DNA of 64,000 nucleotides from Caulobacter sp. FWC26 (GTDB taxonomy: Bacteria > Pseudomonadota > Alphaproteobacteria > Caulobacterales > Caulobacteraceae), in NCBI RefSeq assembly GCF_002742645.2, contig NZ_CP033875.1, positions 2,520,001-2,584,000 of the forward strand. Reading direction: 5' to 3'. The position numbers and the translations under genes are program-made. Positions 1 through 64,000 of the stretch are shown piece after piece. The notes below the pieces were generated by a model that ran no database searches, was not told the origin of the DNA, and worked only from the letters and a program-made list of their open reading frames with translations. The first letter of the stretch is position 1; each line of letters opens with the position of its first letter.

Positions 1-2265
1 GCGCAGTTCGAGACGGCCTATGCGCGATGGTGGGCCGCAGGGCGCATCGACGGCGACGACCGCCTGCGTTTCTTCACCGCGCGCGAAGAGGAAGATCGCA
101 TCGCCGACTTCCGCGCCGTGGACGATCGCGTGGCCGACCTGACGGTTGCCTATATCCGCGCGAAGATCTCGGGCCAGATCCCGGACCGCAACACCGTCGC
201 CAAGACATCCGGCTTTGGCGCGCTGCGCCATCAACTGGGCCTGCAAAAGCCCCGCAAGCCCGTGCGCGCCCTGATGAGCGAGATGGGATCAGACATCACT
301 ACGCTGGCGCCCTGCATGTTGATGAGCCCGCTTTCGGTGGCCCAGTATCTGCCGGCGGATGGCGCGCTGTTTGACCTGGTGATCTTCGACGAGGCCAGCC
401 AGATCACCACCTGGGACGCCATCGGCAGCCTGGCGCGAGGCCGCCAGGTGGTGATCGCTGGCGATCCGCGTCAAATGCCGCCGACCAACTTTTTCCAGCG
501 CGGCGCGGGCGCGCCGGCCGAAGACGAGATCGACGACAGCGTCGAGGAGGATCTGGAAAGCATCCTGGACGAATGTCTCTCGGCGGGTCTGCCCCGTCAC
601 ACCCTGGAGTGGCACTATCGCTCGCGCCACGAAAGCCTCATCGCCTTCTCCAACCATCGCTACTACGAAAGCCGCCTGGTCACCTTCCCGTCGGCAGTGA
701 CCCAGGACACCATGGTCAGCCTGCGGCGGGTCAGCGGGGCCTACGCCAAGGGCAAGTCCCGCACCAACGCCTCCGAAGCCCAGGCGATGGTGGAGGAGGC
801 CGTCCGGCGCCTGCGCGATCCGACCTTCGGCGGTCGCGGCAAATCACTGGCCATCGTAACCCTCAATTCCGAGCAGCAACGGCTGATCGAAGATCTGCTC
901 GACAAGGAGCGCGCCAAATATCCCGCTTTGGAGCGGTTCTTCGGCGATCACTGCCTCGAGCCCGTCGTGGTCAAGAACCTGGAAACCGTCCAGGGCGATG
1001 AGCGCGACCTGATCCTCCTAGGCGTTGGCTATGGGCCCGAGACGCCGGACGCCCCCACCATGAGCATGAACTTTGGCCCGCTGAACCGCTCCGGCGGCTG
1101 GCGGCGGTTGAATGTGGCGGTAACCCGGGCGCGCGAGGAGATGATCCTCTTCGCCTCGTTCGGTCCGGAGATGGTCGACCTCAACCGGACCTCGGCCGAC
1201 GCGGTGCGCGACCTCAAGCATCTCTTGGAATACGCGCAAAAAGGTCCACGGGCCTTGGCCGAGGCGATCCAGGGCTCGGTCGGAGGCTATGAATCGCCGT
1301 TCGAGGAAGCCGTAGCCCGAGGCCTGCGCGAACGGGGCTGGACGGTCATCCCCCAGATCGGCGTCTCGCGTTTCCGGATTGACCTGGGCGTGGTGCATCC
1401 CGACAAGCCCGGCGCGTATCTGGCCGGGGTGGAGTGCGACGGCGCGGCCTATCATAGCGCGGCCACCGCGCGCGATCGCGACAAGGTTCGCGCGGGAATT
1501 CTGAAGGGCCTGGGATGGGAGCTGGAACGCGTCTGGTCGACGGCCTGGTGGCACAATCGCCAACAGGCGCTCGACCTTCTCCACACCGCTTTGACCGGCT
1601 TACTGGAGGCCGACCGGACCCGCGTCACCGAAGACGCTCCGGTCGGTCTGCCAGAACCGGAGACGACGGCCGAAACGCCCTTGGCTCTATCCAGCTCAAC
1701 CGAACGCGTCGCTCAATTCGCGCGCGCCGTGGCCTTCCCGGATTTGAAGGCGACTTCGCCCAGCCAAGACGGCTTCTATCGCGTGGTCGATCTGTCCGAC
1801 GAACCCGACCTCGATCCGGCCGCGTTCCATGAGCCGATTTATACCTCGACGATCGAGCGACTGGCCCGCCGGGTGGTCCAAGACGAAGGACCGTTGCGGA
1901 TGGACGCCGTGGTCAGCCGCATCGCGCGAGCCCACGGGTTCAAGCAATCAGGCCGCCTGATCCGAGAACGGGTGGAATTGGTCGCCAAAGCCCTGTTTCC
2001 AGCTGTCCCGGACCCAGATGGCCTGGTGTTCGTCTGGCCCGACTGGGCCACGGTGGAAACCTGGTCTCGCGCCCGCGTGCCGGCGAGCGAAGCCGATATC
2101 CGCTTCATCGACGACATCCCTCACGCCGAGCTGTCGACCTTGGCGCGACGGGTCTCTGCCGCCGATCCCGTGGTTGAAATTGCCCGTCAGTTCGGAATTC
2201 GGCGAGTGTCGGCCGCAGCGCGAGCCCGCATCGAGGCGGCAGTTGCTTCGAGCGTGGACCCATGA
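1..2265 (+). CDS. SF1 helicase with PD-(D/E)XK and DUF3320 domains (5' partial)
   Basis: The frame is open from base 1, so this is the C-terminal 754 residues of a larger protein; the N-terminal helicase part with Walker A lies outside the window. Visible helicase motifs are a DEASQ Walker B at about residue 130, GDPRQMPP at 154, an ETVQGDERD motif near 328 and NVAVTRARE (motif VI) near 371, all typical of DUF4011/AAA_11-AAA_12 helicases. Residues about 433-517 form a Vsr/MTES_1575-like nuclease fold, with conserved FEE, RIDLGVV and VECDGAAYH. Residues about 615-680 resemble DUF3320. The stop overlaps the next ATG (ATGA), so it is coupled to an SbcD-like and an SbcC-like gene. Family members are large DNA helicase-nucleases often found near defence genes. 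A role in DNA processing or phage defence is inferred. Confidence 0.85.
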   Translation, partial: AQFETAYARWWAAGRIDGDDRLRFFTAREEEDRIADFRAVDDRVADLTVAYIRAKISGQIPDRNTVAKTSGFGALRHQLGLQKPRKPVRALMSEMGSDITTLAPCMLMSPLSVAQYLPADGALFDLVIFDEASQITTWDAIGSLARGRQVVIAGDPRQMPPTNFFQRGAGAPAEDEIDDSVEEDLESILDECLSAGLPRHTLEWHYRSRHESLIAFSNHRYYESRLVTFPSAVTQDTMVSLRRVSGAYAKGKSRTNASEAQAMVEEAVRRLRDPTFGGRGKSLAIVTLNSEQQRLIEDLLDKERAKYPALERFFGDHCLEPVVVKNLETVQGDERDLILLGVGYGPETPDAPTMSMNFGPLNRSGGWRRLNVAVTRAREEMILFASFGPEMVDLNRTSADAVRDLKHLLEYAQKGPRALAEAIQGSVGGYESPFEEAVARGLRERGWTVIPQIGVSRFRIDLGVVHPDKPGAYLAGVECDGAAYHSAATARDRDKVRAGILKGLGWELERVWSTAWWHNRQQALDLLHTALTGLLEADRTRVTEDAPVGLPEPETTAETPLALSSSTERVAQFARAVAFPDLKATSPSQDGFYRVVDLSDEPDLDPAAFHEPIYTSTIERLARRVVQDEGPLRMDAVVSRIARAHGFKQSGRLIRERVELVAKALFPAVPDPDGLVFVWPDWATVETWSRARVPASEADIRFIDDIPHAELSTLARRVSAADPVVEIARQFGIRRVSAAARARIEAAVASSVDP

Positions 2266-3389
2266 TCCGGTTCATCCACACCGCCGACTGGCAGCTGGGC
2301 AAGCCCTTCGGGCGCATGCCGGATGACGTGCGAACCGTCCTGCAAGAGGCCCGTCTCGACGTCATTGACGCCATCTCCAAACTCGCCGCCGACAAGGGCG
2401 CCGATGATGTCTTGGTCGCCGGCGACGTCTTCGACGCACCCGAACCTGGCGAGAGGGTTGTCCGACAAGCCCTCGCCCGGATGCAACGCGCGCAGTGTCG
2501 TTGGTGGCTCTTACCAGGCAATCACGACTACGCCCGTGCCGAGGGGCTATGGGCGAGGTTGTCTCGTGACGCTCCCGCCAATGTCAGAGTCCTGGCCGAA
2601 GCCCTACCCGTCACCCTGAGTGAGCGCGCGGTCATCTTGCCGGCGCCACTGCTCTATCGGCGCACACCCGACGATCCCACGGCTGTTTTTGAAAGTATGA
2701 CCACGCCCGCCGGCGTGCACCGGATCGGCCTGGCGCATGGGCCCATCCAGTCGTTCTCCAGCACCGCGGCGATGAACCTGATCCTTGCAGATCGCGCCCA
2801 GCGTTCGGGTCTGGACTATCTGGCCTTGGGCGACTGGCACGGCTTTACCCAAATCGGCGAGCGCACGGCCTATAGCGGCACGCCGGAGGCCGACGACTTC
2901 GATCGCCCGGTAACCGGCGGAGCGGTGCTGGTGGAGATCGCCGCACCCGGTGCCGTCCCAGCGCTCTCTCATCATCCGTTGGGCCGCTTCACCTGGCGAA
3001 ACGAGGCCTGGCCAATCGATGGGGTTTCAGGGCTGGAAGCCAAGCTGCGCCGCCTGCGCGCGGAAGCTGACCTATCGCGCCTCGTGCTGCGGCTGAAGGT
3101 CTCGGGCATCGTCAGCTTGGCCGATCGGGTCACGATGCGCGAACGGCTGGAGTCGGAGCTCGGCCTGGAGACCCGTTGGCTTGATCTCGACTTGCAGGAT
3201 CTTTTTGCAAAGCCAACGGCAGACGACCTTGGCGATATCGATGCCCACGGCGTCCTGCGAGTCGCCGCCGAACGCTTGCTGGCTATGGCCAAGGGTTCCG
3301 GCCCCGAGGCGCAGCTGGCGGGCGCGGCGCTAGAGCGCCTGTTCGTCGAGAACCTGCGAGCCGCGCGCACCGTTGAGGCCGACGCATGA
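2262..3389 (+). CDS. SbcD/Mre11-like DNA exonuclease subunit
   Basis: 375 residues; the start ATG overlaps the upstream stop by 4 nt. Calcineurin-like metallophosphoesterase motifs are visible: TADWQLGKPF at residues 7-16, GDVFD near 51, GNHDY near 86, LAHGPI near 159 and GDWHGF near 190. The first motif has Gln where classical SbcD/Mre11 has the His of DWH, a variant I believe occurs in YhaO-like relatives. Such proteins pair with an SMC-like ATPase to cut DNA ends; the partner follows immediately, again with an ATGA overlap. The operon with a helicase-nuclease points to accessory DNA repair or defence and not to the housekeeping sbcCD locus, but the function is inferred. Confidence 0.88.
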   Translation: MIRFIHTADWQLGKPFGRMPDDVRTVLQEARLDVIDAISKLAADKGADDVLVAGDVFDAPEPGERVVRQALARMQRAQCRWWLLPGNHDYARAEGLWARLSRDAPANVRVLAEALPVTLSERAVILPAPLLYRRTPDDPTAVFESMTTPAGVHRIGLAHGPIQSFSSTAAMNLILADRAQRSGLDYLALGDWHGFTQIGERTAYSGTPEADDFDRPVTGGAVLVEIAAPGAVPALSHHPLGRFTWRNEAWPIDGVSGLEAKLRRLRAEADLSRLVLRLKVSGIVSLADRVTMRERLESELGLETRWLDLDLQDLFAKPTADDLGDIDAHGVLRVAAERLLAMAKGSGPEAQLAGAALERLFVENLRAARTVEADA

Positions 3390-6055
3390 GGATCCGCAGC
3401 CTGGCCCTGGAAAACTTCCGCCGCTTTCGTGCTCCAGTGCGCATCGAGGGTTTGAGCGATGGCCTCAATCTCATCAGCGAGCCCAACGAGACCGGCAAGT
3501 CGACCATCCTTGAGGCAATGCGCGCGGCGCTGTTCGAGCGGCATGGATCTGCCGGGGCGTTCATAAAGTCGCTCCGCCCCTGGGGCGATGAGACCGCACC
3601 GACCGTCGAGCTCTGCTTCGAACTGGAAGAGTCGGCTTGGACCGTGTCCAAGCGCTTCCTGCAAAAACCCCAGGTCACGCTGACCGGCCCGGGCGGCCAG
3701 ATCTTCACCAGCGACGCGGCCGAGGAGAAGCTCCAGGCCTTGCTGGGGTTCGAACGATCGAGCAATCGCGGCGCTGACGACGAGAGCCGAGGGGTCCTGG
3801 GCCTGCTGTGGGTCGAGCAGGGCAAGGCCCTGTCTCTGGACGCCCCTGGCCGCATCGCTCGGGAAACAATCCAGTCGGTTCTCGCAGGCGAAGTCGGCGC
3901 CGTCACTGGTGGCAAGCGCGCGGTCACCGTCACCGCTGCGGTCGAGACGGCGCTAGCAGACTTTCGCACCGCCAAGGCGGGCCAAGCGACAGGGAAGTTG
4001 CTTGCGGCTCAGCAGCAGTTGAGCCTGGCGCAGGCCCGACGAGCCGAGGCCAACGCGGCCATGGACCATTTCGGCGGCGTACTCGATCGTCTCGCTGCGG
4101 CGCGCGCTGAGCTCGATCGCACCGAAAGGTTCGCCGAAGACCCGCAGCAAACCGAAGAGGTCAAGGCCTGGACGCGTGACCTTGAGATCGCCCGGGCGGC
4201 TGAAGGCCGGCGCCGGGAAGCCCAAGCGCGCTTGGGCGAGGCTCAGAGCCGTCGCCAACAGGTGGAAGACCGCGCCCAGAGTCGGGAGAATCTCAAAGCC
4301 GAGTTGGCGGCGGCGACGCGCAATAGCGCTGAGGCCGAAGCGTCATTGGCGCAATTTGAGCCCCTCCTCGCCGCTGCCCTCAAGGCCGAAGACGACAGGG
4401 CGGGCGATCTGAAAGTGGCCAGAGCCGAGCTGGAGGGAGCCGAGCGCGTCGCCGCCGAAGCGGTGACAGCTGAGCGCGCGATTTCGCGAACCAGGCATCT
4501 GGCGGCCGCCTTCGCGCGCCTGGACGCCGCGGAGCATTTGTCGCTGGAGATCGGAGCGCTGAACCAAAACATCGCCCGCGCACCAGTAACCGATCCCATC
4601 CTGGAGTCTCTGCTCGCGCTGCAGGCCAAAGTCTCCCAGACGCAAACTGCGCTTGAGGCGGGGGCGCCAACCCTTGAGGTGAAGCTCGAGCCCGGCGGCG
4701 TCGGCAAGGCGCGCCTCAACGGGAAGACGGCAGTCGATGGACGTCATCTCATCGTCGAACCCGCAGTTTTGGAGATCGCCCAAACCGGCACCTTCACGCT
4801 CGTGCCGGCTTCCGCGTTGGCCGCGCAGGCGGATCATCGCCGTGCGGTCGAGGATCTCACCGAGGCCTTGGCCAGGATCGAGTTACCCAGTCTGGACGCT
4901 GCGCGCGCCGCGGCCGAGACACGTCGCGGCCTGGTCGAGCGCCTCAACACGCTTGAAATTCGGCTGGAAACCTACTGCATGGCGGACGAGGCCCTGAACT
5001 TGGCGGCGGGACTGGAGGTATTGCGGGGTGCCCTCAGCGGCGCTGAGCGCCCGCCCACCCCTGTGGGTCCCAGCGTCGACCTCCAAGCCGAGACCGAAAA
5101 GGCTGAACAGGCTGTCTTGCGAGCTAGAATGGCCGAGCGCGCGGCGGCCGAGGCGCGGGACACGGCCGGTGAAGCGCTGAAGCGTTGCGAGCTTCAAGGC
5201 CAAGCCCTGAGCGCGACGAGCCGGGGCCTGAAATCACGCCTTGAGCAGCTCTACTCGACCCTCGACGCCCTGAACGCTGCCCAGTCCGACGACGCGCTCG
5301 ACATCGAGCTTCGCGACGCACGCCAGGCCGAAGCGCGCTGTTCGGCCGAGTTCGGAGACGCGCAAGCCGCGGCGCTGGCCTTCAACATCGAAGATTTGGA
5401 GCGCAAACTTGCCAACGCCGAAACCCGCCGCCGAAACCTCGAGGCCGAGCGTGTTCGCTTGGCCGGTGAGATCGGCGGTCTCAGTGAGGCGGCACGGTCG
5501 GAGGGCGAGCGGGGGCCGGCCGCTGAACTTGATGCCGCCCGAGAAGCGGAAGACGGCGCCGCGAACCACCTTGCATTGATCACCCAGCAGGCCGACGTCC
5601 TCAGCCTTTTGAAAACCGTCCTCGCTGAGGCCAGTCGGGAGGCCACGCACCAGTATCTCGGCCCGGTCACGCAGCGGGTAACACCCTATATTGACCGCCT
5701 GCTCCCTGGCGCGACTTTGGAGATGTCGGACGCTATGGCCGCTGGATCGGTCAGCCGTCTAGGCCGCCTGGAGCCCGCTGAGGATCTCAGCCGCGGGACC
5801 CAGGAGCAGTTGGCGGTATTAACGCGGATCGCCTTCGCCGACCTACTTCTCGAAAAGGGCCGTCCGGTCTCTCTCGTACTCGACGACGCGCTGGTCTATT
5901 CCGACGATGGGCGACTGGAAACCATGACCGATATCCTGAGCGAAGTGGCTGAACGCATGCAGGTGATCATCCTCACCTGCCGCAAGCGCGCCTTCATGCA
6001 TTTGGAAGCGAACCGCGTATCATTGATCGAGGTCGATTTGTCAGCGCGGCGCTGA
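3386..6055 (+). CDS. SbcC/YhaN-like SMC-type ATPase
   Basis: 889 residues. The N-terminal ATPase half has a Walker A-like SEPNETGKST near residues 31-40 and the LGLLWVEQGKAL segment characteristic of YhaN-like proteins. The middle (about 200-750) is rich in Ala, Glu, Arg and Leu heptads, as expected for long coiled coils around a hinge. The C-terminal half carries the ABC signature LSRGTQEQLAVL and Walker B SLVLDDALVYSDD. It is expected to form a DNA-end-processing complex with the preceding SbcD-like nuclease. The start overlaps that gene's stop (ATGA). It ends the three-gene operon; the next ORF starts 184 nt downstream. Confidence 0.88.
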   Translation: MRIRSLALENFRRFRAPVRIEGLSDGLNLISEPNETGKSTILEAMRAALFERHGSAGAFIKSLRPWGDETAPTVELCFELEESAWTVSKRFLQKPQVTLTGPGGQIFTSDAAEEKLQALLGFERSSNRGADDESRGVLGLLWVEQGKALSLDAPGRIARETIQSVLAGEVGAVTGGKRAVTVTAAVETALADFRTAKAGQATGKLLAAQQQLSLAQARRAEANAAMDHFGGVLDRLAAARAELDRTERFAEDPQQTEEVKAWTRDLEIARAAEGRRREAQARLGEAQSRRQQVEDRAQSRENLKAELAAATRNSAEAEASLAQFEPLLAAALKAEDDRAGDLKVARAELEGAERVAAEAVTAERAISRTRHLAAAFARLDAAEHLSLEIGALNQNIARAPVTDPILESLLALQAKVSQTQTALEAGAPTLEVKLEPGGVGKARLNGKTAVDGRHLIVEPAVLEIAQTGTFTLVPASALAAQADHRRAVEDLTEALARIELPSLDAARAAAETRRGLVERLNTLEIRLETYCMADEALNLAAGLEVLRGALSGAERPPTPVGPSVDLQAETEKAEQAVLRARMAERAAAEARDTAGEALKRCELQGQALSATSRGLKSRLEQLYSTLDALNAAQSDDALDIELRDARQAEARCSAEFGDAQAAALAFNIEDLERKLANAETRRRNLEAERVRLAGEIGGLSEAARSEGERGPAAELDAAREAEDGAANHLALITQQADVLSLLKTVLAEASREATHQYLGPVTQRVTPYIDRLLPGATLEMSDAMAAGSVSRLGRLEPAEDLSRGTQEQLAVLTRIAFADLLLEKGRPVSLVLDDALVYSDDGRLETMTDILSEVAERMQVIILTCRKRAFMHLEANRVSLIEVDLSARR

Positions 6056-6239
6056 GATCGAAAAGTTTAGGCGAGCGAGGATGGAGGAGACACACCACCT
6101 CCCTCCCAGCGAAGCCTATGTTCCGAGCAACCGACTGCTGATGGAGGCCTCTTGACGGCCTTTCTTCGGCGATCGGTGATTGGAAAGTGGTTTGGATCGC
6201 TCAATCGCGAATATCAGGTTTGCGAAAAGAGGATGGACC
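6056..6239. other. Spacer between the two left-end operons
   Basis: About 180 nt without a convincing gene. A purine-rich stretch just after the SbcC-like stop contains GGATGGAGGAGACA but no good ORF follows it. A TTG-started extension of the next gene (from 6180) is possible but less likely than the GTG at 6240. No clear terminator hairpin was seen; the promoter of the Cap4/HerA-like pair presumably lies here. Confidence 0.4.
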
Positions 6240-7430
6240 GTGGCGAGGACTGCCGAATATTCAATCAAGGGCTATCTATACCAGTTCCTCCGCTATCTGT
6301 CGGAGATCCTGGCGGCGGGGCCGGGCACCAAGGTCACGATCGAGGGCGCGATCGAAGATATCGATGTCGCAGCGCCAGGGTTCACGACCGCGGTACAATG
6401 CAAATATCACGAGGCGGTCGATACATTCTCGCTGAGCAAGATCTACAAGCCGGTGCTGCTGATGCTCGAGCATTTTTCGCACAACAGCAGCACAACGCCA
6501 GAGATCTATTATAGGCTCTTCTGTCATTTCCCCGACCAGGGCGGCGCGCGTCGGCTCAGCAAGAACGAGCTCAACTCGGTGCTCGCCACCAAATCCGACG
6601 CGTTGCAGAAGATCATCAAACGCATCGCGCCCGGCGTCGATCATGACCTCTTCCTGACGCGTTTCACGATCGAATTTGGCCAGACCAGCGACGACTTGCA
6701 GAAGTCGGTGCTCGCAACCCTCGGAACCAAAGGTTTCTCAGCGGAGGATGTCGACGCGATCATCTTCCCAAATGCGATCCAGCGGATCGTCGATACCGCC
6801 ACCCAATCCGCGCTTCCCGACCGGACGGTCGATCCCGCCACGTTCCTTGAAGCGCTGCGCGATGTCCGCCGCGTGACCTTCACCCGCTGGACCCGGGCGC
6901 TTGCGTCGCGCGCGCAGATCGCCAAGCGGCTCCGCGGAGACCTTGCCCCGTCGCTCGCTCACAATATCCGCCGCCGAACCTTCGTCATCGACCCGGCCAT
7001 GATCGAGAAGTTCGACGATACGATCGTCGGTTTCATGAAGGCATTTGCCGACCGCTACTGCTGCAAATATCTCCATGAATATCCGCCGCTATTCCTGATC
7101 ACGGGTGATTACGATGTGGATGCCCTGGCGACCCGGCTCCACGACGCTGGCCTCACCGCCGCGACTGGGATGGTTGGAAACGCGTTTCGTGCCAACGCTC
7201 TGTTCAAGAAGCCGATGCGCCGCAAAACGCCGCTCGCGATCGAGTTTCGTCTTGGCCTTGCGCGCCGGTCAGTCGTCACCGAAGAGCCGCCCGAACGACC
7301 CGACGAGCTGTTCCTTGTGAACGTCGCCGACGATGCGTGGGCGAAAAAAGACGTCACCGTCCACCGCTTCGAGATCGAACGCCTGTCCGATCTCGAATAC
7401 GTGCTCAAGCTGAGGAATGTATATGATTGA
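6240..7430 (+). CDS. Cap4/DUF4297-like dsDNA nuclease, partner of HerA
   Basis: 396 residues from a GTG start, chosen because AAGAGGA lies 6 nt upstream; a TTG at 6180 would add 20 residues. The N-terminus matches the Cap4/DUF4297 endonuclease pattern: GYLYQFLRYL, then VTIEGAIEDIDV and AVQCKYHE. Together these give the E...D...QxK residues of a PD-(D/E)XK site within the first 65 residues. The remaining 330 residues are not recognised and may bind the partner. The 3' end overlaps the HerA-like gene. Known DUF4297-HerA pairs are two-gene antiphage systems in which a HerA hexamer assembles with the nuclease; this pair has that logic. The family assignment is by motif only. Confidence 0.68.
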   Translation: MARTAEYSIKGYLYQFLRYLSEILAAGPGTKVTIEGAIEDIDVAAPGFTTAVQCKYHEAVDTFSLSKIYKPVLLMLEHFSHNSSTTPEIYYRLFCHFPDQGGARRLSKNELNSVLATKSDALQKIIKRIAPGVDHDLFLTRFTIEFGQTSDDLQKSVLATLGTKGFSAEDVDAIIFPNAIQRIVDTATQSALPDRTVDPATFLEALRDVRRVTFTRWTRALASRAQIAKRLRGDLAPSLAHNIRRRTFVIDPAMIEKFDDTIVGFMKAFADRYCCKYLHEYPPLFLITGDYDVDALATRLHDAGLTAATGMVGNAFRANALFKKPMRRKTPLAIEFRLGLARRSVVTEEPPERPDELFLVNVADDAWAKKDVTVHRFEIERLSDLEYVLKLRNVYD

Positions 7431-9255
7431 TCTTGGTGATCCGATCGGCTGCGTCACTGATAGCTCGCCTTCGCTGGTGCGGATCGAAGTCAGCAACGCC
7501 GAGGCTTTCGACAGGCACAAGGCGAAGCTCGGCGTTGGGCAATATCTGCTTATCGCGTCGGGCAACGATCTCTATCTGCTTGCGACCATCACGGCGGTCC
7601 GTGCCTCACACATCGATCGCGCGAGACCCGACAGCGGTGACGCTGGCACCGGCGAGGCGGACTCGGTCTCATTCCGCTTCCAAATCGACACCCAGCCGAT
7701 CGGCACGCTCTCAGAGGACACCGACTTCACGCGCGGCACGCCCGCGCTCCCAGTGCCCACTGAATACGCCTATGTCACCCCACCCGAGGTGCTAAGCGCT
7801 ATCTTCTCGAAGCAGATCAAGTCGCCCTTCTTGCTCGGGACGTTGAGCGTCGCGCCCGACGTCAAGTTCGAGGTCGATGGCGACCGCTTTTTCAGCAAGC
7901 ATGTCGCGGTAGTGGGCTCAACCGGTTCGGGCAAGTCCTGCGCGGTCGCCAAGATCCTGCAGACCGTGGTTGGCATCGAGGTTAAGACTAATGCCAACAA
8001 GGCCACGCAGAAGAACGCGCACATCGTGATTTTCGATATTCACGCCGAATATGCGGCGGCCTTTCGGCTGGCCGAGACCGAAAATTTCACGCTCAACCTG
8101 CTCGACGTCGATACGTTGAAACTACCCTATTGGCTGATGAACGCCCAAGAACTCGAGGAAATGTTCATCGAGAGCCACGAGATCAATTCGCACAACCAGG
8201 TCTCGCAGTTCCGCCATGCTGTCGTGCGCAACAAGTGCCGACACAATACGGGCCTCGACAACATCTCATTCGACACGCCGGTCTATTTCTCGATCGACGA
8301 AGTGGTGACCTATCTTGAGAATATGAATGTCGAAGTGATCGGAAAGCTCAGCGGCGAGGGGAAGCCCAAGCTCGCCGACGAGACCTTGGTCGCGGATCGG
8401 GACAGCTGCTATTTCGACAAGCTGCAATCGTTCGTGGTTGCGTCGACCGCCGCCGCGACCAAGGCGAGTAATGGGCCCTTTCACGGCGAGTTCGATCGGC
8501 TGATTCTTCGCCTGCGCACCCGGCTCGCTGATCCGCGCCTGCGATTCCTCTTTTATCCGGTGAAAGACGGCGGGATACCGCTCGAGACCGGTGACTTCGC
8601 CGATGTCGTCCGGCAGTTCATCGGGTATCTCACCAGATCCAATGTCTCGATCGTCGACCTGAGTGGCATTCCGTTCGAGGTGCTGAGCATCGTCATCAGC
8701 CTGATCTCGCGGATGATCTTCGACTTCGGCTTCCATTATTCGAAAACTCGCCACGTTGGCGGCAATGTCAGCGACGTGCCTATCATGGTGGTGTGCGAGG
8801 AAGCACACAATTACGTGCCCCGGTCTGGTGGCGCGCAATATGATGCCTCGCGCAAGTCGATCGAACGGATCGCCAAGGAAGGGCGCAAATATGGCGTGAC
8901 GTTGATGGTCGTGAGCCAGCGCCCGTCCGAGGTCTCTGAGACCATCTTCTCGCAATGCTCGAATTTCATCTCCCTCAGGCTCACCAACGCGGTCGACCAG
9001 AGTTACATCAAGTCGCTGCTTCCCGATCTGTCCGCCGGGATTGGCGACCTGCTTCCCAACCTCGGTCAGGGCGAATTCCTCACCGTGGGCGACGCGCCGC
9101 TGATGCCGACCGTTGGCCGTTTCGCGCTCCCAGTGCCGGAGCCGCATTCGCGCAGCGTCAATTATCTCCAAGAATGGAAAGCCGACTGGCGCGAGGTCAA
9201 TTTCGATGACGTGATTGAGCGCTGGCGCGGCAAGGTAGTCGCCGCAACCGCTTGA
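7423..9255 (+). CDS. HerA-type hexameric ATPase/translocase
   Basis: About 610 residues. An ATG at 7417 is also possible, but TGAGGA at 7411-7416 spaces better to 7423. It overlaps the nuclease gene by 8 nt. Motifs: Walker A VVGSTGSGKSCAV near residue 165, IFDIHAEY near 203 (the DxHxE signature of HerA/DUF87 proteins), Walker B VVCEEAHNYVP near 455, followed by SERP-like ISRL segments (RLTNAVDQSYIKSLLPD). The N-terminal ~140 residues resemble a HAS-barrel. HerA normally works with NurA in DNA end resection; here it is paired with a Cap4-like nuclease, as in antiphage DUF4297-HerA systems. The defence role is inferred. Confidence 0.85.
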   Translation: MIDLGDPIGCVTDSSPSLVRIEVSNAEAFDRHKAKLGVGQYLLIASGNDLYLLATITAVRASHIDRARPDSGDAGTGEADSVSFRFQIDTQPIGTLSEDTDFTRGTPALPVPTEYAYVTPPEVLSAIFSKQIKSPFLLGTLSVAPDVKFEVDGDRFFSKHVAVVGSTGSGKSCAVAKILQTVVGIEVKTNANKATQKNAHIVIFDIHAEYAAAFRLAETENFTLNLLDVDTLKLPYWLMNAQELEEMFIESHEINSHNQVSQFRHAVVRNKCRHNTGLDNISFDTPVYFSIDEVVTYLENMNVEVIGKLSGEGKPKLADETLVADRDSCYFDKLQSFVVASTAAATKASNGPFHGEFDRLILRLRTRLADPRLRFLFYPVKDGGIPLETGDFADVVRQFIGYLTRSNVSIVDLSGIPFEVLSIVISLISRMIFDFGFHYSKTRHVGGNVSDVPIMVVCEEAHNYVPRSGGAQYDASRKSIERIAKEGRKYGVTLMVVSQRPSEVSETIFSQCSNFISLRLTNAVDQSYIKSLLPDLSAGIGDLLPNLGQGEFLTVGDAPLMPTVGRFALPVPEPHSRSVNYLQEWKADWREVNFDDVIERWRGKVVAATA

Positions 9256-9591
9256 GACCCAAGGCGAGTAGCCCGTTCCGTTACCCGCCTCTGATCAGCC
9301 GGGGTCCGGTCCGGTTACCGGCCCGAACTTAGCGGCTTCCGATAAGTGGCCCTTTCGAAGCGCGCTATGAGTCAGGTCTACCCGTTTCCAGGACCGACCT
9401 CGCCAGCGCGTCGCCCGCTGCCAGGAAGCCGACCTTCCCAACTTCTCCGATGAGTCAAAACAGGACTTGGCTTGCTGCCTGGTACGCATCCGGTGAGAAC
9501 CGCGGTGGCCTAGGTCCGATTAGCGGACGTCATCAAGTTCCGGGCGGGGTGGGAAGCGGTCATCCGGGCTTAAAGAGCCATGTTGGCTAGG
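9256..9591. other. Gene-free spacer between convergent HerA and receptor genes
   Basis: About 335 nt between two convergent stops. I see no ORF with coding character, tRNA or array. A short palindrome, CCGGTTACCGG at 9311-9321, is the only obvious symmetry and has no T-tract. Base composition is slightly more even than in the neighbouring receptor gene. Confidence 0.4.
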
Positions 9592-11721
9592 TCAGCCGCC
9601 ATAGTCGAAGTTGGACGGCTTCTTAAGCTTGCCACCGAAGGCGTAGCTTAGCCCCAGCGTGAATCGGCGCGAATTGCTGTCGTACTCCACGCTCTGCCTC
9701 AAGCCAGGCTGCGTAACGTATTCGCGTGCCTGGCTGCTGTTGAGCACATCGCGCGCGGTGGCGACCAGCGACAGGCGCTCGTCGATCTTGTGGCGAAAGC
9801 CCAGGTTCAGCGTGCTGTAGGCCGGGGCATAGCCTTGCGGCGTCAGGCGCTTTGCGTGGAGCTGGGCATTCAGCTGGAAGAGATCGGCGGGGGTGATCTG
9901 GCAGTTCAGCGAACCCTTGCCGCCTACCAACAGCGCCGAACGGGTCTTCGCGCCGGTCAAGCCCTCGGCTTCGATCTCGGAATAGGTCGCCGTCGTGCTG
10001 GCTGTATAAGTCAGCTTCGAGGTCAGTCGTCCCCCCGCCGACAGCTCCAGACCGACGTTCCGCTTAAGGCCCAGGTTCTGCCTGGTCGACAGCAAGGTCC
10101 CGCCTTCCAACGGCGTGACAATGTCGGTGACCGTGTCGCGGATGTCCCGGTAGAACACTGTCGCCAGGCGATAGGCCGGGCCGTCGCGATACTCGTATGA
10201 AGTCTCGATGCCACGGGTTTCCTCCGGTTTCAGGGCCGGGTTGCCGGCCGTGACCGTCAGCGCGCCGGCGGTGTTGGGGAAAGGGTTCAGATCATCGGGA
10301 TCGGGCCGCTCGATGCGTTGCGTGTAAGACCCCTTCAGCTGGCGGTGATCGTCGAGGGCGTAGCTGAGGTGCAGTGACGGAAAGGCGCGAGTGTCGGTGT
10401 CGCGATGCGTTCCGCCCAAAGTCAGCTGCTCGGTCTTGATGCGCGCGCTCTCGACGCGCAGTCCCATCAGCGCGGTCAGCTTGCCGAACGGCCGCTCCAG
10501 CGTCGCATAGGCCGCCGAGACCACCTGGCCGTAGTGGAAACGGTTCGTCAGGCTGGGGTCCGGTCGGGCCGTCGCCGCGTCGCCTCCGCGCGCGCCGCTG
10601 TTCTCATAGAGATAGCCGTCGTCCTCGACCTGGACGCCAGCCGTCAACTTGGTGTCCTTCGGCAAGGGTTTGCGGTAGTCGGCGGAAAGCCGTGTCAGGG
10701 TCTGGTGCTGGTCGAAGTCTCTGGCCTGATATGCGCCCGATGCCGGTGCGCCGCCTAGGTAGGCGTAGGGCTGACGGTCCTTGTTGATTGTCGCGCTGTG
10801 ATCAAGGTCCAGCGTCAGGTCGTGATCCTCGCCGGCGAACTTGCGCACCAGCTGAGTCTCGACCTCGTCGTCATAGACCCGATAGGTCTTGCGGCCGACG
10901 CGGGTGGACGAGGTCTCGCGCCCCGGGGAGCGGATATCGAAGGCGTCTGCCTCATGGGTGACCCAGTCGAGCCGAAGGTGGTGGGCGTCGGCGGAAAGCT
11001 GGGTGCGCTCGCCGGCCTCGTATTCGGCCGACAGATGGAGGTTGCCGAAATAGGCGGATGTACGCCCCTGGTAGACGCCGTCGCTCTCGACATCGCCAGA
11101 CAGTTCGCGGTGCTCGCGAGTCCTTTTCTTGAGAATGTTTCGCCGGACGGAAAGGTCACCGTTCAGCGACAGCTTGCCGGAATTGTAGCCCAGGTTCCCA
11201 GCGCCGTTCGCCAGACCCTGGTCGCCGACATTGGCCTGCAGCGCGCCGGTGATCCCCGCGCCCTTGGCCTTCTTACTGATCAGGTTGATGACCCCGCCCG
11301 AGCCGTTGGCGTCGAAGGCGGCCGATGGGTTGGTGATGATCTCCACCCGCGCGTACCGGTCGGCGGGCAGCTGTTGCAGGGCGGCGGCGCGACCCGCGCC
11401 CTTGAACAGGCCCGAGGGCTTGCCATCGACCAGGATGGTGACGTTGGGGTCGCCGCGCAGCGAGAGCTTCCCCTCAGGATCGACCTCGACCGACGGCAGA
11501 TTGCCCAGCGCATCGCCAATCGAACCCGCCTTGGCCTGCAGGTCGTCGGAAAGGCTGTAGCTCCGACGATCGATCCGGGTCTGCACACCCGCTTGCGAGG
11601 GCGCGGAGATGACGACTCCGTCGATCTTGTTGGCCGGCGCAGGCGGCGTGGGGACTTGGGCTAGAACGGGCTGGGCGGCAAAAACAACGGCGAGGCCCGA
11701 CTGGCCAAGCAAAACTCTCAT
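9592..11721 (-). CDS. TonB-dependent outer-membrane receptor (OMP_b-brl_3 type)
   Basis: 709 residues with an N-terminal signal peptide (cleavage after about AQPVLAQ). A plug domain at about 50-180 contains NLPSVEVDPEGKLSLRGD and VLVDGKPSGLF-like segments, then VEIITNPSAAFDANGSGGVI. This pattern is typical of the outer-membrane beta-barrel family 3 receptors. The rest is a predicted 22-strand barrel; the protein does not end in a canonical aromatic residue. It is clearly paralogous to the frameshifted receptor at 23147-25290, with matching plug motifs and barrel segments. Substrate unknown. It stands alone, downstream of an IS66 remnant and convergent with the HerA operon. Confidence 0.85.
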   Translation of the reverse strand: MRVLLGQSGLAVVFAAQPVLAQVPTPPAPANKIDGVVISAPSQAGVQTRIDRRSYSLSDDLQAKAGSIGDALGNLPSVEVDPEGKLSLRGDPNVTILVDGKPSGLFKGAGRAAALQQLPADRYARVEIITNPSAAFDANGSGGVINLISKKAKGAGITGALQANVGDQGLANGAGNLGYNSGKLSLNGDLSVRRNILKKRTREHRELSGDVESDGVYQGRTSAYFGNLHLSAEYEAGERTQLSADAHHLRLDWVTHEADAFDIRSPGRETSSTRVGRKTYRVYDDEVETQLVRKFAGEDHDLTLDLDHSATINKDRQPYAYLGGAPASGAYQARDFDQHQTLTRLSADYRKPLPKDTKLTAGVQVEDDGYLYENSGARGGDAATARPDPSLTNRFHYGQVVSAAYATLERPFGKLTALMGLRVESARIKTEQLTLGGTHRDTDTRAFPSLHLSYALDDHRQLKGSYTQRIERPDPDDLNPFPNTAGALTVTAGNPALKPEETRGIETSYEYRDGPAYRLATVFYRDIRDTVTDIVTPLEGGTLLSTRQNLGLKRNVGLELSAGGRLTSKLTYTASTTATYSEIEAEGLTGAKTRSALLVGGKGSLNCQITPADLFQLNAQLHAKRLTPQGYAPAYSTLNLGFRHKIDERLSLVATARDVLNSSQAREYVTQPGLRQSVEYDSNSRRFTLGLSYAFGGKLKKPSNFDYGG

Positions 11722-11956
11722 CGCCGCGTCTCACCCGGAAGGCTGCAAAATTCAAGCAACCTAGAGGTGGCGCCCGAGACGCTGTCAAGCTTGAGTGGCG
11801 GTGGGTTGCGACATTTTCCGCGAAGGTTTCGGACGCGCCGTCGCACGGTCCCAAAACACACCCGCTCTGCACGAAACCAGCTTGGTTCGGATGTCCGACA
11901 AGGGTCGGCACACGAAGTAAGGTCCCCGCCGATATCCGGACGTTCCCTGCGGAGTG

Positions 11957-12472
11957 TCAGGCCGCCTGGGCGGGCGCGGCTGCGGCGCGCCAGTTCCACG
12001 GCAGGAGCTCGTTGATCTGCTGAGCGGGATGCCCGGCGATGCGAGCCAGGACGTCGGCGAGCCAAGCCTGCGGATCGACGTCATTCATCTTGGCCGTGAC
12101 GATCAGGCTGTAGAGGATCGCCGCGCGCTGGCCGCCACGATCCGAGCCGCAGAACAGCCAAGACTTGCGGCCCAGGGCGATGCCGCGCAGAGCGCGCTCA
12201 GCGGCGTTGTTGCTGAGGCAAATGCGGCCGTCGTCGAGGAAGCGGATGAACAAGGGCCAGCGGCGCAGCATGTAATGGATGGCCTTGGCCAGGTCGTGGG
12301 CGCGGGTGAGCTTGCCGCGCGTTTCGTGCAGCCAAGCCTCCAATTCGGCGACCAAGGGCTTGCTGCGCGCTTGCCGGACCTCCTTTCGCTCCGCAGGCGA
12401 AAGCCCCAAGATCTCGCGCTCGATGGCGAGGCCAGGGCCTCCAGGCGCGCCTTCGAGAGCTTCGTCATCGGC
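11957..12472 (-). pseudogene. IS66-family transposase, C-terminal remnant
   Basis: The minus frame is open from 12472 to the stop at 11957 and matches the end of IS66 TnpC. It shows LAIEREILGLSPAERK, then RWPLFIRFLDDGRICLSNN, AAERALRGIALGRKSWLF, GSDRGGQRAAILYSLI and a closing ELLPWNW. The region with LSNNAAERAL carries the last acidic catalytic residue of the DDE core. The N-terminal two-thirds and the accessory tnpA/tnpB genes are missing, so it is not autonomous. I could not define terminal inverted repeats. It marks a past insertion between the receptor and the DedA-PAP2 gene. Confidence 0.9.
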
Positions 12473-12929
12473 TTATCCCCGCTCGCTCACGATCGGAGCC
12501 AAAGGAAGCGCTCCGGTCGGGTTCGGCGGCCGATTAGTCGGCTAGGCGCGGCTTGGCGTGTGAAGACTTGATGTCCGAACGACTACATTTTCACATCAGT
12601 GACGGATGCCGTTGTTCTGAAACCAGATTTCAGATGACCAAGAGCATCACTCGCAAGATTGAGATATCTCAATGTTCGTGGCGATTGACTCGATGCCAGG
12701 GAGACCGCAAAATTATCGGTCCGGTCTAGAGAATTAAGCCTGATCGACTTCCGATTGCTCGGAAACGCGGCTTGCTACGCCCCCACGAAATCTTGGGGAT
12801 TTGTATAGATTCGGTCACCGGCCGCCAAGCTGGCGGACCGCATGCTTTGCGCGCGCGGATTCGCCCGTGCGTGGAGACCCTGATGCCCATACCCTATGCT
12901 CGTCGCCAGATGTCGACCTCAGCGACGTC
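12473..12929. other. AT-richer spacer upstream of the DedA-PAP2 gene
   Basis: About 450 nt between the IS66 remnant and the next start. The part from 12570 to 12730 is noticeably richer in A and T than the surroundings and shows no coding pattern. It contains the 17-bp CTTGGGGATTTGTATAG element at 12792-12808. A TTG-started extension of the downstream frame begins inside that element but is probably not translated. Confidence 0.4.
12792..12808 (+). repeat. 17-bp element, copy 1 (CTTGGGGATTTGTATAG)
   Basis: Differs at one base from CTTGGGAATTTGTATAG at 43221-43237, same orientation, about 30.4 kb away; flanking AAA on the left also matches. It lies about 120 nt upstream of the DedA-PAP2 start. 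Could be a regulatory site (its complement contains ATCCCCAA, close to the efflux-locus operator) or a directly repeated boundary. Seen in sequence; role unknown. Confidence 0.5.
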
Positions 12930-14870
12930 GTGAGCGACGGGCTCGACCTCATCGCGGGCGTCATCCGGCGCCACATCGCTTGGGCGCCGGTCTTCGCCTT
13001 CGTCATCGCGTTCCTGGAAAGTTTGCCGTTCGTAGGGCTGTTCGTCCCCGGCACCTCTCTGCTGCTAGGCCTGGGCGCGGCTGCGGCGATGCACGGCGCC
13101 CCACTGTGGGAGATCCTGGCCGCCGCCGCCCTCGGCGCGACGCTGGGAGCGTGGATCTCCTACGAGACCGGGCGTGCCCAATGCGGCCGCCTCAACCAAA
13201 ACGCCTTCCTGCTGGCTCGACCCAAAATCCTGGCGGCGGGTCAAGCGCTCTTTCAACGCCACGGGGCCGCTAGCGTCGCCATAGGACGTTTCTTACCCGT
13301 CCTGCGCCCCATGGTTCCGATGATCGCGGGCGCGTTCGGGCTGCAAGCTAGGCGTTTCCACCTCGTCAACATCGCCTCGGTCCTGCTGTGGTCGCCGGCC
13401 TTCATCTTGCCTGGCGCGGCGGCCGGCCTGACCGCCCGTTCGGTCGGCGGCGGCGCGGCGATCATCCTTATCCTGGCGATGGTGGCCCTGGTCGCCGCGA
13501 TCTTCCTTTTGCGTCGCCTGACGCGGCTCGTCGATCGCCTGGCCGCTCATGCTGGCGCGCTGGCCTCCCGCGCGCTCGCCCGCGCCCCTGGCGCGCCGGT
13601 TTGGCGAGCGAGGCTGGCGCGCCTGGTCCTCGGGCCGGAGCATGCTTTGGCCCGCTGGCGCTCGGCTGGGGTTTGCGCCTGCATCCTGCTGATCGTTTAC
13701 GTTTTGAACTTGGGCGCTGACGTTGTCAGCCAGCGCCCGATCGTCCGGGCTGACGTCGCCATCGCCAATCTGCTCTACGGCCTGCGCACCCCATGGCTGG
13801 ACGCCCTGATGATGATGGCCTCGGCGCTAGGCGACGGCGGCCAGCGCACCGCCGCGACGGTCTTGGCGACGCTCTACCTCCTCTACCAACGCCGCTGGCG
13901 CTGGGCGCTCGCGCTGGCGCTGGTCATGACCGGCGCGGCCCTCGCCACGCCCGCCTTCAAGACCGTTTTCCATGTGGCGCGCCCCTCGACGCTCTATTCA
14001 GGCGCGGAAGCCTATAGCTTTCCGAGCGGCCATGCCACTTCGGCCGCCGCCTTCTATCTGAGCCTGGCGTGGATGGCGTCCCGCGCCTTCGAACGACGCT
14101 GGCGCCCACTCATCTGGCTGCCGGCGCTCGCCGCGATCCTACTGACGGCCGTCTCAAGGGTCTATCTCGGCGCTCATTGGCCCTCGGACGTGATCGCCGG
14201 CATGGCGCTCGGTGGCGCGCTGGCGAGCCTGGCCATTGCCTTCGCGGCCAGCGACGCCAAGCCCTCGGCGGACATGCCGCCTTGGCAGGATGGCGTGGCG
14301 TTCGTAACCGCGCTGTCCCTGGTCGCCGGCTCTCTTGGACCTCGAGCTTACAACAAGGCCGAGGCTCTCTACGCCCCCTATCTACAATTGGGGCCGGCGC
14401 CGCGAGGCGCAGCCAATCTGACCGGCGCGGCGATCCCCGCCCGCCGCATCGACCTTCTAGGCCAGCCCGAAGAGCCTTTCGTGGCGCTTTGGCGGGCCCA
14501 GCCCGGCGCGCTGGAGGCGCGACTTCGAGCGAGGGGGTGGCGCACCGCTCCCCGCTGGTCCTGGCGGGGCGGCCTGGCCGCCCTCGACGGCCGCGCCGAT
14601 CTGCATCGCCTGCCACCGCCCAACGTCTTGCACGAAGGCCGTCCGGCCATGCTGACGCTCGTCGCCCCAGGCGCGTCGGCGGATGACCGACGCATCCTGC
14701 GGCTCTGGCCGTCAGGCCGTCGTTCGGACGTCTATGTCGGCTCGCTCACACGCGAAACCGCCGTCCGTCCGCTACGCATCGTCACCCTGCTACGCGAAGA
14801 TGACGCCACCGCCCTCGACGATCCGCTGCTCTCGAGCATCGCCCCATTCGAGGTCGCCAAACCCCGATAG
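12930..14870 (+). CDS. DedA - PAP2 phosphatase - LssY_C fusion membrane protein
   Basis: About 646 residues from the GTG at 12930. The frame is open from a TTG at 12801, but DedA proteins normally begin just before the first membrane helix, as here. Residues 1-180 are DedA/SNARE-associated (FLESLPFVGLFVPGTSLLLG and GRFLPVLRPMVPMIAGAFG). A PAP2 domain follows with its complete phosphatase signature: K.....RP (KTVFHVARP), PSGH and SR.....H...D (SRVYLGAHWPSD). The C-terminal ~180 residues resemble LssY_C (RRIDLLGQPEEPF, WRAQPGALEARLRARGW). The likely role is flipping or dephosphorylating lipid phosphates such as undecaprenyl or phosphatidyl species in the inner membrane; the substrate is not known. 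Confidence 0.86.
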   Translation: MSDGLDLIAGVIRRHIAWAPVFAFVIAFLESLPFVGLFVPGTSLLLGLGAAAAMHGAPLWEILAAAALGATLGAWISYETGRAQCGRLNQNAFLLARPKILAAGQALFQRHGAASVAIGRFLPVLRPMVPMIAGAFGLQARRFHLVNIASVLLWSPAFILPGAAAGLTARSVGGGAAIILILAMVALVAAIFLLRRLTRLVDRLAAHAGALASRALARAPGAPVWRARLARLVLGPEHALARWRSAGVCACILLIVYVLNLGADVVSQRPIVRADVAIANLLYGLRTPWLDALMMMASALGDGGQRTAATVLATLYLLYQRRWRWALALALVMTGAALATPAFKTVFHVARPSTLYSGAEAYSFPSGHATSAAAFYLSLAWMASRAFERRWRPLIWLPALAAILLTAVSRVYLGAHWPSDVIAGMALGGALASLAIAFAASDAKPSADMPPWQDGVAFVTALSLVAGSLGPRAYNKAEALYAPYLQLGPAPRGAANLTGAAIPARRIDLLGQPEEPFVALWRAQPGALEARLRARGWRTAPRWSWRGGLAALDGRADLHRLPPPNVLHEGRPAMLTLVAPGASADDRRILRLWPSGRRSDVYVGSLTRETAVRPLRIVTLLREDDATALDDPLLSSIAPFEVAKPR

Positions 14871-15088
14871 ATGCTCTTAGGAGAACGTCGCGTTTTCGCC
14901 GAGGGGCCGGCGCGGGCCTCACGGCGCGCGGAGGGATCGTTCGTCGCGATTGCTTGGAACCTGTCTGAAGTCGCCCAAGCCGGATGGTCATCACGCTTGA
15001 AGACCTCAAACCAGGTCAGAAGGTGCGTGCGACCTTTGTTGATCAGCAGCGTGGATCGCCCTTTTGAACGGCGAATGAGATCCGCTAG

Positions 15089-15121
15089 CCCGGCGCGCGC
15101 TTGGGCTCAGCGCGCGCCGGG
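15089..15121 (-). terminator. Strong GC hairpin after the efflux operon
   Basis: A perfect 13-bp inverted repeat (CCCGGCGCGCGCT / AGCGCGCGCCGGG) around the 7-nt loop TGGGCTC, 33 nt past the stop of the RND pump gene. There is no T-tract on either strand, so it is an intrinsic-terminator-like or mRNA-stabilising structure, not a textbook terminator. Confidence 0.6.
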
Positions 15122-15153
15122 TCGCAGCCAGGAGGGAGGAACTGGCTGCGCGG

Positions 15154-18100
15154 TCAGGCGGGAGCGCCCGACACCGGAGGCCGGCCAAAGCGCCAGATCA
15201 GGCTGGGCAGGACGACGAGGCTGGCGATGGTCGAGGTGATCAGACCGCCCAGGATGACAATAGCCATCGGTCCCTGAATCTCGCGGCCTGCCTGCCCGGT
15301 CTGGATCGCCAACGGCAGGACGCCGAGGGCGGTGACCAGAGCGGTCATCAGGATCGGCGTCACCCGCTCGCGCGTCGCCCGGGCGATGGCGCCCAGCGAC
15401 CAGGCCTCGCCCTCGACGAGCACCAGATGGTCCAGGTGCGACACCAGCAGGATGGCGTTACGCGCCGCCACCCCGAACAAGGTCACGAAGCCGACCAGCG
15501 AGCCTAGGGACAGGCTAGCGCCTGTCAGAGCTACGGCGACGACCCCGCCGACCAGGGCGAACGGCGCCGAGGCCAGGATCAGGCCAACAGACCGGCCGCT
15601 GCGGAAAGTGATCAGCAGCACCGCCACCACGCCGATCACGGCGATGGCGACATTAAACAATAGCTGGCGCTGGGCGTTGGCCGCGCCCTCGGCCGTCCCG
15701 GCATAGTCGAGGTAGACGCCGGGCGGCAGCTTCACCGATTTGGCGATGGCGTCCTGCACGGCCTTGGTCACCTTGGCGGCGTCCTTGGGCGCGGGATTGG
15801 CCGTCACCACCTGGCGCGGTCGCCCGCCCTCGTGGGCGATGCTGGTGCGGCCGTCGGTCAGCCAGACCTTGGCGATGTCCTTCAGCGCCACGACCTGGCC
15901 GCCTTGGGCGCGGATCAGCAGCTCGCCCACGGCCTCGGGGTCCTGGCGAACCTCCGGCGGCGTCGTCACGGCGATGTCGAGCGCGCGGCTCTCTTGGTAC
16001 ACCTGGGCCGCCACCGCGCCCTGATAGGCCGTCTGAATGGCGTCCAGAACCTCGGCCGGGGCGAGGCCATAGCGAGCCAGGCTCGGCAGGTTGAGATCGA
16101 CGCGGACCACGGGCGTGCTGGGCGGAATCTGGATCTTCACATCGGTCGCGCCAGGGACCTTCTCCATCACCGCGGCGATGTCGGCGGCGGTCTTGTCCAG
16201 CGTGTCGAGATCGGCGCCGTAGACGCCGACGGCCAGGGACGCGGTCTCGCCCGACAGGGACTCGCCGATGCGATCGCCTAAGAAGGTCAGCACCTCGGTC
16301 TCCAGGCCCGGATAGCTGTCGAGGACCTTGTGGATATCCTCCTGAACACGGTCCTGATCCTTGCCGGAAAGCTTGGGTTTCAGTTCGACGTGGAATTCGC
16401 TGCGCTCGGTCCCGAAGGCGTCCTCGCCGCCCGAGGCGCGGCCGATCTGCTGCTCGACACTCTGGACGCCGTCGACGGCCAGGAGGTCACGGGTGATCCC
16501 CTCCCCGTACTTGCGCATGACGCCCAGGGAGGTTCCCGGCGGACCGGCGACGCCGAGCACGAAGTGGCCTTCGCGGAAATTGGGCAGCAGCTCGGAATTG
16601 AACAGCATGAAGCCGGCGCCGGTGACCGCCGCGGCGGCGATGACCCCGATGACGGCCAGGCCCGGCCGGCCGCTGGCGCGGACCAGGACGCCCTCGTGCC
16701 AGACCTTGGCCCGCTCGAGCGCCTTCGGCTCCTCAGGAACATGGGCGTTACCCAGCAACAGCAGGGCCAGCGGCGGGGTGACGACCACGGCCACGGCCAG
16801 GGACGCGGCCGTCGCCAGGATGAAGGCCGCCGCGAGGGGCGAGAAGAACGCACCCTGCAGACCGCCCAACATCAGCACCGGCGCCAGCACCAAGGCCACC
16901 ACGACCGTGGCGTAGATGACTGGCGCGCGCACCTCGAGCGAGGCGCCGAGCACGACCTCCACGGCTGGCGCTTCGCCGCGCCCGCGCAGGCGGCGGACGA
17001 TGTTCTCGACATCGATGACGGCGTCGTCGACCACCACGCCCAGCGCCACGGCCAGGCCGCCCAGGGTCATGGTGTTGATGGTCCAGCCCAGGGCGTCCAG
17101 CACGATCACCGCCGTCAGCAGCGACAGCGGTATCGAGATGAACGAGACCAGCACCGCGCGCAGATTGCGCATGAACAGTAGGAGGACCAGCGCGATCAGC
17201 ACCGCGCCGATCACCAGATCCTCGGTGATGCCGCCGAGCGCGGCGGAGATGAAGTTGGCCGGCCGGTGCAGGTCGGCGAACACCTTGACGCCTTGGCTGT
17301 CGAGGGCCGGCTTCAGCTCTTCCATCGCCGCCTCGACGGCGTGGGTGGCGTCGAGGGTATTGGCCCCGTACTGGCTGGACAGGCTGATCAGCACGCCAGG
17401 CTTGCCCATGATCACCGCCTCGCCGACGTCCGGCGCTGGGGCGTCGACCACGTCGGCGACGTCGCTGACACGGACCGGCGCGCCAGCGGCGGAACTCGGG
17501 ATCGGAGCGGCGCCGATGTCGGCGGGAGTCAGGGCCTGGCCGCGCGCGTCGATAAGGATTCGCTGCTCAGGCGTGTCGATGAAGCCGCCGCCGCTGACGC
17601 CGGTCGCCGCCTTGACGGCCGTGACAAGGTCCGACAGCGACAGGTCGCGGGCCGCCAGGTCGTCGGGTCGGGCGCGGACTTCGAAGCGGCGGGCCTCGCC
17701 GCCATAGACCGTGGCGCGAGCCACGCCGGCGGCCGCCAGCAGGCGCGGCCGGATCGTCCACTGGACCAGATCGCGAAGTTCCATCGGCGACAAGCGCTCG
17801 GAGGTGAAGCCGATCTTCAAGAGGTCCATGGTCGAGGAGGTCAGTGGCGCGACCTTGGGCGCGGCCACGCCCGCCGGCAGGCTGCCGGCGACTTCGCCCA
17901 GCGCCTCGGCCACCACCTGGCGGGCCCGGTAAGGATCGGAGCCTTCCTTGAAGACGACACTGACCGAAGACAGGCCCTGCTGGGACTCCGAGCGCACGGT
18001 CTCGACGCCCGAGGCGCCGTTGACGGCCTGCTCGACGGGCCGAGTGACCAACTGCTCGACCTGCTGTGCGGTCAAACCGGGCGCCTCGGTCGAGATCTCG

Positions 18101-18240
18101 GCCTGGGCGGGGACGAACTCGGGGAAGACGTCAAACTTGGCGTGGGTGAGAACCACGCCGCCATAGATCAGCAGCAGGGCCGCGCCGAGCGCGACCAGAC
18201 GCGGCCTTTCCAGGCACCAACGGACGATGGCGCTGAGCAT
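15154..18240 (-). CDS. Heavy-metal efflux RND pump (CzcA/CusA family)
   Basis: 1028 residues starting MLSAIVRWCLERPRLV. The frame is open further upstream to 18330, but that part overlaps the adaptor gene. Typical RND features: a first membrane helix near 12-32, porter domains, a second group of helices with VVVDDAVIDVENI (charged TM4 residues of the heavy-metal subclass) near residue 390, and internal duplication. It exports metal cations across both membranes with the adaptor and outer-membrane factor encoded just upstream. The start lies 4 nt after the adaptor stop. Which metal cannot be read from the sequence. Confidence 0.92.
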   Translation of the reverse strand: MLSAIVRWCLERPRLVALGAALLLIYGGVVLTHAKFDVFPEFVPAQAEISTEAPGLTAQQVEQLVTRPVEQAVNGASGVETVRSESQQGLSSVSVVFKEGSDPYRARQVVAEALGEVAGSLPAGVAAPKVAPLTSSTMDLLKIGFTSERLSPMELRDLVQWTIRPRLLAAAGVARATVYGGEARRFEVRARPDDLAARDLSLSDLVTAVKAATGVSGGGFIDTPEQRILIDARGQALTPADIGAAPIPSSAAGAPVRVSDVADVVDAPAPDVGEAVIMGKPGVLISLSSQYGANTLDATHAVEAAMEELKPALDSQGVKVFADLHRPANFISAALGGITEDLVIGAVLIALVLLLFMRNLRAVLVSFISIPLSLLTAVIVLDALGWTINTMTLGGLAVALGVVVDDAVIDVENIVRRLRGRGEAPAVEVVLGASLEVRAPVIYATVVVALVLAPVLMLGGLQGAFFSPLAAAFILATAASLAVAVVVTPPLALLLLGNAHVPEEPKALERAKVWHEGVLVRASGRPGLAVIGVIAAAAVTGAGFMLFNSELLPNFREGHFVLGVAGPPGTSLGVMRKYGEGITRDLLAVDGVQSVEQQIGRASGGEDAFGTERSEFHVELKPKLSGKDQDRVQEDIHKVLDSYPGLETEVLTFLGDRIGESLSGETASLAVGVYGADLDTLDKTAADIAAVMEKVPGATDVKIQIPPSTPVVRVDLNLPSLARYGLAPAEVLDAIQTAYQGAVAAQVYQESRALDIAVTTPPEVRQDPEAVGELLIRAQGGQVVALKDIAKVWLTDGRTSIAHEGGRPRQVVTANPAPKDAAKVTKAVQDAIAKSVKLPPGVYLDYAGTAEGAANAQRQLLFNVAIAVIGVVAVLLITFRSGRSVGLILASAPFALVGGVVAVALTGASLSLGSLVGFVTLFGVAARNAILLVSHLDHLVLVEGEAWSLGAIARATRERVTPILMTALVTALGVLPLAIQTGQAGREIQGPMAIVILGGLITSTIASLVVLPSLIWRFGRPPVSGAPA

Positions 18241-18244
18241 CGGA

Positions 18245-19144
18245 TCAGTCCTTTGCCTTGGGGGCGTTCTCGGCTGCGAAGATCGCGGCCGCGCCGGACA
18301 CTGCCACCGGCTCGCCCGCCTTCGCGCCACCGGCGGCGAACAGGCCTTCGGCCTGTGGGACGACGCCGCTCAGGACCCGGCGTTCGAAGTGGGTGGAGTC
18401 CTGGCGGACATAGACGAAGACCTTGCCCTGGGCGCGCATCACCGCCGAGCGCGGGGCGAGGACGCCCGTGGTTCCCACCGGTCCGCTCAGCACCGCCGGC
18501 GCTGTGAGGCCTGCCGCCAGCCGGCTGGCGGCCGGGCCGCGCACGACTCCGATCAGGCCGCCCGATTGCAGGCGGGTGTCGGCCGTCCGCGCCGAACCGA
18601 GTAGGATCACGGCGAGATGCTCACCACCGCTGAGCTCCAGTTGGACGCTCCGGGCCCCTGCCGCACCGGCCGGCGCGTCGATCCGCACCAGGGCCGCGCG
18701 ACCAGCCGCCAGATCGGCCAGCAACCGCGCCCTGGCGCCGTCGGCCATGAAGGCTGAGCCCCATTCCAGCCCAACCCGACGGCGCAGCAAGGTCAGCTTG
18801 GCGGCGTCGGCGTTCGCCTGGGCCTGGGCGGCCTGGGCGGTCTTGACGGAGATGGTGGCGTCGGCAGCCGCCAGGGCCTTGGTCCGCATCGCTTCAGCCG
18901 CCGAGGCTCGCACGGCCGCCTGAGCGGCGAGCAGGTCGCTATCGAGGGTCGCGAGCGGCACCGGGTCGAGCACGCGGGCAAAGCCGTTGATCGTCCCGGC
19001 GTAGCGCGCCGCCGCCAGCGGAGCGACCGCCACGCCCAGTCGCTTCTGAGTCGCCGCGTCCAGCTCGACACCCGCGAAGGCCTGGCCGGCAAGGGCGGTC
19101 GCCATCAGGGCCACCAAGACACTGGTTTTCGCGCCAAGCTTCAT
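18245..19144 (-). CDS. RND efflux periplasmic adaptor (short CzcB/CusB-like)
   Basis: 299 residues, shorter than the usual 350-450. Signal peptide at 1-24 (LVALMATALAGQAFA). Residues about 60-130 are an Ala-rich helical hairpin (LLAAQAAVRASAAEAM, TAQAAQAQANADAAKL), followed by lipoyl/barrel-like segments with GTTGVLAPRSAVMRAQGKVFV. The ATG overlaps the outer-membrane-factor stop (ATGA) and the pump follows 4 nt later, so the three form one operon. It should bridge pump and channel. The short length suggests loss of the metal-binding N-terminal domain found in some CusB/CzcB proteins. Confidence 0.85.
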   Translation of the reverse strand: MKLGAKTSVLVALMATALAGQAFAGVELDAATQKRLGVAVAPLAAARYAGTINGFARVLDPVPLATLDSDLLAAQAAVRASAAEAMRTKALAAADATISVKTAQAAQAQANADAAKLTLLRRRVGLEWGSAFMADGARARLLADLAAGRAALVRIDAPAGAAGARSVQLELSGGEHLAVILLGSARTADTRLQSGGLIGVVRGPAASRLAAGLTAPAVLSGPVGTTGVLAPRSAVMRAQGKVFVYVRQDSTHFERRVLSGVVPQAEGLFAAGGAKAGEPVAVSGAAAIFAAENAPKAKD

Positions 19145-20520
19145 TGTCCGTCTCCTAGGGTGCGGGACGTGGTTTCGAGCAGGATGAGTTCGGCCGGGTC
19201 GAAGGGCGCGCGCAGGGCGTCCTCCAGATCGATCTCGGCCAAGGCCTGGGCCTTGCGGGCGTCGAGCAGGGTAAGCCGCGTCTCCAGCGCCAGGGCGCGC
19301 GCACCCAGGTCGTCGACGCGGTCGGCGGCGCCGGCCGCAAGGCTGCGCGCGGTCGTCGCCGCCAAGGCGTCGGCATTGGGGATGTCACGCGACTGGACTT
19401 GGTTCGCGGCGACGCGGGCCGCCGTCGTGGCCGCCTCGGCGGCGTCGACGGCCGTGAGCGCCGCGGCTTGGACGGCTTCCAGCGATCGGCCAGCTTCGGC
19501 CCGCTTGGCCTCGGCCTGAGCGATGGCCGCACGGTTCAAGTCCTGTGGCGGTAAGGTCAGGGCCAGGTTGAACGGCAGCTTGGCCACGCCGTGGTCATAG
19601 GTGTAGCCGGGTCCGATCCGGACCTCGGGATACTGCTTGGCGATCTCCAGCCGCAGCGCGCCTTCAGCCAGATCGTAGTCGACCACCGCGCGCAAGACGT
19701 CGCGCCGGGTCAAGGCGGCGGCCCGCGCGGCGGCCGGAACGTCGAGCGTGTTCGGCATGGTGGTGGCCGGCGCCAGACGCAGGTCGCGCACCGCCAAGAC
19801 CGGAACGCCCAGCGCTCCGGCCATGGCCGCATCGGCGGCGGCGCGTCGGCTCTGGGCGTCGCTCACCCGGCGGCGGGCCGTCTCCAGCTCGCCACGAGCG
19901 GTCAGAGCCAGGCTGCGGTCGTCCTCGCCGGCGGCGACACGGCGGTCCAGGCGATCGGCGCGGGTCTGGCGCACGACCTCGACCTCGCGAGCCTGGGCGA
20001 CCTCCGCGTCGGCGAAGGCCCGTTCGGTCCGCGCCTTTGCCAGGGCCGTGCGAATGGTCCAGACCGCCTCGCCGTAGTCGTAGAGCGCCTGCAACGCGGC
20101 CAGATCGGCGGCGTCGATCCGCGTCTGGCGGCGGCCGCCGATGTCCAGTGGGATGCCAGACGTCGCGCCGTAAAGCCACTGCTTGGGCTCGGACTTTGCG
20201 TATTCGGCCGTCAGGGTCAGGCTCGCCGGAGGCGGCACGTGCGAGACCTTGGCCGCCGCCCGCGCCGTCCGGTATTTCGCCGCCGCCTCGGCGACAGCGG
20301 GGTTGTTGCGAAGCGCCTCGGCCAGCAGCTCCGCGCCGGTCCAGTCGTGGCCGTCGGCTGGTGCGGACAATTGCGTCGCCGCGCGACGGTCTGGATAGGC
20401 GTCCAGCCTCACCGGCGCGGGCGCATAGGCCACACAGGCCGACAAGGTTAGGGCCGCGCCGGCCAGGGCCAAGACCGGCGTCCACTGCCCGGCGGATCTG
20501 CAATGCGGAGGGGTGCTCAT
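19141..20520 (-). CDS. Outer-membrane efflux channel (TolC/CzcC family)
   Basis: 459 residues. The N-terminal signal has a lipobox-like LTLSACVAYAP near 29, suggesting a lipoprotein anchor. Two long Ala/Arg-rich helical repeats follow (LLAEALRNNPAVAEAAAKY; DVLRAVVDYDLAEGALRLEI; NLALTLPPQDLNRAAIAQAE), as in outer-membrane factors. First gene of the efflux operon. A copy of the ATTCCCAATC motif lies about 60 nt upstream of its start, in the 90-nt gap behind the histidine kinase gene. Confidence 0.9.
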   Translation of the reverse strand: MSTPPHCRSAGQWTPVLALAGAALTLSACVAYAPAPVRLDAYPDRRAATQLSAPADGHDWTGAELLAEALRNNPAVAEAAAKYRTARAAAKVSHVPPPASLTLTAEYAKSEPKQWLYGATSGIPLDIGGRRQTRIDAADLAALQALYDYGEAVWTIRTALAKARTERAFADAEVAQAREVEVVRQTRADRLDRRVAAGEDDRSLALTARGELETARRRVSDAQSRRAAADAAMAGALGVPVLAVRDLRLAPATTMPNTLDVPAAARAAALTRRDVLRAVVDYDLAEGALRLEIAKQYPEVRIGPGYTYDHGVAKLPFNLALTLPPQDLNRAAIAQAEAKRAEAGRSLEAVQAAALTAVDAAEAATTAARVAANQVQSRDIPNADALAATTARSLAAGAADRVDDLGARALALETRLTLLDARKAQALAEIDLEDALRAPFDPAELILLETTSRTLGDGQ

Positions 20521-20580
20521 CCGGATCTCCTCGATCCCTCCGGCTTAGACTGCGGCCCTTGTCGGTCGCATGGCCGGTAG

Positions 20581-20597
20581 ATTGCGAATTCCCAATC
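20581..20597 (+). promoter_or_regulatory. Candidate operator ATTGCGAATTCCCAATC upstream of the efflux operon
   Basis: A 17-bp site about 60 nt upstream of the outer-membrane-factor start. It matches 14 of 17 positions of the site at 23032-23048 and most of the inverted site at 23061-23077. The distribution fits a binding site of the response regulator encoded next door; this is inference. Confidence 0.6.
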
Positions 20598-20610
20598 TTG
20601 CCGCGACAGG

Positions 20611-21930
20611 TCACCGCAGGAACACGACCTCGGCCCGCAGCCCCGGCTCGGCGTCGCTCAGCCGGACGCTTGCCTCGTGCAGCTTGGCGACGGCGGCGAC
20701 CAAGGCCAGGCCCAGGCCGCTGCCCGGCGCGGAGCGGCTGCGCTCCAGCCGGTAGAAGCGGTCGAACAGCCGCGCGTGCTCGCCGGTCGGGACGCCGGGG
20801 CCGTTGTCGGCGACCCACAGGACCGGCGCCCGGTCGACCAGGTCGATGCCGACTCGCACCTGAGCGCCCTCGCCTGTATGGCGCAGTGCGTTCTCGACCA
20901 GATTGACCAACATCTGGGTCAGCAGCTCAGTGTCGCCCTCAATGACGAGGTCTTCGCCGGCCTCCAGCCGCAGGGATCGCCCCCCCTCCTCGGCCGAGGG
21001 CGCGAAGGCGTCGACGACGGTGGCGGCCAGATCGCGCAGCCGCACCTGCCGAAACGCCGCGCGCCGCGCGCCGCCCTCGATCTGCGCGATGCGCAGCAGG
21101 GCCGCGAAGGTCTCCAGGATGGAGTCGAGATCGCTCAGGGCCCCGTCTATGGCCTCGGCTTGCTCGGCCGGCGCGCTCTGGGCCGCCTCCAGCCGCTGGC
21201 GCAGGCGTGTCAGGGGGGTCCGCAGGTCGTGGGCCACGTCGTTGGAAACCTGGCGCAAGCTCTCCATCAGGGCGCCAATGCGGTCGAGCATGCGGTTAAA
21301 GGTATGGGCCAGGCGATCGATGTCGTCGCTGGATCCTCGCGCCGGCACCCGCCGGGTGAGATCCCCGTCAATGATCGCCTCGGCCGTGCCCGAGATCGCC
21401 GAGAGCCGCCGATGGACGTCGCGGCTGAAGGCCAGCCCGCCCACGACGCCCAGGATCACCACCCCGATCAGGGCGCCGGCAAACCCCTGCAGCACGACGG
21501 TGTCCAGCGCCTCGATGCGCTCTTCGTCGTCGCCGACGATCAGGTGATAGCCGCCGGGCAGCGGCGTGGTGAGCACACGGACCGGCTCGACCTCGCCATC
21601 GCGCTGAGGGGCAGCCAGGGTCGCCCAGCCCGGCTTGGCCGCCGAGCTTGGAAAGCGCCCGGCCAGCGGTCGGCCGTCAGGTCCGATCAGGCCATAGTCC
21701 AGCGCGCCAGGCGTACGGTCGCGCTCGCGCACCGCCTGGACGACGCCGTCCAGGCCCTCGGTGGCGAACTCCTGGGTCAGGGCGGCGGCTTCCGCGCGGA
21801 TGCGGGCGTCGAACTGCTCCGACAGGGCCGCACGGGTGCTGTAGAGGGTCAGCGCGCCCAGCAGCACCACCGAGAGCGCGAACCCCAGGGTGTAGAGAAC
21901 GGCCAGGCGCAGGCTGGTTGAGCGCAGCAC
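20611..21930 (-). CDS. Two-component sensor histidine kinase
   Basis: 439 residues from a GTG start directly abutting the response regulator's TAG. TM1 at about 10-30 (LAVLYTLGFALSVVLLGALT), periplasmic loop about 31-150, TM2 about 151-172, HAMP, then the H-box VSNDVAHDLRTPLTRLR, N-box LVNLVENALRHTG, G1 VADNGPGVP and G2 GSGLGLALV. All catalytic boxes are intact. Position between the regulator and a CzcCBA-type pump suggests sensing of periplasmic metal (CusS/CzcS-like), but no metal-binding residues are obvious. Confidence 0.92.
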   Translation of the reverse strand: MLRSTSLRLAVLYTLGFALSVVLLGALTLYSTRAALSEQFDARIRAEAAALTQEFATEGLDGVVQAVRERDRTPGALDYGLIGPDGRPLAGRFPSSAAKPGWATLAAPQRDGEVEPVRVLTTPLPGGYHLIVGDDEERIEALDTVVLQGFAGALIGVVILGVVGGLAFSRDVHRRLSAISGTAEAIIDGDLTRRVPARGSSDDIDRLAHTFNRMLDRIGALMESLRQVSNDVAHDLRTPLTRLRQRLEAAQSAPAEQAEAIDGALSDLDSILETFAALLRIAQIEGGARRAAFRQVRLRDLAATVVDAFAPSAEEGGRSLRLEAGEDLVIEGDTELLTQMLVNLVENALRHTGEGAQVRVGIDLVDRAPVLWVADNGPGVPTGEHARLFDRFYRLERSRSAPGSGLGLALVAAVAKLHEASVRLSDAEPGLRAEVVFLR

Positions 21931-22608
21931 CTAGTCGGGCTCGCGCAGACAATAGCCGGCGCCGCGCACCGTGTGGATCAGTTCCTGCGGCTGGCCCCGA
22001 TCGACCTTGCCGCGCAGCCGGCTCATGTGGGTCTCGACGATGTTGGTCTTGGGGTCGAAGTGGAACTCCCAGATGCTCTCCAGCAGCATGGTGCGGGTGA
22101 CGACCCGGCCTGCATTGCGCATCAGATATTCCAGGAGCTGGAACTCGCGCGGCTGCAGGTCGATGCGCTGCCCGCCCCGGGTGACCGATCGCTTCAGCAG
22201 GTCCAGACGCAGGTCGGCCACCTGCAGGGCCGAGACCATCTCCTGAGGCGGCGGCCGACGCGCCAAGGCGTTCACCCGGGCCAGGAACTCGGCGAAAGCG
22301 AACGGCTTGACCAGATAGTCGTCGCCGCCCGCTTCCAGCCCCTCGACGCGGTCGTCGATGCCGCCCAGCGCGGTCAGCAGCAGGACGGGCGTCTTGACGC
22401 CCGCCGAGCGGATGGTGCGCAGGATGGCCAGGCCGTCGAGCTGGGGCAGCATGCGATCGAGCACGATGACGTCATAGGGTTCGCCGGCGGCCAGCATCAG
22501 GCCCTCGCGACCCGTGGCCGCGTGGTCCATGGTGTGCCCGGCTTCCGACAAGGCGCGCCGCAGATAGGCCGCCGCTTCCTTGTCGTCCTCGACCAGCAAT
22601 ATCTTCAT
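21931..22608 (-). CDS. OmpR-family response regulator
   Basis: 225 residues. The receiver has the acidic pair LVEDD at 5-9, the phosphoacceptor in VIVLDRMLP near Asp51, Thr in LLLTA near 79 and Lys in YLVKPF near 101. A C-terminal winged helix contains LQPREFQLLEYLMRNAG and TMLLESIWEF. Cotranscribed with the kinase and probably with the PepSY gene 28 nt upstream. Likely activates the efflux operon and the divergent receptor through the ATTCCCAA sites. Confidence 0.93.
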   Translation of the reverse strand: MKILLVEDDKEAAAYLRRALSEAGHTMDHAATGREGLMLAAGEPYDVIVLDRMLPQLDGLAILRTIRSAGVKTPVLLLTALGGIDDRVEGLEAGGDDYLVKPFAFAEFLARVNALARRPPPQEMVSALQVADLRLDLLKRSVTRGGQRIDLQPREFQLLEYLMRNAGRVVTRTMLLESIWEFHFDPKTNIVETHMSRLRGKVDRGQPQELIHTVRGAGYCLREPD

Positions 22609-22635
22609 GCCGTCATCGTGCTCCCGGAGGACCGC

Positions 22636-22944
22636 TTAGTCCTTGTCGTTGTCGAGGCCGTTCTCGAGGATCTTGCCGTCGGCGGCGTCGATACCGACTT
22701 CGTACTTCTTGCCGTCGGTTCCGACGAGGTCGAACGTGTAGCGCAGGCCGCTGCCGCCCTTTTCCTTTTCCAGCTCGCGATCCTTGATCGTGCCCGGACG
22801 CGCCTTCAGGGCGATGGCCTCGGCCTGCTGCATCGAAACCTTGGCCGACTTGGCCAGCTCGTGACCGGTGAAGGTCTTGGCCGTTTCAGCCAGGACCGGC
22901 GTGGCGGCGGCGATCAGGGCCGCGACGATGATCAGCTTCTTCAT
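22636..22944 (-). CDS. Periplasmic PepSY-domain protein
   Basis: 102 residues from the ATG that begins a clean signal peptide (MKKLIIVAALIAAATPVLA); a start 18 nt further upstream is possible. One PepSY domain: helix VSMQQAEAIALKARPG, then strands RYTFDLVGTDGKKYEVGIDA and DGKILEN. Such proteins are often encoded with metal- or stress-responsive two-component systems. It lies 28 nt before the response regulator and probably leads the PepSY-regulator-kinase operon. Function unknown; a modulator of sensor signalling is possible. Confidence 0.85.
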   Translation of the reverse strand: MKKLIIVAALIAAATPVLAETAKTFTGHELAKSAKVSMQQAEAIALKARPGTIKDRELEKEKGGSGLRYTFDLVGTDGKKYEVGIDAADGKILENGLDNDKD

Positions 22945-23031
22945 GGGCGACTTCCTTTTCAAGAGGACCCTTCAAGGATCCGACTGACCCCCACGATGCG
23001 CCGGCCCGCATTCGTCCACGATGGCCACGAC

Positions 23032-23048
23032 ATTACCGATTCCCAATC
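23032..23048 (+). promoter_or_regulatory. Candidate operator ATTACCGATTCCCAATC
   Basis: Lies in the divergent promoter region, 88 nt before the PepSY start. It shares ATT and ATTCCCAATC with the site at 20581-20597. Confidence 0.58.
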
Positions 23049-23060
23049 GCGCGGTGTCGA

Positions 23061-23077
23061 GGTTGGGAATTATCAAT
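23061..23077 (-). promoter_or_regulatory. Candidate operator ATTGATAATTCCCAACC (inverted copy)
   Basis: Read on the minus strand. With the previous site it forms ATTCCCAA...TTGGGAAT facing arms. It is 70 nt upstream of the receptor start at 23147. Shares ATTG and AATTCCCAA with the 20581 site. Confidence 0.58.
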
Positions 23078-23146
23078 CTCGTCGTCATGGGCCGGGAAGA
23101 CGCCGCCGACGATACCCGCTGCAGTTTGGCTGGGCGGGACATTTCA

Positions 23147-25290
23147 ATGCGCAAGACTCTGATGGCGGCCCTGGCGGCCAGCGGCGCCCCCGGCGCGATC
23201 GCCCTGGCCCAGCAGACAGTTCCTGCGCCCACGGCGGTCGAGGGCGTGGTGATCACCGCCCAGAAGCCGGCGCAAGCAACCTCCATCGACCGGCGGACCT
23301 ATTCGGTCGCCCATGACCTGCAGGCCAGCGCCGGCTCGGTCGGCGACGTGTTGCGCAACCTGCCCTCCGTCGAGGTCGACGTGCTGGGCAACCTCTCCCT
23401 GCGCGGCGACAGCAACGTTCAGGTGCTGATCGACGGCAAGCCCTCGACCATGATGTCGGCGGCCAATCGCGGGGCCATCCTGCAGCAGATGCCAGCCGAC
23501 AGCATCGAGTCGATCGAGGTGATCACCAACCCCTCGGCCCAGTTCAAGCCGGACGGCGCGTCGGGCATCATCAACATCGTCACCAAGAAAAATCGCCGTC
23601 CTGGGCGCTCTGGTACGGCGCAGGCGAGCCTGGGCACGGAAGGTCGCTACAATCTCGGCGCCACCGCCGCCTACAAGTCTGGGGCCCTCAACCTCTTCGG
23701 CTCGGCCTCACTGCGCCACGAGACCCGCAAGCGCACCACCACTGACCACCGCGTGCGCCGCGACGCCGTCGCCGGCGGCGCGGCCGCCAGCGACCAGACG
23801 GTGGTCAGCGACCAGCAGCGCGATTCCAAGATCGTCTCGGCCGGCTTCGACTACGATCTCGACGCCAAGAGCCGGATCAGCGGCTCGGCAAGCTACAACC
23901 GGCGCGCTGAAACCCTGACGATCGGCGAACGCAATCGGGCGGCGGATCCCGGCGGGACGGTGCTGAAGGACTACGACCGGCAGGGCCAGGGACGCGGCCA
24001 CGAGACCAGCACCCAGCTCTCCGCCGGCTATCGCCGCACCCTGGCGAACGACGGCGAGTTCACGCTCGACCTGCAGCGCGGCGAGACCAAGGAAGACCGC
24101 CGCCGCACCTATCTCAGCCGCTTCCGCGCGCCCCCCGCGGCAGATCTTCGCGAAGAGTTGATCCCGCGCGCCGACGAGATCACCACCGAACTGTCGGCCG
24201 AGTATTCGGGCGCCCTCCCCGGTAGGGCCAAGCTGAAGCTCGGCTATGATTTGCAGCGCGACAACGACGACTACGACAACTACGGCGGAACGATCGTCGG
24301 CGCCCTGCATGTCGTCGATCCGTCCCAAACCAACCGCTTCCTCTACAAGCGCACCGTCCACGCTCTCTACGGGACCTATGAGCGACCTCTGGGCGACTGG
24401 ACGCTGCTGGCAGGCCTTCGGCTAGAAGAGACGCTGATCGACACCAACCAGCTGCGAGCGCCTTGCAGAACAGCACCGACTACTTCCGCGCCTATCCTAC
24501 CCTGCACCTGGAGAAGGACCTGGGCGAGGATCGCAAGCTTCGCCTCAGCTATAGCAAGCGCGTGGCCCGTCCCGAGCCCGAGGATCTCAATCCCTACTTC
24601 GTGGTCATCGACGCCTTCAGCGCCCGGGCCGGCAATCCCAACCTGATGCCCCAGGAGACCCATGCGTTCGAAATCGGCTACGAGACCCGGACGCACGGCG
24701 CGACCTTGGCGGCGACGGCCTATGCTCGCCGTAGCCTGAACGGCATGACCGACGTCAGCCGCTACATCAGCCCGACCGTTTTGCTGACCACCAAGGAGAA
24801 CCTGGGCAAGGCCACATCGGGCGGCGTGGAGCTGTCGGCCAGCGGCAAGATCGCCAGCGCCGTGAGCTACAACCTCAGCACCAACGTCTTCTACAATCAG
24901 ATCGACGCGGCCAACCTGGGGTTTGCCGCAAAGCGCTCGGCCATCGGCTATACCGGCAAGGCCAGCCTCGACTACGCCGCCACGGCCAAGGACTTCTTCC
25001 AGGTCAGCGCCAGCTACAGCGGCAAGCGCCTGACCGCTCAGGGCCGCCGCCTGCCCAGCAGCAGCGTCAATCTCGGCTATCGGCGCAAGCTGACGAGCGA
25101 TCTGTCGGCCGTGGTCACGGTCTCAGACCTCCTTAACCGGCAGCGCGACCGCACGGTGATCGACACCCCTACCCTTTCCGACCAGTTCGAGCGCCGCCAG
25201 CTAGGTCGCACGGCCTTCGTCAGCCTGTCGTGGAAGTTCGGGGCCGGCGGCAAGGCCAAGGATCCTGGCTTCGACTACGGCGCGCCTTAG
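23147..25290 (+). pseudogene. TonB-dependent receptor (OMP_b-brl_3 type), frameshifted
   Basis: Starts at the ATG of a signal peptide (MRKTLMAALAASGAPGAIA). Plug motifs NLPSVEVDVLGNLSLRGD and VLIDGKPSTMM are intact and parallel the receptor at 9592-11721. The barrel reading frame breaks at about 24455-24470: frame A reads to TLIDTNQLRA, then the homologous continuation LQNSTDYFRAYPTLHL is one frame over and runs to the stop at 25290. The paralogue aligns across this point without a break. A single missing base explains it; either a recent pseudogene or a sequencing error. The divergent location with PepSY and the shared operators suggest it belonged to the metal regulon. Confidence 0.85.
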
Positions 25291-25389
25291 TTCCGACCCG
25301 AACACTTCCCTGGTCTTCTCTGGAGGGAGCGCCGCATTCATCGGCCCTCCCGATACAGAACCGAGCGGCTGCGCGCCGCGACATCGAGC

Positions 25390-26550
25390 TTACGACGCCA
25401 CCTCCAACGCGTTCGGCACGTGCCGCCGTGAAACGCGCCGGAGCTTTGACATGACCTGTAGATAGTCTCGGGAAGCGCCCTCGATCGTGAAGCGGTGGGC
25501 TTGCGCGAGGGTCTGCGCCAGATCTTGGCAGAACGGCCGCGCTCTGGCGATTGCTCCTGCCAGCGCCCGCTCGTCGCCCACCGGGACGAGTGCGCCCATC
25601 CCGCCGTGACCCAGCAAGGTCGCCATGCTGCGGCTGCAGTCGGTGGCGACGATGGCCAGGCCGGCGGCGAGCCCTTCGAGGATGACGGCGGGCACGCCCT
25701 CGTAGTCCGAGGATAGGAGCAGGACATCGAACGACGGCAAAAGGTATGCCGGCTCAGGCAGATATCCCCGGAACTTCACCTGCGCGCCAAGGCCACGGTC
25801 TTCCACGAGACCTTCGAGCATCGCCCGCTGCGGCCCATCGCCGATCACCGTCAGCGTGTCGCCTCCCCGCGCGCCGCGCGCGAAGGCCCGGAGCATCAGG
25901 CCAATGTTCTTCTGCGGCGTCAGCCGGCCTATACTGACGAAACGCCGACCAGCGCCCAGGCCCGGCCGCGCGCCTGTCATACCCCCCGTCCGCAAGGCTT
26001 CGATCAGCGGCCTGGACAAGGCGGGATCGGGGATGATGGTGATCCGACCTTCCGAGACGCCGAGGCCGACGCGGATCTCTTCAGCCATCGGCGCTTCCAT
26101 ACCGATGAAGTGATCCAGGCAATGCCCCTGGATCTTGAGCCACAGGCGATAGAAGACGCAAAACCAGGCCGGCATGTCCTGGCGGTCGAGGTCGTTGCTC
26201 ACCTTCAGCAGGATGGGTGGGCAGCGCCGCCCCAGCAAGACCTTCAGGGCCACCGCCACGATGGCGTAGGTGTTGCCCGCGCAGAACAGGATGTCAGGGC
26301 GTAGCCGTCGAACGACCCCAGGAAGCGTCCAGATCATCCAGAGCGTTTCCATCCTCGCCGTCCAAGGACGGGTCCGATGGGGCGAGACGAAGTCTAGGCC
26401 TGCCCCGACGTCGCCGCGCATGTCCCCATCGGTTCTCCCCATGAAGAGCGGCGCATCGACACCCATGGCGCGCCACTGCCGCACCAGGCGCAGGGCAATC
26501 CGCTCGACGCCGCCAGGCTCGAAGCTGTGCAGGAAGGTCAGGACGCGCAG
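25390..26550 (-). CDS. GT-B glycosyltransferase (GT4-like), probable CTG start
   Basis: 386 residues. The fold begins LRVLTFLHSFEPGGVERIAL, but no ATG, GTG or TTG lies near it in frame. A CTG at 26550 is preceded by GGAGG with a 6-nt gap, and overlaps the upstream gene's end by 13 nt. The donor-site half has SIGRLTPQKNIGLML and the EX7E motif YEGVPAVILEGLAAG. Last gene of a six-gene minus-strand surface-glycan operon. Acceptor and sugar are unknown. Confidence 0.85.
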   Translation of the reverse strand: MRVLTFLHSFEPGGVERIALRLVRQWRAMGVDAPLFMGRTDGDMRGDVGAGLDFVSPHRTRPWTARMETLWMIWTLPGVVRRLRPDILFCAGNTYAIVAVALKVLLGRRCPPILLKVSNDLDRQDMPAWFCVFYRLWLKIQGHCLDHFIGMEAPMAEEIRVGLGVSEGRITIIPDPALSRPLIEALRTGGMTGARPGLGAGRRFVSIGRLTPQKNIGLMLRAFARGARGGDTLTVIGDGPQRAMLEGLVEDRGLGAQVKFRGYLPEPAYLLPSFDVLLLSSDYEGVPAVILEGLAAGLAIVATDCSRSMATLLGHGGMGALVPVGDERALAGAIARARPFCQDLAQTLAQAHRFTIEGASRDYLQVMSKLRRVSRRHVPNALEVAS

Positions 26551-27704
26551 GGACGGCCTCCGGGATTCGGCAGCGGTCGCGAGGCGCGGTCTGGCGCCCG
26601 CCCCGTCTCGGCGATGAAGCCCGGCAGCCGCTGGTAGATCGCCGCGCCGGTGCGGTCGAAGGCGTCTTGCCCGAAGCGTTCCAGCACGCGCGTGCGGGCC
26701 GCCGCGCCCATCTGGGCCAGGCGCTCGGGGCGCGACAAGAGGCGGCCCAACGCTTCGGCCAGCGCCCAAGGATCTCCCGGCGGCACGGTTAGGCCGGTCA
26801 CGCCGTTCTCGATACTGTAGGGCAGCTCGCCAACGCTGGAGGCGATGACTGGAAGCCCCGCCTGCATGGCTTCGTGGGCGGCGATGCAAAGCCCTTCGGA
26901 CCGTGATGGCTGCAAGTAGAGGTGCAGGTCGGCCAGGAACTCGAGGGGTCGTTCGTTAAAGCCGGTGAACTCGATGAAAGTCAGGCCATGGCGCTCGGCG
27001 CGCTCTTCCAGAGCCGCGCGCGCCCTGCCCTCGCCCGCGATACGGACCCGGATCGCGGCCGGGAAACAGCAGCCCTGGGTCTGGAGCCGTAGCAACGCCT
27101 CGATCAGGATGTCGTAGCCCTTCACCGGATGCAGCCGCCCCAGGGATCCCAGCTCCAGGGTCTGTCCAGGGCGCCAGGGATAGGCCCGGTACATGTCGGG
27201 ATTGGCGGCAAAGAGCGGCCAGGCGACCAGGCGCGACGGCGGGACCTCTAGGCGCTCGGCGGTCAGGTCCGTGACGCTGTGGGAGTCGCCGACCCAGAGC
27301 CGCGAACGCGCCTGTCTCAGGCGCAGCAGCAGAAGGTTGGCCAGCTTCAGCTTCGCGGCATGCTGCCAGCTGACCACCGGCACGCCAAGACGTTCGCCGA
27401 CGATCTGTCCCAGCAGCGTGGCCCGGGTCAGGGAGGTCCAGATCACGTCGGGCCGCCAGTCGCGAAGGCGCGCGTCAAGCCAGGCCAGGGTCTTGCGGTG
27501 GTCCTTCTCCCCGCCCTGCCGCACGTGGACAGTAAGGCCTGCCGCTTCCATGGCCGCCACCGCCCGCCCATCGCGACGGGTCAGGGCAAAGACCTCCAGG
27601 CGAGCGCCCTGGGCGATCAGGGCGCGCGCCACGGCGGGGACCGGCAGGGCGGCGCCGCCGCCCTCGACCGAGTTGATCACATAGGCGATGCGCAGCTCAG
27701 CCAT
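26538..27704 (-). CDS. GT-B glycosyltransferase (GT4-like)
   Basis: About 388 residues from MAELRIAYVINSVEGGGA; a start 21 nt upstream is possible. The N-terminal Rossmann half has the EGGGA loop and WQHAAKLKLAN. The C-terminal half has LGSLGRLHPVKGYDILIEAL and the EX7E motif EGLCIAAHEAMQAG. The start overlaps the upstream CDP-glycerol-transferase-like gene by 8 nt, and its end overlaps the next glycosyltransferase. A cytoplasmic or membrane-peripheral enzyme of polysaccharide or glycolipid assembly. Confidence 0.9.
   Translation of the reverse strand: MAELRIAYVINSVEGGGAALPVPAVARALIAQGARLEVFALTRRDGRAVAAMEAAGLTVHVRQGGEKDHRKTLAWLDARLRDWRPDVIWTSLTRATLLGQIVGERLGVPVVSWQHAAKLKLANLLLLRLRQARSRLWVGDSHSVTDLTAERLEVPPSRLVAWPLFAANPDMYRAYPWRPGQTLELGSLGRLHPVKGYDILIEALLRLQTQGCCFPAAIRVRIAGEGRARAALEERAERHGLTFIEFTGFNERPLEFLADLHLYLQPSRSEGLCIAAHEAMQAGLPVIASSVGELPYSIENGVTGLTVPPGDPWALAEALGRLLSRPERLAQMGAAARTRVLERFGQDAFDRTGAAIYQRLPGFIAETGRAPDRASRPLPNPGGRPCAS
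26557..26561 (-). promoter_or_regulatory. GGAGG ribosome-binding site deciding a CTG start
   Basis: A full GGAGG inside the 3' end of the preceding glycosyltransferase gene, 6 nt before CTG at 26550. No standard start codon competes nearby in that frame. Confidence 0.6.
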
Positions 27705-28902
27705 GGGCCCGCTCCGCCTCGACAAGCGCCGCCGCCGACCAGTCCAGGGCCGCCAGGCGCGCCACGGCGCGCGCGGCGCGGACGGCCGAAGGCTCCTCGG
27801 TGAGATCGAAGCTCTCGGCGAACATCGCCTGCTGAACAGGCCGCCACCGCGCCTCGTGCTCGGCGCGGGCCGAGGCCAGAGCCTCGCCCAGTTGATCGGG
27901 CGTCTCGATGACCGGACCGGCCCGCCAGTGGCCGTAGTTGGGATCGTCCCGCCAGGCCTGGCGATGGGTGTTGAGGAAGACGCAAGGGCGTGGGCGCAGC
28001 AGAAACTCGTAGACCTGACTGGAAACGTCCCCGAGATAGATGTCGGCGCGCTGGGTATAGACCATGGTCGTTGAGGCTCGGCTGCCCAGGTCGATATGGA
28101 TGTTGGGCGCGCGCAGATAGCGCTCCTCGATCCGGCCGGCGCGGTCGAGCCGCAGCTTATCGATGGTCACCACGAACGGCCGCTCGAACAGCATCACGTG
28201 CGGCGCAAAGATCAGATGGTAGTCATCGCGCGCGGCGAACCAGTCCAGCACCTGCCGGCCCGCCTCGTACCAGGACGACAGGTGCGGCGAGACATGCGGA
28301 TTATAGAGCACCACCGGCCGCCCGTCGTCGAGCAGCGGATGGGTCGGCCGACCTCGCGCCAACAGATCGAACTTCGGATATCCAACGACGGAAATCCTGT
28401 CGGGCTCGACCCCGGCCTCGGCGACCAGGCGGTCGCGGATTTTTCGGCCGGACACCAGCACGTGGTCGAAGCCGGCGCTGGCCTTGTCGAAACCGATGGC
28501 GCGGTCGCCGGCCCCGTGCCGGGTATGGATGATCTTCAGGTGGTCGAGGCCGTAGCGGGTCTTGAGGATCAGCGAGGTCTTCTCGGCGACCACCAGCATG
28601 TCCAGCGCGCGGAAGAAGTCGAGATTGTCGCTGTAGACCAGGAGCTTGGTCGCCGGCAGCACCGCTTCGGCGGCGGCGGCCAGGACCTGCGACGACCTCC
28701 GCTTTAGACCCAGCTCCACCAGGTTGATGCCGTGGCCGATAAGCCCGCCGCCCAGGCGGACCACTTCGGCGGTCATACGCCGGTTGGTGGTCGCCACCAC
28801 GATCTCCAATCCAAGATCCGCCCGCGCCAGCGCCAGGGCGATGGGCAGGCTGTGGGCCACTTGATGGATCTGGTCGTGATTGAAGAGAAAGCCGATGCGC
28901 AT
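27697..28902 (-). CDS. CDP-glycerol glycerophosphotransferase-like protein
   Basis: 401 residues from MRIGFLFNHDQIHQVAHS. The ORF extends upstream to 29022 but that part overlaps the neighbouring gene. GT-B layout resembles Glyphos_transf/TagF-like enzymes: VLYNPHVSPHLSSWYEAG, HLIFAPHVMLF, and late ADIYLGDVSSQVYEFLL with a following PCVFLNTHRQ. In teichoic-acid enzymes these residues bind CDP-glycerol; in Gram-negatives related proteins add phosphoglycerol or similar groups to capsules. The donor here is unknown. Confidence 0.75.
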   Translation of the reverse strand: MRIGFLFNHDQIHQVAHSLPIALALARADLGLEIVVATTNRRMTAEVVRLGGGLIGHGINLVELGLKRRSSQVLAAAAEAVLPATKLLVYSDNLDFFRALDMLVVAEKTSLILKTRYGLDHLKIIHTRHGAGDRAIGFDKASAGFDHVLVSGRKIRDRLVAEAGVEPDRISVVGYPKFDLLARGRPTHPLLDDGRPVVLYNPHVSPHLSSWYEAGRQVLDWFAARDDYHLIFAPHVMLFERPFVVTIDKLRLDRAGRIEERYLRAPNIHIDLGSRASTTMVYTQRADIYLGDVSSQVYEFLLRPRPCVFLNTHRQAWRDDPNYGHWRAGPVIETPDQLGEALASARAEHEARWRPVQQAMFAESFDLTEEPSAVRAARAVARLAALDWSAAALVEAERAHG

Positions 28903-28942
28903 GGCCAAACGACGCCATGCCCCCAAGACCCTCTCACCGATT

Positions 28943-29839
28943 TTACGCCGCCGCCTCGCGGGCGCGTGGCGTCCACAGCGAGCGATCGATACGCTTGACG
29001 TCGAACAGGGTGACCGGACCACAGGCCGACAGGGTGTGCAGCCCTTGCGAATAGGCGCCCGCCCCGGGCGGCAGGCTCAGAGGCGCGGCCGCCTCGGCCT
29101 CGAAGCGCGTGGTGTCGAGCCTGAGGACGGTCAGCAACCGGATGCCGCCGCCGTAGGTTCGCGTGCAGTCCTGCATCGGCAACCGCGGCAGGCCATGCTC
29201 GACCCACGCCGTGCCGCCAGGCCGACTGGAGGACAGATCCTTGCGGACCGGATTGCCAGGGTGCGTGCGCCAGGGGCCGGCCAGGCGCTCGGCGAAGGCG
29301 AGGTGCAGGCGTCCCTGCTTCCAGCGCTGCGGCCCGGTTGGCGAATAGGCCAGCCACCACAGGCCATCGTGGCGGAACGGTGTGGCGTCGATGGCTGGGG
29401 TGTCGAGCTCCAGCCGGACCACCGGCTCCCAGACGTGCGGGAACGCCGCGGCGCGATAGAGCGTCAGCACGCCGGACTTGTACGCTTCCGGCAGCATCCA
29501 GGTCTCGCCCTCGGCCTCAAAGACCTGCGGATAGGACAGGTGCCAGGGCTCGCGGAGAACCACCGAGCGCTGGACAGGCGCAAAGCCTGCGTCCAGTTCG
29601 ATCACTTCGATGACGCCGTGCCGGGTCTGGTAGTCATAGGCTTCGACGAAGAGGTGCAGGCGCGCCTCGCGCCAGACGCCGAAGGGATCGGCCAGGAACT
29701 TCCGCCCGCCCTCCTCCGGAAGCCAGTGAACCGGCGCGTTCGCCGGAAAACCGCGCCGGGCGACGTCCGCGATCGGCGCCTCCACCAAGCCGACACGCCA
29801 AATGTCCCGCCCCGGAATCTTCAGGCCCCACCTAGTCAT
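28943..29839 (-). CDS. GINT1-like (inositolphosphorylceramide glycosyltransferase N-terminal domain) protein
   Basis: About 298 residues from MTRWGLKIPGRDIWRVGL, overlapping the upstream membrane-protein gene by 8 nt. Repeated beta-propeller-like blades (FLADPFGVWREARLHLFVEA, YPQVFEAEGETWMLPEAY, IDATPFRHDGLWWLAYSPTG, LHLAFAERLAGPWRTHPGNP) match the bacterial family annotated after the N-terminus of plant GINT1. In this family the domain occurs in cell-surface glycan loci; its exact reaction is not established. The link to sphingolipid or inositol lipid modification in Caulobacter-like bacteria is speculative. Confidence 0.72.
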   Translation of the reverse strand: MTRWGLKIPGRDIWRVGLVEAPIADVARRGFPANAPVHWLPEEGGRKFLADPFGVWREARLHLFVEAYDYQTRHGVIEVIELDAGFAPVQRSVVLREPWHLSYPQVFEAEGETWMLPEAYKSGVLTLYRAAAFPHVWEPVVRLELDTPAIDATPFRHDGLWWLAYSPTGPQRWKQGRLHLAFAERLAGPWRTHPGNPVRKDLSSSRPGGTAWVEHGLPRLPMQDCTRTYGGGIRLLTVLRLDTTRFEAEAAAPLSLPPGAGAYSQGLHTLSACGPVTLFDVKRIDRSLWTPRAREAAA

Positions 29840-30791
29840 GGACGCTGCTTTCGACAACGACGCGGCCCATCTCGCTCGGCGTTATCGCCGCGCGCCGCAG
29901 GCCACGCGCCAGATCGGCCAGGCCGAGCCCGACGATGACCGCCAGGTGCAGACCCAGGGTCATCACGGCCAGCGCCGCCAGCAGCACCGCGACGGCCGAA
30001 TGCGCGCCAAGCAGCAGCAGCATCAGGCCGCCGAACACGAGATCCTTGTTGGAGATCAGCGGAATCCGAGACACCAGCAGCCGGATCGCCAGCAGGACCA
30101 CCCACTGCGCCGGCGCGACCAGCGGAAGCGCCAGGCTCCAGACTAGCACCGTCAGCCCCGCCCAGGCCCCCAGGCGCAACCCGCAGACCCCGGCGACATA
30201 AAAGAGCTGCCCGAGGCGCAGCGAGAACACGCGGCGCCCGAAGGCAAGGACCCCCAGCGAGATCGCCACTGGAATGAGCCCAGACCACAGGGCCGGCCCT
30301 AGCCGACGGGCGAAATCGAGGTCCTGCAGCTGCGTGGCGCTGACCAGCGCTAGGACCAGGGTGAGGACGTTGCCCATCAGCGCCGAAACGATGTTGGCGT
30401 CCTTGATCGCGGCGAAGGGCGAGGCCACGGTGCGGGATGCCCGACGCGCCCAGACATAGAGGAAGGCCTCGCCGCTGTAGCCGAGCACCACCTCGTTGAT
30501 GACGTTCTTGCGCAGCAGCGCTTCGAAACCGGCCATTGGCATGCGCCAGAGTCGCCGGAAGATCGCGTAGTCGAAGAGCGTTTGCGTCAAATAGAGCAAC
30601 AGGAAGGCCGGCCAGGCGCCGAGCGGCAACTGGCGGATCGCCTTCAGCACCTCGCCACTGGCCCCGCCCAGCTGCGCCGCGATGGCGCCGATCAGCCCGG
30701 CGGAAAGGAGACCGCCCAGCCACCCCCACAGGCGCGAGGTCTTGCCCGCGACGTTCGGCGCCGTCTCGTCGATCAAGGTCTTGCGCCTCAC
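29832..30791 (-). CDS. LPG_synthase_TM/UPF0104-like integral membrane protein
   Basis: 319 residues with about seven to eight hydrophobic helices (for example LWGWLGGLLSAGLIGAIAAQ, AWPAFLLLYLTQTLF, WAGLTVLVWSLALPLV, GGLMLLLLGAHSAVAV). The pattern resembles the membrane part of lysylphosphatidylglycerol synthases (lipid flippase-like), without the synthase domain. The start overlaps the upstream glycosyltransferase stop (ATGA). In this operon a role in lipid or lipid-linked glycan translocation is plausible but not shown. Confidence 0.65.
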   Translation of the reverse strand: MRRKTLIDETAPNVAGKTSRLWGWLGGLLSAGLIGAIAAQLGGASGEVLKAIRQLPLGAWPAFLLLYLTQTLFDYAIFRRLWRMPMAGFEALLRKNVINEVVLGYSGEAFLYVWARRASRTVASPFAAIKDANIVSALMGNVLTLVLALVSATQLQDLDFARRLGPALWSGLIPVAISLGVLAFGRRVFSLRLGQLFYVAGVCGLRLGAWAGLTVLVWSLALPLVAPAQWVVLLAIRLLVSRIPLISNKDLVFGGLMLLLLGAHSAVAVLLAALAVMTLGLHLAVIVGLGLADLARGLRRAAITPSEMGRVVVESSVHD

Positions 30792-31954
30792 GCCCGCGCC
30801 CCGGCCGCAACGGCCCCGTAGTGGTCGAAGAGGTCGGCGAAGTGGTCGATGTCGCGACGGACCCTGGCGGCGGCCGTAATGGCCGAGGCCCTCAAGAGGC
30901 CAGGATCACGCGCCAGCAGGCGCCGGATGGCGGCGGCGGCCGAGCCGGTGTCGCCAGCCCGATAGATCTCCGAGGTCGCCGGCTGCGCCAGATGCGCGAA
31001 ACCGCCACGATCGGGGCCGACGACCGGAAGACCGCTGGCCATGGCCTCGGCGGGGATCAGGCCGAAAGTCTCGGACTCGCAGCCGTGGACCAGAAGGTCG
31101 GCGCTGGCCAGGTGGGCGGCCAGCAGATCGCGGTCGCGGATCGGCGGCAGAATGCGGACATGAGGATTGCCGGCCGCGGCGCGGGCCACCCGGGCGCGAT
31201 CGACTCCGTCGCCGATCAGGACGAGAGCGATCGGCGCATCGGCGCGGGCGCGCATGGTCGCCTCGATGACCATCGGCCAACGCTTTTCCGGATGGAACCG
31301 TCCGACGCCCAGGACGAGCCTGGCGTCATCGGGACAGGCGCAGGCCGCCAACAGGCGCGATCGCAGCGCCGCGTCCCGTTTGCCGGGAGAAAAGGCGCCG
31401 CGGTCGATGCCGAGCGGCACGCTGGCCACCGCGCCCACGCCCTGCCCCGTCAGCCGGTCGGCGAGCCAAGGTCCGCCCGCGACAACGGAGCCAAAGCCGC
31501 CCGCGAGCCTGCGCAGATAGCTCCAGAACCAGCCGAAGAGCTGGTCGATCCGCTGAGGCGTGGCGATCGGCGCCAGCCATCGCTGGGGGTAGGACGCCAC
31601 CGGGTCGGCGTGCATGAACATAGCCCGTGGGACCGGCCCCTCCCAGCTGGCGACGATACCCGCGCCCCGCCAGGGCGACGAGGCCTCGACCAGGTCCGGC
31701 GTCAGGAAGTCGAGCTGGCGGTGCACGGGGTCGGCGTCCCAGAACATGTGGTAGTTGGCGTCGAACGGGAGGCGGGGCGCGCGGACCTGGATCACGCCGC
31801 CCGCCGCACGCGGCTCGAAACCGTCGCACGGCCCCGGGGCGATCACGAACAGCTCATGGCCCAGCTGCGCGGCGGCCTCGAACTTGCGGTCGATATAGGT
31901 CCGCACGCCCCCGCCGGTGGGCGAATAGAACTCGGCGACATCCACAATCCGCAT
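30788..31954 (-). CDS. GT-B glycosyltransferase (GT4-like)
   Basis: 388 residues, first gene of the minus-strand glycan operon. N-terminus MRIVDVAEFYSPTGGGVRTY has the typical GGG acceptor-side loop. The C-terminal half carries LGVGRFHPEKRWPMVIEA and the EX7E motif ETFGLIPAEAMASG. Divergently transcribed from the glycosyltransferase at 32145, with about 190 nt between starts presumably holding both promoters. Confidence 0.9.
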   Translation of the reverse strand: MRIVDVAEFYSPTGGGVRTYIDRKFEAAAQLGHELFVIAPGPCDGFEPRAAGGVIQVRAPRLPFDANYHMFWDADPVHRQLDFLTPDLVEASSPWRGAGIVASWEGPVPRAMFMHADPVASYPQRWLAPIATPQRIDQLFGWFWSYLRRLAGGFGSVVAGGPWLADRLTGQGVGAVASVPLGIDRGAFSPGKRDAALRSRLLAACACPDDARLVLGVGRFHPEKRWPMVIEATMRARADAPIALVLIGDGVDRARVARAAAGNPHVRILPPIRDRDLLAAHLASADLLVHGCESETFGLIPAEAMASGLPVVGPDRGGFAHLAQPATSEIYRAGDTGSAAAAIRRLLARDPGLLRASAITAAARVRRDIDHFADLFDHYGAVAAGARA

Positions 31955-32144
31955 CGTAGTCTTTCAAAAAGCCCCGCACCACCGCGCGTCCGACATCGTC
32001 GGCCGTGACGCCGGTGGCCGCCTGCACGCAAGGACGGCGTCGTCGGACGCGGGTCTCACCGATTTTTCGAAATTCCGTGTGGGGGTGGGACCAGCGCGCC
32101 GTCTTGGTCGGCTGGGACCGGGGCGTACACGTGGAAGGACCAGC

Positions 32145-33395
32145 ATGGACATCAAGGCGCAGATACACACCCATGGTGCGCGCCCGTTGCGGATCGCGTT
32201 GTTCTCGGGGAACTACAACTACACCCTGGACGGGGCCAACAAGTCGCTGAACCGCCTGGTCGGCCACCTGCAGGACACGATCGGCGCGCAGGTACGGGTC
32301 TATTCCCCCACCGCCCCCAAGCCCGCCTTCGAGCCGGTCGGCGAACTCATCTCCGTGCCGTCGGTGAAGATCCCGCTCCGGAGCGATTACCGCCTGGCCT
32401 TGGGCCTGCCTGGCTTCCTGCGACGAGACATCGAGGCCTTCAAGCCAGACCTCATCCACCTTTCAGCCCCCGACCTCTTGGGCTCGGCGGCCCTAAAATT
32501 CGCCCGCAGACTGGAGGTCCCGGTGGTCGCCAGTCTGCACACCCTGTTTGACACCTATCTCGACTACTATGGCCTGGGTCGCCTGCGCCCGCTGGTGCGC
32601 GGGCGACTGTGGAAGTTCTACGGCGCCTGCGACTACGTCATGGCCCCCACCGAGGCGATCGGCGACGAGCTTCGCGCCCAAGTCCCCTCCACGCGGGTCC
32701 GGACCTGGGCGCGGGGCGTCGATCCGGACCTCTTCCATCCCGGTCGCCGAAGCGAGGCCTGGCGGCTGGACCAGGGCTTTGATCCCGACCGCCCGGTGAT
32801 CGTGTTCCTGGGCCGGATCGTCATGGAAAAGGGCCTGGCGGCCTTCGCCGAAGCCATCCGTTTGATCGAGGTAGCCGGCCACAGGCCGCAGGTGCTTATC
32901 ATCGGCGATGGACCTGCTCGCGCCTGGTTCGAAGACCGGCTGCCGGGCGCGGCTTTCACTGGCTTCCTGTCGGGCGAGCCCCTTGCCACGGCGCTGGCCA
33001 GCGGCGACATCTTCTTCAATCCCAGCACCACCGAGACCTTCGGCAACGTCAATCTGGAAGCCATGGCCTGCGGCCTGGCCATGGTCTGCGCCGACGCACC
33101 CAACACCCGCGCCCTGTTGCGGCACGGCCGCAACGCTCGGCTCTGCTCAGACCAGCCCGCCGCCTATGGCGAGGCGCTGAGCGAACTGATCCGCATTCCC
33201 GAAACCCGCCGTCGCCTGGGAGTGGCGGCGCTGGAACGCAGCGCCGCCTATCGCTGGTCTGAGATCCTCGACGAGGTCGTCGAGGTCTATGCCGAAGCCC
33301 TGGGCGTGCGGACGACCACGTCGACGCCGAGGATCGCCACCCGTCGTCACGGCGCGATTGTTGACCCGCACGCCGCTGGCCTCGCGTCGCTCTGA
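32145..33395 (+). CDS. GT-B glycosyltransferase (GT4, mannosyltransferase-like)
   Basis: 416 residues from the ATG preceded by GGAAGGA with a 6-nt gap; the frame is open from 32079. N-terminal domain: LRIALFSGNYNYTLDGANKS and HLSAPDLLGSAALKFARRL; C-terminal domain: VIVFLGRIVMEKGLAAFAEA and ETFGNVNLEAMACG (EX7E). Similar to SQDG-synthase/PimB-type GT4 enzymes that glycosylate diacylglycerol or polyprenyl lipids. Its end lies 10 nt before the likely start of an LptF/LptG-like permease. Confidence 0.9.
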   Translation: MDIKAQIHTHGARPLRIALFSGNYNYTLDGANKSLNRLVGHLQDTIGAQVRVYSPTAPKPAFEPVGELISVPSVKIPLRSDYRLALGLPGFLRRDIEAFKPDLIHLSAPDLLGSAALKFARRLEVPVVASLHTLFDTYLDYYGLGRLRPLVRGRLWKFYGACDYVMAPTEAIGDELRAQVPSTRVRTWARGVDPDLFHPGRRSEAWRLDQGFDPDRPVIVFLGRIVMEKGLAAFAEAIRLIEVAGHRPQVLIIGDGPARAWFEDRLPGAAFTGFLSGEPLATALASGDIFFNPSTTETFGNVNLEAMACGLAMVCADAPNTRALLRHGRNARLCSDQPAAYGEALSELIRIPETRRRLGVAALERSAAYRWSEILDEVVEVYAEALGVRTTTSTPRIATRRHGAIVDPHAAGLASL

Positions 33396-33405
33396 AGGCC
33401 CGCGC

Positions 33406-34611
33406 GTGCTCATGATCCTCAAGACGCTCGACCGCTATCTCCTGAGGCGGGCCCTGACGCCGATGGCCGCCGTGCTGATCAGCACGATGGTGGCGTTCCT
33501 GATGGAGCGCATCATGCGCTCCTTCCAGCTGCTCTCTCAGACGACTGACGGCTTCAAATACCTGAGCGAGCTGCTGGTTAATCTGGTCCCGCACTATGTG
33601 GGCCTGACCCTGCCCGGCGGTTTTTTCATCGGCCTCTTCGTGGTGGTCAACGGCCTCAACAAGAGCTCGGAGATCGACGCGATCCTGGCCAGCGGCATGT
33701 CGCTGGGGCGCTTTGCCGCCCCGTTCGTGGGCCTGGGCGCCGCGCTGATGATGTTCAGCGTGCTGCTGTTCGGCTTCATCCAGCCCTACAGCCGCTATGC
33801 CTATCACGCCGTACTGTACGCGGCCGAGAAGGCGGGTTGGAACGGCGATGTCCGGCCCAAGGCCCTGCTTTCCACAGGGCCGCTCTTCCTGACCGCCGAT
33901 CGCACGGACGCCAGCGGCCGCAATCTCCAGCGCGTCTTCATCCGCAAGATCGAGCCCGACGGCCGCGAGGACGTCCTCACGGCGGTGTCGGCGGTGGTGC
34001 GCAAGGACGCCGGCGACCAAAGCGTCACGTTGGACCTGCGCGACGGTCGCCAGGTGAGCACGACGCCCGACGCCCAGGTGTATGTCACCGATTTCGCAAG
34101 CTTCTCGTTCGACGTGCCATTGTCGCTGTCGGGCAAGCTGTTCCGCGTCCGGGGCGACGACCCCAGCGAGCTCACCCTCATCGAGCTGGCGCAGCGAGGT
34201 TTCGGCAAGGCCCAGCCGACCCTGCCCCGGCAGACCTTGCTGGCCGACTTCTACGCCCGCACCTCCCGCGCCCTGATACTGCCCCTGCTGCCGCTCCTGG
34301 CGGTGCCATTCGGCCTCAGCGCCAAACGGGCCGGTTCGGGCTCGGCGATGGCGACGGGCGGCATCCTGCTTTTCCTGTTCGAGACCTCCATGATCCTCGG
34401 CGAGGCCATGGCCACGAGCGCCGGGCTGCCGGCGGCTCTCACCGTCGGTTTGCCGGCGGTCCTTTTCGCCACGATCTGTATCGCCACCTGGGTCGCCAGC
34501 CGCAAGCGCCCCGGCCAGAACCCCGTCAGCTGGGTGACCGAGCGCATCGCCGCGCTCTTCGCCGCCATTGCCGAAGCACTCGGCGCCCGCCGAGCGGCGG
34601 CTCTGCCGTGA
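33406..34611 (+). CDS. LptF/LptG (YjgP/YjgQ) family permease
   Basis: About 401 residues. GTG at 33406 has AAGG 7 nt upstream; an ATG two codons later is the alternative. N-terminal helices (LRRALTPMAAVLISTMVAFLM; LVNLVPHYVGLTLPGGFFIGL; MSLGRFAAPFVGLGAALMMF), a periplasmic jelly-roll region about 135-270, and C-terminal helices (ALILPLLPLLAVPFGLSAKR). LptF/G pull LPS from the inner membrane with LptB. Cells have one housekeeping pair; this single copy inside a glycan cluster may be the chromosomal lptF/lptG or a specialised exporter. Confidence 0.85.
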   Translation: MLMILKTLDRYLLRRALTPMAAVLISTMVAFLMERIMRSFQLLSQTTDGFKYLSELLVNLVPHYVGLTLPGGFFIGLFVVVNGLNKSSEIDAILASGMSLGRFAAPFVGLGAALMMFSVLLFGFIQPYSRYAYHAVLYAAEKAGWNGDVRPKALLSTGPLFLTADRTDASGRNLQRVFIRKIEPDGREDVLTAVSAVVRKDAGDQSVTLDLRDGRQVSTTPDAQVYVTDFASFSFDVPLSLSGKLFRVRGDDPSELTLIELAQRGFGKAQPTLPRQTLLADFYARTSRALILPLLPLLAVPFGLSAKRAGSGSAMATGGILLFLFETSMILGEAMATSAGLPAALTVGLPAVLFATICIATWVASRKRPGQNPVSWVTERIAALFAAIAEALGARRAAALP

Positions 34612-34781
34612 CCATCGCCGGCCTTCGTCACCATCCGGGCAGCTTGCCTTCGTCGCGCCGCCAAGCCATGTCTCTTGGCGTACCAGCGACTCTTTCAGCG
34701 GCCCGAACGCCTGGCGATGCAGACCAACGCCGACAGCCAGATTCCGATCTCGCTCCCATACCGTTGCGGCGCTCGCGCGCG

Positions 34782-35309
34782 ATGAAAGACGCCCCTGCCG
34801 ATCTTTCGCCGCTGGCGGCCGTCTATCTGGAACGGCGCGAGGACATGCGCCGGTTCTTCCTGGCGCGGCTGGGCGGGCGTGGCGAGGTCGAAGACCTAGT
34901 CCAGGAACTCTATCTCAAGGTCCAGGCGGTCACCGAAGAACCGATCGAGAACCCCCAGGCCTATCTCTACCGTCTGGCCTCGAACCTGATGCTGGACCGG
35001 CTGCGGCAGGCCAAGCGCGCCGGCGCGCGTGACACCGAATGGCGCCGGACCAACCATGCCACGATCGGGGCGCTCGACATCGCCGACACCCCTGACGCCG
35101 AAAGCGCGGTGATCGCCCGCCAGCGGTTGGAGAAGCTTTCCAAGGCCTTGGAGACCCTCGCGCCGCTGACCCAGCGCGTCTTCCGGCTGCACAAGTTCGA
35201 GGGCCTGACCCATGCCGAGACCGCCGCGCGGATGAGCATCTCGCGCAGCGCCGTCGAAAAGCATGTCAGCCTGGCCCTGAGCCATCTGGTCAAGCGGGTG
35301 GGCCGATGA
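34782..35309 (+). CDS. FecI-type ECF sigma factor
   Basis: 175 residues from the ATG at 34782 (MKDAPADLSPLA); the frame is open much further upstream but that part is a shadow of the permease gene. Sigma region 2 at about 20-80 (GEVEDLVQELYLKV; NPQAYLYRLASNLMLDRLRQ) and region 4 at about 118-170 (LAPLTQRVFRLHKFEGLTHA; MSISRSAVEKHVSLAL). Followed by fecR-like and receptor genes, the standard surface-signalling arrangement, so it should drive the receptor promoter when the receptor is loaded. Confidence 0.92.
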   Translation: MKDAPADLSPLAAVYLERREDMRRFFLARLGGRGEVEDLVQELYLKVQAVTEEPIENPQAYLYRLASNLMLDRLRQAKRAGARDTEWRRTNHATIGALDIADTPDAESAVIARQRLEKLSKALETLAPLTQRVFRLHKFEGLTHAETAARMSISRSAVEKHVSLALSHLVKRVGR

Positions 35310-35424
35310 CGACTGTTACCTATTGGCATCACCTTACCGGGATGTGGAGAGGCGGTTGGGGTGGCGTGACGTCAATGAGACGGCGCCCGTTTCAGACTTG
35401 GCGCGAAGGAAGCGCGAACCGCCT

Positions 35425-36414
35425 ATGACGAAGTCCGTCGACCAAGACCCGATCCAGCAGGCGGCCGCCGACTGGTTCGCCAGGCTGCAGGGCGATCCTG
35501 CCCTGGAGGACTGGACGGCGTTCCAGGCCTGGCTGGAAGCTGACCCCGAGCACGCAGCCGCCTATGAAGCGGTCGAGGCGGTGTGGCTCGATCTCGACGA
35601 CCTGCCGGCCAATGACACCGCGCCCGATCCGGCCGTCGCCGCACCGATGGCGGCCAATGTCACGCCCCTGCGCCGGCCCGCCGGGGCGCCTCGGCGGGGG
35701 CTCCTGATCGGACTTGGCGTCGCGGCCGCGGCGGCCATCGTGGGTCTGGTCGCTGTTCCACGTTTCACCCAGCCAGCCTTCACCAACTATTCGACCAGTC
35801 GCGGCGAGACGCGCGAGGTCGCCCTCGCCGACGGTTCACGGCTGACCCTGGGGGCGGCCACGACCCTGCGCGTCAGCCTCGGGGCGCGACAGCGCGACGT
35901 GACCCTGGTCGATGGCGAGGCCAGCTTCGATGTCGCCCACCTGGAGAAGCGGCCCTTCGTGGTGGCGGTGGGGGAGCGGCAGGTGCGGGTGCTGGGTACG
36001 GAGTTCAACATTCTCAACCACGCTGGAAGCCTCGCCGTCTCGGTGCGTCGTGGCCTGGTCTTGGTCTCGGGCGGCCCCGAAGGCGCGGTGCGCCTGGCTC
36101 GCGGCCAGCAACTCGCCAAGGGACCAGGCGCGACCGCCAAGGTCGCCACGGTCCAGCCCGACGCCGCCTTCGCCTGGAAGTCCGGCAAGCTCGTCTATAA
36201 CCACGCGCCGCTGACGAAGGTTGTCGCCGACCTCAACCGCTATGTCGCGACACCGATCCGCGTTGATCCCAACGCCGCCTCGGTGACAGTGTCAGGCGTG
36301 CTGCTGGTCGACGAGGAGGCCGCCATGATCCGGCGCCTGGAACTGTTTGCCCCGATCGTCGCTGAGACGACGTCCACGGGGGTCATCCTCAAGGCCAAGC
36401 CGGCGCGCCGCTGA
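35425..36414 (+). CDS. FecR-type anti-sigma/signal transducer
   Basis: 329 residues from MTKSVDQDPIQQAAADWF. N-terminal DUF4880 domain (WFARLQGDPALEDWTAFQAW), one membrane helix near 90-112 (GLLIGLGVAAAAAIVGLVAV), then the FecR domain (SRGETREVALADGSRLTLGA; GEASFDVAHLEKRPFVVAVG) and a C-terminal DUF4974/STN-like end. It spans the inner membrane, binding sigma inside and the receptor's STN domain in the periplasm. 115 nt separate it from the sigma gene, so it may have its own promoter. Confidence 0.92.
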   Translation: MTKSVDQDPIQQAAADWFARLQGDPALEDWTAFQAWLEADPEHAAAYEAVEAVWLDLDDLPANDTAPDPAVAAPMAANVTPLRRPAGAPRRGLLIGLGVAAAAAIVGLVAVPRFTQPAFTNYSTSRGETREVALADGSRLTLGAATTLRVSLGARQRDVTLVDGEASFDVAHLEKRPFVVAVGERQVRVLGTEFNILNHAGSLAVSVRRGLVLVSGGPEGAVRLARGQQLAKGPGATAKVATVQPDAAFAWKSGKLVYNHAPLTKVVADLNRYVATPIRVDPNAASVTVSGVLLVDEEAAMIRRLELFAPIVAETTSTGVILKAKPARR

Positions 36415-36416
36415 CC

Positions 36417-38846
36417 GTGGGGCGCAGGACCTATCGCGGCGGCCGCCTGTGGGCCGCGGCCCTAAGCGCGGGCCTGGCGGGCCTTGCCGGCTCGTCCGAG
36501 GCCGCGCCGCGCCTGCTGGCCGGCCGCCTGTCTCCGGTCGTGCGGGTGCAGATCGCCGCCAAGCCGCTGCACGCTGCCCTGATCGATTTCGCCCTGCAGG
36601 CCGAGCTTTCTTTGGGCGGCGACCTCGACGCCTGTCGCGGCCAGGCCCCGGCGCTTTCCGGACGCCTGTCAGTCGGGGCGGCGCTCGACCGCCTGCTGGC
36701 CGGCAGCGGCTGCAGCTATAGCCAGCCTGATCCGCGCACGATCATCATCCACCGCCTCGCCGCTACGCCGCGGCCGGCCAAACCTGCGCCGGCAGCCACG
36801 CCGCTAGGCCTGGGCGAGGTGGTGATCACGGCCCAGCGCTATCCCAACCTGCCCGGCCGCACGCCGTACGCCATCTCGGTGGTGTCAGGCGGCGCGCTGG
36901 AACGCGAGGCAGTCACCAGCCTCTACGACCTGACCAGCCAGGTCGCGGGGATGACCGTGACCAACCTGGGACCCGGACGCGACAAGGTGCTGCTGCGCGG
37001 CCTATCGGACGGCGCCTTCACCGGCCAGACCCAGTCGATGGTGGCGCTCTATCTGGACGATGTGCCGATCACCTACAGCGCGCCGGACCCGGACCTGCGG
37101 CTGGCCGATGTCGAGCGGGTGGAGATCATGCGTGGGCCACAGGGGACGCTCTATGGCGGCGGCTCGCTGGGGGGCGTGATGCGGATCGCCACCCGAAAGC
37201 CCGATCTCGACCGCTACCAGGCCAGCGTTCTGGCTGGCCTTGGCTGGACTCAGGGCGGTGGCCGCGGTGACGAGTTGGAGGCGATGGTCAACCTCCCGCT
37301 CCTTCACGGCCGCGTGGCGTTAAGAACCGTGGCCTATCGCGAGACGCAGGACGGCTACATCGACAATCGCGCCTTGGGTCTGCGCCGCATTAACGGTTTC
37401 GAGCGCGCGGGCGTCCGCGCCAGTCTGCGCGCGGCCCTGACGCCAGGCTGGACATTGACGCTGGGCCTCACCCAGCAATGGATCGACAACGATGACACTC
37501 AGTACGGCTTGCAGCGGTTGGGCCCCAAGCAGCGCGACACGTTCGTACGCGAGCCGCACGACAACGATTTCGACCACGTCTCCCTGACCCTGACGGGCGA
37601 AGGCGGCTGGGGACGTCTGACCGGCTCGGTGTCGCAATTGGCGCATGACTTCGCCAGCCGCTACGACGCCACCTCGGTCTCGTCGATCTACGGCCTGGGC
37701 GATGCGGCCTCGGCGTTCGATGAGAATAAGGGCATCGATCTGACCGTGGCCGAAGTCACCTACGCCACGCCGGGCGAGCACCGTCTGCACGGCCTGGTCG
37801 GGGCTTTCGCCTCGACGGGCTCGATCCGGCTGAACACCAGCCTGCACGCCCTGCCCGCCGGCTCGCCCGCCGCCTATGCCGAGCGGCGGCGCGACACTAT
37901 CCGCGAGATCGCGCTCTACGGCGAGATGACGTTCGACGCCACGCCGCGCCTCTCTGCGACAGCCGGCCTGCGCTGGTTCGATTTCCGATTCGGTACCGAC
38001 GCGACGATCACCCAGCCTGCCGGCCTACGCCAGACGCGCCCGTCGGCGGAAGCCGCAGGCTTCTCGCCCAAGGTCCTGGTCAGCTACGACGCCAAGCCCG
38101 GCCTGCTGCTCTATGCCCAGGCCGCCGAGGGTTATCGGCCCGGCGGCTTCAACACCGCCGGCCGCATCGGCCAAGTCTTCGACGCGCCCGAAACCCCGCC
38201 GCGCCGCTACCAGGCCGATGAACTCTGGAACTACGAGCTGGGCGTCAAGCTGCGGGCGTTCGACGATCGTCTGCAGGGCCGCGCGGCGGTGTTCTTCGCC
38301 GATTGGGAGTCGGTGCAGAGCGACCAGTACCTGGCCGACGGCGCGGCCTATACCGCCAACATCGGCAACGGCGCCAACCGCGGGATCGAGGCCGAGGCGG
38401 CGTTTCGGGTCAACGAGCGACTGGACCTGCGCGCAGCGGCTCTGCTCAACGATCCGGAGGTCACCAAGCTCAACCCCGCCTTCAGCACGCGCAAGGACGC
38501 CAGCCTTCCTGGCGTGTCGCGGGCCTCGGCCAGTCTCGGCTTCGACTATCATCGCGAGCTGGCGATCGGCCCGACGCTGCGGCTCCAGGGCCAGGCGTCC
38601 TATGTCGGCGGGTCCTACCTGACCTTCGAAGCCGATCCCGCCCACGAGATGGGCGAGTATCTGGGCCTGCGGGGCGTGGCCAGCCTGACCACACCGGGCT
38701 GGACGCTGGCGGCGACGCTGGACAATCCCTTGAACAGTCATGCCAACAGCTTCTCGTTCGGCAACCCGTTCCTGATCACTCGCGACCAGATCGTCACCCC
38801 GCCGAGGCCCCGGACCCTGAACGTGCGCCTGACGGCCCGCTTCTAA
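36417..38846 (+). CDS. STN-containing TonB-dependent receptor (FecA-like transducer)
   Basis: 809 residues from a GTG 2 nt after the FecR stop. Signal peptide about 1-30. STN domain about 40-110 (IAAKPLHAALIDFALQAELS; LSVGAALDRLLAGSGCSYSQ). The plug is about 130-250, with GEVVITAQR, VLLRGLSDGAF, VALYLDDVPI, VEIMRGPQGTLYGGGSLGGV and MRIATRKP. The barrel ends NVRLTARF with the terminal Phe required for outer-membrane assembly. The plug and TonB-box style (VVITAQR) are those of the IroN/unclassified alphaproteobacterial receptors. The ligand is unknown; the STN domain and neighbours make it a signalling receptor. Confidence 0.92.
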   Translation: MGRRTYRGGRLWAAALSAGLAGLAGSSEAAPRLLAGRLSPVVRVQIAAKPLHAALIDFALQAELSLGGDLDACRGQAPALSGRLSVGAALDRLLAGSGCSYSQPDPRTIIIHRLAATPRPAKPAPAATPLGLGEVVITAQRYPNLPGRTPYAISVVSGGALEREAVTSLYDLTSQVAGMTVTNLGPGRDKVLLRGLSDGAFTGQTQSMVALYLDDVPITYSAPDPDLRLADVERVEIMRGPQGTLYGGGSLGGVMRIATRKPDLDRYQASVLAGLGWTQGGGRGDELEAMVNLPLLHGRVALRTVAYRETQDGYIDNRALGLRRINGFERAGVRASLRAALTPGWTLTLGLTQQWIDNDDTQYGLQRLGPKQRDTFVREPHDNDFDHVSLTLTGEGGWGRLTGSVSQLAHDFASRYDATSVSSIYGLGDAASAFDENKGIDLTVAEVTYATPGEHRLHGLVGAFASTGSIRLNTSLHALPAGSPAAYAERRRDTIREIALYGEMTFDATPRLSATAGLRWFDFRFGTDATITQPAGLRQTRPSAEAAGFSPKVLVSYDAKPGLLLYAQAAEGYRPGGFNTAGRIGQVFDAPETPPRRYQADELWNYELGVKLRAFDDRLQGRAAVFFADWESVQSDQYLADGAAYTANIGNGANRGIEAEAAFRVNERLDLRAAALLNDPEVTKLNPAFSTRKDASLPGVSRASASLGFDYHRELAIGPTLRLQGQASYVGGSYLTFEADPAHEMGEYLGLRGVASLTTPGWTLAATLDNPLNSHANSFSFGNPFLITRDQIVTPPRPRTLNVRLTARF

Positions 38847-38854
38847 GCGCTGGC

Positions 38855-39808
38855 TCACGCCTTACCCCGCCGATCACGCAGGAGCCGGACCTTGTAGACC
38901 ACCTGGCCGTCGAGATCTCGAAACGCCAAGTCCAGCGCCTCGCCCTCCAGCCGGAAGGCCGCGAAGCCAGGTCGAGACAGGCAAAAGCGGGTTCCAGCCA
39001 CCGCCTCGACCTTATCGCCGGCGTCCGCGCCTGAGCCCGTACAGATGTAGTCGACACGGCCACGGCGGATGTGTTGCAGGCTGTGGTCGTGGCCGTTGAT
39101 GTAGGCCTGCACGCCGTGGGCCTCGAGCAGCGGCGCGACAGTCTCCACCAGCTCGGGGCTGTCGCCATGGCCGCCCGAATAGACGGGGTGATGGCCCATG
39201 ACGATCTTCCAAGGTGCGGTGGAGGTGGCCAGCGTGCGCTCGAGCCAGGCGATCTGTTCAGCGCCGTCGTGACGCTCGCGATGACCGCGGGCCATCTGCT
39301 GCAGCATCTCGTCGTAGTTGCCGCCATCGACCAGCGGGGCGGTGTCGATCACGAAGAGATCGACCAGGTCCGAGCCGAGCGTCTCGCCGCCGATCTTGAA
39401 ATAGCGGCTGGGCATGCGCCAGCGCGCACTCTGGGCCGAATAGTCAATCTGGGCCTGGGCCGCGCCCCGGTAGTCGTGATTGCCAAGCGCGGCGTACCAT
39501 GGGGTCTGCAAGGCCGGGGCGTCATAGACCGCCTCAAAGGATTCTCGCCAATGGGGGTCGTCCACCGAAGCGACGCCTGCAGGATAGAAGTTGTCGCCGG
39601 CCGCCAGCACGAAGCGACTGGCCAGATCCTGCGCCGCCGCGCCCATGGCCCGAGCGACCTGACGCTGGGAGCGCTTGCCACGACGACCCCAGTCTCCCAG
39701 CGCCACGAAGCTGATCGCCTGATCCTCGGCGGCGGCCGGCGCGGTCCACGCCGCGCTGGCGGCAAGGCCAGCCAGAAGCGCGCGACGGTCCAGGGACGAT
39801 TGGGACAC
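38855..39808 (-). CDS. Exported purple-acid-phosphatase-like metallophosphoesterase
   Basis: 317 residues from the GTG at 39808, chosen for GGAGG 6 nt upstream; the frame continues to 39865. N-terminus LDRRALLAGLAASAAWTAPA looks like a twin-arginine signal. Metal ligands are visible: FVALGDWG, LAAGDNFYPAG, ALGNHDY, MGHHPVYSGGHGD and INGHDHSLQH. Length and motif spacing match tartrate-resistant acid phosphatase-like enzymes. Likely a periplasmic phosphomonoesterase. Convergent with the receptor gene, 8 nt between stops. Confidence 0.88.
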   Translation of the reverse strand: MSQSSLDRRALLAGLAASAAWTAPAAAEDQAISFVALGDWGRRGKRSQRQVARAMGAAAQDLASRFVLAAGDNFYPAGVASVDDPHWRESFEAVYDAPALQTPWYAALGNHDYRGAAQAQIDYSAQSARWRMPSRYFKIGGETLGSDLVDLFVIDTAPLVDGGNYDEMLQQMARGHRERHDGAEQIAWLERTLATSTAPWKIVMGHHPVYSGGHGDSPELVETVAPLLEAHGVQAYINGHDHSLQHIRRGRVDYICTGSGADAGDKVEAVAGTRFCLSRPGFAAFRLEGEALDLAFRDLDGQVVYKVRLLRDRRGKA

Positions 39809-39814
39809 TAGAGG

Positions 39815-39819
39815 CCTCC
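39815..39819 (-). promoter_or_regulatory. GGAGG ribosome-binding site deciding a GTG start
   Basis: GGAGG followed by a 6-nt gap and the GTG at 39808 of the metallophosphatase; this favours the shorter protein over the ORF start at 39865. Confidence 0.6.
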
Positions 39820-39990
39820 GGGACGACCGGACCCCGATGGCCCGTGCGTTCAAGGACGCCGCCATCGCCTGCGCCTCTCATCGATTTTGGCGGCGCGCTC
39901 GGACTTTGGCGATCTCGTGGGGGGTGCGCCGGGCCGTGGCGTCATTGGCGACATCGACGCCTCGGCGTCCTCTTAGCAACGGGATCGCCC

Positions 39991-40797
39991 ATGAGATCGT
40001 CTTGCTCGCCTATCCGCACCGAACGCCCCCTCCCACGACAGGTCATTCGCGGCTGCCGCTGGGCTGGCCTGCTTCTAAGCTGTGCGATCGCGACAAGCGC
40101 CGCGGCTCAGACCATCGAACCCGACCCGCCCGTCGTCGAGACGGCCACGGTCGAGACGCCGCCCAAAGACCCGTTGCAGCGCCTGAACCGCGCAAGCTTC
40201 GGTCTTGGCATGGCGCTGGACCACACCGTTGTCGGCCCTATCGCCCACGCCTATGTCGCCGTCACTCCGGCGTACGCACGCGCCAGGGTCGACGCCGTCA
40301 TCACCAATCTCGGCGAACCGCGCACGGTCCTCAACGATCTGGCCCAGGGCCATGCCCGGCGGGCCGAGGCGGCCACGTCGCGCTTCCTGATCAATTCCTC
40401 GGCCGGCCTTCTTGGGCTGTTCGATGTCGCGGGCAAGATGGGCATCGCCCATCACCGTAGCGACTTTGGCCAGACGCTGGGCCGATATGGCGCCCGCCCT
40501 GGCCCCTACCTCTATGTCCCCTTGCTGGGGCCCCTGACCGTTCGCGACGCCGTCGGCCGGCTGGTCGACGCCGCAGCGGACCCAATCACCCAGATCGGCG
40601 GCGGCGGCGGGACGACGTTCGGCGCGGTTCGCAGCAACACCAGCCGGCTGAACACCCGGGTCAAACTCGACGCAGGCCTGCGCGCGCTGGATGATGCGAC
40701 CGATCCCTATGCCAGCCTGCGGTCGGCCTACCTCCAGCGCCGGGACGCGATCGTCCGTGAAGCGACGGGGGAAGCCGAAGCCCTGCCCGATTTCTGA
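39991..40797 (+). CDS. mlaA: MlaA/VacJ family lipoprotein
   Basis: 268 residues from the ATG at 39991; the frame is open from 39844. The N-terminal signal ends in a lipobox-like LLLSC (Cys near 31). MlaA features: PLQRLNRASFGLGMALDHTV, ARVDAVITNLGEPRTVLNDL, RFLINSSAGLLGLFDVAGKM and GARPGPYLYVPLLGPLTVRD. MlaA removes mislocalised phospholipids from the outer leaflet as part of the Mla pathway; no other mla gene is adjacent. It lacks the Mla operon context, which is common for mlaA. Confidence 0.9.
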   Translation: MRSSCSPIRTERPLPRQVIRGCRWAGLLLSCAIATSAAAQTIEPDPPVVETATVETPPKDPLQRLNRASFGLGMALDHTVVGPIAHAYVAVTPAYARARVDAVITNLGEPRTVLNDLAQGHARRAEAATSRFLINSSAGLLGLFDVAGKMGIAHHRSDFGQTLGRYGARPGPYLYVPLLGPLTVRDAVGRLVDAAADPITQIGGGGGTTFGAVRSNTSRLNTRVKLDAGLRALDDATDPYASLRSAYLQRRDAIVREATGEAEALPDF

Positions 40798-40930
40798 TCT
40801 CACCCCTGGGCGCCCGGTTCCGCAATGTTACCGAGGACGCAAGCGGCCCGCCGCCGGGTTTCCCCGACACCGGGCCGCAGGGCCTTCGCAACGATGGCGC
40901 AGCGCGAACCGACCTCGCGCCGCGTCGCCG

Positions 40931-43120
40931 TCAGAAGCGGGCGTTCAGGCTCACCTTCGCCGCCCGACCCGAAGCCGGCGAGATGTTGTTATTGCTATCG
41001 GCGTACTGGAAGTAGCGCTTGTCGAAGAGGTTCTCGACATTGAGCTGCAGGTCGTAGGTCTTGTTGATCCGGTAGTAGAGCGCGCCGTCGACGCGGGTGA
41101 AGCCGGCCAGCGAGACCGTGTTGTCGGTCGCCGCGAACCGCTTGCCCATGCTGGTCACGCCGATGGCGCCGCCGAAGGTCTTGTTCGGGTCATAGCGCAG
41201 CCACACTGCGCCCGACGACTTGGGCACGTGGTTGACGCGGTTGCCGGCCCGTACCGTCGCCGACTGGGAGTCCAGGAACTTGGCGTCGGTATAGGTGTAG
41301 GAGGCCACGATGCTGAGCTGGCGGGTGATCTCGCCCTGGGCGCTCAGCTCCACACCCTTGGACCGCTGGCGGCCGATCGGGATCGTCGGCGAGGCGGCGT
41401 TGTTGGGGTCGCTCAGCGCCAGCACGTTGTCGCGGTCCAGCTGGAAGATCGCCGCGGCGAGGTTGAAGGTCGGCAGGACGTCCCACTTCGCGCCCAGCTC
41501 GTAGTTCTCGTACCTTTCCGGAGCAAGGCTCTGGTTGGAGAGGTTGAGGGCCGAGAGCTGGTCGCCGCCGCGCGGCAGGTAGCTCTTCGAGTAGGAGGCG
41601 TAAATCGAAGTGTTGACCGCCGGCTTGAAGATCGCCCCCACCCGCGGCGACCACAGATTGTCGGTGGCGCTGAAGTTGCGCTGCGTGCCGGCGGCCAGGA
41701 ACGGGTTCCGGTTGGTGACGTCGGTCTGGTAGTGCTCGTAGCGCAGGCCAGCGACCACCTGGACGTTCGGCGACAGCTCGATCTGGTCCTGCACATAGCC
41801 GGCCGCCAGCTTGGCGATGCCGAAGTTGTGGCCGCTGGTGGCGGCTTCGCGCCACTGGATGTCCGGACGACTGATCCGCGAGGCGTTGACCGGAACGAAG
41901 ATCGTCTGCACACCGCTGGCGCTTGTCGCGGTCGGGAAGAAACCTTCGGTGCGCAGGTTGCTGGTGGTCTGGCGACCAAACTCAGCGCCGATCAGCAGGG
42001 TGTGCTCCACCCCGCCCGTAGAAACCTTGGCGTTGAAGTCGGTCTGGTTGATCAGGTTCCGGCGCTTGGCGCCGTTGTTGTAGGCGCTGATCGCCACGAT
42101 CGAGCCCGGCGCATAGACACCGGCCGCCAGGCCCGCCGGATTGGTCTGGGCCGTGGTGTTCACCGCGCCGGGGAAGACGTTCTGGTAGAAGCGGTCATAG
42201 TAGGCGTAGCGCGTGCGGTTGCGGATCGACATGGTGTCGCTGAACCGGTGCTCGACGAAGACCGTGCCGGCGCTGGAGTCGATCCAGTTGGGGCTCTGGT
42301 CCGGATCGCCGAAGAACTGGCCGCGCGGCGTCTCCAGCGGCTTGCCCTGATAGGACGACACGCCGCGATCGCGGATGCGCTTATCGTGGAAGCGCTCGTA
42401 GCCGATCGACAGGGTGGTGTCGGGATCCAGCTTGAACGTCGCCGTCGGATTGAAGCCCCAGCGCTTGTTCCAGACGCCGTCCCGGAAGCTGCCGCTGTCC
42501 TGCCAGACGCCCGCCGCGCGCAGCGAGATCGTCTCGCTGACCGGCGCGCCCAGATCGACCTGGCCGCGGTAGTGGTCGTAGCGGCCGACCTCCAGGCGCG
42601 CGCCCAGGTGCTGCTGGCCATCGGCGACCTTGGTCACCCGGTTGATCAGGCCGCCGGTGACGCCGCGACCGAAGATCATGGCGTTGGGGCCCTTGAAGAC
42701 CTCCAGGCGCTCGATGTTGTAGAGGTCGCGATAGCTTTGGGTGTCGTCGCGCACGCCATCGACGAAGAAGCTGGCGGTCGTCAGGTTGCCGCGGAAGCTC
42801 AGGGTGTCGCGGTTGTTCTCGCCCTGCGAGGAGAAGACGCCCGGCACGTAGCGGACGGCGTCGCCGATGCCGTTGGCGGCCTGGTCTTCGATCTGCTTGA
42901 CCGAGACGACATTCACCGCCTGCGGCACGTCGATCAGCGCCGTCGGCGTCTTGGTGGCCGAGGTGATCGCATTGGTCTTGTAGGAGGCCTGGCCTGTGAT
43001 CGTGACGCCGCTCACCTCGTTGATGGTCTGCGCCAGGACCGGCGTGGCCAGGAGCGCCGCGGCCGAGGCCAGCAGCAGGGCGCGCGAAGGCGCGCCGCGG
43101 AACGTGCGGTTGATCGACAT
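40931..43120 (-). CDS. TonB-dependent siderophore receptor
   Basis: 729 residues. Signal peptide to about 30 (ALLLASAAALLATPVLAQ). The plug contains LIDVPQAVNVVSVKQIEDQA, YVPGVFSSQGENNRDTLSFR, FFVDGVRDD and IERLEVFKGPNAMIFGRGVT, the pattern of catecholate-type receptors such as Fiu. The barrel ends AKVSLNARF with terminal Phe. A Fur-box-like dyad at 43155-43175 lies just upstream, so iron regulation is likely. No siderophore synthesis genes are nearby. Confidence 0.93.
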   Translation of the reverse strand: MSINRTFRGAPSRALLLASAAALLATPVLAQTINEVSGVTITGQASYKTNAITSATKTPTALIDVPQAVNVVSVKQIEDQAANGIGDAVRYVPGVFSSQGENNRDTLSFRGNLTTASFFVDGVRDDTQSYRDLYNIERLEVFKGPNAMIFGRGVTGGLINRVTKVADGQQHLGARLEVGRYDHYRGQVDLGAPVSETISLRAAGVWQDSGSFRDGVWNKRWGFNPTATFKLDPDTTLSIGYERFHDKRIRDRGVSSYQGKPLETPRGQFFGDPDQSPNWIDSSAGTVFVEHRFSDTMSIRNRTRYAYYDRFYQNVFPGAVNTTAQTNPAGLAAGVYAPGSIVAISAYNNGAKRRNLINQTDFNAKVSTGGVEHTLLIGAEFGRQTTSNLRTEGFFPTATSASGVQTIFVPVNASRISRPDIQWREAATSGHNFGIAKLAAGYVQDQIELSPNVQVVAGLRYEHYQTDVTNRNPFLAAGTQRNFSATDNLWSPRVGAIFKPAVNTSIYASYSKSYLPRGGDQLSALNLSNQSLAPERYENYELGAKWDVLPTFNLAAAIFQLDRDNVLALSDPNNAASPTIPIGRQRSKGVELSAQGEITRQLSIVASYTYTDAKFLDSQSATVRAGNRVNHVPKSSGAVWLRYDPNKTFGGAIGVTSMGKRFAATDNTVSLAGFTRVDGALYYRINKTYDLQLNVENLFDKRYFQYADSNNNISPASGRAAKVSLNARF

Positions 43121-43154
43121 CTAATTGAAATCCCGGACCTGAAGCTCGCCTAAG

Positions 43155-43175
43155 TGCGAACGATTTTCATTCGCG
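43155..43175 (-). promoter_or_regulatory. Fur-box-like dyad upstream of the siderophore receptor
   Basis: TGCGAACGATTTTCATTCGC plus one base: half-sites GCGAA and TTCGC around ATTTTCAT, 7 of 10 positions symmetric. It resembles alphaproteobacterial Fur sites and sits 35-55 nt before the receptor start. Confidence 0.6.
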
Positions 43176-43220
43176 CCGTATAGCGCCGCCGTCCGATCGG
43201 CTCAGCCCAAAATTACAAAG

Positions 43221-43237
43221 CTTGGGAATTTGTATAG
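43221..43237 (+). repeat. 17-bp element, copy 2 (CTTGGGAATTTGTATAG)
   Basis: One mismatch from the copy at 12792-12808. It is about 100 nt upstream of the siderophore receptor start; on the minus strand it reads CTATACAAATTCCCAAG, so it also contains the AATTCCCAA core of the efflux-locus operators. Confidence 0.5.
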
Positions 43238-43283
43238 CGATTGAAATGTACCCGTAATGTCCGCAACACATGGCCAGATCGCC

Positions 43284-43881
43284 CTATTTGAGCGGCCTTG
43301 GCCCCACCATGGCCTTAAGATGCAGCAGCGGGATCTTGGGCGCCTTGGCTCGCAGGAGGCCGGGTAGCTCGCCGGGTGGAATGAGTGGCGCCGAGACAAG
43401 CTCCCACATCACCCCGCGCGGTAGCAGGAATTCCTTTTCGCCGCCGCCCGCGCCTTCCAGGGTCTCCATGTTGTAGACCGGAAATCCTGCAGGCAGGTCC
43501 AACTGCATCAACGCACCCGTCTCGCGGATAAAGGTACCTGCCCTGGCGCGTACAGGGGAGGTCGACCAGAATTCCAATGATCGAAATTGATACCCTGGCT
43601 TGACCTCCTCCAGGAACGGGCGATGTCCGACGCCTCGCCAGACTGTAAGCTCTGCGCTCAGCTTGGGGCAGCGATCGAACACCGCGTCCAGCGCTTCAGC
43701 CACCGGCCTCAGGTCGGCGTCCAGCTCGTCGGTCCAAAACCCTTGGCGAAAGCGCCCTGTTCAGGTGAAAGCAGGGCGACTGGCCAGCGCCTGTCTCCGC
43801 TGCGGACTTGTAGCTTTTCAGAGCGCACAGCTCGGCCTCCGTGAGGTCCTGCAGCGCCAACGCGGTCAGATCGTTTTCGAT
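43284..43881 (-). pseudogene. ADP-ribosyltransferase exoenzyme-like gene, frameshifted
   Basis: Two overlapping frames join into one ADPRT of about 198 codons. The first part reads NDLTALALQDLTEAELCALK and HLNRALSPRVL; after an extra base near 43734 the sense continues TDELDADLRPVAEALDAVFD. The R-S-E catalytic pattern follows: LTVWRGVGH (Arg), FWSTSP (STS) and GEKEFLLP (ExE). Upstream, AAGGAG lies 7 nt before ATC at 43881 where an ATG would be expected, so the start codon also seems lost. Orphan arginine-specific ART or toxin remnant; the target is unknown. The downstream ORF alone (43703-43284) retains the catalytic residues. Confidence 0.78.
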
Positions 43882-43991
43882 AGCCGTTCTCCTTCAATCT
43901 CACCCAGATCACGCGTGTCGCGGGCATTGCCTAGGACGCCGCCGCCGGCTAGGCGGCGAGCGTTCGGCGTCGCCGGGCATCCTCGCCCGGG

Positions 43992-45098
43992 CTAAGCGCC
44001 GCGACCATACTGTGCAGGAAGCGCTCGCCGCCCCGTTGCGCTCTCTGCCGTCAGCCGGGCGTACTCGGCGTCGAGCTTGGCGCGGACGATGTCCTTCCGA
44101 TCGCCATCCTCGGTGATCACCAGGCCGATATCGGCCAGAACCAGGGCCTGAGCCTTGATTGCATCGCGCTTCTCCCAGTTCTCACCGAGCTGATGCCCGC
44201 TGCCGTGATGTTCGACCGCCAGGATCGGCATCCACTGCTCGTCACAGATCACAAAATCGGCGCGCCGATCATTATAGGTCCAGCGAAGTTCTTCCTCGCC
44301 TGGCGATGGCTCCAGATACTCGCCCATGCTGACTTGGGGCAGCAGCTTCAGCTTGCGCTCTTTGGTCCAGGTCAGAATGGCCCGAAACTTAGACTGCTCT
44401 GCGTAGTTGAGCACGGAGCTTGGTATCAGGGCGCCGGGTTCGGCCGCCTGCAGAAGCGCCAGGTGCTGATCCAAAGTCGATCGGGCGTGTTCGGGCTCCG
44501 CCTGGCCTCGGGTCCTGGCCATCTCGTCGAGTTCCACGCGGACCTTGGTGAAGAGCTGTTCGATCTCGACCGCTCGCGTCCGATCGGCCCGCAATTGAGC
44601 GTTGTCCTGTTCGAGTTCGACGATCCGACGCCGGGCAGCCTGCGCCTCGCGCCTGACGCTTTCGGCATCGGTCTCCAACATCTTCACCCTCGCTTCCGCC
44701 GTTTCGGCCCGCTGCCGTCCCGTGGCGATCGCCCGCTTGAGCGCGTCGACACGTTCGCCAATACGCACGCGCCCATGCTCCAGCGCCAGGAAGCGATCTT
44801 TTAGTCGCTGCGCCACGAGCATCATGCCGGCCACGACGATGACGCCCCAGGCCCCGATGCGCAGGACCCGGGTCCATCCGCCTTTGCCGGCCTTGGGTCC
44901 AACCGCGTCGATGGTCGTCATCACCGTCGCGCTGACCTTAGCATCGGCCTTGCCGGCGGAGAGGTGTTTACCGTCGCCGCCTGTTTTTCCAGCCACATGC
45001 GACGTGCGCCGATGGCCCGAAGGCTTCGCGTTCACGTCGGCGTGGACGGGAATCATGATGAGCAGGATGGCCAAGGCCGCGACGCTGAAGCGGAACAT
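43992..45098 (-). CDS. DUF2726 membrane protein with coiled coil
   Basis: 368 residues. Signal-like segment 1-20, a second hydrophobic helix at about 77-97 (IGAWGVIVVAGMMLVAQRL), a coiled coil about 105-190 (ALKRAIATGRQRAETAEARV; RRRIVELEQDNAQLRADRT), and a C-terminal DUF2726-like domain. That domain has LNYAEQSKFRAILTWTKE, RRADFVICDEQWMPILAVEH and DAIKAQALVLADIGLVIT. DUF2726 is related to PD-(D/E)XK nuclease folds; here DF...AVEH keeps the D...E pair but the Lys is not evident. Function unknown. Confidence 0.75.
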   Translation of the reverse strand: MFRFSVAALAILLIMIPVHADVNAKPSGHRRTSHVAGKTGGDGKHLSAGKADAKVSATVMTTIDAVGPKAGKGGWTRVLRIGAWGVIVVAGMMLVAQRLKDRFLALEHGRVRIGERVDALKRAIATGRQRAETAEARVKMLETDAESVRREAQAARRRIVELEQDNAQLRADRTRAVEIEQLFTKVRVELDEMARTRGQAEPEHARSTLDQHLALLQAAEPGALIPSSVLNYAEQSKFRAILTWTKERKLKLLPQVSMGEYLEPSPGEEELRWTYNDRRADFVICDEQWMPILAVEHHGSGHQLGENWEKRDAIKAQALVLADIGLVITEDGDRKDIVRAKLDAEYARLTAESATGRRALPAQYGRGA

Positions 45099-45189
45099 GA
45101 ACGGAGACTAGAACCGAGCCCTTCAGCACAACCTAAAGGACATGGCTAAGATCACGCTTACCAGCTGCGGGCCGCACCAGAGGAGGCCT

Positions 45190-45583
45190 TCGCCGGCCGC
45201 CTAGGCGTTGGGCTGGAGAGTCTCCAGATCCATATAGACCTGGCCCGCGTCGCCACGCCGGGCCGGCGAGCCGAACCTCGCAGCTTCCGCCCGTCGCCAC
45301 CGTCCCGCTGGTCCTGGCCCTGCATGAGCTGGGCACCAACGCCACCAAGTATGGAGCACTATCGACAAGCGCCGGGCGCGTGACCCTCTCCTGGCGGCTG
45401 GAGCAGGATCGTTGCTGCTTGGTCTGGCGCGAGGCGCTGGGCCCGAAGGTCCGGGCCCCTAGCCGCCAGGGCCTTGGAACCCGGCTCCTGCGCCGCCAGC
45501 CAGGACTAGAGACGATCACCACCAGCTTCGAGCCGGACGGTGTGGTGTGCCGCATTGAGGTTCGCGGATGTTCGGCGGATTAG
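45190..45583 (+). pseudogene. HWE-family histidine kinase, C-terminal remnant
   Basis: From about 45290 one frame reads the ATP-binding domain of an HWE kinase: VLALHELGTNATKYGALSTS, VTLSWRLEQDRCCLVWREAL, then RQGLGTRLLRRQ and VVCRIEV to the stop. The HELGTNATKYGALS box and GLGTRLL are diagnostic. Upstream sequence in other frames still resembles the kinase (RLGVGLESLQ) but is disrupted, and there is no start, dimerisation domain or sensor. A dead remnant. Confidence 0.75.
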
Positions 45584-45590
45584 GCCAGCG

Positions 45591-45797
45591 CTAATTCATC
45601 CTGTGCCGGCGCACATAGGCCGCCGCCCGACGCATGGACTCCGCCTCCCGCGTCATGCCCATTTGGTCCAGCGTCACGGCCGCCGCCTCGGCCCGCGCCA
45701 CGACCTGGCCCAGCGAGGCGCCCGGAAACATCCCCACCAGATGCTCGGCGGCCTCCGCCCAATCGACCTCGTCCAGCGGCTTGGGGGTCTCGACCAT
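45591..45797 (-). CDS. Small hypothetical protein
   Basis: 68 residues from MVETPKPLDEVDWAEAAEHL; the ORF is open to 45830. Predicted all-helical, acidic first half and basic end (RRAAAYVRRHRMN). Not recognised. It lies between the kinase remnant and the XRE regulator. Confidence 0.5.
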   Translation of the reverse strand: MVETPKPLDEVDWAEAAEHLVGMFPGASLGQVVARAEAAAVTLDQMGMTREAESMRRAAAYVRRHRMN

Positions 45798-45937
45798 GCC
45801 GGCAGCTAACGCCGGTGATCGGGCATCCACAAGACCGTGAGGCGGGCTCCAGGCCCGGCCAACGGAAATATACTTGGCGGCGCGCTACCAATACCCGCCT
45901 GCCCGCGCGTCTACAGCTCCACCGTCCGGAGCCTGCC

Positions 45938-46336
45938 TTGCCCAGTCCCGCCAAGCATTATGTCGATCAACATGTCGGCGCCCGTATCCGCCTGCGCCGC
46001 CAGATCCTAAAGGTCAGCCAGGGCGGCCTGGCCGCCGATCTGGGCCTGACGTTCCAGCAGATCCAGAAATACGAGACCGGGGCCAACCGCATCGCCGCCT
46101 CGACCCTGCACGCCGCGGCCAAGGTGCTGCGAACCACCCCCGAATGGTTCTTCGAGGGCCTGCCACCGACAGCGCCAGGCGGCGAGCCAGGACCGTCTCC
46201 AGCCGCGCGCGCCCTGATCCGCCTTGGCGCTTGCCCCGAGGGCCCGGCCATCGCGCAGGCGATGGCCGCCCTGCCCGGCCCGCTTAAACGGCGCATCCTG
46301 GCCCTGCTGGCCGTCCTGGCCGAGGACGCCGACTAG
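45938..46336 (+). CDS. XRE-family helix-turn-helix regulator
   Basis: 132 residues from a TTG with GGAG 6 nt upstream (MPSPAKHYVDQHVGARIRLR). HTH_3 domain about 10-68: RRQILKVSQGGLAADLGLTF, QQIQKYETGANRIAASTLHA, KVLRTTPEWFF, like many alphaproteobacterial SinR-type regulators. The C-terminal ~60 residues are Ala/Pro-rich with LKRRILALLAVLAE. Convergent with the trb operon, which ends at 46333, overlapping its stop by about 4 nt. It may control the conjugation genes but this is only positional. Confidence 0.88.
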   Translation: MPSPAKHYVDQHVGARIRLRRQILKVSQGGLAADLGLTFQQIQKYETGANRIAASTLHAAAKVLRTTPEWFFEGLPPTAPGGEPGPSPAARALIRLGACPEGPAIAQAMAALPGPLKRRILALLAVLAEDAD

Positions 46337-46557
46337 GTGCTTCGAGGGTTTCGTCCGCGCACGAAGGCCCGGTCGCTGGCCATGAACTGGTCGAGCATCG
46401 GCACGACCAGCCGCACGGGTTCGGCCGGCTTGCCGCCGGTCTGGGCCGCGTGGGCCTGGGCGTAGGCTAGGAGATTGCGGTGGGTGGCGGCCGGCACGTC
46501 GAGGGTCATCTTGACCGGCGTCTCGTCCTCCAGCGGACGCAGCTTCAGCTTACTCAT
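46333..46557 (-). CDS. DUF2274 protein, last gene of the trb operon
   Basis: 74 residues (MSKLKLRPLEDETPVKMTLD). DUF2274 proteins typically follow trbI in ICE conjugation operons of Proteobacteria. Start overlaps the trbI stop (ATGA). KMTLDVPAATHRNLLAYAQA resembles a ribbon-helix-helix segment, so a DNA-binding role is possible. Confidence 0.88.
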   Translation of the reverse strand: MSKLKLRPLEDETPVKMTLDVPAATHRNLLAYAQAHAAQTGGKPAEPVRLVVPMLDQFMASDRAFVRGRNPRST

Positions 46558-47717
46558 CGAGGGGTCCTTTCGACATAGGGTTCGAGCACGAGGTCCTTGG
46601 TCAGCAGCACGCGCAGGGGCGCGCCGGGCCGGATCGTCAGGGTCGGGATGCGATCGAGGCTTCGGCCCACGACCTGGCGCCCGACATCGGTGACCGCGTC
46701 GGCGCCGCCGCGCCGGATCGCGCGAACCAGGTCCGACTCGTCGGACGAGGCTCCGCTTTCGGCCCCGATCGCCAGGAGCGTCGAAAGCCCGGCGGCGGCC
46801 AGGATGCGGCCGCCATGGCGGTCGACGCCGTCCTGCAGCCCCGCCATCCCCTGGGCGTCGGCGGCCGGCAACTTCTCCAGTACAATCGAGCGGCCCGAAG
46901 GCAGGATCAGGCGCGTCCACGCCACCCGCAGGCGGCTGTCGCCGGCCTTCACCTCGGCGGCGTATTCGCCGATCAGGCGCGCCCCGGCCGGGATCAGCAG
47001 AACGCCGCCGCCCAGGCTGTCGTGGACGCCCTGGGTGACCTGGGCGATGGCGACGCCCGGCGCGTCCGACCGCAATCCCGTCACGAGCGCGGCGGGGATC
47101 ACCGCGCCGGCCTGCAGCACGTAGGGCGAGGCCGGAGCCTGTAGCCGCTCGCCGCTGGTCGTCCTGGCGTCGATCGCCGGCGCCGCGGCCCCGGAATCCG
47201 CGGCGGCTGGCGCCGCCGGTGGGCCGCGCCCATCGGGTCGCGCCGCCGCGAACAGACCGCTCTGGCGCGCCGCCTGCCTGGCCGCCACGCGCGTCTGGCG
47301 CTCGACATCCGCCACCGGACGCTGCGGCGCTGTGATGGGCGGCGGGTCGGCCGGCGCGGGCTCGCCTGAGGGCCAGTCGACGTGCTTACCTTCGCGCTGG
47401 GCGGCCAGCATCGGGCGCCCCAGGTCACCGGGCAGCGGCGGTCCCAGGGCTGGAACCCCGGCTGGGCCGACATATCCCCGAGGCAGAGCCGTGACCCGCT
47501 CGGACGGCGCGCTGGCGGGCGGCGGGTCGGCCACTGGCGGCGGCGGCCGCCGCCGTTCCGACAGCGACCAGCCCAGCGCCGCGAACAGCCCCAGGGAAAG
47601 GGCAGCGCCGCTGACGACCAGCGCCCGCCGCGACAGCCGGGCCACCGGCGGCGACGCGCCGCGCAGGCGCAGCGACTTGGCGATCTCTTCCTCGGCAGGG
47701 GTGCGATCCTGGCTCAT
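46554..47717 (-). CDS. trbI: TrbI/VirB10 conjugation protein
   Basis: 387 residues. One membrane helix near 30-50 (RALVVSGAALSLGLFAALGW), a Pro-rich periplasmic linker to about 180, then the VirB10 beta-barrel domain (YVLQAGAVIPAALVTGLRSD; GVLLIPAGARLIGEYAAEVK; RLRVAWTRLILPSGRSIVLE). Spans the envelope and forms part of the T4SS core with TrbG. Starts inside the trbG stop (ATGA). Confidence 0.93.
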   Translation of the reverse strand: MSQDRTPAEEEIAKSLRLRGASPPVARLSRRALVVSGAALSLGLFAALGWSLSERRRPPPPVADPPPASAPSERVTALPRGYVGPAGVPALGPPLPGDLGRPMLAAQREGKHVDWPSGEPAPADPPPITAPQRPVADVERQTRVAARQAARQSGLFAAARPDGRGPPAAPAAADSGAAAPAIDARTTSGERLQAPASPYVLQAGAVIPAALVTGLRSDAPGVAIAQVTQGVHDSLGGGVLLIPAGARLIGEYAAEVKAGDSRLRVAWTRLILPSGRSIVLEKLPAADAQGMAGLQDGVDRHGGRILAAAGLSTLLAIGAESGASSDESDLVRAIRRGGADAVTDVGRQVVGRSLDRIPTLTIRPGAPLRVLLTKDLVLEPYVERTPR

Positions 47718-48493
47718 CGATCCGCCTCCGCCTTCGGCGCGAGCCGGACAAGACGGACGCGCTGAGCCCGACGCTTGTCGCCCAGGCGCAGCTCGGCGCG
47801 ATCGAACAGCCGGTCCAGAACGAGCCGACGGCCCTCGACGTGATAGTTGAGCAGCTCGGCGGACCGACCGTCGAGGCCCGTGCGATAGAGCGGCGGCAGA
47901 TCGTCCAGGGCCACGCCGGGACCAAACTCCACATAGGCCCGGCGCCCGTCATCGAACACCGCCACCGGGCGCCAGGCCGGGTGGTCGCCCTCGAGGCGAT
48001 AGGCGCGGTTGACCCGCATAAGGTCCAGGGTCTGCGTCACGGGCGCCGGCGGCGCGGCGACCACGGGGATCAGGCCTTGCCGGTAGCGCCACGACACCTG
48101 GGCGTTCCAGGTCCTGGCCGTCGCCCGCAGCTCCAGATGGTAGGTGCGCCGGTCGGTGTTGATAACCAGGTTGGTGGCCAGGCCTGGCTCGGTCGGCTTG
48201 ACGAGCACATGGACCCGGCGAGCCGCGCCGGCGCCGCTGCTGGTGTCGCCGATCACCCAGCGAGCGGTGTCGCCGGCCGCGACCGCCCCCTGGGAGACAA
48301 GCGTCTCGCCCGGCTCGAGCACGATGTCGGTAATGCGGCCTGGGGTGGCCAGGAGCGGATAGACGCCGGTCTCCTCGTAGTCGAACGCGATCATGCCGGC
48401 CGGGGCGGCCAGGCGCGGATCGCGATCCTCGGCGCCGGCGGAAGAGACGCACAACAAGCCGGCGACGCCGGCATAGGCAGCCAACCGGATCAT
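47714..48493 (-). CDS. trbG: TrbG/VirB9 conjugation protein
   Basis: 259 residues from MIRLAAYAGVAGLLCVSSAG, a clean signal peptide; the much longer open frame upstream is a shadow of trbF and trbL. VirB9/CagX pattern: YPLLATPGRITDIVLEPGET, TNLVINTDRRTYHLELRATA, VSWRYRQGL and YVEFGPGVALDDLPPLY. Outer-membrane-associated core subunit. Starts inside the trbF stop (ATGA). Confidence 0.93.
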   Translation of the reverse strand: MIRLAAYAGVAGLLCVSSAGAEDRDPRLAAPAGMIAFDYEETGVYPLLATPGRITDIVLEPGETLVSQGAVAAGDTARWVIGDTSSGAGAARRVHVLVKPTEPGLATNLVINTDRRTYHLELRATARTWNAQVSWRYRQGLIPVVAAPPAPVTQTLDLMRVNRAYRLEGDHPAWRPVAVFDDGRRAYVEFGPGVALDDLPPLYRTGLDGRSAELLNYHVEGRRLVLDRLFDRAELRLGDKRRAQRVRLVRLAPKAEADR

Positions 48494-49179
48494 GCGCCGA
48501 ACTCCTTGGACCAGGCGATGGCGCTGACGAAGACGCCCAGCGGGTTGGACCGCAGGCCCTCGGCGGTCGTGGGCGGCTTGATCCGCACCGTCAGGATGGC
48601 GGTCCAGCGCTCGGTGGCGATCAGCTGGCCGCCCTCGAAGCGCTGCTCGGTCCAGGCGACGCGGAAGCTCGACGGAGACGCGCGCACGACGCTGGTCACC
48701 GACACGACTGCCTGGGCCTTGCCGACCTGGCTGAACGGGTCGGCGCGGCGGGCGTGGTCGGAGAGCGCCGCCGCGCCCGCCGCGTCGGTGAAATCGTAGG
48801 CGCGCAGCCAGGCCTGACGCATCAGGACCGGGTCGGTGGAGATGGTGCGCACGTCGGCGACGAAACGGGCCAGGGTCCAGGCGATCATGGCGTCGGTCGG
48901 TCGCGCGCCTTGGGCGGCGGGCGCAACGACGCGCGGCTCGCCCAGGCGGTCGACCTCCACGACCCAGGGCGTCACGCCGCCGCGCAACGACAGGGCCACG
49001 AGCCCGCCGGTCAGGCCGCCGCTGAGGGCGAGCAGCCCCAGGGCCATCAGGCGCCAGTTGCGAGCCTGGACGCGGGCCGAGCCAATGCGCTCGTCCCAGG
49101 CCTGCCCGGCCCGTTGATAGGGGGTTTCGGGCGCCGGGGTCGCGCCGAAGCGCGCCGACCCCTTGAGCGGGCTCATCAT
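48490..49179 (-). CDS. trbF: TrbF/VirB8 conjugation protein
   Basis: 229 residues. Cytoplasmic N-terminus with NPYQ-like ETPYQRAGQAWDERIGSA, one helix at about 42-62 (LMALGLLALSGGLTGGLVAL), then the NTF2-like periplasmic domain (PTDAMIAWTLARFVADVRTI; FRVAWTEQRFEGGQLIATER). Inner-membrane scaffold of the T4SS. ATGA overlaps on both sides. Confidence 0.93.
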   Translation of the reverse strand: MMSPLKGSARFGATPAPETPYQRAGQAWDERIGSARVQARNWRLMALGLLALSGGLTGGLVALSLRGGVTPWVVEVDRLGEPRVVAPAAQGARPTDAMIAWTLARFVADVRTISTDPVLMRQAWLRAYDFTDAAGAAALSDHARRADPFSQVGKAQAVVSVTSVVRASPSSFRVAWTEQRFEGGQLIATERWTAILTVRIKPPTTAEGLRSNPLGVFVSAIAWSKEFGA

Positions 49180-50429
49180 CTATCCTCCGAAAGGCTGGGC
49201 GCCGCGCCGGCGCTGTGATCGTCGCCGCTGCCGACGGCGTGGACGGCCATGGCCGCGCCATGGGCCAGGGTCTGGCGGTGCTGCAGGTCGCGAGCCCAGG
49301 CGGGCGCGGCGGACGGCGCGCCCTCGCCGCTCTCGCCGCCGCCTTCGCCGGAGCCTCCGCCCGAGTTTCCGGCGGGACCGCTGCCGCCGCGCGCCGCCGC
49401 GCCGGCCGACGACGAGCTGGTCCCGCCACCGGAAGGGCCCGAGGGGGGCGGAGCGTCAGGGGTCGGGGCCGCGCCGCCGGCCGGCGGGGTACGCCCACCC
49501 GCACCGGCCGCCGCCGCGCCAGCGCCGGACGCGCCCACGCCGCTCGCCGCCATCTGCGCCGCGGCCGCGCCGGCCATGGCCATGCCCCCGACCACCAGGC
49601 CCGTGCCGACGGCCGCGCCGGCGCCCAGCTGGGGCGCGCCCGACACCAGGCCCGAAGCCACGCCCGGCCCGAAAATCGACAGGCCCAGCAAGGTGAGCGC
49701 CGCCAGGGCGATGGCCAGCACCCCTTCCAGGGTCGGCTGGCCGGCGCCGGCGGCGTTGAACTCGGCAAAGAGCGAGGACCCGATGCCGACGATCACCGCC
49801 AGCACCATGACCTTCACGCCGCTGGCGATGACGTTGCCCAGAACCTTCTCGGCCAGGAACGCGGTGCGTCCGAAGAGCCCGAAGGGGACGAGGACGAAGC
49901 CGGCCAGGGTCACCAGCTTGAACTCGATCAGCACCACGAAGATCTGGATGGCGATGATGAAGAAGGCGACGATGACCAGCAGGGCCGCCGCCAGCAGGAT
50001 GACGATCTGGACGATGTTCTCGAAGAAGCCGGGAAATCCGCCGAGTTCGGCGGCCGCCTGCAGCAGCGGCTTGCAGGACGACACGCCCAGGGCCGCCAGG
50101 CGGCCGGGCCGCAAGAAATCCTCGGCCGATACCCCTGCCCCCGAAGCCTTCAGGCCAAGGCCCGAGAAGCTCTTGAGGACGATCAGCGACAGAGCGTGGA
50201 AGTTGCCGATCAGGAACGCAAAGAACCCGACATAGAGGGTCTTCTTGACCAGGCGGGCCAGGACATCCTCGCCAGACGCCCAGGCCCAGAAGAGCGCCGC
50301 CAGGGTGACGTCAATGGCCACCAGGGTCGTCGACAGGAAGGCGACCTCCCCGCCCAGCAGGCCAAAGCCGCTGTCGAGATAGCGGTTGAAGGTGTCGAAG
50401 AAGCGATCGATGACGCCGACGTCGTTCAT
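49176..50429 (-). CDS. trbL: TrbL/VirB6 conjugation protein
   Basis: 417 residues from MNDVGVIDRFFDTFNRYLD; the ORF extension to 50732 shadows trbK and trbJ. About six membrane helices between residues 30 and 270 (IVILLAAALLVIVAFFIIAI; FVVLIEFKLVTLAGFVLVPF; VMVLAVIVGIGSSLFAEF). The C-terminal ~130 residues are a low-complexity Gly/Ala/Ser/Pro tail, usual for TrbL. Inner-membrane channel component. Confidence 0.92.
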   Translation of the reverse strand: MNDVGVIDRFFDTFNRYLDSGFGLLGGEVAFLSTTLVAIDVTLAALFWAWASGEDVLARLVKKTLYVGFFAFLIGNFHALSLIVLKSFSGLGLKASGAGVSAEDFLRPGRLAALGVSSCKPLLQAAAELGGFPGFFENIVQIVILLAAALLVIVAFFIIAIQIFVVLIEFKLVTLAGFVLVPFGLFGRTAFLAEKVLGNVIASGVKVMVLAVIVGIGSSLFAEFNAAGAGQPTLEGVLAIALAALTLLGLSIFGPGVASGLVSGAPQLGAGAAVGTGLVVGGMAMAGAAAAQMAASGVGASGAGAAAAGAGGRTPPAGGAAPTPDAPPPSGPSGGGTSSSSAGAAARGGSGPAGNSGGGSGEGGGESGEGAPSAAPAWARDLQHRQTLAHGAAMAVHAVGSGDDHSAGAAPSLSEDR

Positions 50430-50653
50430 GACGCCGCCCCGCCGAAGAATCGCGCCCGAGCCCCAGCCCAGGCCGCCTTGCAGCCGGAGTCGCGTCCTGC
50501 CGCCTCGCCCAGGCCCTGGCAGCGCGCCAGCTCCGGATCGACCGGCGCGAGCTTGGCCGGTCCGGTCTGTGATGGATGGGAGGCCCCGCCCGCCAAGACA
50601 GCGGCCCCCAGCAGGATGATCAGTGCGGTCCCCCAGGCGAGGGACCGGGTCAC
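50426..50653 (-). CDS. trbK: TrbK-like entry-exclusion small protein
   Basis: 75 residues from GTG, N-terminal hydrophobic segment LAWGTALIILLGAAVLAGGA, and a C-terminal RCQGLGEAAGRDSGCKAAWA typical of the alternative TrbK found between trbJ and trbL. Expected to block mating with cells carrying the same element. GTGA and ATGA overlaps with neighbours. Confidence 0.8.
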   Translation of the reverse strand: MTRSLAWGTALIILLGAAVLAGGASHPSQTGPAKLAPVDPELARCQGLGEAAGRDSGCKAAWAGARARFFGGAAS

Positions 50654-51378
50654 GGCGTTCCAGCGCTCCCGATGAAGCGTGAGAACCGGGCCTTGGCGTC
50701 GGCGCGCGCGGCGGCCCGGTCGGCGGCCTCAAGGGCCTGGGCTCGTCCTTGGGCGGCGCTCAGCGCCAGAAGGTCGGCGAGTTGCTGGGCCTGGAGCGCC
50801 AGGAGCTGGTTGCCGGCCTGGGCGGCCTGCAGGCCGCCGACCGCGCCTTGGCTCTGGCCGATCAGGTTGGTCAGCTGGTCGCGGCTCGCGCCCAGGCCGC
50901 CGACCACGCCGGCCTGGACCTTCAGGGCGTCCTCGAAGCCGGCGACCGCCGCGCCCCACCGCGTCTCGGCCCGTTGGGTCAGGGCCGCGTCCGAGGCCGA
51001 GAGCGCGATCGCCCCGTACTGCGTGCGAAAGGCCTCGCGGATCTGCGCCACGTCGTAGGCCAGCCCCTGGGCTTGGCCCAACAGCTCGCGGGTGCCGTCG
51101 ACCTGGGCCTGCAGGGCCGCCAGCGAGGAATAGGGCAAGCTCGCCAGACTGCGGGTCTGGCCGATCAGCATCTGGGCCTCGTTCTGCAGCGAGGTGATCT
51201 GGTTGTTGATCGTCTGAAGGGCCCGGGCCGCCTGCAGGACGTTCTGGGCGTAGTTGGTCGGATCAAAGACCGTGAACTGAGCGCGGGCCCGGGCTGGAGC
51301 GATCAGGCCGGCCAGGCCCGTCGCGGCGAGCAGCCATGCGGGGCCAGCCGACGCCAGGCGGCGACGGGTAAGGGTCAT
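50650..51378 (-). CDS. trbJ: TrbJ/VirB5 conjugation protein
   Basis: 242 residues from MTLTRRRLASAGPAWLLAAT, a signal peptide with a twin-arginine look. Then FTVFDPTNYAQNVLQAARAL and a long helical region (INNQITSLQNEAQMLIGQTR), the standard TrbJ start. Secreted pilus-tip or stabilising component. The upstream in-frame extension to 51441 overlaps trbE and is rejected. Confidence 0.92.
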   Translation of the reverse strand: MTLTRRRLASAGPAWLLAATGLAGLIAPARARAQFTVFDPTNYAQNVLQAARALQTINNQITSLQNEAQMLIGQTRSLASLPYSSLAALQAQVDGTRELLGQAQGLAYDVAQIREAFRTQYGAIALSASDAALTQRAETRWGAAVAGFEDALKVQAGVVGGLGASRDQLTNLIGQSQGAVGGLQAAQAGNQLLALQAQQLADLLALSAAQGRAQALEAADRAAARADAKARFSRFIGSAGTP

Positions 51379-53816
51379 GTCGACGTCTCCGGAGGGTTGG
51401 CCGGCGCGGCGGGGCCGCCCGGCAGGAGGTCGGCGGCCCAAGCCAGGCCACGCGCGCGCAACCAGGCTGCGGCGAAGCCGTCCCGGCCATGAGCGGCCAG
51501 GGTCTGGCTGATCGCCCGCTGATCGCTCTTTGAGGAGGCCGCGCAGAAGGCCAGCGCGACCGGCCCCAGGCCAAGGTCGAACAGCCGGTCGCCGACACTT
51601 GATTGCAGGTAGTAGTCGCGGGCCGGCGTGGCGCGGGCGAGAATCTCGATCTGCCGCGCGTTGAGACCAAACCGCGCGTAGGCGGCCGCGCCCTGCGGCT
51701 CCAGGGCGCGCGGGTTGGGCAGGAAGATGCGGGTTGGGCAGCTTTCGATGATCGAGGCGGCGATCGGGCTCTGGGTGACGTCGGCCAGGGACTGGGTGGC
51801 GAAGACGACCGACGCGTTCTTCTTGCGCAGGGTCTTCAGCCAGGTGCGCAGCTGGGCCCCGAACGCGGCGTCGTCGAGCGCCAGCCAGCCCTCATCGATG
51901 AGAATGAGGGTCGGTCGGCCGTCCAGGCGCCGCTCGATCCGATGGAAGAGATAGGCCAGCACCGCCGGCGCGGCCGCGCCGCGCGCCAGGCCCTCGGTCT
52001 CGAAGACCTGGATGTCGGCCTCGCCGAGCGCTTCGCCAGCCCCATCCAGCAGGCGCCCGTGCGCCCCGCCCAGCACGAACGGAGCCAGCGCCGCCTTCAG
52101 GGGCGGACTGGCCAGCAGCGCGACCAAACCCGTCAGAGTGCGCTCGGCCAAAGGGGCGCCGGCCAGACTGCCTAGCGCCGCCCAAAGGTGCTCGCGCACG
52201 GCCGGGGTGATGGCGACACCCTCGCGGGCGAGGATCGCCGCCAGCCAGTCGGCCGCCCAGGCGCGCTCCTCGGACGCGTCGATCAGGGCCAGCGGCTGGA
52301 GGATCGGCGCGGCCCGGCTCTCGCCCGACAGGTCCTGGAAGTCGCCGCCCATGGCGAGCGCGGCCGCGCGGCTTGAGGCGCCGAAGTCGAAGGCGAAGAC
52401 CTGCGCGTGCGGGTAGCGTCGGAACGACAGGGCCAGCATGGCCAGCAGGACGCTCTTGCCCGCGCCGGTCGGCCCCACGACCAGGGTGTGGCCGACATCG
52501 TCGATATGCAGCGACAGCCGAAACGGCGTCGAGCCGGCGGTGCGCGCGATCAGCAGCGGCGGGCCGCCCAGGTGGCGGTTGCGCTCGGGTCCGGCCCAGA
52601 CGGCCGACATGGGCGCCAGGTGGGCCAGGTTCAGGGTCGACAGCGGCGGCTGGCGGACATTGGCGTAGGCGTGGCCGGGGACGGTGCCCAGCCAGGCCTC
52701 GACGGCGTTGACGTCCTCGCGAATGACCGTGAGGTCGCGCCCCTGGATCACCTTCTCGGCCAGGGCCAGCTTGGCGTCGGCGCGGGACGGATCCTCGTCC
52801 CAGACCACGAGACTGGCCGTGACATAGGCGTAGGCCACCGCGTCGCCGCCGAGGTCCTGCAGAGCCAGGTCGGCCTCGCCGGCCTTGTTGGCCGCATCGT
52901 TGTCGACCAGGGCCGAGGGCTCCTGGGTCAGGGCCTCGCGCAGCAGAACCAGCACCGACTTGCGCTTGGCGAACCACTGGCGGCGGATCTTGCCCAGGAG
53001 CGCCTGGGCGGCGGCCTTGTCCAGGCAGAGCGCACGGGTGGACCAGCGATAGGCGAAGGCCAGGCGGTTGAGATCGTCGAGCAGGCCCGGCGTGGTCGAC
53101 GGCGGAAAGCCGACCAGGGTCAGGACGCGCAGGTGCGCGCGGCCCAGCCGAGGTTCAAGCCCGCCGGTCAGGGGCTCGGTCGCGAGAAGGCTGTCGAGAT
53201 GGATGGGGGTTTCAGGGACGGCCACGCCCTGGCGTCCGGTCGACACCGTCCCGTGCAGGAAGCGCAAGGTCGCTGGATCATCGAGCCAGGCTAGTTGCGG
53301 CATCAGGCCATCGAGCAGCGCCAGCAGCCGGCCAGACCGATCGATGAAGGCGGCCAGCTCGGCGCGCCAGTCGACGTCGCGCCCGGCCCGCCCCTCGACG
53401 AAGAGGCGCTCGATGCGGCCCCGCTGCTCGGCGGGCGGCAGGAAGCTGAGGGTCAGGAAATAGCGGCTCTCGAAGTGCTCGCCGCTGTCCTGGAAGTCGG
53501 CCCGACGCTCGGCGTCGACCAGGGCCGACATCGGGTCGGGAAAGCGGCTGTCGGGATAGGCCGCGGACGGGTCGCGCCGCGCTTCCACGAAGATCGCCCA
53601 GCCCGAACCCAGACGGCGCAGGGCGCCGTTAAGCCGCGCGGCGACGGCGGCGACCTCCGCGTCGGTGGCGCTGTCGAGGTCGGGGCCGCGGAATTCGGCG
53701 GTGCGCTGGAAGCCGCCGTCCTTGTTGAGGACGACACCGGGGGCGACCAGTGCCGCCCACGGCAGGAAGTCGGCCAACAGGGCCGAACGGCGGCGGTATT
53801 CGCGAAGGTCGAGCAC
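51375..53816 (-). CDS. trbE: TrbE/VirB4 ATPase
   Basis: 813 residues from GTG. N-terminal CagE/TrbE domain (LLADFLPWAALVAPGVVLNK), Walker A VVGPTGAGKSVLLAMLAL near residue 445, Walker B LILIDEGWLALDD near 633, then KKNASVVFATQSLADVTQSP. Energises pilus assembly and substrate transfer. It begins 3 nt after the trbD stop. Confidence 0.94.
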   Translation of the reverse strand: MLDLREYRRRSALLADFLPWAALVAPGVVLNKDGGFQRTAEFRGPDLDSATDAEVAAVAARLNGALRRLGSGWAIFVEARRDPSAAYPDSRFPDPMSALVDAERRADFQDSGEHFESRYFLTLSFLPPAEQRGRIERLFVEGRAGRDVDWRAELAAFIDRSGRLLALLDGLMPQLAWLDDPATLRFLHGTVSTGRQGVAVPETPIHLDSLLATEPLTGGLEPRLGRAHLRVLTLVGFPPSTTPGLLDDLNRLAFAYRWSTRALCLDKAAAQALLGKIRRQWFAKRKSVLVLLREALTQEPSALVDNDAANKAGEADLALQDLGGDAVAYAYVTASLVVWDEDPSRADAKLALAEKVIQGRDLTVIREDVNAVEAWLGTVPGHAYANVRQPPLSTLNLAHLAPMSAVWAGPERNRHLGGPPLLIARTAGSTPFRLSLHIDDVGHTLVVGPTGAGKSVLLAMLALSFRRYPHAQVFAFDFGASSRAAALAMGGDFQDLSGESRAAPILQPLALIDASEERAWAADWLAAILAREGVAITPAVREHLWAALGSLAGAPLAERTLTGLVALLASPPLKAALAPFVLGGAHGRLLDGAGEALGEADIQVFETEGLARGAAAPAVLAYLFHRIERRLDGRPTLILIDEGWLALDDAAFGAQLRTWLKTLRKKNASVVFATQSLADVTQSPIAASIIESCPTRIFLPNPRALEPQGAAAYARFGLNARQIEILARATPARDYYLQSSVGDRLFDLGLGPVALAFCAASSKSDQRAISQTLAAHGRDGFAAAWLRARGLAWAADLLPGGPAAPANPPETST

Positions 53817-53819
53817 GGC

Positions 53820-54086
53820 TCAGGCCTCCAGGCGCACGGGCAGGCGCACGTGGCGGCGGCCCACGTCGAAGATCTGCGGGTCGCGCCGCGCGATCCAGAC
53901 GGCCAGGCCATGACCGACCAGCCAGACCGCCAGGCCGACGATCCAGAGCCGCAGGCCCACGCCCAGGGCCGCGGCCAGGGTGCCGTTGACCAGGGCGATC
54001 GCGCGCGGGGCGCCGGCCAGCAGCATCGGTTCGGTCAGGGCCCGATGGACGGGCGCGGCGAACCCGATCGCGCGATCGCCCGCCAT
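53820..54086 (-). CDS. trbD: TrbD/VirB3 conjugation protein
   Basis: 88 residues from MAGDRAIGFAAPVHRALTEP, the usual VirB3 opening, and two adjacent membrane helices (AIALVNGTLAAALGVGLRLW; IVGLAVWLVGHGLAVWIARR). The ATG shares its A with the trbC stop (TGATG). Confidence 0.9.
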   Translation of the reverse strand: MAGDRAIGFAAPVHRALTEPMLLAGAPRAIALVNGTLAAALGVGLRLWIVGLAVWLVGHGLAVWIARRDPQIFDVGRRHVRLPVRLEA

Positions 54087-54472
54087 CAGACCAGCGCTCC
54101 GCCGCCGAACGAGAAGAACGACAGGAAGAAGGAGCTGGCGGCGAAGGCGATCGACAGCCCAAAGACGATCTGGATCAGCTTGCGAGAGCCGCCGGAGGTC
54201 TCGCCGAACGCCAGGGTCAGGCCCGTGACGATGATGATGATCACCGCGATGATCTTGGCGACCGGCCCTTCGACCGACTCCAGGATCTGCTGCAGGGGCT
54301 CTTCCCAGGGCATGCCCGAGCCGGCCGCCTGGGCCTGGGCGCTGATCAGCGCCAAGCCCAGGGTCAGGCCGCCCAGGAGCCACGGCTTGAGCTTGGGAAG
54401 TCGGTCGCGAAGGCGCGCATGGATGGGCTGGCCGGGCGCATAAGCGCGCGGCAGGGCAAGGCTCGTGGACAC
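54086..54472 (-). CDS. trbC: TrbC/VirB2 pilin
   Basis: 128 residues from GTG with AAGGAGA 7 nt upstream. Long signal ending about LALISAQAQA, then two hydrophobic segments (PVAKIIAVIIIIVTGLTLAF; LIQIVFGLSIAFAASSFFLS) flanking the basic loop GETSGGSRK, as in VirB2 pilins. Confidence 0.92.
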   Translation of the reverse strand: MSTSLALPRAYAPGQPIHARLRDRLPKLKPWLLGGLTLGLALISAQAQAAGSGMPWEEPLQQILESVEGPVAKIIAVIIIIVTGLTLAFGETSGGSRKLIQIVFGLSIAFAASSFFLSFFSFGGGALV

Positions 54473-54520
54473 GAGACCATCTCCTTCAACAATGTCGGGG
54501 GGTTGGGGGGGCTTAGGGTC

Positions 54521-55474
54521 TCAGGCGGGGCTGAGCTGGTAGGCGCCGTCGGGCGCCTGGCCCTCCAGGCGGACAAGTTCGGTCAGGCGTCGCTGTCGCC
54601 CGCGTCCGGCGAGCACGGCGATGACATCGATGGTCTCGGCGATCAGGCCGCGCGGCACCGTGACCACCGCCTCCTGGATCAGCTGCTCCAGGCGCAGCAG
54701 CGCCCCCAGGGCCGAGCCGGCATGCAGGGTGCCCACGCCGCCGGGATGGCCCGTGCCCCAGGCCTTGATCAGATCGAGCGCCTCGGGCCCGCGCACCTCG
54801 CCGATGATGATGCGGTCGGGCCGCAGCCTCAGAGCTGAGCGGACCAGATCGGTGAGGCTGGCCACTCCCTCGCGCGTGCGCAGCGAAACTTGATTGATCG
54901 CCGAGCACTGCAGCTCACGCAGGTCTTCCAGCAGGATGACCCGATCGCCGCCCATGGCGATCTCGGCCAGCAGGGCGTTGACCAGGGTGGTCTTGCCGCT
55001 GGAGGTCGGCCCGGCCACCAGGATGTTGGCGCGCTCGCGCACGGCCTGGGCCAGGATCTCGCCCTGGCGGTCGGACATCACGCCCGACAGGACGTAGTCG
55101 TCGAGCCGAAAGACAAGGCTCGCGGGCTTGCGGATGGAGAAGGTCGGGGCGGCCGCCAGCGGCGGCATCAGGCCCTCGAAGCGCTCACCCGTACCGGGGA
55201 GCTCGGCCGACAGTCGCGGCTGTCCGGCATGGATCTCGGCGGCGACATGATGGGCCACCAGCCGCAGGATCCGCTCGGCGTCCTCGGCCGAAACCGACAG
55301 GCCAGCATCAACCAGTCCCGCATCGAGCCGGTCGATCCACACCCGGCCATCGGGGTTTAGCATGACCTCGGCGACACCGGGGTCTTCCAGGCGCGCCAAC
55401 AGCAGCGGGCCCAGCGCCGTGCGCAGCATCTGGCGGCTGCGCTCGCGTCCAAGTTCGGTTTCGGAAAGGTCCAC
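54521..55474 (-). CDS. trbB: TrbB/VirB11 ATPase, first gene of the trb operon
   Basis: 317 residues from GTG. N-terminal domain VAEVMLNPDGRVWIDRLDAG, Walker A ILVAGPTSSGKTTLVNALL near 155, Asp box ILLEDLRELQC near 176, Walker B PDRIIIGEVRGPEALD near 217, His box GTGHPGGVGTLHAGSA near 240. Hexameric secretion ATPase. A G-rich 48-nt gap separates it from trbC. No coupling protein (traG) or CopG-like gene precedes it in this window. Confidence 0.94.
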   Translation of the reverse strand: MDLSETELGRERSRQMLRTALGPLLLARLEDPGVAEVMLNPDGRVWIDRLDAGLVDAGLSVSAEDAERILRLVAHHVAAEIHAGQPRLSAELPGTGERFEGLMPPLAAAPTFSIRKPASLVFRLDDYVLSGVMSDRQGEILAQAVRERANILVAGPTSSGKTTLVNALLAEIAMGGDRVILLEDLRELQCSAINQVSLRTREGVASLTDLVRSALRLRPDRIIIGEVRGPEALDLIKAWGTGHPGGVGTLHAGSALGALLRLEQLIQEAVVTVPRGLIAETIDVIAVLAGRGRQRRLTELVRLEGQAPDGAYQLSPA

Positions 55475-55608
55475 GGCTGATCCCCGGTTTCCACGGGGAT
55501 GAGTAAGAAGACCCGTAATCGGCCGATCTCAACAGCCAAATCGGCGCGTCGTACCCTGGCGTACAAAGACAGGGAAACGGCGGCGTCGCTGGAGAAGCGG
55601 CTCGTCCC

Positions 55609-55980
55609 CTAGATCGAAATCACGGACGCCTGCGCGCCGACTGTCCCTGCTCTGCCCCGCGCCGCGCCAGTGCGCGTGGCCACGGACCAGGCCGCCGCCA
55701 GCAGTTCGGCCGCCGCGTCTGTCTCCAGCGCCGCCAGCCGCAGCAGGATGATGCCGGCATTGCGCCGCCGACCAGGTTCGGGCGCGGCCGCATCACTGAG
55801 GGAAAGCGCCCAGGCCTGGCGCGACGGCGAGACCTTCACCACCGCCCAACCGGCCGCTGGCCAGCCCAAGGTCGCGAAAGCCTTGCCGCCGATCCGAAAC
55901 TGGGTGGTCTCGAAGATCGCCTTGGCCTGAACGCCCGGCCCCAGGCCCATCGCCAGCGTCGTGAAGTCTTCAGCGTCCAT
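55609..55980 (-). CDS. MmcQ/YjbR family protein
   Basis: 123 residues from MDAEDFTTLAMGLGPGVQAK. MmcQ/YjbR pattern: FETTQFRIGGKAFATLGWPA, WAVVKVSPSRQAWALSL, then LLRLAALETDAAAELLAAAW. The family has a CyaY-like fold and suspected DNA binding; its role is unclear. The last ~15 residues are Gly/Ala/Arg-rich. Lies between the trb operon and the HEPN gene. Confidence 0.8.
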   Translation of the reverse strand: MDAEDFTTLAMGLGPGVQAKAIFETTQFRIGGKAFATLGWPAAGWAVVKVSPSRQAWALSLSDAAAPEPGRRRNAGIILLRLAALETDAAAELLAAAWSVATRTGAARGRAGTVGAQASVISI

Positions 55981-56187
55981 CGAAACCTCATGCGAGACGC
56001 GCGACCTCAATCCGAGTCGCCGGCTCAAGGCAAAGTCGGATAGAGCGACGCCACATTCGGTCGTGCGCCATGGGCGGAAGTGACCCGGCCGGGAAGCGGC
56101 CCTTGAAGCAGGGCGTGCTTTACCAGTAGTCGAGCTTGACCTTATCCTGCTAGCTCTACGAGCGTCATGGTCGGGGGCGTGGAGTAT

Positions 56188-56853
56188 ATGGCGAGCCAAG
56201 CTCGGAAATCATTCGACAACCACGTCAAAGACGTGGAGCGACTTCTGCAACTCCATACCCAACTCGGCGGCAAGGGTAAGGGTAGACGGTATGGGCTTGA
56301 GGTCCTCAACAAGTCAGCGATTGTTCTTATCACCGCCTTCTGGGAGGCTTACTGCGAAGATATTGCTGCTGAGGGGCTCGAGCATATAGTCAAAAACGCA
56401 AAATCGGCCGACGCATTGCCAAAGTCACTGAAAAAACAAATAGCGAAAGAGCTTAAAGAAGATAAAAATGAGATTTCGATCTGGGACATATCCGACGACA
56501 AATGGCGAGCATTTTTGACATCCCGACTGGGAAAACTCCAAGAAAGTCGAAACACGACCCTTAATACTCCAAAATCTTACAATATAAACAAGCTGTTCGA
56601 TGACGCCGTCGGCATTACAGACATTGCCAGCAACTGGAAAATATCCCCCAAGACCGACGCCAAGGCTGCTGCTGATAAGCTGGACCGATTTGTGACGCTG
56701 AGAGGGAACATCGCTCACCGCGGCGTTGACGAAGCAAGCGTTAAGAAAAAATCTGTCGACGACTATCTCAAGCTAGTCAAAGCCTTAGCGGGCAAGACTG
56801 GCGGTGCGGTCAATCGGCACGTCAAGTCAGTGACGGGTGCAACACTCTGGTAG
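56188..56853 (+). CDS. HEPN-domain protein (RiboL-PSP-HEPN/MAE_28990-like)
   Basis: 221 residues from MASQARKSFDNHVKDVERLL with GGAG just upstream; an ATG at 56167 is possible. First half: helix with LNKSAIVLITAFWEAYCEDI, typical of MAE_28990/MAE_18760 HEPN proteins. Near residue 180 the HEPN R-x4-H motif is present (TLRGNIAHRG). Codon use is clearly richer in A and T than neighbours (many AAA, AAT and ATT codons), which suggests recent transfer. HEPN domains are often RNases in toxin or abortive-infection systems. Convergent with the UvrD-like helicase gene; 36 nt between stops. Confidence 0.75.
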   Translation: MASQARKSFDNHVKDVERLLQLHTQLGGKGKGRRYGLEVLNKSAIVLITAFWEAYCEDIAAEGLEHIVKNAKSADALPKSLKKQIAKELKEDKNEISIWDISDDKWRAFLTSRLGKLQESRNTTLNTPKSYNINKLFDDAVGITDIASNWKISPKTDAKAAADKLDRFVTLRGNIAHRGVDEASVKKKSVDDYLKLVKALAGKTGGAVNRHVKSVTGATLW

Positions 56854-56889
56854 CCTCCAGGCGAAATAACGACCACATTTACGCTAGCG

Positions 56890-58761
56890 TCATGATCCTG
56901 TCGGCGGTGCTATTTCTGCTATCCCTGCCGCGCGAACCATCTCCCACAGCGGTTCAACTCTTGCTCTGTTTGAACTTGTTGTGGTGATGAAGAAACGTTC
57001 GCGAGCACGGGACGCCGCGACGAAGAAGGTCAGGGCCTCCTCGGCCATATCGGCATTGCTGTTAAAGCCGTTGTCCTGAAGATGCAGGAAGATGACCGTG
57101 TGGGCTTCCAGCCCCTTGCTCTTGTGAATGGTCATCAGTCTGACCTGACCGGAACCCAGGAACCGATGTATGGCGTCGATCCAGGCTCTCGCGCCCACCG
57201 TACCCTCCTGCAGGAACGCCACGATTGAATCGCGGATCGCCGACAGACGGCTTGGCTTCGCATAGTCATCCGACAATTGCCGCAGCGCCGCATCACCGAA
57301 CGGGGCCAAGATATTATCGACCAGTTGGGGAATGGCCTCGACCGTGGGCAATTGCGCCGAGACCTGCCGGACATGCTTGACGCTGTCGCGAATGGCACGC
57401 TCCACGCGAGCCTCGGAGGCAGGCCGATCATCGGCATCGCCGAACACCGCGCCGATCATCGACCTGACCCGGTGGAACGGTGCGTTCTCCCGATCGCCGA
57501 CGCCCATCTGGATCACGCCGATGACGAGATCCGCCAGAGGTTCGGTCATCAAGTCTTGAATCTGAATGTCGCCGATGTTGCGGGCTTCATTACGTAGGAC
57601 AAGTCCCTGGGTCGCGAAGGCTGGAGCCAACACCTGCTCGACCTGATTGGCCGATTGCCTCACGAGCAGCATGAAGTCGGCTGGTCTGTGACCATGATCT
57701 CGGATGTTTTCGGCGATGGTGCGCGCGAGATCCTCGGCCTCCTCATGCGCGTCCGAGTAGTGCAAAACACCGTCGACCGGGTTTGGCAGCGGCGCGGTTG
57801 GCCGGGCGGATCGGACCAAAACCGCGTCGGGCTCCAGGCGCCGCGCCATGGCGTTGACGATGTCGACGATTCTGGAATTGGAGCGGAAGTTGCTGGTCAG
57901 GGCGACTGCCGTGGCCTGGAAGTCTTGGGCGAACTCCCTGAAGATCCCGGAGCGGGCGCCGGCGAAGGTCATGATTTTCTGCTTGCTGTCGCCAACCGCG
58001 GTGACGATCGCATCCGAGCCCAGGAACGCCTCCTTCAACAGGCCGTACTGCAGGCTGTTCGTGTCCTGGAATTCGTCCAGGAAGACGTGGGAATAGGTGC
58101 GCTGCAGAGCGGCCCTAATCTGTGGATTGTGCCTCAGCAGCGTCATCACCAGCGTCGCGATCATACCAAACGTCAGCCGCGGCGGCGTTGAGGTAAGCGA
58201 CTTGTTCCACCAGTAGGCACCGACGGCGTTGACGATCGCAGACTGGTCATAGTTCAGCGACAGAGGCCCTGGTTCGCTGAGCAAGGTCGCGTGGCCATTA
58301 TTGATATCCTGTCCAGAAATATAGACGCCGCTGACGCGGCGGTATTCCTCTGAAAACTCATTCCAGTCGCGCCAGCCGGGGAACGCCAGGTCGTAGTTGC
58401 GGGCCGGTCGGCACCACTCCGGCAGCGCGGACCCAAATCGATCCAGAAGGCTCTTGGCAAACGCATCGAAGGTGTAGCTCTCAAGTCGTCGGGCCAGATC
58501 CTCTCCCGCCCGCAATGCGACCCGGTCCTGCAGATTGCGAGCCGCGTCGCGCTTGAAGCTGATGGCGAGGATTCGGCGTGGGGCCTTGCAGCAATTGGTG
58601 GCGAGCAAATAGGCCGCGCGTTGCGCCAGCAACTCGGTCTTGCCTGCTCCTGGTCCCGCGACGATCACCGAGCTGTTGGTGCTGCGCACCGCAGCCATGG
58701 TTTCCGTGTCGAGCTGGATCCCGTCGGGCGGTGACCACGCATCGGGTGCGATGATCATCAC
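56890..58761 (-). CDS. UvrD-like SF1 helicase, Gabija GajB-like
   Basis: 623 residues, longer than a typical GajB (about 490). All SF1A motifs are visible: I VAGPGAGKTELLAQRAAYLL near 35, II DEFQDTNSLQYG near 230, III VGDSKQKIMTFAG, IV SNFRSNSRIVD, V MTIHKSKGLEAHTVIFLHL near 545, VI FFVAASRARERFF near 590. The start overlaps the upstream OLD-like ATPase gene (ATGA). In Gabija, GajB senses free nucleotides or DNA and activates the GajA nuclease; this pairing and order fit, but the family call is by motif only. Confidence 0.82.
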   Translation of the reverse strand: MMIIAPDAWSPPDGIQLDTETMAAVRSTNSSVIVAGPGAGKTELLAQRAAYLLATNCCKAPRRILAISFKRDAARNLQDRVALRAGEDLARRLESYTFDAFAKSLLDRFGSALPEWCRPARNYDLAFPGWRDWNEFSEEYRRVSGVYISGQDINNGHATLLSEPGPLSLNYDQSAIVNAVGAYWWNKSLTSTPPRLTFGMIATLVMTLLRHNPQIRAALQRTYSHVFLDEFQDTNSLQYGLLKEAFLGSDAIVTAVGDSKQKIMTFAGARSGIFREFAQDFQATAVALTSNFRSNSRIVDIVNAMARRLEPDAVLVRSARPTAPLPNPVDGVLHYSDAHEEAEDLARTIAENIRDHGHRPADFMLLVRQSANQVEQVLAPAFATQGLVLRNEARNIGDIQIQDLMTEPLADLVIGVIQMGVGDRENAPFHRVRSMIGAVFGDADDRPASEARVERAIRDSVKHVRQVSAQLPTVEAIPQLVDNILAPFGDAALRQLSDDYAKPSRLSAIRDSIVAFLQEGTVGARAWIDAIHRFLGSGQVRLMTIHKSKGLEAHTVIFLHLQDNGFNSNADMAEEALTFFVAASRARERFFITTTSSNRARVEPLWEMVRAAGIAEIAPPTGS

Positions 58762-60848
58762 GGGGTCGCTCCAGCATCGGGTGTGACGTCCAAGAGGACC
58801 TTACAGCGCTCGAACAGCGCTCGGAGCGGCTCAGGCGCAAACGCGTTTAGGGTCAAATCGTCCAGCTCGGCGAGCGCCGCCACGTGCGACACGGGTTTGC
58901 TGCCGCCCTTGAAGAGCGCTCCATATTGGGCCTGCTGGAGATCCGAAGGCGCGGGTCGTGTGATGTAGGCTGCGGGGCCCAAACCCTCCTTGCCGAACAC
59001 CGACTTCACGTAGGCGCCCGGGACAACCCCGGTCACATCCACCTCGGCGATTTTGCCATAGGCGACGGGGAAGGCCTGCAACATCGCCATATCGAGATCG
59101 AGATCCGCAGAATAGAACAAGTTCTGTTCACGCAGCCACTTAAGGCAACGGTCGAGATCGTGCGGCGCATAGCTATCCCAGACCACAGGGTCCTGGGGTG
59201 GAGGAAGGCCTTGCAGGCCGTGAGCGCGAAGTTGCTCTACTGCGTAGCGCAGCCTCCGCGCGCCGCCACCATGTCGGCCAAGATCGTAATCGAGCAGCGT
59301 GACGTAGGGAATTTCGAGACCGTTCAGCAACCGCCAGAAGTGGTTCACATGTCGGCCGCCGAGCGGCACAAAGGCGACGAAGGCTGGGTCGAGTTCGAGG
59401 TCGGCGTGGAGCGCGCGGGCGATCCTCGGCAGGACAACCTCCTCAGAACGCCCCTCCCCGAGAATGACGAGCCGAGCGAAGTAGAGTTCTGGATGACTGG
59501 TCACGGCCTCCTGGATGAATTTGTACGCATCGTCCGCTTTCGGCGGCAGTGCGATCTCCCGGACCTTCGATGTCAAAGTCTGAACGTCATGTCGCACGAA
59601 ACGAACTTGCTGAGGCGCCACTCGCCGCAATGTGCTGGCCGAGTGGGTGGTCACCACCCCCATGACCGCGTCCGTGCTGGTCTGCTCCTTGAGCAGATTG
59701 ATCATCCGCGACAGATAGAACGGCGACAGATGGTTTTCCGGCTCCTCGAGAGCGAAGACGGTCAGCCACGGCCTGACGGCTTCAACTTCACGGAAGCCAT
59801 CGATCTTCGCGCGCGCCAGCTCTCCGTCCAACTTGAACAAAGTCACCACCAAGGCGACGTAGAACAGCGAGGCCTGCCCTTCGCTCAGGTCCTGGACGGG
59901 ACGATGGCGTCCGCCGGGCGCATCGCCCAGGGTGAGTGAGAGTTCACGAAGCGCCCGTTGAATTTCCCTAGCCAGAACCGTTAGCCTTGGGGTCTTCAAG
60001 TGCGGCCCGTCGAACAGGCGCTTCCAGGTGCCCGCCAGTTCGCCGGTGACCTTGCTGATCGCCGGCATGGCGTCGAACATCGACTGTAGACCATCCCACT
60101 GTTTCGCCATGGGCTCCTGGCCGCCGCTCCAGTCGCCAAACTTCTCGAGCCAGGCGAGCAGCTCCCTCAGAGCCAGCTTGAGGATGGCGTTGCCGTCTCG
60201 TGTCGCCGGAAGGTAACGCAGTTCGAACCGGCGCCGGTCGGCGTTCGAGAAGGGCAGCTTGGCGATATCGCGGTCGCCGAACGGGACAGGGTCGAGCGTC
60301 GTGATCCAGTAGAGTTTGGCGCTGATGTCGTCGTCCGCCGCGCCATAGGTCCAAGTGGCCTCCAGCCGGATGCGGGTCTTAAGGGGCTGGCCAGGGCCCG
60401 CCGCTGACATCGCCCGGAAAACTTCCGGCACCGCATCACTCTCGCCCGCCACGCCGTTGAGTTCGGGGAAAGCCAGTGTCACCTCGATTTCGACCTCGCG
60501 GCTGGTGACCGTCTTGACCTTGGATTCGCCCTCTGGTGCGCCAGTCTGGGAACCGGCGGGAGCGACGGGGGGTGGTTGACCCAGGATCGCGGCAAACGGG
60601 TCTGGAGTGACCTCTTCGGCCAAGATCAAGCTGCCGGGCTCCTCCAACGGCCCGAAGTGAACGTCTTCTCGGGCCAGCTTGCGATCCTCGGCGCGGGTGC
60701 CGAACAATTTCAGAAGCGCGCCAATGATCGCCGTCTTGCCGGCGCCATTGGCTCCAACGATCGCCGTCAAGGTTGGGTCGAACGTGACGACCTCTGCTTG
60801 ATCCCCGAAACATCGGAAGTTTCGCAGGCGGAGGCTTTCGATATACAA
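58758..60848 (-). CDS. OLD-family ATPase-TOPRIM nuclease, Gabija GajA-like
   Basis: 696 residues, longer than GajA (about 580). N-terminal ABC ATPase: LRLRNFRCFGDQAEVVTFDP, Walker A IVGANGAGKTAIIGALLK near 31, signature LSEGQASLFYVALVVTLF near 327, Walker B FALEEPENHLSPFYL near 370, H-loop VVTTHSASTLRRV near 404. C-terminal OLD TOPRIM: LVILGEGRSEEVVLPRIARA near 460 and VTLLDYDLGRHGG near 514, giving the E...DxD metal site. Coupled to the helicase by a 4-nt overlap and transcribed first. Such pairs nick or degrade phage DNA. Confidence 0.85.
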   Translation of the reverse strand: MYIESLRLRNFRCFGDQAEVVTFDPTLTAIVGANGAGKTAIIGALLKLFGTRAEDRKLAREDVHFGPLEEPGSLILAEEVTPDPFAAILGQPPPVAPAGSQTGAPEGESKVKTVTSREVEIEVTLAFPELNGVAGESDAVPEVFRAMSAAGPGQPLKTRIRLEATWTYGAADDDISAKLYWITTLDPVPFGDRDIAKLPFSNADRRRFELRYLPATRDGNAILKLALRELLAWLEKFGDWSGGQEPMAKQWDGLQSMFDAMPAISKVTGELAGTWKRLFDGPHLKTPRLTVLAREIQRALRELSLTLGDAPGGRHRPVQDLSEGQASLFYVALVVTLFKLDGELARAKIDGFREVEAVRPWLTVFALEEPENHLSPFYLSRMINLLKEQTSTDAVMGVVTTHSASTLRRVAPQQVRFVRHDVQTLTSKVREIALPPKADDAYKFIQEAVTSHPELYFARLVILGEGRSEEVVLPRIARALHADLELDPAFVAFVPLGGRHVNHFWRLLNGLEIPYVTLLDYDLGRHGGGARRLRYAVEQLRAHGLQGLPPPQDPVVWDSYAPHDLDRCLKWLREQNLFYSADLDLDMAMLQAFPVAYGKIAEVDVTGVVPGAYVKSVFGKEGLGPAAYITRPAPSDLQQAQYGALFKGGSKPVSHVAALAELDDLTLNAFAPEPLRALFERCKVLLDVTPDAGATP

Positions 60849-61149
60849 GGAGCCACTCTCGGTTGCGAGTTTTGCTTTTCGTCTACGCGGTGCAGCTTAA
60901 CCGCACAATGGGGTCTGAAACCCTGGAGTCGTGCGGCGCGAGGTGTAGGTGAGAGCGCTCAGCGACAAACATGCCTCCGGTCGAGCGGAGCTGCGGAAGG
61001 GCCGTTTTCGACCGCCCCACCGTTCAAGGCTGCAATTTGATCGATCAACTTGTTGGCGAACGATCTTCACCTGTGGACGCGAACGAGTCGCCGTTTTAAA
61101 TGCACAGTCGAGTGGCGCGAGACCTGGAGGAACGATCCAGAGGAAAGTA
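60849..61149. other. Divergent promoter region of OLD-like and methyltransferase genes
   Basis: 300 nt between divergent starts. No coding pattern in either orientation beyond an in-frame upstream extension of the methyltransferase frame (open from 60949) that lacks a good ribosome-binding site. Both transcription units must start here. No clear repeats seen. Confidence 0.4.
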
Positions 61150-63219
61150 ATGCCGACGTCCCTGAAGGAAAACGAGAAAACGACGCGCAGACGCGCCAGG
61201 GTCTATCGGCGGTCCCTCGTGGAAGCCGGCCAGCTTCCCATCGAACAGCTAGTCAACTTCGCGATACGAGAGGGGCGGCGTCCGCGTCCTATCTATACCG
61301 CCCACAAGTGGTTTGCCCGTAGACTGGGATCGGTTTTCCGCAGCCTACTCATCGGGGTCACCTCGCCGCCCAATGCCGACTTTGGGCAGCTGTACTATGG
61401 GGGCGCGGACCTCACCGGTTTGAAGGTGCTGGATCCGTTCGTTGGCGGAGGCACGTCGGTTTTCGAGGCCTCACGTCTGGGCGCGACGGCCTATGGCTGT
61501 GACGTTGATCCCGTGGCCTGCGCCGTCAGCCGAATGGAGCTGGGAGCCGCTGGCCTACCCGACCTGAGCCCTACCCTCGCGGACCTGAAGGCCAAGGTCG
61601 GACGTCGCCTGGCTGACTACCATCTCAAGGGCGATGACCAGGTTGTGCATCACTTTTGGGTTCAGGTCGTGGAATGTGGCGGCTGCGGTGCTCATTTCGA
61701 CGCGCATCCCAATCACGTCCTTGCCGATGACGGCGTCTCACGTCACGCCTTTTGCGCTTCCTGCGGCGCGATCCACGCGCTCGCAGCGCACACGGCGTCG
61801 TTCGACTGCATCAGCTGCGGTCACCACACCGCCTGCGATCATGGCGCCGTGGTGCGCGGCCGTGCGCAGTGCCCGCACTGCGAGCACGGCGAGCAGCTGA
61901 TCGAGTACGGCCGGCGCCGCGGCGCTCCTCGCTGGCGCCTGTTCGCGGCGGAGACGATCGCGCCAGGCACGGGCAATCGCGTTGTGCCGATGACGGAGCG
62001 GACGTTCCGATCAGCCACCGCCGAGGATGTACGCCTGTACGAGCGGGCCGAAGCGGCGCTAGCCGAGGCGGAGCTGGCGGGAGAAGTGCTGATCCCAGAG
62101 GATGGGATCGATACCTCGGGATGGTCGGACGAGCGATTGAGCGCTTACGGATATGGCCGCTGGCGGGACCTGTTCAACGCCCGGCAACTCCTGCATTTGG
62201 GTCTCCTCGCCAAGGAAATCTCCCGCCTCGATCAGCCTCTACGCGGCGCGGTGGCGATGGCGTTCAGCGACCACCTGACCACCAACTGCATGATGGCGTC
62301 CTATGCCGGGGGCTGGCGACGTCTGACGCCTTTGTTCTCCTTGAGGGCTTTTCGGCACATCCAGCGCCCGGTCGAACTCAATCCCTGGGTCGAGCGGGCG
62401 GGACGCGGCACCTTCCCGAATGCGATCCGCAAGCTGACTTCGGCGGCGGCCTACGCCAGAAGCCCCAAGGAACCGGTCGGCGCCAAGGCCTTCATCGAGG
62501 TCCCGACGCGCGCCCATCAGAGGGTCAACCAGATCCACATGGGAACAGCGAGCAATCTCGCCTTTCTGGAGACCGGGTCCATCGATGTCGTGATGACGGA
62601 TCCACCCTACTTCGACAATATCGCCTACTCCGAGCTGGCGCGGTTCTTCGGACCCTGGCTCAAGGGCCTGGATGTGCTCGATGCCCGCGAACAGCAGGAC
62701 ATCCTGGCCAACAGCCTAGTCGCAAACAAGTCGCGGGCCGGCAGCGTCGAGCGCTACACCGAAGGCCTGGGCCATGCGTTCGAAGAGATCGCCCGCGTGT
62801 TGAAGTCCGATGGCATTGTCGCGTTCTCCTACCGACATACCGACGCGCCCGCCTGGCTGGCGCTTGCGGAGGCCATAGCGCGCACCGATTTGCGGATTAC
62901 CAGCGTCCTGCCCATGCCCGGCGAAGCAGGCAGCGGCCTGCATGCGCAGGGTGATCGAGGCCTGTGGGACGCGGTGTTCGTTTTGCGGCATGGCGCAGGC
63001 CCCACACCCGTCCTGGGTGTGAGCGACAAGGATGTCGCCGTTGTTGAGGCCGAGGTTTCCGGATGGCTCGCCCGGTATGGCGAACTGGCCCTTCCATTCA
63101 ATGCGATCGACGCGGCGGCGCTTCGAAGGGCGGCTTTGGTCGGCAAGGCGTTGTCGCCAACCCGAAGACAGGACGACTCGAAGCTGATCGCGCTTGAGGA
63201 CGCGCTGCGACGACCCTAG
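61150..63219 (+). CDS. DUF1156-like DNA methyltransferase with embedded zinc ribbons
   Basis: 689 residues from the ATG preceded by AGAGGAAAG. N-terminal motif RPIYTAHKWFARRLGSVFRS resembles DUF1156 (TLHLWWARRP-like). SAM motif I VLDPFVGGGTSVFEASRLGA near 95-114. Residues about 175-260 hold four CxxC pairs (CGGC, CASC, CISC, CPHC) with intervening His, indicating zinc ribbons. Catalytic motif IV VMTDPPYFDNIAYSELARFF near 480, DPPY implying N6-adenine (or N4-cytosine) methylation. DUF1156 methyltransferases accompany helicase/DUF499 antiphage clusters. A RecB-like nuclease gene follows after 28 nt. Confidence 0.82.
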   Translation: MPTSLKENEKTTRRRARVYRRSLVEAGQLPIEQLVNFAIREGRRPRPIYTAHKWFARRLGSVFRSLLIGVTSPPNADFGQLYYGGADLTGLKVLDPFVGGGTSVFEASRLGATAYGCDVDPVACAVSRMELGAAGLPDLSPTLADLKAKVGRRLADYHLKGDDQVVHHFWVQVVECGGCGAHFDAHPNHVLADDGVSRHAFCASCGAIHALAAHTASFDCISCGHHTACDHGAVVRGRAQCPHCEHGEQLIEYGRRRGAPRWRLFAAETIAPGTGNRVVPMTERTFRSATAEDVRLYERAEAALAEAELAGEVLIPEDGIDTSGWSDERLSAYGYGRWRDLFNARQLLHLGLLAKEISRLDQPLRGAVAMAFSDHLTTNCMMASYAGGWRRLTPLFSLRAFRHIQRPVELNPWVERAGRGTFPNAIRKLTSAAAYARSPKEPVGAKAFIEVPTRAHQRVNQIHMGTASNLAFLETGSIDVVMTDPPYFDNIAYSELARFFGPWLKGLDVLDAREQQDILANSLVANKSRAGSVERYTEGLGHAFEEIARVLKSDGIVAFSYRHTDAPAWLALAEAIARTDLRITSVLPMPGEAGSGLHAQGDRGLWDAVFVLRHGAGPTPVLGVSDKDVAVVEAEVSGWLARYGELALPFNAIDAAALRRAALVGKALSPTRRQDDSKLIALEDALRRP

Positions 63220-63247
63220 ATTGTCCCCAAGTAAAAAGGGGAGCTCG

Positions 63248-64000
63248 GTGCCGTATCTAAGCAAACGCGTCGTTAGCAATTACTTCCGGACTGACTGCCC
63301 ACGTCAGCTGCGCCTGCTCCTTTCGCCTGAAAACAAGCAGTATCAACCGGAACGGGACGCACAGGGCATGCCGCCCAAAACGGTCGCCCGTGCTGGTATG
63401 GCGGCGCTGACGCAGGAAGGCGGCCGTTGGGAGCAGGACAAGCTGAAGGATCTGCAGGCAACCTTCGGCGCGGCGGCCGTCGTTGGCGTCGTCACCGGCT
63501 CCGACTTCCAGGACCAGAAGCTGCAGACTGTCATGCCCAACGCCCAGCCGGGCGTTTTTCTGGTCAGGCCTGCGTTCGAAGTGGGGGCAGCCTTTCAGTC
63601 CGCCATCGGCATTGACGCCCTGGCGGTCACCTACGGCCTAGGATTTGCCAGGCTGGTGCCGGACCTGATCCAGGTAATTGGTCCAGCGGAGGTGGGCCGC
63701 ATCGTGGAGGCCGATGGCTCAGTCCACGACGCGGACGGTCGGATTGGCTTGCGCGTCATCGACATCAAAATGACCGCCGAGCCTAGCGCCTCCTATTTCG
63801 CGGAAATCACCTACTACTCGCTGGCGCTCGCTGGCTGGCTCACCGACAACGGTTTTGCCGACCGATACGCGGTCGTCGCCGAGGCGGCCATCTGGCCGGG
63901 GTCGCATGAAGCCGCAGCGATCGTGCGACTGCAGGCCGACCGGCAGAAGGCCGGGACCACGGCGAGCGCACAGGATCTGGCAATCGCCCTGGCCGAAGAT
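63248..64000 (+). CDS. RecB/Cas4-like PD-(D/E)XK nuclease (3' partial)
   Basis: 251 residues visible from the GTG at 63248; the frame is open to the window end. The N-terminus LSKRVVSNYFRTDCPRQLRL is the typical opening of RecB-like/TM0106-type nucleases (a Cys-Pro-Arg after a substrate-binding helix). Motif II is LVPDLIQV near 137, motif III VIDIKMTAEPSASY near 168-172 with D-x-K, and the QxxxY-like EITYYSLALAGW follows. This gives a complete PD-(D/E)XK site. It is 28 nt downstream of the methyltransferase stop and probably in one operon. Downstream domains (possibly a helicase) are outside the window. Confidence 0.75.
   Translation, partial: MPYLSKRVVSNYFRTDCPRQLRLLLSPENKQYQPERDAQGMPPKTVARAGMAALTQEGGRWEQDKLKDLQATFGAAAVVGVVTGSDFQDQKLQTVMPNAQPGVFLVRPAFEVGAAFQSAIGIDALAVTYGLGFARLVPDLIQVIGPAEVGRIVEADGSVHDADGRIGLRVIDIKMTAEPSASYFAEITYYSLALAGWLTDNGFADRYAVVAEAAIWPGSHEAAAIVRLQADRQKAGTTASAQDLAIALAED

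Follow-up and report, generated by a model that had tools for sequence, protein, structure and literature searches.

A candidate anti-phage operon in Caulobacter in which ProA is joined to an Mre11–Rad50-like gene pair next to DUF4297–HerA genes

The window, by which we mean the 64,000-nucleotide stretch of Caulobacter sp. FWC26 DNA analyzed here (NZ_CP033875.1, positions 2,520,001 to 2,584,000), begins inside a gene for the anti-phage protein ProA (gene 1) that is overlapped by an Mre11–Rad50 (MR)-like nuclease–ATPase gene pair (genes 2 and 3, hereafter the pair) and is followed by DUF4297-like and HerA-like genes. A sequence-only reading had proposed that the first three genes form a candidate defense module beyond a housekeeping sbcCD locus, and this proposal is supported by our finding that the pair is rare, accessory, and repeatedly joined to defense genes. 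We consider it slightly better than an even bet (probability about 0.55) that the block represents an anti-phage operon spread by horizontal transfer and built on ProA and the MR-like pair, with DUF4297–HerA as a further member that shares the pair.

Layout and products of the operon

The features of the region are as follows, with negative positions lying upstream of the window.

−3596 to 2265, + strand: whole proA, 1953 aa in the longest reading from a GTG start, with the 5′ part outside the window
1 to 2265, + strand: the C-terminal 754 codons of proA, with conserved catalytic motifs (NF058533, 2157 bits for the whole gene)
2262 to 3389, + strand: gene 2, Mre11/SbcD-like metallophosphoesterase of the short family, 375 aa (Metallophos, Gln-type motif I, GDWH motif)
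3386 to 6055, + strand: gene 3, Rad50/SbcC/YhaN-like ABC ATPase of 889 aa that lacks a zinc hook (AAA_27/AAA_23 heads)
6180 to 7430, + strand: DUF4297 (Cap4-like) nuclease, the HerA partner, 416 aa (PADLOC DUF4297, 117 bits)
7417 to 9255, + strand: HerA-like hexameric ATPase, 612 aa (PADLOC HerA, 525 bits)

The first three genes lie on the same strand, and both junctions are ATGA overlaps, with gene 1 stopping at 2265 and gene 2 starting at 2262, and gene 2 stopping at 3389 and gene 3 starting at 3386, in agreement with the earlier description of a three-gene operon with 4-nt overlaps. The Cap4/HerA-like pair said to sit beside this operon is also present, on the same strand and 124 nt beyond gene 3. 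A simple scan of positions 1 to 9800 revealed no promoter-like sites and no excess of terminator-like sites (5 found versus 7.3 expected). IS21 transposase genes are found upstream of proA (−9078 to −6825), and the GC content of the HerA part is 59 to 60% versus 66%.

Full-length gene 1 scores 2157 bits against the NCBIfam model NF058533, “anti-phage protein ProA” (cut-off 1500, profile positions 2 to 1903), and thus already bears a family name; the earlier statement that no named system was known therefore falls for gene 1 and stands for the three-gene set, which we found under no name. ProA may be the DefenseFinder system Prometheus, which is a guess from the name. The literature passages in which that system name is mentioned give no gene list for it, and the names ProA and ProB were also matched in a BREX paper. 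Gene 1 combines a transglutaminase-like region, DUF4011, an SF1 helicase, a Vsr-type nuclease, and DUF3320. Pfam identifies DUF4011 (157 bits), AAA_11/AAA_12, PF18741 (MTES_1575, a Vsr-type REase), and DUF3320, and names no domain in the N-terminal part; the DUF4011/DUF3320 helicase with its own nuclease domain described previously is therefore real, the nuclease being that of PF18741. We read C223, H249, and E285 as a transglutaminase-like triad, each residue being conserved in 44 of 45 aligned ProA sequences. Among the nuclease residues, D1660 is found in 45/45 and E1677 in 44/45, the Walker A GK(S) is kept in 45/45, and all helicase and nuclease residues checked are retained in 42 to 45 of the 45, similar-residue changes aside. 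By this set of features, which we chose ourselves, the ProA of the operon has intact catalytic residues in its helicase, its Vsr-type nuclease, and its transglutaminase-like region. We also considered whether DUF4011 contains a HEPN RNase motif; the one RxxxxH-like stretch examined, at 393 to 398, keeps its His in 6 of 45 sequences, and since it is unconserved, no HEPN domain is claimed for gene 1.

Gene 2 returns a Metallophos match and scores 57.9 bits against SbcD TIGR00619, below the cut-off of 77.65; a Foldseek comparison of its AlphaFold model (mean pLDDT 84) with the PDB places Mre11/SbcD first (E 5.8e-15, probability 1.00, TM-score about 0.5). The canonical DxH and GHxH motifs are replaced by DWQ and GDWH, with Gln11 in the position of the motif-I His of SbcD and Asp191 in that of the first His of GHxH, and both residues are invariant in 20 of 20 close homologs. 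The Gln on which the earlier identification of an Mre11-like nuclease had dwelt is thus genuine, but it is a subclade trait and not a key feature. Wider relatives (111 rows, in some of which our simple patterns missed a motif) have the motif-I His back and mostly retain GDWH, and we rejected the Gln as a hallmark because other ProA partners have His (L066, L084, L088, L167, L169, and L170). The change that is more widely shared among relatives is the Asp in place of the first GHxH His.

Gene 3 harbors the AAA_27/AAA_23 heads of a Rad50-type ABC ATPase of the YhaN branch, as had been claimed, with an Asp-Asp Walker B and no CxxC zinc hook; the canonical SbcC found beside ProA at other loci has a Walker B DE and a CPVC hook. 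Matches of the gene 2–gene 3 pair in PADLOC and NCBIfam are weak and partial. With these changes in its metal ligands and Walker B, the pair may have weak nuclease or ATPase activity.

Distribution and partners of the pair

Relatives of genes 2 and 3 are found in 9 and 8, respectively, of 230 alphaproteobacterial genomes; within the family, 5 of the 149 genomes sampled have a gene 3 relative. For an empty-site comparison, the right-hand TonB receptor gene was used as flank, since some match to TonB was found in 58 of 75 genomes and to the upstream ion-channel gene in 8 of 75. The pair is present at this TonB gene in 0 of 4 same-genus genomes, with none of the five genes in the flanks examined (the flank of one, L188, spans just about 2.5 kb there), and in all four loci the DNA match to the window ends at 9548 to 9596. 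A housekeeping sbcCD locus is rejected because the pair is missing from most of the relatives sampled. One of the observations that the sequence-only reading had named as speaking against it is that these genes are the only sbcCD homologs of the organism, and gene 2 is indeed the sole SbcD-like match found in the genome; but SbcD-like matches occur in just 36 of the 230 alphaproteobacterial genomes (40 matches), so that being the sole SbcD-like gene does not show a housekeeping role. No gene 2 relative was found among 600 pattern matches on viral contigs.

ProA loci were gathered by ProA similarity alone and then searched for pairs. Loci found through the pair (L004, L066, L084, L009, and L126) are excluded from the rates, as are L094 and L096, where the contigs end at the gene, and L105 is counted with one flank only. 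For transglutaminase-type ProA in alphaproteobacterial genomes, a pair is found in 4 of 15 loci (L088, L089, L090, and L164, the last cut by the contig before the N-terminal domain yet counted; 3 of 14 without it), compared with about 0.01 expected. The chance rate, about 0.07% of loci, follows from 40 SbcD-like matches in 230 genomes and a 14 kb flank and assumes genomes of 3.0 and 3.6 Mb on average; on this basis P is about 3–6e-10 for 4 of 15 and about 1–2e-7 for three events. The remaining 11 loci lack an intact pair, one of them (L159) with a possible remnant, a 50-bit tblastn fragment unconfirmed by profile search. Among non-alphaproteobacterial genomes, the pair is present in 1 of 19 loci (L151, in the order pair–ProA), and ProA stands alone in the other 18. 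In the plasmid sample, which covers 15 of 318 matching records, the pair or its remains are found in 10 of 12 alphaproteobacterial loci (7 intact; L130, L167, and L170 broken) and in 0 of 3 others, and in plasmid locus L166 ProA itself is broken. Because ProA outside the Alphaproteobacteria is mostly alone (18 of 19 genome loci and 3 of 3 plasmid loci), it does not need an adjacent pair; SbcD is found elsewhere in three of seven lone-ProA genomes (P = 0.08).

ProA-family genes without the N-terminal domain have a pair in 0 of 20 loci, some on short contigs (L097–L101, L103, L104, and L106–L118). The difference between transglutaminase-type and domain-less ProA corresponds to P = 0.026 for genomes alone and 6e-5 with plasmids, and that between Alphaproteobacteria and other classes to P = 0.10 and 3e-4, respectively; the plasmid-inclusive values are optimistic, since some plasmid loci are near copies of one another and remnants are included in the figure of 14/27. 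An association with the pair also occurs where the transglutaminase-like domain is missing: in L009 the pair directly precedes a ProA-family gene without this domain, and in L126 the two are about 12 kb apart. The search of other genomes for the three-gene order, suggested by the earlier reading, recovered ProA–gene 2–gene 3 in L066, L088, L089, L169, and L173, and L084 has a C-terminal ProA fragment before the pair. The ProA-to-gene 2 junctions of the window, L088, L089, L167, L169, and L173 measure −4 to +13 nt.

Three pair families occupy the ProA slot, in several orders: the short pair (about 375/880 aa), a long YhaO/YhaN-like pair (414–419/1156–1162 aa; L090, L129, L168, L171, and L172), and canonical SbcCD (about 380/1025 aa; L164 and L166, the SbcD of L166 passing its cut-off). 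The closest sampled ProA, that of L090, is 77% identical to ProA of the window and is partnered by a long pair, with a gap of about 950 nt and no overlap. In a quick ProA tree (56 rows, three of them under half filled, and one long branch), 12 of the 12 rows of one clade carry an intact or decayed pair (short in 8, long in 4), and the “no pair” state needs five changes, at least four of them forced by well-supported branches. In a quick gene 2 tree, in which L151 lies on a long branch, the ProA-neighbor label needs six changes, at least five of them forced. From the changes in both trees, joining of ProA and pair most likely happened several times, with exchange of partners.

The pair has other partners as well. 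We tried 96 pair loci and placed 87, the spacing rule failing in L017, L023, L040, L047, L050, L074, L075, L082, and L083; in 80 of 80 loci, gene 2 is followed downstream by a gene 3 match. The earlier reading had also called for a test of nearness to known defense genes: a recognized defense gene adjoins 23 of the 87 pairs, and none is recognized for 64. These neighbors are ProA, a ProA fragment, or ProA-like (4), DUF4297 (4, one shared with ProA), SIR2 (3), GajA/OLD-like (6), DruE/MkoA-like helicases (3), PDC-S06 (3), and type III restriction (1), with 14 of the 23 named through a blastp cluster or tblastn rather than their own scan; the SIR2-type genes follow the pair together with HerA (L011, L012, and L016). 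A PADLOC match at 1e-15 or better is found for 9 of 10 scanned representatives, drawn mostly from recurring clusters, versus 1 of 10 random leftover neighbors and 0 of 10 random genes, although neighbor matches are inflated by generic ATPase/helicase homology.

The order pair–DUF4297 recurs in six loci besides the window, and HerA is seen in five of these (L135, L189, L190, L192, and L052; the sixth, L043, reaches the contig end). L192 has the same gene order and bears the DUF4297 and HerA family names. Plasmids with pair–DUF4297–HerA come from Sphingobium RAC03, Sphingomonas panacis, Polymorphobacter, and Burkholderia aenigmatica, in a set of five examined among 84 plasmid records with HerA relatives; in the S. 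panacis and Polymorphobacter records, the gene between the pair and HerA is annotated as hypothetical. The HerA of the window is 84 to 86% identical to that of the first three plasmids, the ATPases of which are 39 to 49% identical to gene 3 over the aligned parts, and the DUF4297-like protein is 65% identical to the product of the gene following such a pair on a Sphingobium plasmid. An Agrobacterium plasmid encodes a HerA that is 80% identical, downstream of a hypothetical gene of DUF4297 size, without the pair. Since pair–DUF4297–HerA recurs elsewhere, the HerA pair is more than a mere neighbor, and with ProA–pair also recurring, the pair in the window is the shared middle of two recurring units.

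Possible roles of the pair

Mre11–Rad50 complexes recognize free, hairpin, and blocked DNA ends (PMC10586767), and SbcCD acts against phage hairpin ends, an action countered by phage TelN (PMC12624138). In the operon, the MR-like complex would likely load on the ends of phage DNA that is invading or replicating, whether these are free, hairpin, or protein-blocked, and cut or open them, after which the ProA helicase and Vsr-type nuclease would unwind and degrade the DNA. The transglutaminase/protease-like domain of ProA may gate this reaction, and HerA–DUF4297 could use the same entry made by the pair. The operon would thereby bring its own MR-like complex into bacteria without chromosomal SbcCD. 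Several observations weigh against this reading: ProA has no intact adjacent pair at most of the genome loci sampled, a pair is also found with ProA-family genes that lack the transglutaminase-like domain, 64 of 87 pairs have no recognized defense neighbor, and the metal ligands and Walker B of the pair are altered. Repeated gain of a partner, and its replacement by distant versions, nonetheless indicate that ProA needs some activity, namely the recognition or opening of DNA ends, and the joining and swapping at several defense systems suggest that the pair is a mobile accessory in the attack on phage DNA. More tentatively, and with the odds against it, a mobile, exchangeable MR-type end processor may be a general accessory of ProA, DUF4297–HerA, SIR2–HerA, Gabija/OLD, and type III restriction in SbcCD-less bacteria, and ProA may need an MR nuclease everywhere, chromosomal or operon-borne; a prediction is that lone ProA uses the host SbcCD. 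No published mechanism for large ProA-type helicase–nuclease defense proteins was found in the open-licence literature searched. If the preferred reading is true, the Mre11–Rad50 repair complex would have become a plug-in component of immunity, much as happened by a different route with the Rad50-like Lamassu.

The pair might instead serve self-protection, mending or removing host ends made by companion nucleases and taking no part in the attack. The many unrelated nuclease systems adjoining it (Gabija-like, DUF4297–HerA, type III restriction, and ProA) are consistent with this role, as is the scarcity of SbcD-like genes in the Alphaproteobacteria sampled, but the pair also adjoins SIR2-type genes, and SIR2 defense effectors act by depleting NAD, not by cutting DNA; matched co-expression would also be suggested by the ATGA overlap between proA and gene 2, and we regard self-protection as unlikely. 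We give similarly little credence to a Lamassu-like alarm, in which the Rad50-like pair would sense odd DNA structures and turn ProA or DUF4297–HerA into a self-killing effector. In Lamassu, LmuB is said to be related to Rad50 and a Cap4 nuclease is found in many LmuA proteins (PMC10586767); in the operon, the Walker B of gene 3 is unusual, the DUF4297-like gene scores 36 bits against PADLOC LmuA, and gene 3 scores 29.9 bits over 50 residues against PADLOC LmuB. This last score is, however, far under a full LmuB match, LmuC is absent, and gene 2 retains the Mre11 fold and most metal ligands.

A still less probable arrangement is that the pair works with DUF4297–HerA only and that the upstream ProA is a separate, stacked system. 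The five pair–DUF4297–HerA loci, three with closely similar HerA, would fit such an arrangement; ProA–pair occurs without HerA directly after the pair in all five loci with the three-gene order, however, and two further pair families are found at ProA. We attach the lowest probability to independent systems merely stacked in an island with neutral adjacencies, despite the upstream IS21 genes, the lower GC of the HerA part, and the 64 pairs without a recognized defense neighbor, as the tight ProA–gene 2 junctions, the partner swapping, and joining rates far above those expected from density all argue against it.

Relation to known systems

The ProA of NF058533 is matched by gene 1 at full length and above the curated cut-off, and differs in that the ProA of the window is overlapped by an MR-like pair. 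The helicase–nuclease–DUF3320 part of gene 1 also aligns with Hhe and PDC-S37 (DUF4011 helicase–Vsr nuclease); however, the match to Hhe NF042953 (754.7 bits) falls under its cut-off of 2000, and that to PADLOC PDC-S37 (1155 bits, residues 379 to 1949) omits the N-terminal transglutaminase-like part. DUF4011 is also mentioned together with phage in the part of PMC10250203 consulted. The pair shares with SbcCD/Mre11–Rad50 and Bacillus YhaO–YhaN the Mre11 fold, the Rad50 ABC heads, and the nuclease–ATPase gene pairing, and differs from SbcCD in scoring below the SbcD cut-off and in its Gln motif I, GDWH, missing CxxC hook, and Asp-Asp Walker B. DUF4297–HerA (PMC11291478) has its counterpart at 6180 to 9255, where both genes occur in the same order; these genes are under their NCBIfam cut-offs (DUF4297_antiphage, 139.5 bits versus 300; HerA_antiphage_2, 583.7 bits versus 850) and are preceded by an MR-like pair. 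Lamassu, as presented in the consulted part of PMC10586767, likewise unites a Rad50-like ATPase with a nuclease effector, but the set in the window has an Mre11-like subunit and no LmuC, with no room for another gene between the overlapping genes; the canonical SbcC of L166 scores 71 bits against LmuB.

Beyond weak, partial ATPase matches, PADLOC 2.0.0 and NCBIfam 20.0 hold no defense model for the pair or the joined set. The words SbcC, SbcD, and Mre11 do not appear in the main texts of PMC12458937, PMC10853773, PMC12839542, and PMC11291478, and neither the joined ProA–pair set nor the pair as a defense accessory was found in the passages of open-licence literature searched, a scope that excludes most subscription papers. 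The closest precedent for gene 1 is the MTES_1575 giant proteins of 2013 (PMC3710099), for which the part consulted describes a HEPN–transglutaminase–SF1 helicase–Vsr–wHTH architecture and no Mre11–Rad50 partner: both link a transglutaminase-like peptidase to an SF1 helicase, a Vsr REase, and DUF3320/wHTH within a single polypeptide, but the giants carry HEPN, and the RxxxxH-like stretch of gene 1 is unconserved. Gene 1 thus belongs to a family named in NCBIfam, with an architecture known since 2013, whereas its joining to the pair, and a role of the pair as a candidate defense accessory, have no counterpart in the models and literature passages covered here.

Mobile-element genes upstream of the window and a receptor gene within it

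Upstream of the operon that begins with proA, the gene for a member of the anti-phage family ProA (NF058533), lies the following feature (window coordinates, negative values being upstream of the window start):

-9078..-6825, genes encoding an IS21 transposase and its helper ATPase

IS21 genes are also found near ProA in four of the compared loci from other genomes and plasmids (L132, L167, L168, and L170). Within the window, the match to a TonB-dependent receptor homologue at 23204-25281 consists of two adjoining pieces (query residues 20-435 and 439-708), and because these fall in separate open frames, the gene may be broken.

Additional genes beside ProA on plasmids

In two Mesorhizobium plasmid loci (L168 and L172), which carry ProA and the YhaO/YhaN-like pair (the longer Mre11–Rad50 family), the gene immediately downstream of ProA encodes another AAA family ATPase, ~880-900 aa in length; orientations are opposite. 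A Thioclava plasmid locus (L131) encodes a 381-aa metallophosphoesterase divergent from ProA; this enzyme is not alignable by blastp with the other pair nucleases, and the annotation contains no ATPase partner for it.

Mre11–Rad50-like pairs in other gene runs

On two conjugative plasmids, from Sphingobium RAC03 (L135) and Sphingomonas panacis (L189), the Mre11–Rad50-like pair is part of a co-directional nine-gene run that also comprises AbiEi–AbiEii, the gene between pair and HerA (the DUF4297 position), HerA, a VWA protein, a PP2C phosphatase, and a C4 zinc-finger topoisomerase-like protein. Loci L035, L037, and L139, found on chromosomes and one plasmid, combine the pair in a single run with a RecB-like RNase H/helicase protein and a 1713-aa DruE-like DEAD helicase; the L035 helicases that were scanned with PADLOC gave partial matches.
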